Below are positions 1 to 14,411 of a stretch of 14,411 bases of DNA, piece by piece. Below the pieces are notes generated by a model. That model was not told where the DNA came from and did not search any database. It was given only the letters and a program-made list of their open reading frames with translations. A program made the position numbers and the translations under genes. Each line of letters begins with the position of its first letter. The stretch's first letter is position 1. Source of the stretch: Mycobacterium sp. (lineage in GTDB: Bacteria > Actinomycetota > Actinomycetes > Mycobacteriales > Mycobacteriaceae). Location of the stretch: NCBI GenBank assembly GCA_023264755.1, contig JAHFVB010000051.1:1-14411 (forward strand). The letters run 5' to 3'.

Positions 1-52
1 GGACGAAGAAGCTCTCCTCGTTGTAGTTCGTGTCGACGAACCAGCAGGTGAT
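1..52 (-). other. Possible fragment of an unrelated protein (DNA-methyltransferase-like) at the left edge
   Basis: In the minus-strand frame with codons from 52 down to 2, the sequence reads ITCWFVDTNYNEESFFV. This differs from the frame of the oxidoreductase that precedes it. The segment C-W-F-V-D-T-N-Y-N-E-E-S-F-F-V is reminiscent, from memory, of a conserved C-terminal segment of adenine-specific (type III Mod-like) DNA methyltransferases. Only 17 residues are visible, so the identification is weak. A GATC lies at 52-55, inside the interval where oxidoreductase similarity stops. That would suit either a genuine recombination or a ligation or assembly chimera. Confidence 0.25.
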
Positions 53-764
53 CACCCACCGTGGCGAAACACGACCACACCTTCACGTCGTCGGGATTGC
101 GCCCCGCCCGCTCGGCGGACTCCTTGACGATCTTGACCGCGCGCTGCAGCGTCTCGGGCGTGAAGTAGGTGTGGAGGATGACGTCGTCGAACTCGCGCCC
201 GCCCAGCGCCAGGGTCTGCGGACCGAAGGCCACCAGCGCGAGTCGGATGTCCTCGCGGAAATCGGGATCCAGGAACAGCAGCTGGTACTTGCCGATGGGT
301 CCGTCGTGGTTGAAGATCACCTCGCCGTGCCACAGCCGGCGCATCACCTGCGCGAAATCCTCCATCTGCGCGGTGGTCACCGACGGCACGCCGAAGGCGC
401 CGTACATCGCCGCGACGCCGCGGCCGAGACCGAGTGTGAAGCGGCCGCCGGACAGCCGATGCATCGTGGTCGCCCACGAGCCGGTGATCAGCGGATGGCG
501 CGTGTTGTGATTCGTTGCGGCGGTGGCGATCTGCATCCGGGTGGTCACCGCCAGCGCCGCACCCGAGAGCGAGGACGCCTCCTTGACATTCCAGCGCTCC
601 GAGATGAAGCCCGTCCCGAAACCGAGCTCCTCGCCGCGGCGGGCCTCGCCCATCAAGGCGGCCGGCCCCTCGCCTCCCGCACCGGCCAACAGATAGAAGC
701 CCAGCTCGTCGAGGACTCTGTCGTCCCCACGCTCGCTTCCGTGCTGACCCGCTGGATCACTCAT
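1..764 (-). CDS. F420-dependent LLM-class oxidoreductase, MSMEG_2249-like family (partial, 3' end apparently disrupted)
   Basis: This flavin/F420-type luciferase-like monooxygenase homologue probably transfers hydride between reduced F420 and an unknown organic substrate in the cytoplasm. The ATG at 764-762 opens with MSDPAGQHGSERGDD and then the family segment LGFYLLAG. Family-like stretches follow: FISERWNVKEA, ATAATNHNTRHPL, GGRFTLGLGRG, TTAQMEDFAQVMRRLW and FDDVILHTYFTPETLQRAV. The start lies 12 bp after the crotonase stop, which suggests an operon. Recognisable family sequence runs to about VWSCFATVGDHL (near position 45-50). After that the frame reads LVRRHELQRGELLR to the window edge, which does not resemble the family, so about 100 C-terminal residues of the usual ~340-350 are missing. 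Either the gene is truncated by a rearrangement or the left end of the sequence is chimeric. The family call is from memory of its motifs. Confidence 0.82.
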   Translation of the reverse strand, partial: MSDPAGQHGSERGDDRVLDELGFYLLAGAGGEGPAALMGEARRGEELGFGTGFISERWNVKEASSLSGAALAVTTRMQIATAATNHNTRHPLITGSWATTMHRLSGGRFTLGLGRGVAAMYGAFGVPSVTTAQMEDFAQVMRRLWHGEVIFNHDGPIGKYQLLFLDPDFREDIRLALVAFGPQTLALGGREFDDVILHTYFTPETLQRAVKIVKESAERAGRNPDDVKVWSCFATVGDHLLVRRHELQRGELLR

Positions 765-776
765 CCCCGAGCCCGA

Positions 777-1538
777 CTACGTACCCGTCCAGTTCGGCTT
801 GCGCTTCTCCGCGAATGCGGTCGCACCCTCCATGGCGTCCTTGGACGAAAAGACCGGCATCACCAGCTCGCCCTGCTTCTTCCACATCTCGTCCTCGGTC
901 CAGCCCGCGGACTTGACGATGATCTCCTTGGTCACCGCCACCGCCAGCGGGCCGTTGGCCGTGATGCGCTCCGCCAACGCCAGGGCACCCTCGAGCGCAC
1001 CACCGGGCTCGGTGAGCACGTTGACGAAACCCCACTGCGCCGCCGCCTCGGCAGTGAAGCTGTCGCCGGTAAGCGCCAACTCCAGCGCCTTCTGATAAGG
1101 AATGCGGTGCGGTAGCCGCAGCAGCCCGCCACCCGCGGCGACGAGTCCGCGCTTGACCTCCGGGATGCCGAACTTCGCATCCTTGGCGGCCACGACCAGG
1201 TCGGTCGCCAATACGAGCTCGGTTCCGCCGGCCAACGCATAGCCCTCGACGGCGGCGATGACCGGCTTGCGCGGCGGCCGCTCGGTGAACCCGATGCCGC
1301 GCCCCGGTATGGCGGGCACCTCACCCGCCATGAACGCCTTGAGATCCATTCCCGCACAGAAGTTGCCACCCGCGCCGGTCAGGATGGACACCGACAGTTC
1401 CGGTGTGTCGTCTAGCTCGTCCATCGCATCGGCAAGGCCTTGCGCCACCGCGAGATTGAATGCGTTTCGGGCTTCCGGCCGGTTGATGGTGATGACCAGA
1501 GTGCGCCCACGGCGCTCGGTGAGAACTTCGTCGGACAC
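777..1538 (-). CDS. Crotonase-fold enoyl-CoA hydratase/isomerase (EchA family)
   Basis: This 253-aa protein of the enoyl-CoA hydratase family probably hydrates or isomerises an enoyl-CoA in beta-oxidation or sterol/lipid catabolism; the substrate cannot be read from the sequence. The start is GTG at 1538-1536, preceded by AAAGGGG (1551-1545) with a 6-nt spacer. The longer open frame back to 1682 has no support. The oxyanion-hole segments are FCAGMDLKAF (about 60-69) and AVEGYALAGGTEL (about 96-108). Both acid residues of a true hydratase appear present: Glu107 in GGTEL and Glu127 in FGIPEV. The C-terminal segment AFAEKRKPNW is typical of mycobacterial EchA proteins. The downstream F420 oxidoreductase begins 12 bp after the stop, and a TetR gene diverges upstream, which makes it the likely regulator of this pair. 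Confidence 0.93.
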   Translation of the reverse strand: MSDEVLTERRGRTLVITINRPEARNAFNLAVAQGLADAMDELDDTPELSVSILTGAGGNFCAGMDLKAFMAGEVPAIPGRGIGFTERPPRKPVIAAVEGYALAGGTELVLATDLVVAAKDAKFGIPEVKRGLVAAGGGLLRLPHRIPYQKALELALTGDSFTAEAAAQWGFVNVLTEPGGALEGALALAERITANGPLAVAVTKEIIVKSAGWTEDEMWKKQGELVMPVFSSKDAMEGATAFAEKRKPNWTGT

Positions 1539-1560
1539 GTGAGGCCCCTTTGCCAGTCGT

Positions 1561-1573
1561 TTCCCGCACCTTA
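1561..1573 (-). promoter_or_regulatory. Candidate -10 element of the crotonase operon
   Basis: On the minus strand TAAGGT (1573-1568) matches the mycobacterial TANNNT -10 consensus. It would place transcription start near 1561, giving a short leader of about 22 nt that contains the AAAGGGG Shine-Dalgarno sequence. No good -35 element is visible, so this is a weak call. Confidence 0.35.
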
Positions 1574-1836
1574 CTAGATGCATTCGCGGACCTGCGGAGC
1601 CCCTGTCCGGGACCGTGACCCCAAGCAATGCCAGCCTCAAATCGATTGCGGAACAACGTGTTCGACGATCATGAACCGGCAAGCAACGCGATTGCCCGAC
1701 ACCTCCCGAACGAGGTGCCCGGAAGGGCGGTCGTCAGCTGCGACGACCCACCCGAACCGACGCACAAGGTGGCCGGTCATCGGGCGAGCCGCGGCTGGTT
1801 GGCCTTCGGACGCCAGCCGGGCCGCCGAAGCTGTTG

Positions 1837-1861
1837 CACATGTGTCAATTAATATGGCGCC
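1837..1861 (+). promoter_or_regulatory. Leaderless promoter and palindromic operator candidate of the TetR gene
   Basis: TAATAT at 1850-1855 is a near-perfect -10 hexamer in a locally AT-rich patch. Its last T lies exactly 7 bases before the ATG at 1862, so transcription would begin on the start codon and the mRNA would be leaderless, a common arrangement in mycobacteria. The 8-bp palindrome CACATGTG (1837-1844), flanked by TTG and TCAA, sits at about -25 to -18, between the -35 and -10 positions. A repressor bound there would block transcription, so it is a plausible autoregulatory TetR site. This is inferred from position and symmetry only. Confidence 0.55.
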
Positions 1862-2467
1862 ATGGCCGAGCACCGCAGAAGGCTCTCCCCCGACGATCGC
1901 CGAAACGAATTGCTCGCGTTGGGCGCAGAGGTCTTCGGCCACCGCCCGTACGACGAGGTCCGCATCGACGAGATCGCCGAACGGGCGGGCGTCTCACGGG
2001 CGCTGATGTACCACTACTTTCCCGACAAGCGCGCGTTCTTCGCCGCCGTCGTCAAGGCCGAGGGCGACCGGCTGTTCGAGGCCACCAACACCCCGGCGGA
2101 ACCTGGACTCAGCCTGTTCGAGCAGTTGCGCGCCGGCGTGCTCGCCTACCTGGAGTACGACGAGACGCACCCGCACGGCGCCTGGGCCTCCTACATGGGC
2201 ATGGGGCGCTCCGATCCGATGCTGCGCGGTATCGACGACGCCGACAACGAGCGCCAGGCCAACCGCATCATCGTGCGGCTCAACGCCGAGCTCGGCGAGT
2301 TGGACCCAGAACGGGAAGGCAAGCTGCGGGTGATCGTCTACGGCTGGCTGGCCTTCACCTTCGAGCTGTGCCGTCAGCGCGTCCTCGACCCGGCGATGGA
2401 CGCCGGCTACCTGGCCGATGCGTGCGCGCACGCGCTGCTCGACTCCGTCGCCCGCATCCTCGAGTAG
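1862..2467 (+). CDS. TetR/AcrR-family transcriptional regulator
   Basis: This 201-aa one-component regulator has an N-terminal TetR DNA-binding domain at about residues 13-62. The segments DDRRNELLALGAEVFG, IDEIAERAGVSRALMYHYF and PDKRAFFAAVV are the classic helix-turn-helix signature. The C-terminal part (about 65-201) is alpha-helical and would bind a ligand and dimerise; its ligand cannot be inferred. The ATG at 1862 lacks a Shine-Dalgarno sequence, but an ideal -10 element makes a leaderless start likely. It diverges from the crotonase/F420-oxidoreductase pair and probably represses that pair and itself. From memory, a TetR gene (Rv3295) also precedes lhr (Rv3296) in M. tuberculosis, so the TetR-lhr neighbourhood may be conserved. 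Whether this is the orthologue was not tested. Confidence 0.93.
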   Translation: MAEHRRRLSPDDRRNELLALGAEVFGHRPYDEVRIDEIAERAGVSRALMYHYFPDKRAFFAAVVKAEGDRLFEATNTPAEPGLSLFEQLRAGVLAYLEYDETHPHGAWASYMGMGRSDPMLRGIDDADNERQANRIIVRLNAELGELDPEREGKLRVIVYGWLAFTFELCRQRVLDPAMDAGYLADACAHALLDSVARILE

Positions 2468-2490
2468 CCGCTGGCCCCGTCGCGCCCCGT

Positions 2491-2544
2491 CGCGTTTGTG
2501 GAGTATTTCCGGCGCTCACCGCCGCGCATACTCCACAAATCGCG
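2491..2544. repeat. Perfect 12-bp inverted repeat (hairpin) between the TetR gene and lhr
   Basis: TTTGTGGAGTAT (2495-2506) is the exact reverse complement of ATACTCCACAAA (2528-2539), with a 21-nt GC-rich spacer. The symmetry extends outward through CGCG on both sides (2491-2494 and 2541-2544), interrupted only by one unpaired T. The arms are distinctly AT-richer than their surroundings. It begins about 24 bp after the TetR stop. It could be a terminator without a U-tract, a protein-binding element upstream of lhr, or one copy of a dispersed palindromic repeat. Confidence 0.8.
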
Positions 2545-2609
2545 GGGTGCGGCGGGTGGACCGCGGGTGGTCGGCGCGGGTTGTCGGTGGGTGAGGGCAC
2601 GATGAGGAG

Positions 2610-5600
2610 GTGGCCCGAACGCCCGCCGACCCGCTAGCCCGCTTCAGTGACCTGACGCGGGAGTGGTTCGACGGCACCTTCCCCGCGCCCACCGCTGCTC
2701 AGGCCCAGGCGTGGGCCGCCATCGCCGCAGGTCACCACACGCTCGTCATCGCCCCCACCGGGTCGGGCAAGACGCTGGCGGCGTTCCTGTGGGCCATCGA
2801 CCAACTCGCGGCGGAACCGCCCCGCCCGGCCAAGGCGGGCACCCGCGTGCTCTACGTGTCGCCACTCAAGGCGCTCGCCGTCGACGTCGAGCGCAACCTC
2901 AGCACGCCCTTGACCGGCATTTCGCGCATCGCCGAACGACTGGGCCTGCCCGTCCCGAAGATCACCGTCGGGGTGCGCTCCGGAGACACGCCGCCCGCCG
3001 CGCGCCGGGCACTGATCACCAATCCCCCCGACATCCTGATCACCACCCCGGAATCGCTGTTCCTCATGCTGACCTCGGCGGCGCGCGACACGCTGACCGA
3101 CGTCCACACGGTGATCGTCGACGAAGTGCACGCGGTGGCCGCCACCAAGCGCGGAGCACACCTGGCGCTGTCCCTCGAGCGCCTCGATCAGCTCTTGCCC
3201 AAGCCCGCCCAGCGCATCGGGCTCTCGGCCACCGTCCGCCCGCCCGAGGAGGTGGCCCGCTTCCTCGGCGGGCTCGCCCCGACCACCATCGTCGCCCCAC
3301 CGGCGACCAAGACCTTCGACCTGTCGGTCCAGGTGCCGGTGCCGGACATGACCAATCTCGAGCACAACACCATCTGGCCCGACGTCGAGCAGCGCATCGT
3401 CGACCTGATCGAGTCACACCACTCGTCGATCGTGTTCGCCAACTCGCGCCGGTTGGCCGAACGACTCACCGCTCGGCTCAACGAGATTCACGCCGAGCGG
3501 ACCGGCATCGAACTCCCCAACGAGCGCAACAAGCAGGTGGGCGGCGGGTCACCGGCCCACCTGCTCGGCAGCGGCCAGACCTACGGGGCCGCCCCGTTGC
3601 TGGCCCGCGCGCACCACGGTTCGGTCAGCAAGGAGCAACGCGCCCAGGTCGAGGACGACTTGAAGAGCGGCCGGCTCAAGGCCGTGGTCGCAACCTCGAG
3701 CCTCGAGTTGGGCATCGACATGGGCGCCGTCGATCTCGTCATCCAGGTCGAGGCCCCACCCTCGGTGGCCAGCGGCCTGCAGCGCATCGGCCGCGCCGGC
3801 CACCAGGTCGGCGAGATCTCCCAAGGCGTGCTGTTCCCCAAGCATCGCACCGACCTCATCGACTGCGCCGTCACGGTGCACCGCATGCTGGCCGGCGAGA
3901 TCGAGACCATGCGGGTGCCCGCCAATCCCCTCGACATCCTGGCCCAGCACACCATCGCGGCGGCGGCGCTGGATCCGCTCGACGCCGACCACTGGTTCGA
4001 CACCGTGCGCCGCAGCGCACCGTTTGCGACGTTGCCGCGCAGCGCCTTCGAGGCTACCCTCGACCTGCTGTCCGGCAAGTACCCGTCGACCGAGTTCGCC
4101 GAACTGCGCCCGCGGCTGGTGTACGACCGCGACCACGGGCTGCTCACCGCGCGCCCTGGGGCTCAGCGGCTGGCGGTCACCTCGGGCGGCGCCATCCCCG
4201 ACCGCGGCATGTTCACCGTCTACCTGGCCACCAATGCCGAATCCGAAAAGCCATCTCGGGTAGGCGAACTCGACGAGGAAATGGTGTACGAGTCCCGGCC
4301 GGGCGACGTCATCGCGCTGGGCGCCACCAGCTGGCGCATCACCGAGATCACCCACGACCGGGTACTCGTCGTTCCCGCGCCCGGCCAACCGGCCCGGCTT
4401 CCGTTCTGGCGGGGCGACAGCGTCGGCCGCCCCGCCGAGCTCGGCGCCGCGATCGGAGCGTTCACCGGGCGGCTGTCGAAACTGGGCCCGGCCGAGTTCG
4501 AAGAGCAATGCCGGGCAATCGGTTTCAACGACTTCGCCACCGACAACCTGCGCCAACTACTCGACGAACAACGCCAGGCGACCGGCACGGTGCCCACCGA
4601 CACCACGCTGCTCGTCGAACGATTCCGCGACGAGCTGGGCGACTGGCGGGTCATCCTGCACTCCCCCTACGGCCTGCGGGTACACGGCCCCCTGGCGCTG
4701 GCCGTGTCCCGCCGGCTGCGGGAGCGCTACGGCATCGACGAGAAGCCGACGGCCTCCGACGACGGCATCATCGTGCGTCTGCCCGACACCGAGGACGCCC
4801 CACCCGGGGCCGACCTGTTCGTGTTCGACGCCGACGAGCTCGAGCCCATCGTCACCGCCGAAGTGGGCGGCTCGGCACTGTTCGCGTCGCGCTTTCGGGA
4901 ATGCGCAGCGCGGGCGTTGCTGCTGCCGCGGCGTCACCCCGGCAAGCGCTCGCCGCTGTGGCACCAACGTCAGCGCGCCGCTCAACTGCTCGACGTGGCC
5001 CGCAAGTACCCGGACTTCCCGATCGTGTTGGAGACGGTGCGCGAGTGCCTGCAGGACGTCTACGACGTTCCGACGCTGACCAGCTTGATGAGTTCCATTG
5101 CCCAGCGCCGCATTCGAGTGCTCGAGGTCGAGACCGCCACCCCCTCGCCGTTCGCGGCCTCGCTGCTGTTCGGCTACGTCGGCGCCTTCATGTACGAGGG
5201 CGACAGCCCGCTGGCCGAGCGGCGCGCGGCGGCGCTGTCACTCGACAGCGTGCTGCTCGCCGAGCTACTCGGGCGCGTGGAACTGCGGGAGCTGCTCGAC
5301 CCCGCAGTCATCGCCTCCACCATCAGCCAGTTGCAACACCTGACCTCCGAACGGGCGGCGCGCGACGCCGAAGAGGTGGCCGACCTACTGCGTCTGCTGG
5401 GCCCGCTGACCCAGGCCGAGCTCGCGCAGCGGTCCAGCGCGGCGGACATCGGCGGCTGGCTGGAGGGCCTGCGCGCGGCGCGGCGCGCGTTGACGGTGAC
5501 CTTCGCCAACCACACGTGGTGGGTGGCCATCGAAGACGTCGGGCTGCTGCGCGACGGCGTCGGAATCGCCGTCCCCATGGGAGTGCCGGCCAGCTTCGTC

Positions 5601-7154
5601 GAATCGGTCTCCGACCCGCTCGGCGAGCTGCTCGGCCGGTACGCCCGCACCCACGGCCCGTTCACCACGGCCGACGCCGCCGACCGGTTCGGGCTCGGCG
5701 TGCGGGTGGCCGCCGACGTGCTGGGCCGGATGGCGGTCGACGGCAAGTTGGTGCGCGGCGAATTCACCTACGAGACCGCCCCGCCCAGCGCACCGGGCCG
5801 GCTGGACGCCGAGCAGTGGTGCGACGCCGACGTACTCAAGATCTTGCGCCGCCGCTCGCTGGCCGCGCTGCGGGCACAGGTCGAGCCGGTCAGCACCGCC
5901 GCGTTCGCCCGCTTCCTGCCGGCCTGGCAGCAGGTCGGCTCGGAACGCGTCGCCGGGATCGACGGGCTGCTGTCGGTGATCGAACAGCTCGCGGGGGTGT
6001 CGATGCCCGCCTCCGCCATCGAGCCGCTGATCTTCGGGCAACGCGTACGGGACTACCAACCGGCCATGCTCGACGAACTGCTGGCCTCCGGCGAGGTGAC
6101 CTGGTCGGGCGCGGGCTCCATCGGCAGCGGGGACGGCTGGATCGCGTTTCACTCCGCCGAGACCGCGCCGCTGACGCTGACCCCGCCCAGTGAGCTCGAG
6201 TTCAGCGACGTCCACCGCGCGATCCTGGACGTGCTCGGCCCCGGCGGCGGATACTTCTTCCGCCAGCTGACGGCCGCGGCCGGACCCGACGAGCCGGTGA
6301 AACAGGCGCTGTGGGAGCTCATTTGGGCCGGCTGGGTAACCGGTGACACGTTCGCGCCGATTCGCACGCTGTTGGCCGGTCCCGGTCGCCGCGGAGGTGC
6401 ACACCGCCAACGTCAACGTCCGCCCCGGCTCAGCAGTTATCGAGTCATGCACGGACAAGCCCGCACTTCCGACCCGACCGTCGCGGGGCGTTGGTCAGCG
6501 CTGCCTCCCGCCGAACCCGATTCGACGATCCGGGCCCACTTCCAGGCGGAGCTGCTGCTCAATCGGTACGGCGTGCTGACCAAGGGCGCCGCCGATGGAG
6601 TGCCCGGTGGATTCGCAATGCTGTACAAGGTGCTGACCGCGCTCGAGGACGCGGGCCGCTGCCAACGCGGGTACTTCGTCGAATCACTCGGCGGCGCGCA
6701 GTTCGCGACCGCCTCCACCGTCGATCGGCTCCGCACCTACCTCGACGGCGTGGACCTCGAGCGACGGGACTACGACGCGGTCGTGCTGGCGGCCACCGAT
6801 CCGGCGAACCCCTACGGAGCCGCGCTGCCCTGGCCGACCGACGAGCAGGGCGGCCACCGTCCCGGGCGCAAGGCCGGCGCGCTCGTCGTGTTGGTGGACG
6901 GCGAACTGACCTGGTTCCTCGAACGCGGGGGGCGCTCGCTGTTGTCGTTCTCGTCGGACCCGGGCGCGCACGGCGCGGCGGCGGCCGCCCTGGTGCAACT
7001 GGTCGGGGCGGGCCGGCTGCCGGCGCTGCTCGTCGAGAAGGTCGACGGCGTCGCGGTGCTAGCACCCAACCCGGACGATCAACACGCCGCGGTGCACGAC
7101 GCGTTGCTGGCGAGCGGGTTCGCGCGCACCCCGCGCGGGCTGCGGTTGCGCTGA
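2610..7154 (+). CDS. lhr: Lhr family ATP-dependent superfamily-2 helicase
   Basis: This 1514-aa protein matches mycobacterial Lhr in length and layout. Lhr is an ATP-driven 3'-to-5' translocase that unwinds DNA and RNA:DNA duplexes and is linked to DNA repair. The SF2 motifs are all present: I APTGSGKT (48-55), II DEVH (171-174), III SAT (206-208), IV SIVFANS (273-279), V VVATSSLELGIDMG (359-372) and VI QRIGRAGH (391-398). Next come winged-helix and Lhr-specific domains (about 430-850), including GPLALAVSRRLRERYG of the DEAD-associated domain. A long C-terminal region with winged-helix repeats reaches residue 1514. The first possible in-frame start after a stop at 2592 is GTG 2610, and the sequence after it resembles the M. 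smegmatis N-terminus. AGGAGG (2605-2610) overlaps that GTG, so it cannot serve as a normal ribosome binding site. CACGAT (2598-2603) is spaced for a leaderless start. Confidence 0.97.
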   Translation: MARTPADPLARFSDLTREWFDGTFPAPTAAQAQAWAAIAAGHHTLVIAPTGSGKTLAAFLWAIDQLAAEPPRPAKAGTRVLYVSPLKALAVDVERNLSTPLTGISRIAERLGLPVPKITVGVRSGDTPPAARRALITNPPDILITTPESLFLMLTSAARDTLTDVHTVIVDEVHAVAATKRGAHLALSLERLDQLLPKPAQRIGLSATVRPPEEVARFLGGLAPTTIVAPPATKTFDLSVQVPVPDMTNLEHNTIWPDVEQRIVDLIESHHSSIVFANSRRLAERLTARLNEIHAERTGIELPNERNKQVGGGSPAHLLGSGQTYGAAPLLARAHHGSVSKEQRAQVEDDLKSGRLKAVVATSSLELGIDMGAVDLVIQVEAPPSVASGLQRIGRAGHQVGEISQGVLFPKHRTDLIDCAVTVHRMLAGEIETMRVPANPLDILAQHTIAAAALDPLDADHWFDTVRRSAPFATLPRSAFEATLDLLSGKYPSTEFAELRPRLVYDRDHGLLTARPGAQRLAVTSGGAIPDRGMFTVYLATNAESEKPSRVGELDEEMVYESRPGDVIALGATSWRITEITHDRVLVVPAPGQPARLPFWRGDSVGRPAELGAAIGAFTGRLSKLGPAEFEEQCRAIGFNDFATDNLRQLLDEQRQATGTVPTDTTLLVERFRDELGDWRVILHSPYGLRVHGPLALAVSRRLRERYGIDEKPTASDDGIIVRLPDTEDAPPGADLFVFDADELEPIVTAEVGGSALFASRFRECAARALLLPRRHPGKRSPLWHQRQRAAQLLDVARKYPDFPIVLETVRECLQDVYDVPTLTSLMSSIAQRRIRVLEVETATPSPFAASLLFGYVGAFMYEGDSPLAERRAAALSLDSVLLAELLGRVELRELLDPAVIASTISQLQHLTSERAARDAEEVADLLRLLGPLTQAELAQRSSAADIGGWLEGLRAARRALTVTFANHTWWVAIEDVGLLRDGVGIAVPMGVPASFVESVSDPLGELLGRYARTHGPFTTADAADRFGLGVRVAADVLGRMAVDGKLVRGEFTYETAPPSAPGRLDAEQWCDADVLKILRRRSLAALRAQVEPVSTAAFARFLPAWQQVGSERVAGIDGLLSVIEQLAGVSMPASAIEPLIFGQRVRDYQPAMLDELLASGEVTWSGAGSIGSGDGWIAFHSAETAPLTLTPPSELEFSDVHRAILDVLGPGGGYFFRQLTAAAGPDEPVKQALWELIWAGWVTGDTFAPIRTLLAGPGRRGGAHRQRQRPPRLSSYRVMHGQARTSDPTVAGRWSALPPAEPDSTIRAHFQAELLLNRYGVLTKGAADGVPGGFAMLYKVLTALEDAGRCQRGYFVESLGGAQFATASTVDRLRTYLDGVDLERRDYDAVVLAATDPANPYGAALPWPTDEQGGHRPGRKAGALVVLVDGELTWFLERGGRSLLSFSSDPGAHGAAAAALVQLVGAGRLPALLVEKVDGVAVLAPNPDDQHAAVHDALLASGFARTPRGLRLR

Positions 7155-7401
7155 GCTCGGTCCGCTGAACCGCTGGACCGCTGGACCGCTGGACCGCTGG
7201 ACCGCTGGACCGACATTGACATCTTCCCAGGTCAAGGCACCTGAGGACGGCTTCGAGGTGAGCTGCTTCAACGAATTTGCTTCAATGGATTGTCGTGAAG
7301 TTCGTCGACCTAGAACCCCGTCGCGGCCCAGCGCTCACTAGCCCGTTCACCGCCGACTGCATGCGTCCGGCCGCGCCCCACCCCGTCCACCGGAGCTGCA
7401 C
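7155..7401. other. Intergenic region between lhr and the hadC-like gene
   Basis: This 247-bp stretch has no credible gene. It contains an 8-bp tandem repeat just after lhr, then an AT-richer pocket at about 7255-7300 with the direct repeat TGCTTCAA at 7264-7271 and 7278-7285. The pocket may hold a promoter or binding site for the downstream gene, but no clear -35/-10 pair was found. GGAG at 7392-7395 is the ribosome binding site of the next gene. The nei-like glycosylase gene often found after lhr in mycobacteria is not here. Confidence 0.6.
7162..7212. repeat. 8-bp tandem repeat (CCGCTGGA)n
   Basis: Five perfect consecutive copies of CCGCTGGA occupy 7170-7209. A variant copy, CCGCTGAA, precedes them at 7162-7169 and a partial CCG follows. 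The array starts 7 bp after the lhr stop codon. Being intergenic with a period of 8, it is a candidate variable-number tandem repeat that could change length by slippage. Confidence 0.92.
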
Positions 7402-7884
7402 ATGGCGCTGAAGACCGACATCCGCGGAATGGTCCACATCTACCCCGACTACTTCGTGGTCGGCCGGGAGAAGGTCCGTGAGTACGCCAAGGCCGTCAAG
7501 TCGACCGATCCCGCCAACTACGACGAGCAGCTCGCCGCCGAGCTCGGCCACCCGAATCTGTTGGCTCCGTTGACGTTCACCTCGGTGTATGCCCTGCTAG
7601 TCCAGCAGGACTTCTTCCGGCACGTCGACGTCGGCATCGAAACGATGAACATCGTGCAGGTCGATCAGCGGTTCGTCTACCACAAGCCGATCCATCCGGG
7701 CGACAAGTTGTGGGCCCGGCTCGAGATCCACTCGGTCGAGGAACGATTCGGTGCCGACATCGTCGTGACCAGGAACGTCTGCACCGACGAAGACGGCGAC
7801 CTCGTCATCGAGGCGTTCACCACGCTGATGGGCCAGCAGGCCGGCGAGACCGTGGCGTTGGGGAGTCTCCAGCGCGGCGCCTGA
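7402..7884 (+). CDS. HadC-like subunit of (3R)-hydroxyacyl-ACP dehydratase (MaoC-like hot-dog fold)
   Basis: This 160-aa protein closely resembles HadC of the mycobacterial FAS-II system, which dehydrates (3R)-hydroxyacyl-AcpM during meromycolic acid elongation. The N-terminus MALKTDIRGM, followed by YPDYFVVGREK, APLTF (55-59), FFRHVDVGIETM, IVQVDQRFVYHKP and DKLWARLEIHSVEERFGAD, all recall HadC from memory. In the HadAB and HadBC heterodimers the catalytic His/Asp lie in HadB, so this subunit should be inactive alone and need a HadB partner encoded elsewhere. No hadA or hadB adjoins it, so it is probably an additional paralogue rather than part of the hadABC operon. The start ATG has GGAG 6 nt upstream. 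It could serve a side pathway instead of core mycolate synthesis. Confidence 0.85.
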   Translation: MALKTDIRGMVHIYPDYFVVGREKVREYAKAVKSTDPANYDEQLAAELGHPNLLAPLTFTSVYALLVQQDFFRHVDVGIETMNIVQVDQRFVYHKPIHPGDKLWARLEIHSVEERFGADIVVTRNVCTDEDGDLVIEAFTTLMGQQAGETVALGSLQRGA

Positions 7885-7921
7885 GAATGGCAAAAATGAC
7901 AAAAGTCGGTTCGGGTGACGC

Positions 7922-7933
7922 CATACTGAGCCC
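7922..7933 (+). promoter_or_regulatory. Candidate leaderless -10 element of the DUF2834 gene
   Basis: CATACT (7922-7927) differs from the mycobacterial TANNNT consensus only at the first base. Its final T lies 7 bases before the ATG at 7934, so transcription would start on the initiator codon. No Shine-Dalgarno sequence is visible, which fits a leaderless mRNA. The site lies in the 49-bp gap after the hadC-like gene, so the membrane protein may have its own promoter. Confidence 0.4.
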
Positions 7934-8431
7934 ATGGTCTCGCTCATCGTTCACGCCATCCTGGGTGTTCTGGTCATCGTCTGGATCGTGCGGGCCAACC
8001 CGCAGCTCTTCGCGCGGCCCCAGGGCGGGGCCGCCTTCTCGCCGCTGGAACTCGCCTTCTACCTGATCGGCCTCGCGTCGATTGCCCTCGGCTATTACTT
8101 CAACCACCAATTCGTCGCCCAGTACGCCGTGGCCGGCGGCAACCCCTTCTGGGGCCCCGGCAGCTGGCAGCAGTTCATCGCACTCGGCTACGTGAACCCC
8201 GCGGCGGCCTCGGCCAGCCAGGACTACACGATCATCAACGTGATCCTGTTGCCGTTGTTCACCATCGTCGACGGGCGCAGGCGCGGCATCCGTCGACCGT
8301 GGCTGTTCTTCGTGGCCAGCCTGTTCACCAGCTGCGCGTTCTCCTACGCCTTCTACTTCGCGGCCATCGAACGTCAACGTCGCCACCAGCAGACCGCCAC
8401 ATCGCTCGACACGGTGCCCACCGGCTCGTAA
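7934..8431 (+). CDS. DUF2834-family integral membrane protein
   Basis: This 165-aa hydrophobic protein has four predicted transmembrane helices at about residues 3-19, 38-57, 98-113 and 122-145. The last helix, WLFFVASLFTSCAFSYAFYFA followed by the basic IERQRR, resembles the end of DUF2834 proteins. The middle region (about 60-97) is a polar loop containing NPFWGPGSW. The C-terminal tail after residue 150 is hydrophilic and probably cytoplasmic. The family has no established function. It lies 49 bp after the hadC-like gene and 51 bp before the dehydrogenase, all on the same strand. Some co-transcription is possible, though a leaderless promoter may also serve it. Confidence 0.85.
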   Translation: MVSLIVHAILGVLVIVWIVRANPQLFARPQGGAAFSPLELAFYLIGLASIALGYYFNHQFVAQYAVAGGNPFWGPGSWQQFIALGYVNPAAASASQDYTIINVILLPLFTIVDGRRRGIRRPWLFFVASLFTSCAFSYAFYFAAIERQRRHQQTATSLDTVPTGS

Positions 8432-8482
8432 CCAGCGCCCGCGCGGGGAACACCACCGGGGCCGCCGGCGTTGCACCGCATC

Positions 8483-9424
8483 GTGAGCGATGCCCTGATC
8501 ACCACCCCGTTCGGATTCCACTCGACCGCCGCGGAGGTGATCGCCGGCGTCGACCTGTCGGGCCGGCGCGCCATCGTCACCGGGGCCTCGTCGGGCCTAG
8601 GCGTGGAGACGGCGCGCGCGTTGGCCGGAGCCGGAGCTGCCGTCACCCTGGCCGTTCGAGATACCTCGGCGGGCGAACGAGTCGCCGCTGATCTCGGTGG
8701 CGCCGTCGACGTGGCCGCGCTGGACCTGAGCGACCCGGTCAGCGTGCAAGCCTTCGTCGACGCGTGGACCGGACCGCTGCACATTCTGGTCAACAATGCC
8801 GGGGTGATGGCCATCCAGGACCTCGTGCTTTCGGTCAGCGGGCACGAAATGCAGTTCGCGACCAATCATCTCGGTCACTTCGCCCTGGCGGTCGGACTGC
8901 ACGACGCCCTGGCCGCGGCCGGCGGCGCGCGGATCGTCTCCGTCAGCTCCGCTGGGCACCTGCGCTCCCCCGTGATCTTCGACGACATCGACTACGCGTT
9001 TCGCGCGTACGACCCCTTCGGCGCCTACGGCCAGTCCAAGACCGCGAACGTGCTGTTCGCGGTCGAGGCCACGCGGCGCTGGGCGTCCGACGGCATCTTC
9101 GCCAACGCGTTGATGCCAGGAGGGATCGCCACGCCGCTGCAACGCCACCTGCCGCCCGATTACGCCACGCAGGCGTTGCAGCAGTTTCGCGAAGCCGGCT
9201 CGGACTTCAAGAGCGTCGAACAGGGTGCCGCGACGTCGACGCTGCTGGCCGCCTCGCCATTGTTGGACGGCATCGGTGGGCGCTACTTCGAAGACTGCAA
9301 CGAGGCCAACGTGGTCTCCCGCCGCGGCGGGCCCGGCCAGGGCGGCGTCGCGCCCTACGCGCTCGACCCGGCCAATGCCGAACGGCTGTGGGAAGTCTCG
9401 CTGGAGCTCACGAATCTCAGCTGA
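8483..9424 (+). CDS. Short-chain dehydrogenase/reductase (SDR), retinol-dehydrogenase-like
   Basis: This 313-aa NAD(P)-dependent oxidoreductase of the classical SDR fold has an unknown substrate, probably a lipid-derived alcohol or ketone. The Rossmann cofactor motif TGASSGLG is at 33-40, the NNAG structural motif at 104-107, Asn128 in NHLGHF, the catalytic Ser in VSVSS (153-156), and Tyr182/Lys186 in YGQSK. The Arg at the end of the second strand (LAVRD, about 56-60) suggests NADP(H). GTG at 8483 is chosen because it yields MSDALITTPFGFHSTAAEV, typical of mycobacterial members; an in-frame TTG at 8471 is less likely. No strong ribosome binding site is visible. The gene ends convergently with the glycosyltransferase. 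Confidence 0.93.
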   Translation: MSDALITTPFGFHSTAAEVIAGVDLSGRRAIVTGASSGLGVETARALAGAGAAVTLAVRDTSAGERVAADLGGAVDVAALDLSDPVSVQAFVDAWTGPLHILVNNAGVMAIQDLVLSVSGHEMQFATNHLGHFALAVGLHDALAAAGGARIVSVSSAGHLRSPVIFDDIDYAFRAYDPFGAYGQSKTANVLFAVEATRRWASDGIFANALMPGGIATPLQRHLPPDYATQALQQFREAGSDFKSVEQGAATSTLLAASPLLDGIGGRYFEDCNEANVVSRRGGPGQGGVAPYALDPANAERLWEVSLELTNLS

Positions 9425-9482
9425 CCCTCCGGAACCAGCTGCACCAGGAGCCAGGTCGGAGGGCGCTTTGCGTAGGGCGCCC
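9425..9482. terminator. Probable bidirectional terminator between convergent genes
   Basis: The 59-bp gap between the SDR stop and the glycosyltransferase stop holds two overlapping inverted repeats. CCCTCCG (9425-9431) pairs with CGGAGGG (9457-9463), and GGGCGC (9461-9466) pairs with GCGCCC (9477-9482) around a 10-nt loop. They share bases, so they would be alternative structures. The position between converging genes supports a termination role. There is no long T-tract, as is common in mycobacteria. Confidence 0.6.
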
Positions 9483-9483
9483 G

Positions 9484-10581
9484 CTAGTTGGCCGGTGCGG
9501 GATGCGCGCGGTAGAACTCGAGGTGGCGGCGCGCGGACTGCTCCCACGTCAACGACGCCGCCAAGGCCCGGCCGCCTGGCCGCGCCCGCCCCTGGGAAAG
9601 CGCTTCGGCGAGAGCCGCGGCGAACTCCCCGGGAGTCGACGCGTAGCTCACCGTCTCGCCGAATACCTCACGCAACACGGGCAACTCACGCGTGACGACG
9701 GGCCGGTCGGCCGCCAGCGCCTCCATGGCTGCCAACCCGAACCCCTCCTTGGTCGACGGGAAGGCGAACGCCGCCGATGCGGCGACCAGGCTGGGCAGGT
9801 CGTCATCCTCGACCGCTCCGAGGATGACGGGCTCGACGCCGAGCTCGACACACCGGGCGTCGAACGCTGCGCGGTACTCGCGGTAGTCGAACAACGTCTC
9901 GCCGCCCGCGATGACCAGCCGAACATCCGGAAATTGTTGCCGTAGTTCGTGATACGCCGAAATCAAGTCGATGGTGCCCTTGCGCGGTTCGATGCCGCCA
10001 ACGGCCAGCACGTAGCGGCCCAGCCGTTCACGCCAGCGCTCCCGAGCAGCCGTGGCGGCGGGATCGTCGGCAGCTGCGTCGATGAAGCGTTGCGCCCGAA
10101 CGCCATTCGGGATGACCGTGGGCGACAGTCCCCACCCCGCCCGGACCTCTGCAGCGACGGCCGCCGACACGCAGATGCGGGCGTAGGGCTGCACCACCGC
10201 CTTCTCGTGGCACTCCACCAGCACCGGCGTGGTGAACTCGTCGAGGTGGTGAATGGTGCGGACACAGGTGCCCACCGCGTTGGCACTGATGCAGTCCTGA
10301 GCGTGCACGACGTCGTATTCGTCCGGGGTGAAGGCGGTCCGCATCAACTCGATCGACCGCACGATCCGGTCGGTCACCGACTCCTCGCCGCGGTCGGGAA
10401 AGTCCACCAGCCGGACCCGCACCCGCGGATCGACGTCGCGGAAGAAGCCGCGGTCGCCCTGGCGGGCCAACGACCACACCGTCACGTCGACACCCAACTC
10501 GGCCAGGGCCTCCGCGAGGTTGAGCGTGTGCACCACGCCACCGCGGGGCTTGGTCGAGTAGGTGAGCAAGGCGACGCGCAC
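9484..10581 (-). CDS. GT4-type glycosyltransferase, MSMEG_0565 family (Nit1C-type cluster)
   Basis: This 365-aa GT-B fold glycosyltransferase probably transfers a sugar from a nucleotide-sugar donor to the product of the neighbouring cluster; neither donor nor acceptor is known. The N-terminal domain opens with MRVALLTYSTKPRGGVVHTL, containing the glycine loop. The C-terminal donor-binding domain has VLAVGGIEPRKGTIDL (191-206, with R200/K201), VRLVIAGG, and the E-x7-E motif KEGFGLAAMEAL (E279 and E287) that defines GT4. The start is GTG 10581-10579 with GAGGA 7 nt upstream, inside the end of the preceding gene. Only 2 bp separate the two genes, so they are surely co-transcribed. It is the last gene of the operon and is followed by a hairpin region. 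Confidence 0.92.
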   Translation of the reverse strand: MRVALLTYSTKPRGGVVHTLNLAEALAELGVDVTVWSLARQGDRGFFRDVDPRVRVRLVDFPDRGEESVTDRIVRSIELMRTAFTPDEYDVVHAQDCISANAVGTCVRTIHHLDEFTTPVLVECHEKAVVQPYARICVSAAVAAEVRAGWGLSPTVIPNGVRAQRFIDAAADDPAATAARERWRERLGRYVLAVGGIEPRKGTIDLISAYHELRQQFPDVRLVIAGGETLFDYREYRAAFDARCVELGVEPVILGAVEDDDLPSLVAASAAFAFPSTKEGFGLAAMEALAADRPVVTRELPVLREVFGETVSYASTPGEFAAALAEALSQGRARPGGRALAASLTWEQSARRHLEFYRAHPAPAN

Positions 10582-10583
10582 GG

Positions 10584-11456
10584 TCAGGTCCTCGGAGGAG
10601 CGCTCGCGCGGAGCCCGGCGGGACCCAACCGGGTGTCGTAGGCATCGGTCCGCCGCTCGGCCAGGTGATTCAACACCTTTCTGGCCCTGGCGATCTCGGC
10701 TTCGACGTCGAGAGTGACCTTGGCCAAGCCGCCCTTGGAACCGGTGCTGGCCAACACGTCACCACCCGGCCCCACTACCTTGGCCTGACCCAGGAACCGC
10801 AGCGAACCCATCACGCCGGTCTGGTTCGACGACACCACCACCACCTGATTCTCGGCGGCGCGAGCACAGTCGTAGAGGTCGAAGAGCCTGGACTGCCGGT
10901 CGGCCGGCAGCCGCGAGGCGCGGTCGGTCACGCTGGCCGGCCACGCCGAGAGCGCGGCGATGACCTGCGCGCCGTCCAGAGCCAGGGCGCGCGCCGATTC
11001 CGGGAAGGTCTTGTCGTAGTCGATGAGCATGCCCAGCCGTCCCACCGGGGTGTCGAAGGCGGCGAACGAGTCGCCCGCCAGATAGGCCAGGCCCTCGCCG
11101 GCCGGTTGGTGCACCTTGCGGTGGATGCCCAGCACCCCATCCCCCGACACGCAGATGGCCGCGTTGTACCGGCCCGCCCCGGCCGCTTCCGCGTAACCCA
11201 CGCAGACCGTCATCGGCCCGGCAGCGGCGATGACGGCCGCCAGCTCGGGGCCATCGGGATCCAGCGCGGGCGGTTGGTCGTGCGGATCAGGCGCCAGCAG
11301 GTCACCGAGATAGCCACCCAGGCAAGCATCGGGGAACACCAGCAACTCGACGCCCTCCCGGGCGGCCGAATCGATGATGCCGACGACCTTCGCCACCCCG
11401 CGGTCGACGTCCCGACCGAAGTTCCCGGCGATGGCACCGATGGTCACCAGTGTCAT
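10584..11456 (-). CDS. Carbon-nitrogen hydrolase (nitrilase-superfamily) homologue lacking the catalytic cysteine, MSMEG_0566-like
   Basis: This 290-aa protein has the nitrilase/amidase superfamily fold: an opening TIGAIAGNFGRDVDRGVAKV, YNAAICVSGDGVLGIHRKVH, and C-terminal AAENQVVVVSSNQTG. Active members use a Glu-Lys-Cys triad plus a second Glu. Here the Lys (K114 in HRKVH) and second Glu (E121, aligned as E-x7-G-D) are kept. The first Glu is Asp43 (FPDACLGG) and the nucleophile position is Asp146 (GMLIDYDKTFPE, where the family has GxLICYDxxFPE). The codons were checked as GAT (11330-11328) and GAC (11021-11019). The frame is intact, so this is not simple decay. It lacks the CWE motif expected of true Nit1/Nit6803 nitrilases. 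Its start lies 36 bp after the upstream gene, and its stop is 2 bp before the glycosyltransferase. Confidence 0.9.
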   Translation of the reverse strand: MTLVTIGAIAGNFGRDVDRGVAKVVGIIDSAAREGVELLVFPDACLGGYLGDLLAPDPHDQPPALDPDGPELAAVIAAAGPMTVCVGYAEAAGAGRYNAAICVSGDGVLGIHRKVHQPAGEGLAYLAGDSFAAFDTPVGRLGMLIDYDKTFPESARALALDGAQVIAALSAWPASVTDRASRLPADRQSRLFDLYDCARAAENQVVVVSSNQTGVMGSLRFLGQAKVVGPGGDVLASTGSKGGLAKVTLDVEAEIARARKVLNHLAERRTDAYDTRLGPAGLRASAPPRT

Positions 11457-11492
11457 CGCCCGGCCGCTCCGCGCGAACCCACCGCAGCCAAG

Positions 11493-12926
11493 TCAGGCCC
11501 TGCCCAACCCGGTCACGTCCCGCGCGACGGCCGTCGTCGTGACACCGTCGGGCCAGCGCAGCCGGACGCCGCGCTCGCCGGTCAGCCGGCCACACGTCGC
11601 AGTGACCACCCCGTCGGGAGCCCCCGCCCGCGTCGCACCCGGCCGATCGGCCGTCAACATGGCGTAACCCGGGAAGCAGGTCAGCCAGTCGCCCATCTCG
11701 GCGCCGGCTGGCCGCGGCACCCGGGCCACGTCCAGTTCGGCCCCGGTGCCGCTGGCCTCCGCCAACATCCCCACGGTCCCGACGACCCCGGCCATGCTGA
11801 CGTCCTTGGCCGCCCGCGGCGCCATCCGAGCCACCAGGGTCGAGAGCTCGGCCAACTCGTCCGGGCCGCGAGTGCTACTCGAATCCCATTGCCTGCCATG
11901 ATGACCCGCCCGCCAGCCGCCGTTCAGATCGGCGGTCAGCCGCAGCGCGTCGCCCGCCGCTCCACCACCGGCGGGAATCGGGCGCGAGGTGCGTCCGAAC
12001 GCCGTCACGGCCAGTGCGGCCGGCACCCCCAGTTGGGTATGGCCGCCCAACACCGGAATCCGCCAGGCCTGCGACGCCCGTGCCAGGCCGCGCACGATGC
12101 GCGTCAACAGCGAGCGGGTGGGCGCACCGACGGCGTCCAGCAGACCGGTTGGCGCAGCGCCCATCGCCGTGAGGTCGTTGACGTTGACCAGCACCGAACA
12201 CCACCCCGCCCACTCCGGATCGCGTTCCACCATCGACGGAATGATTGCATCACACGCGGCGACGATGTCGCTTTCGGGGAGCGGCACGCCGTCGTCGCCG
12301 AGGAAGCCGGTGGGCCCGAGCCCACCCGGCACGCTCTGCAACGGGGCCAGGGCGTCGCCGAGGAACGACTTGGTCGCATCGGCCAGGCGCTGCATCCGGT
12401 GAAGCGGCCAGCGCACCAGCGCGTGCGGTTGGCCCGCCACCAGGCATTCGCCGTGGTGCTCCCAGCCGAGCGCCCCGAACAACCCCGCGTAGCGGCGCTG
12501 CACGGTGGCCTCGAACCGCAGTACGCCCGCGGATTCGGCGTGCGCGCACGCGGCCCTCACCAGCGCCGGGCCGACGCCGGTGGACCGGGCGGGCGCGACG
12601 GTGACCAGTCGACTGCCCGTCCACCAACCGAGGTCGGGAGCGCATACCGGGGCCAGTCGCACCCCGCCGAGCACGGTTCCGTCGGGGGCCGTCGCGACCA
12701 ACACGACGGTGCGCGGATCGTCGTCGACGTCGTCGGAGTCGGTGCGCGCGAAGAGCTTCTGATCGACCACGAAGGCTTCGTGACGCAACCGCCGGTAGTC
12801 GGCGAGCTCGGCCGGGCCGGCCGGATGGATCAGGAAGCCCGGTGCGGGGGCCGCGTGCGCGCGGGTCCCCGCGAGGATCGACAGTTCCCGACGGCGTTGG
12901 TGCGCTTCGGCATTCGTCGGATTCAT
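11493..12926 (-). CDS. Fused GNAT acetyltransferase and AIR-synthase-like protein (MSMEG_0567 / Sll0786-Sll0787 type)
   Basis: This 477-aa two-domain protein belongs to the Nit1C-type cluster. Residues about 30-155 form a GNAT acetyltransferase: GGVRLAP (87-93), the acetyl-CoA loop R114-S-T-G-V-G119 and GLFGALGWEHHGE. Residues about 185-477 resemble AIR synthase/PurM-type ATP-binding proteins: LVNVNDLTAMGAAP (246-259, D251), GGHTQLGVP (294-302), KDVSMAGVVGTVGMLAEASG (374-393) and GDWLTCFPGYAML. In Synechocystis the two parts are separate proteins, Sll0786 and Sll0787. The acyl acceptor and phosphoryl substrate are unknown. ATG 12926 was chosen; an in-frame GTG at 12935 overlaps the radical SAM stop as GTGA and would add three residues. 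Either way translation is probably coupled. A much longer upstream open frame is rejected because it overlaps the radical SAM gene. Confidence 0.9.
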   Translation of the reverse strand: MNPTNAEAHQRRRELSILAGTRAHAAPAPGFLIHPAGPAELADYRRLRHEAFVVDQKLFARTDSDDVDDDPRTVVLVATAPDGTVLGGVRLAPVCAPDLGWWTGSRLVTVAPARSTGVGPALVRAACAHAESAGVLRFEATVQRRYAGLFGALGWEHHGECLVAGQPHALVRWPLHRMQRLADATKSFLGDALAPLQSVPGGLGPTGFLGDDGVPLPESDIVAACDAIIPSMVERDPEWAGWCSVLVNVNDLTAMGAAPTGLLDAVGAPTRSLLTRIVRGLARASQAWRIPVLGGHTQLGVPAALAVTAFGRTSRPIPAGGGAAGDALRLTADLNGGWRAGHHGRQWDSSSTRGPDELAELSTLVARMAPRAAKDVSMAGVVGTVGMLAEASGTGAELDVARVPRPAGAEMGDWLTCFPGYAMLTADRPGATRAGAPDGVVTATCGRLTGERGVRLRWPDGVTTTAVARDVTGLGRA

Positions 12927-12931
12927 CGCGC

Positions 12932-13987
12932 TCACCCACCCACGCTCTGCAGCATGCTGCACGCTCCGCAGGCCGCGCAGCCGGCCTTCTGAGCCGCGCC
13001 CGTCATGTCGGCCAGCCGAAGCGCGGCGGCGACCTCGCGGGACGCCTTGTCGACCGTGGCCGCATCCGGAGCCCGCGCCCCGTCGACGTCGACCGCCAGC
13101 GTGCCGGGGTGCGGCCGGAACGGCACCACGAAGGGGTAGACGCCCATCGCAATCAGTTCCCTTGCGCCGCTGATCAATTCCTCCGGGTCCTCGCCGAGTC
13201 CGACCAGCAGGTAGGTCGACACCTGGTTGCGGCCGAAGATCCGGACCGCCTCCTGCCACGCAGCCCGGTACTGCGCCAGCGGCACGGTCGCCTTGCCGGG
13301 CATCCAGCGCCGCCTGACTTCGTCGTCGAGGGATTCGACGTGGATGCCGATGGCGTCGGCCCCCGCGGCGCGCAGCTCGGCGAGCACGGAAAGGTCGGCC
13401 GGCGGTTCGCACTGCACCTGGATCGGCAGCTGCGGCACGGCCGCCTTCACGGCGCGCACGCACCGGGCCAGATGCCGGGCGCCGCGGTCTGGGCCTGCCG
13501 ACGTCCCCGTCGTCAGCACCAGCTGGGCGACGCCGTCCAACCGGACGGCGGCCTCGGCCACCTCGGCGAGTTCGGCGGGGCGCTTGACGGCGGTGGTCGC
13601 CCCCGAGCGCAGCGATTCCTCGATCGAGCAGAACCGGCAGCGCTGGTCCTCGCCGTAACGGATGCAGGTCTGCACGACGGTGCTGGCCAGCACGTTGCGC
13701 CCGTGCAGCTTGGCGATCTTCTCGTAGGAGACGCCCTCGGCGGTCTGCAGATCGTAGAACTTGGGCCGTTGCACGACTTCGACGTCCAGCCCGGTGTCCT
13801 CGCCGTCGAGCAGCACGCGGCCGCCGTCGAGCACGAACGGACTCTGGGGATTGCGCGGAATGGCCGCGTTGAGCCCGTCGATCACCAGGTGGCCGTCGGC
13901 GCTGGGGCCCGCACCCGCGGTGCGGCTGACCGGTGGCCGGCCGCGCAGTCCGAGCAGGGCCAACTCGACGCGGGTGGTGGTAGACAT
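12932..13987 (-). CDS. MSMEG_0568-family radical SAM protein
   Basis: This 351-aa radical S-adenosylmethionine enzyme of the Nit1C-type cluster has an unknown reaction. The cluster-binding motif is C108-x8-C117-x2-C120, within VQTCIRYGEDQRCRFCSIEES, rather than the usual C-x3-C-x2-C. The TIM-barrel core continues with QLVLTTGTS, QVQCEPPADL, DAIGIHVESLDDEVRRRWMPGK and STYLLVGLGEDPEEL, resembling BioB/lipoate-synthase-like enzymes. A second cysteine group, C337-x2-C340-x2-C343, closes the protein and could bind an auxiliary cluster. ATG 13987 has AGGGGGG (14000-13994) with a 6-nt spacer, and that ribosome binding site overlaps the stop of the upstream flavoprotein. This gives an 11-bp gap and tight coupling. 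The stop overlaps or nearly abuts the next gene. Confidence 0.93.
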   Translation of the reverse strand: MSTTTRVELALLGLRGRPPVSRTAGAGPSADGHLVIDGLNAAIPRNPQSPFVLDGGRVLLDGEDTGLDVEVVQRPKFYDLQTAEGVSYEKIAKLHGRNVLASTVVQTCIRYGEDQRCRFCSIEESLRSGATTAVKRPAELAEVAEAAVRLDGVAQLVLTTGTSAGPDRGARHLARCVRAVKAAVPQLPIQVQCEPPADLSVLAELRAAGADAIGIHVESLDDEVRRRWMPGKATVPLAQYRAAWQEAVRIFGRNQVSTYLLVGLGEDPEELISGARELIAMGVYPFVVPFRPHPGTLAVDVDGARAPDAATVDKASREVAAALRLADMTGAAQKAGCAACGACSMLQSVGG

Positions 13988-13998
13988 GCCGTACCCCC

Positions 13999-14411
13999 CT
14001 AGCGCGCCACGGCCAGGCGCGGCGCGCCGTGCCGACGATGGCGTTCGACGATGGTGTCGGCCACGTACCGGGCATCGCGGTCGATGCCGAGGAAGCGGCC
14101 CGAACCCCAGGTGTGCATCCACGGCAACCCGATGAAGGTCAGCCCGTCGACACTCGTGACGCCGCGGTTCTGCATGGGCCGGCCGGCTCCGTCGAAGGCG
14201 CTGGCCTCGATCCAGCGGTAGTCGGGCCGGTACCCGATGGCCCACACGATGCTCGTCACCCCCTGCTCGGCCAGGTCGAGCTCCGTCGGCTCCACCTCCG
14301 GCTCCCATACCGCGCGGTAGCGCGTCGCCGCTGGTGCGGTGATGCCCTCGCGCTCGATGTAGGCGTCGATGTCCGCACAGATCGAGTTGTAGACCGAATC
14401 GGCCTTGTCCA
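13999..14411 (-). CDS. MSMEG_0569-family flavin-dependent oxidoreductase, C-terminal part (partial)
   Basis: The last 136 residues of a flavoprotein monooxygenase-like enzyme enter from the right edge. The frame is open from position 14409, starting DKADSVYNSICADIDAYIERE, to the TAG at 14001-13999. The segment SIVWAIGYRPDYRWIE is the ATG-containing motif near the C-terminus of FAD/NAD(P)-dependent monooxygenases. FIGLPWMHTWGSGRFLGIDRDARYVAD resembles the MSMEG_0569 family end. The N-terminal FAD-binding and NADP-binding motifs lie outside the window. It is the most upstream visible gene of the minus-strand cluster and is followed after 11 bp by the radical SAM gene. Its substrate is unknown. 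Confidence 0.9.
   Translation of the reverse strand, partial: DKADSVYNSICADIDAYIEREGITAPAATRYRAVWEPEVEPTELDLAEQGVTSIVWAIGYRPDYRWIEASAFDGAGRPMQNRGVTSVDGLTFIGLPWMHTWGSGRFLGIDRDARYVADTIVERHRRHGAPRLAVAR

What the first reader, a model, noticed from the sequence alone, without database searches (positions are those of the whole stretch)
10584..11456. Nitrilase-superfamily protein with Asp in place of the catalytic Cys and of the first Glu
Sequence: the superfamily motif around the nucleophile reads GMLIDYDKTFPE, with Asp at residue 146 encoded by GAC, and the first acid is Asp43 in FPDACLGG. Lys114 and Glu121 are conserved and the frame is intact over 290 aa. Knowledge: carbon-nitrogen hydrolases require the Cys to form the thioester intermediate. 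Inference: this member of a conserved metabolic cluster is a pseudoenzyme (binding or scaffolding role) or uses different chemistry, for example with an Asp nucleophile or as a partner of the radical SAM or AIR-like proteins. A codon-level Cys-to-Asp change needs two substitutions, which argues against a single sequencing error.
Basis: partly seen in the sequence, partly recalled or inferred. Interest (0 to 1): 0.75.

Follow-up and report, generated by a model that had tools for sequence, protein, structure and literature searches.

The report
Conserved nitrilase lacking its cutting cysteine
A protein built like a nitrilase has an aspartate exactly where the essential cysteine should be; the swap is an old, strictly kept trait of a family in actinobacteria that lives beside a normal, cysteine-bearing sister gene, so it has probably been turned from a cutting enzyme into something else.

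Summary
The 290-aa carbon-nitrogen hydrolase homologue at 10584-11456 (-) has Asp146 at the nucleophile position and Asp43 at the first-Glu position; Lys114 and Glu121 are kept. It is neither an error nor a lone oddity: Asp146 is in 128 of 128 distinct full-length relatives, while a second paralogue, mostly in the same clusters, has Cys in 136 of 136. Each Asp-type genome checked also has a second, Cys-type gene. One branch of the tree separates the Asp group. The cluster is the actinobacterial relative of Nit1C, called gpr in Mycobacterium smegmatis, where the gene in this position is annotated as an amidase that might feed nitrogen assimilation (PMC6039565). Segments around the Asp-type active site change about half as fast as in the Cys paralogue and carry their own invariant residues, so the site seems in use, not decaying. 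My best reading is a neofunctionalised pseudo-nitrilase whose reshaped pocket binds a pathway intermediate. New Asp- or metal-based chemistry is not excluded. Substrate, partners and function were not shown.

The parts
10584..11456 (-). Asp-type nitrilase-fold protein ('D-nit', position of MSMEG_0566), 290 aa
   Evidence: PF00795 113.3 bits against cut-off 23.2; TIGR04048 only 31.6 against 502.6; model pLDDT 90.4
11019..11021 (-). GAC codon of Asp146 at the catalytic-Cys position
   Evidence: Asp codons in 127 of 127 other distinct full-length D sequences (GAC 123, GAT 4)
11328..11330 (-). GAT codon of Asp43 at the first catalytic Glu position
   Evidence: D 123, H 4, G 1 of 128
11115..11117 (-). 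codon of Lys114, the conserved catalytic Lys position
   Evidence: K in 128 of 128 D and 136 of 136 C sequences
11094..11096 (-). codon of Glu121, the second Glu position
   Evidence: E in 125 of 128 D and 136 of 136 C sequences
9484..10581 (-). MSMEG_0565-family GT4 glycosyltransferase, directly downstream
   Evidence: TIGR04047 472.3 bits, cut-off 259.85; same neighbour in 140 of 141 loci
11493..12926 (-). GNAT + AIR-synthase-like fusion (MSMEG_0567); start codon inferred
   Evidence: TIGR04050 492.3 and TIGR04045 72.2 bits, scanned as 11493-12875
12932..13987 (-). MSMEG_0568-family radical SAM protein; start codon inferred
   Evidence: TIGR04043 503 bits, cut-off 303.7, scanned as 12932-14104
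13999..14411 (-). C-terminal part of the MSMEG_0569-family flavin oxidoreductase, cut by the end of the window
   Evidence: TIGR04046 149.5 bits over profile positions 281-381 of 400, under its cut-off because partial

Best explanation
SHOWN: actinobacterial gpr/Nit1C-like clusters hold two nitrilase-fold paralogues, one with the canonical E-K-E-C residues and this one, whose Asp146 never varies in the set read and whose members form one side of one branch. INFERRED: an old duplication, then one Cys-to-Asp change; the Asp-type protein cannot run the thioester chemistry of nitrilases and amidases. It has become a pseudo-nitrilase whose reshaped but strictly constrained pocket (D146, K114, D43, E121 and its own invariants such as T150, R179, Q188, R190, L191, K241) binds an intermediate of the cluster's pathway without hydrolysing it, and shields it or passes it on. 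From gene linkage and rates I think its working partners are more likely the core of the cluster (0572, radical SAM, GNAT/AIR, glycosyltransferase) than the active nitrilase, which tends to travel with the flavin oxidoreductase.
For: D146 and K114 in 128 of 128 distinct D sequences; never Ala, Ser, Asn or Gly at 146. D group one side of a branch, SH-aLRT 91, under the 95 star. Low dN in the motif segments I chose as active-site segments: 0.099 against 0.186 in the Cys paralogue, with similar values elsewhere (0.339 against 0.372); median dN/dS 0.33 against 0.42. 27 of 40 D-specific invariant columns lie in residues 144-241, hypergeometric p 1e-5, region chosen after seeing the data. Residues differ between the paralogues (188 Q/W, 191 L/R, 201 A/L), which suggests different ligands. 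62 of 62 D genomes of the order sample have a second match (counted) and 32 of 32 in the genus sample. By contrast the unclustered copies L207 and L208 have lost K114 and part of the loop.
Against: No ligand, substrate or product is known, and 'binds without hydrolysing' is inferred from the missing Cys alone. Residue 43 can be D or H (both could serve as a base) and D146 never varies, which a catalytic site would also show. Among close relatives the Cys paralogue is slightly the more conserved of the two. The link to the core is weak: D-GT partial correlation is only 0.12, Proteobacterial Nit1C clusters have the GT and no annotated second nitrilase, and in G568 the D gene stands beside 0572 with no GT or close radical SAM near it.
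Confidence: 0.5

Rival explanations
1. The site is catalytic with new chemistry: Asp146 works as acid/base or nucleophile, or Asp/His43, Glu121 and Asp146 hold a metal, next to Lys114.
For: D146 and K114 invariant in 128 of 128; residue 43 is D or H, both able to act as base or metal ligand, in 127 of 128, and the canonical Glu is never seen there. The four H43 rows (L051, L074, L075, L184) fall in three places of the tree, some forks being weak. Active-site segments more constrained than in the Cys paralogue.
Against: One member has G43, two have V121 and one has D121 with D146 kept. No nitrilase-superfamily enzyme with an Asp nucleophile is known to me (recall).
Confidence: 0.23
2. The D-type protein is a non-catalytic subunit that builds or regulates a hetero-oligomer with the Cys-type nitrilase.
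For: The two paralogues co-occur in all D genomes checked; in 21 of 141 loci the C gene is the nearest cluster gene upstream of D; in G568 D, 0572, C and 0569 stay together without the other cluster genes nearby, if its two overlapping contigs are joined there; superfamily members oligomerise (recall).
Against: Partial correlation of pairwise distances D-C 0.06, against 0.61 for D-0572 and 0.76 for C-0569 over 111 loci; 652 of 6105 locus pairs have D at 72% identity or more but C at 62% or less, so D tolerates quite different C proteins; in R. trifolii the C gene sits with 0569 on another contig while D stays with the core, and in Kitasatospora arboriphila the C gene with 0569 is likewise not in the D cluster.
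Confidence: 0.12
3. It is an auxiliary protein of the downstream glycosyltransferase, as the P450-like EryCII (no Cys heme ligand) is for EryCIII.
For: D-nit lies directly upstream of the 0565 GT in 140 of 141 loci, in 127 of these within 60 bases by match ends; the D-GT pair stands apart from the rest together in L136; the C-only clusters L209/L210, L215 and L216 show no close GT, though L209/L210 are short contigs. EryCII/EryCIII: PMC3391682, passages read.
Against: In EryCII the old active site is mobile, whereas here it is the most constrained part; GT without a second nitrilase in 4 of 5 Proteobacterial plasmid clusters read by annotation; D without an adjacent GT in L169; D-GT partial correlation 0.12.
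Confidence: 0.13
4. Sequencing error or decaying pseudogene.
For: The window's genome is a fragmented draft of 70% completeness in 636 contigs.
Against: The same Asp in every relative read; open frame; dN/dS 0.33.
Confidence: 0.01

Closest known systems
Pyrococcus horikoshii amidase PH0642 (1j31; C146A variant 6ypa), carbon-nitrogen hydrolase PF00795
   Same: Same fold, Foldseek E 7e-22 to 6ypa_A with TM 0.75/0.83; same positions for Glu/Asp43, Lys114, Glu121 and residue 146
   Different: Cys nucleophile and Glu base there; Asp at both here; 24-27% identity in the Pyrococcus-type rows at the top of the list
Cys-type paralogue of the same cluster (position of MSMEG_0571)
   Same: Same fold (model), same cluster, 43-58% identity, K114/R113/H116/D148/K149 shared
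   Different: E, K, E and C intact in 136 of 136; different residues at 188, 191, 201; tends to travel with 0569
Nit6803 family nitrilase of Nit1C clusters (TIGR04048)
   Same: Nitrilase gene in a cluster with 0572, 0568, GNAT, AIR, 0570, 0569
   Different: Window protein scores 31.6 against a cut-off of 502.6; the Nit6803 clusters read show one nitrilase, not two
M. smegmatis gpr operon MSMEG_0565-0572
   Same: Same eight gene families; 48 of 154 loci have the order 0572 > C-nit > 0570 > 0569 > 0568 > 0567 > D-nit > 0565; msmeg_0571 is listed as a carbon-nitrogen hydrolase and msmeg_0566 as an amidase
   Different: MSMEG_0566 is called a putative aliphatic amidase there; its own sequence was not fetched here
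EryCII / DesVIII, P450-like partners of glycosyltransferases
   Same: Enzyme fold without its essential Cys, working with a GT
   Different: Other fold; there the old active site is mobile, here it is the most conserved part

Membership tests
Carbon-nitrogen hydrolase superfamily (fold and homology) | PF00795 match and the nitrilase fold | tested here: met
   113.3 bits, cut-off 23.2; model matches solved members
Catalytically competent carbon-nitrogen hydrolase | Cys nucleophile | tested here: not met
   Asp146 in 128 of 128
Catalytically competent carbon-nitrogen hydrolase | first Glu (general base) | tested here: not met
   D 123, H 4, G 1 of 128
Catalytically competent carbon-nitrogen hydrolase | Lys and second Glu | tested here: met
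   K 128 of 128; E 125 of 128; the window has both
Nit6803 family nitrilase (TIGR04048) | score over the curated cut-off | tested here: not met
   31.6 against 502.6 bits; a Cys paralogue scores 35.9
Nit1C / gpr gene cluster | 0572, 0570, 0569, 0568, GNAT, AIR genes with a nitrilase homologue | tested here: met
   window has 0565, D-nit, 0567, 0568, part of 0569; 0572 and a C-nit piece on contig C360; 0570 was not looked for in this genome beyond these two stretches, but is present in most related loci
Pseudoenzyme | no catalytic activity | not testable with these tools
   needs purified protein
Glycosyltransferase auxiliary protein | binds and activates the GT | not testable with these tools
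   adjacency only

The most novel reading that the evidence does not exclude
The Asp-type nitrilases are enzymes of a new mechanistic class within the nitrilase fold: a carboxylate site (D146 with D/H43, E121 and K114), possibly metal-binding, that does a non-hydrolytic or differently hydrolytic step in a nitrogen-starvation pathway of actinobacteria.
Probability: 0.23. Interest if true: 0.8.

Novelty: new variant of a known kind. Interest (0 to 1): 0.55.

Why it matters
The gpr/Nit1C cluster has a stress phenotype in M. smegmatis and a cyanide-assimilation role in Pseudomonas, but the papers read here give no full chemistry for it. Showing that one of its two nitrilase-type genes lacks the nucleophile argues against the nitrogen-release role suggested for it, and the rates and gene orders hint at two modules (active nitrilase with flavin oxidoreductase; Asp-type protein with the rest). 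It also gives a clean pair of paralogues, one with Cys and one with Asp, for asking what a nitrilase pocket does once the nucleophile is gone.

Tried and rejected
Sequencing error: rejected by conservation. Alternative Cys nucleophile: Cys85 is the only Cys invariant in at least 97% of D sequences, but two lack it and it lies in a strand. Membership in Nit6803: rejected. Co-evolution with the Cys paralogue: no signal. Link of the GT with D-nit as a general rule: fails in Proteobacteria. A first gene-order script used an out-of-frame reference for the GNAT/AIR gene and was redone; counts given are. I first took G568 as having two 0572 copies and D apart from C; one search showed that the ends of its two contigs (L169, L212) share 516 identical bases, so they may be one cluster, and I withdrew that. 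In Kitasatospora the two contig ends (L072, L229) share 99 identical bases in 0572 and then differ, as at a repeat. In one search locus L289 was scored on a neighbouring gene. Metal geometry could not be measured: no model coordinates are in the box. Paper searches for a nitrilase homologue without its Cys found nothing; one search returned two M. smegmatis papers. M. smegmatis was not among the named loci. The C-only clusters number three genomes.

Full report
OBSERVATION. The reading frame 11456-10584 on the minus strand is open for 290 aa. Pfam gives one family, carbon-nitrogen hydrolase PF00795 (113.3 bits). In the alignment to the nearest solved relatives, Pyrococcus horikoshii PH0642, Asp146 stands on the nucleophile column, where 6ypa and 7ovg show Ala (6ypa is titled the C146A variant) and 1j31 shows Cys. 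Asp43 stands on the first Glu, Lys114 on Lys, Glu121 on Glu. The codon for Asp146 is GAC at 11021-11019. The fold model from a 32-row alignment has mean pLDDT 90.4 and pTM 0.89, with residue 146 opening the helix after strand 139-145. Foldseek finds 6ypa first (E 7e-22).

THE TRAIT IS OLD AND FIXED. All 120 listed relatives in the protein database have D43, K114, E121 and D146; the search found 5099 proteins at E 0.001 and listed 120. After removal of identical and partial sequences, 127 plus the window remain: D146 128 of 128. Loci L101-L127 give 27 of 27 DKED and the genus sample 26 of 26; both overlap in part with genomes already counted. A Cys-to-Asp change needs two base changes (TGC/TGT to GAC/GAT; codons counted).

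A CYS-BEARING SISTER GOES WITH IT. In 130 of the 143 loci a second homologue (43-58% identical) with Cys lies nearby. The other 13 are loci cut by a contig end, short loci, or the reorganised clusters L065 (Rhodococcoides trifolii) and L072 (Kitasatospora arboriphila). I searched the genomes of nine of these 13 loci plus one control (L129): 10 of 10 have the Cys gene. The remaining four (L087, L104, L105, L169) belong to genomes G074, G701, G709 and G568, each with two matches. In the order sample, 65 of 397 genomes match at E 1e-40; three are not D genomes (G427 and G435, unclustered copies; G559, one Cys gene in two pieces), which leaves 62, all with a second match; the second gene's residues were read for all but G533 and G709. 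In the genus sample all 32 of 198 genomes with a match have exactly two; there the second gene's residues were not read for the newly found genomes. In the phylum sample 9 of 396 match; five have D and C, four have only Cys types. In this draft genome a piece of the Cys paralogue is on contig C360, in two reading frames at a contig end, beside 0572; whether the break is real or an assembly fault cannot be told. Unclustered copies in G427 and G435 (L207, L208) look worn: K114 and part of the loop are gone and L207 has Ser at 146. That is what decay looks like, and it is not what the Asp clade shows.

ORIGIN. A tree of 59 rows puts the 32 Asp representatives on one side of one branch (SH-aLRT 91, under the 95 star); the Cys rows need three changes because rows that I had put in the outgroup set lie among them. 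Long outgroup branches make the root unsure. One gain of Asp is the simplest reading.

THE POCKET SEEMS IN USE. Mean pairwise identity is 0.69 for D and 0.64 for C over 6328 pairs of the same loci; D is the more conserved in 73% of pairs, but among close pairs C is slightly more conserved. In the motif segments I chose as active-site segments, mean dN is 0.099 for D and 0.186 for C; elsewhere 0.339 and 0.372; median dN/dS 0.33 and 0.42 (synonymous sites are partly saturated and the pairs are not independent, so use these as relative values). Of 40 columns invariant in D only or switched between types, 27 fall in 144-241 (p 1e-5; region picked after seeing the list); C-only invariants do not gather there, 7 of 23. 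Residues 179, 188, 190, 191 and 241 are fixed in D and different or freer in C. This fits a binding or catalytic site with its own ligand. It does not fit loss of function, nor the EryCII case, where the former active site is mobile (PMC3391682, passages read).

THE CLUSTER. The window holds, on the minus strand, part of 0569 (flavin oxidoreductase), 0568 (radical SAM), 0567 (GNAT + AIR-like), this gene, and the 0565 glycosyltransferase. The commonest arrangement, 48 of 154 loci, is 0572 > C-nit > 0570 > 0569 > 0568 > 0567 > D-nit > 0565; at least five others exist. D-nit is directly upstream of the GT in 140 of 141 loci. The exception, L169 (G568), has D behind 0572 and no GT in 9.5 kb; its contig end shares 516 identical bases with the contig of C-nit and 0569 (L212), so 0569, C-nit, 0572 and D may be one run there, and the genome's only TIGR04043 match is of the diverged type. 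In L065 the Cys gene has left the cluster and sits with 0569 on another contig. In L072 it is also outside the D cluster, with 0569; the two contigs part at 0572. Over 111 loci with all eight parts, partial correlations of pairwise distances are C-0569 0.76, D-0572 0.61, D-radical SAM 0.25, D-GT 0.12, D-C 0.06. Exchange of whole modules between species could produce such figures without physical contact. Five Proteobacterial plasmid clusters read by their annotation have a single Nit6803 nitrilase each and a GT in four; in the plasmid collection only four records, all Rhodococcus, match this protein at 60-80% identity. Three actinobacterial genomes have a cluster with one Cys type and neither D-nit nor a close GT: L209/L210 (short contigs), L215, L216. 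In the order sample 60 of 62 D genomes have a TIGR04043 match at E 1e-40; in the two others, G483 and G539, the contig ends inside the cluster.

WHAT IS IN PRINT. Nit1C was described with a single nitrilase gene among seven genes by Podar et al. 2005 (PMC1199592, passages read). Nit1C is linked to cyanide assimilation in Pseudomonas (PMC11049912, passages). In nitrogen-starved M. smegmatis, msmeg_0566 transcript is 8.94-fold and msmeg_0571 48-fold higher in wild type than in the glnR deletion strain, and GlnR binds upstream of msmeg_0572 (PMC4222082, passages and section 6); msmeg_0566 also appears in a table of nitrogen-regulated genes with 2.96 (PMC4617892, one passage). The operon 0565-0572 (gpr) is needed for GlnR-dependent peroxide resistance, and its authors call 0566 a putative aliphatic amidase that could contribute to nitrogen assimilation (PMC6039565, passages and sections 15 and 17). 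I found no paper that notes the missing Cys (searches; open-licence papers only).

MECHANISM. Shown: loss of Cys, single-branch grouping, constrained active-site segments, company of a Cys-type sister and of the cluster. Inferred: no thioester chemistry; the pocket binds a pathway compound; the pathway makes a small, possibly glycosylated molecule that affects redox balance. I hold the binding-protein reading at 0.5, new Asp- or metal-based chemistry at 0.23, GT auxiliary at 0.13, a subunit of the active nitrilase at 0.12. These overlap in part: a binding protein may also hand its ligand to the GT.

Noticed in passing
L200-L203, L245-L253, L255 (unnamed actinobacterial genomes): A third, diverged cluster type with 0568-like radical SAM and GNAT, and in most loci 0572, AIR and 0565-like GT (35-49% identity), has no nitrilase hit. 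In four loci inspected (L245, L247, L250, L253) an amidohydrolase-like protein (PF04909 in the two scanned, L245 and L250) lies between 0572 and the radical SAM gene, the nitrilase slot of Nit1C.
   Followed up: partly
L082 (contig C360 of the window's genome): The window genome's Cys-type paralogue lies at a contig end in two overlapping reading frames beside 0572: a frame break, real or from assembly.
   Followed up: partly
Cys-type genes, 136 distinct full-length sequences: PMC6039565 proposes that the UGA of MSMEG_0571 is read as selenocysteine; across these relatives the Cys-type gene ends in TGA 125, TAG 10, TAA 1, and in L128 its end overlaps the next gene's start, which fits plain translational coupling better.
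   Followed up: partly
L227, L229, L072: In R. trifolii and Kitasatospora the Cys-type gene sits with 0569 outside the D cluster; in Kitasatospora the two contig ends share 99 bases at the 3' end of 0572 and then differ, which hints at two 0572 copies.
   Followed up: partly
L037: A contig labelled Acidobacteriaceae carries the actinobacterial cluster at 78% identity to the window protein; probably a mis-binned contig.
   Followed up: no
L207, L208: Unclustered relatives in two genomes of family f86 show worn active sites (loop deletion, K114 lost, Ser at 146 in L207), a useful contrast to the Asp clade.
   Followed up: partly
window 7402-7884 (+): HadC-like dehydratase subunit, 263.8 bits against a cut-off of 221.
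   Followed up: no
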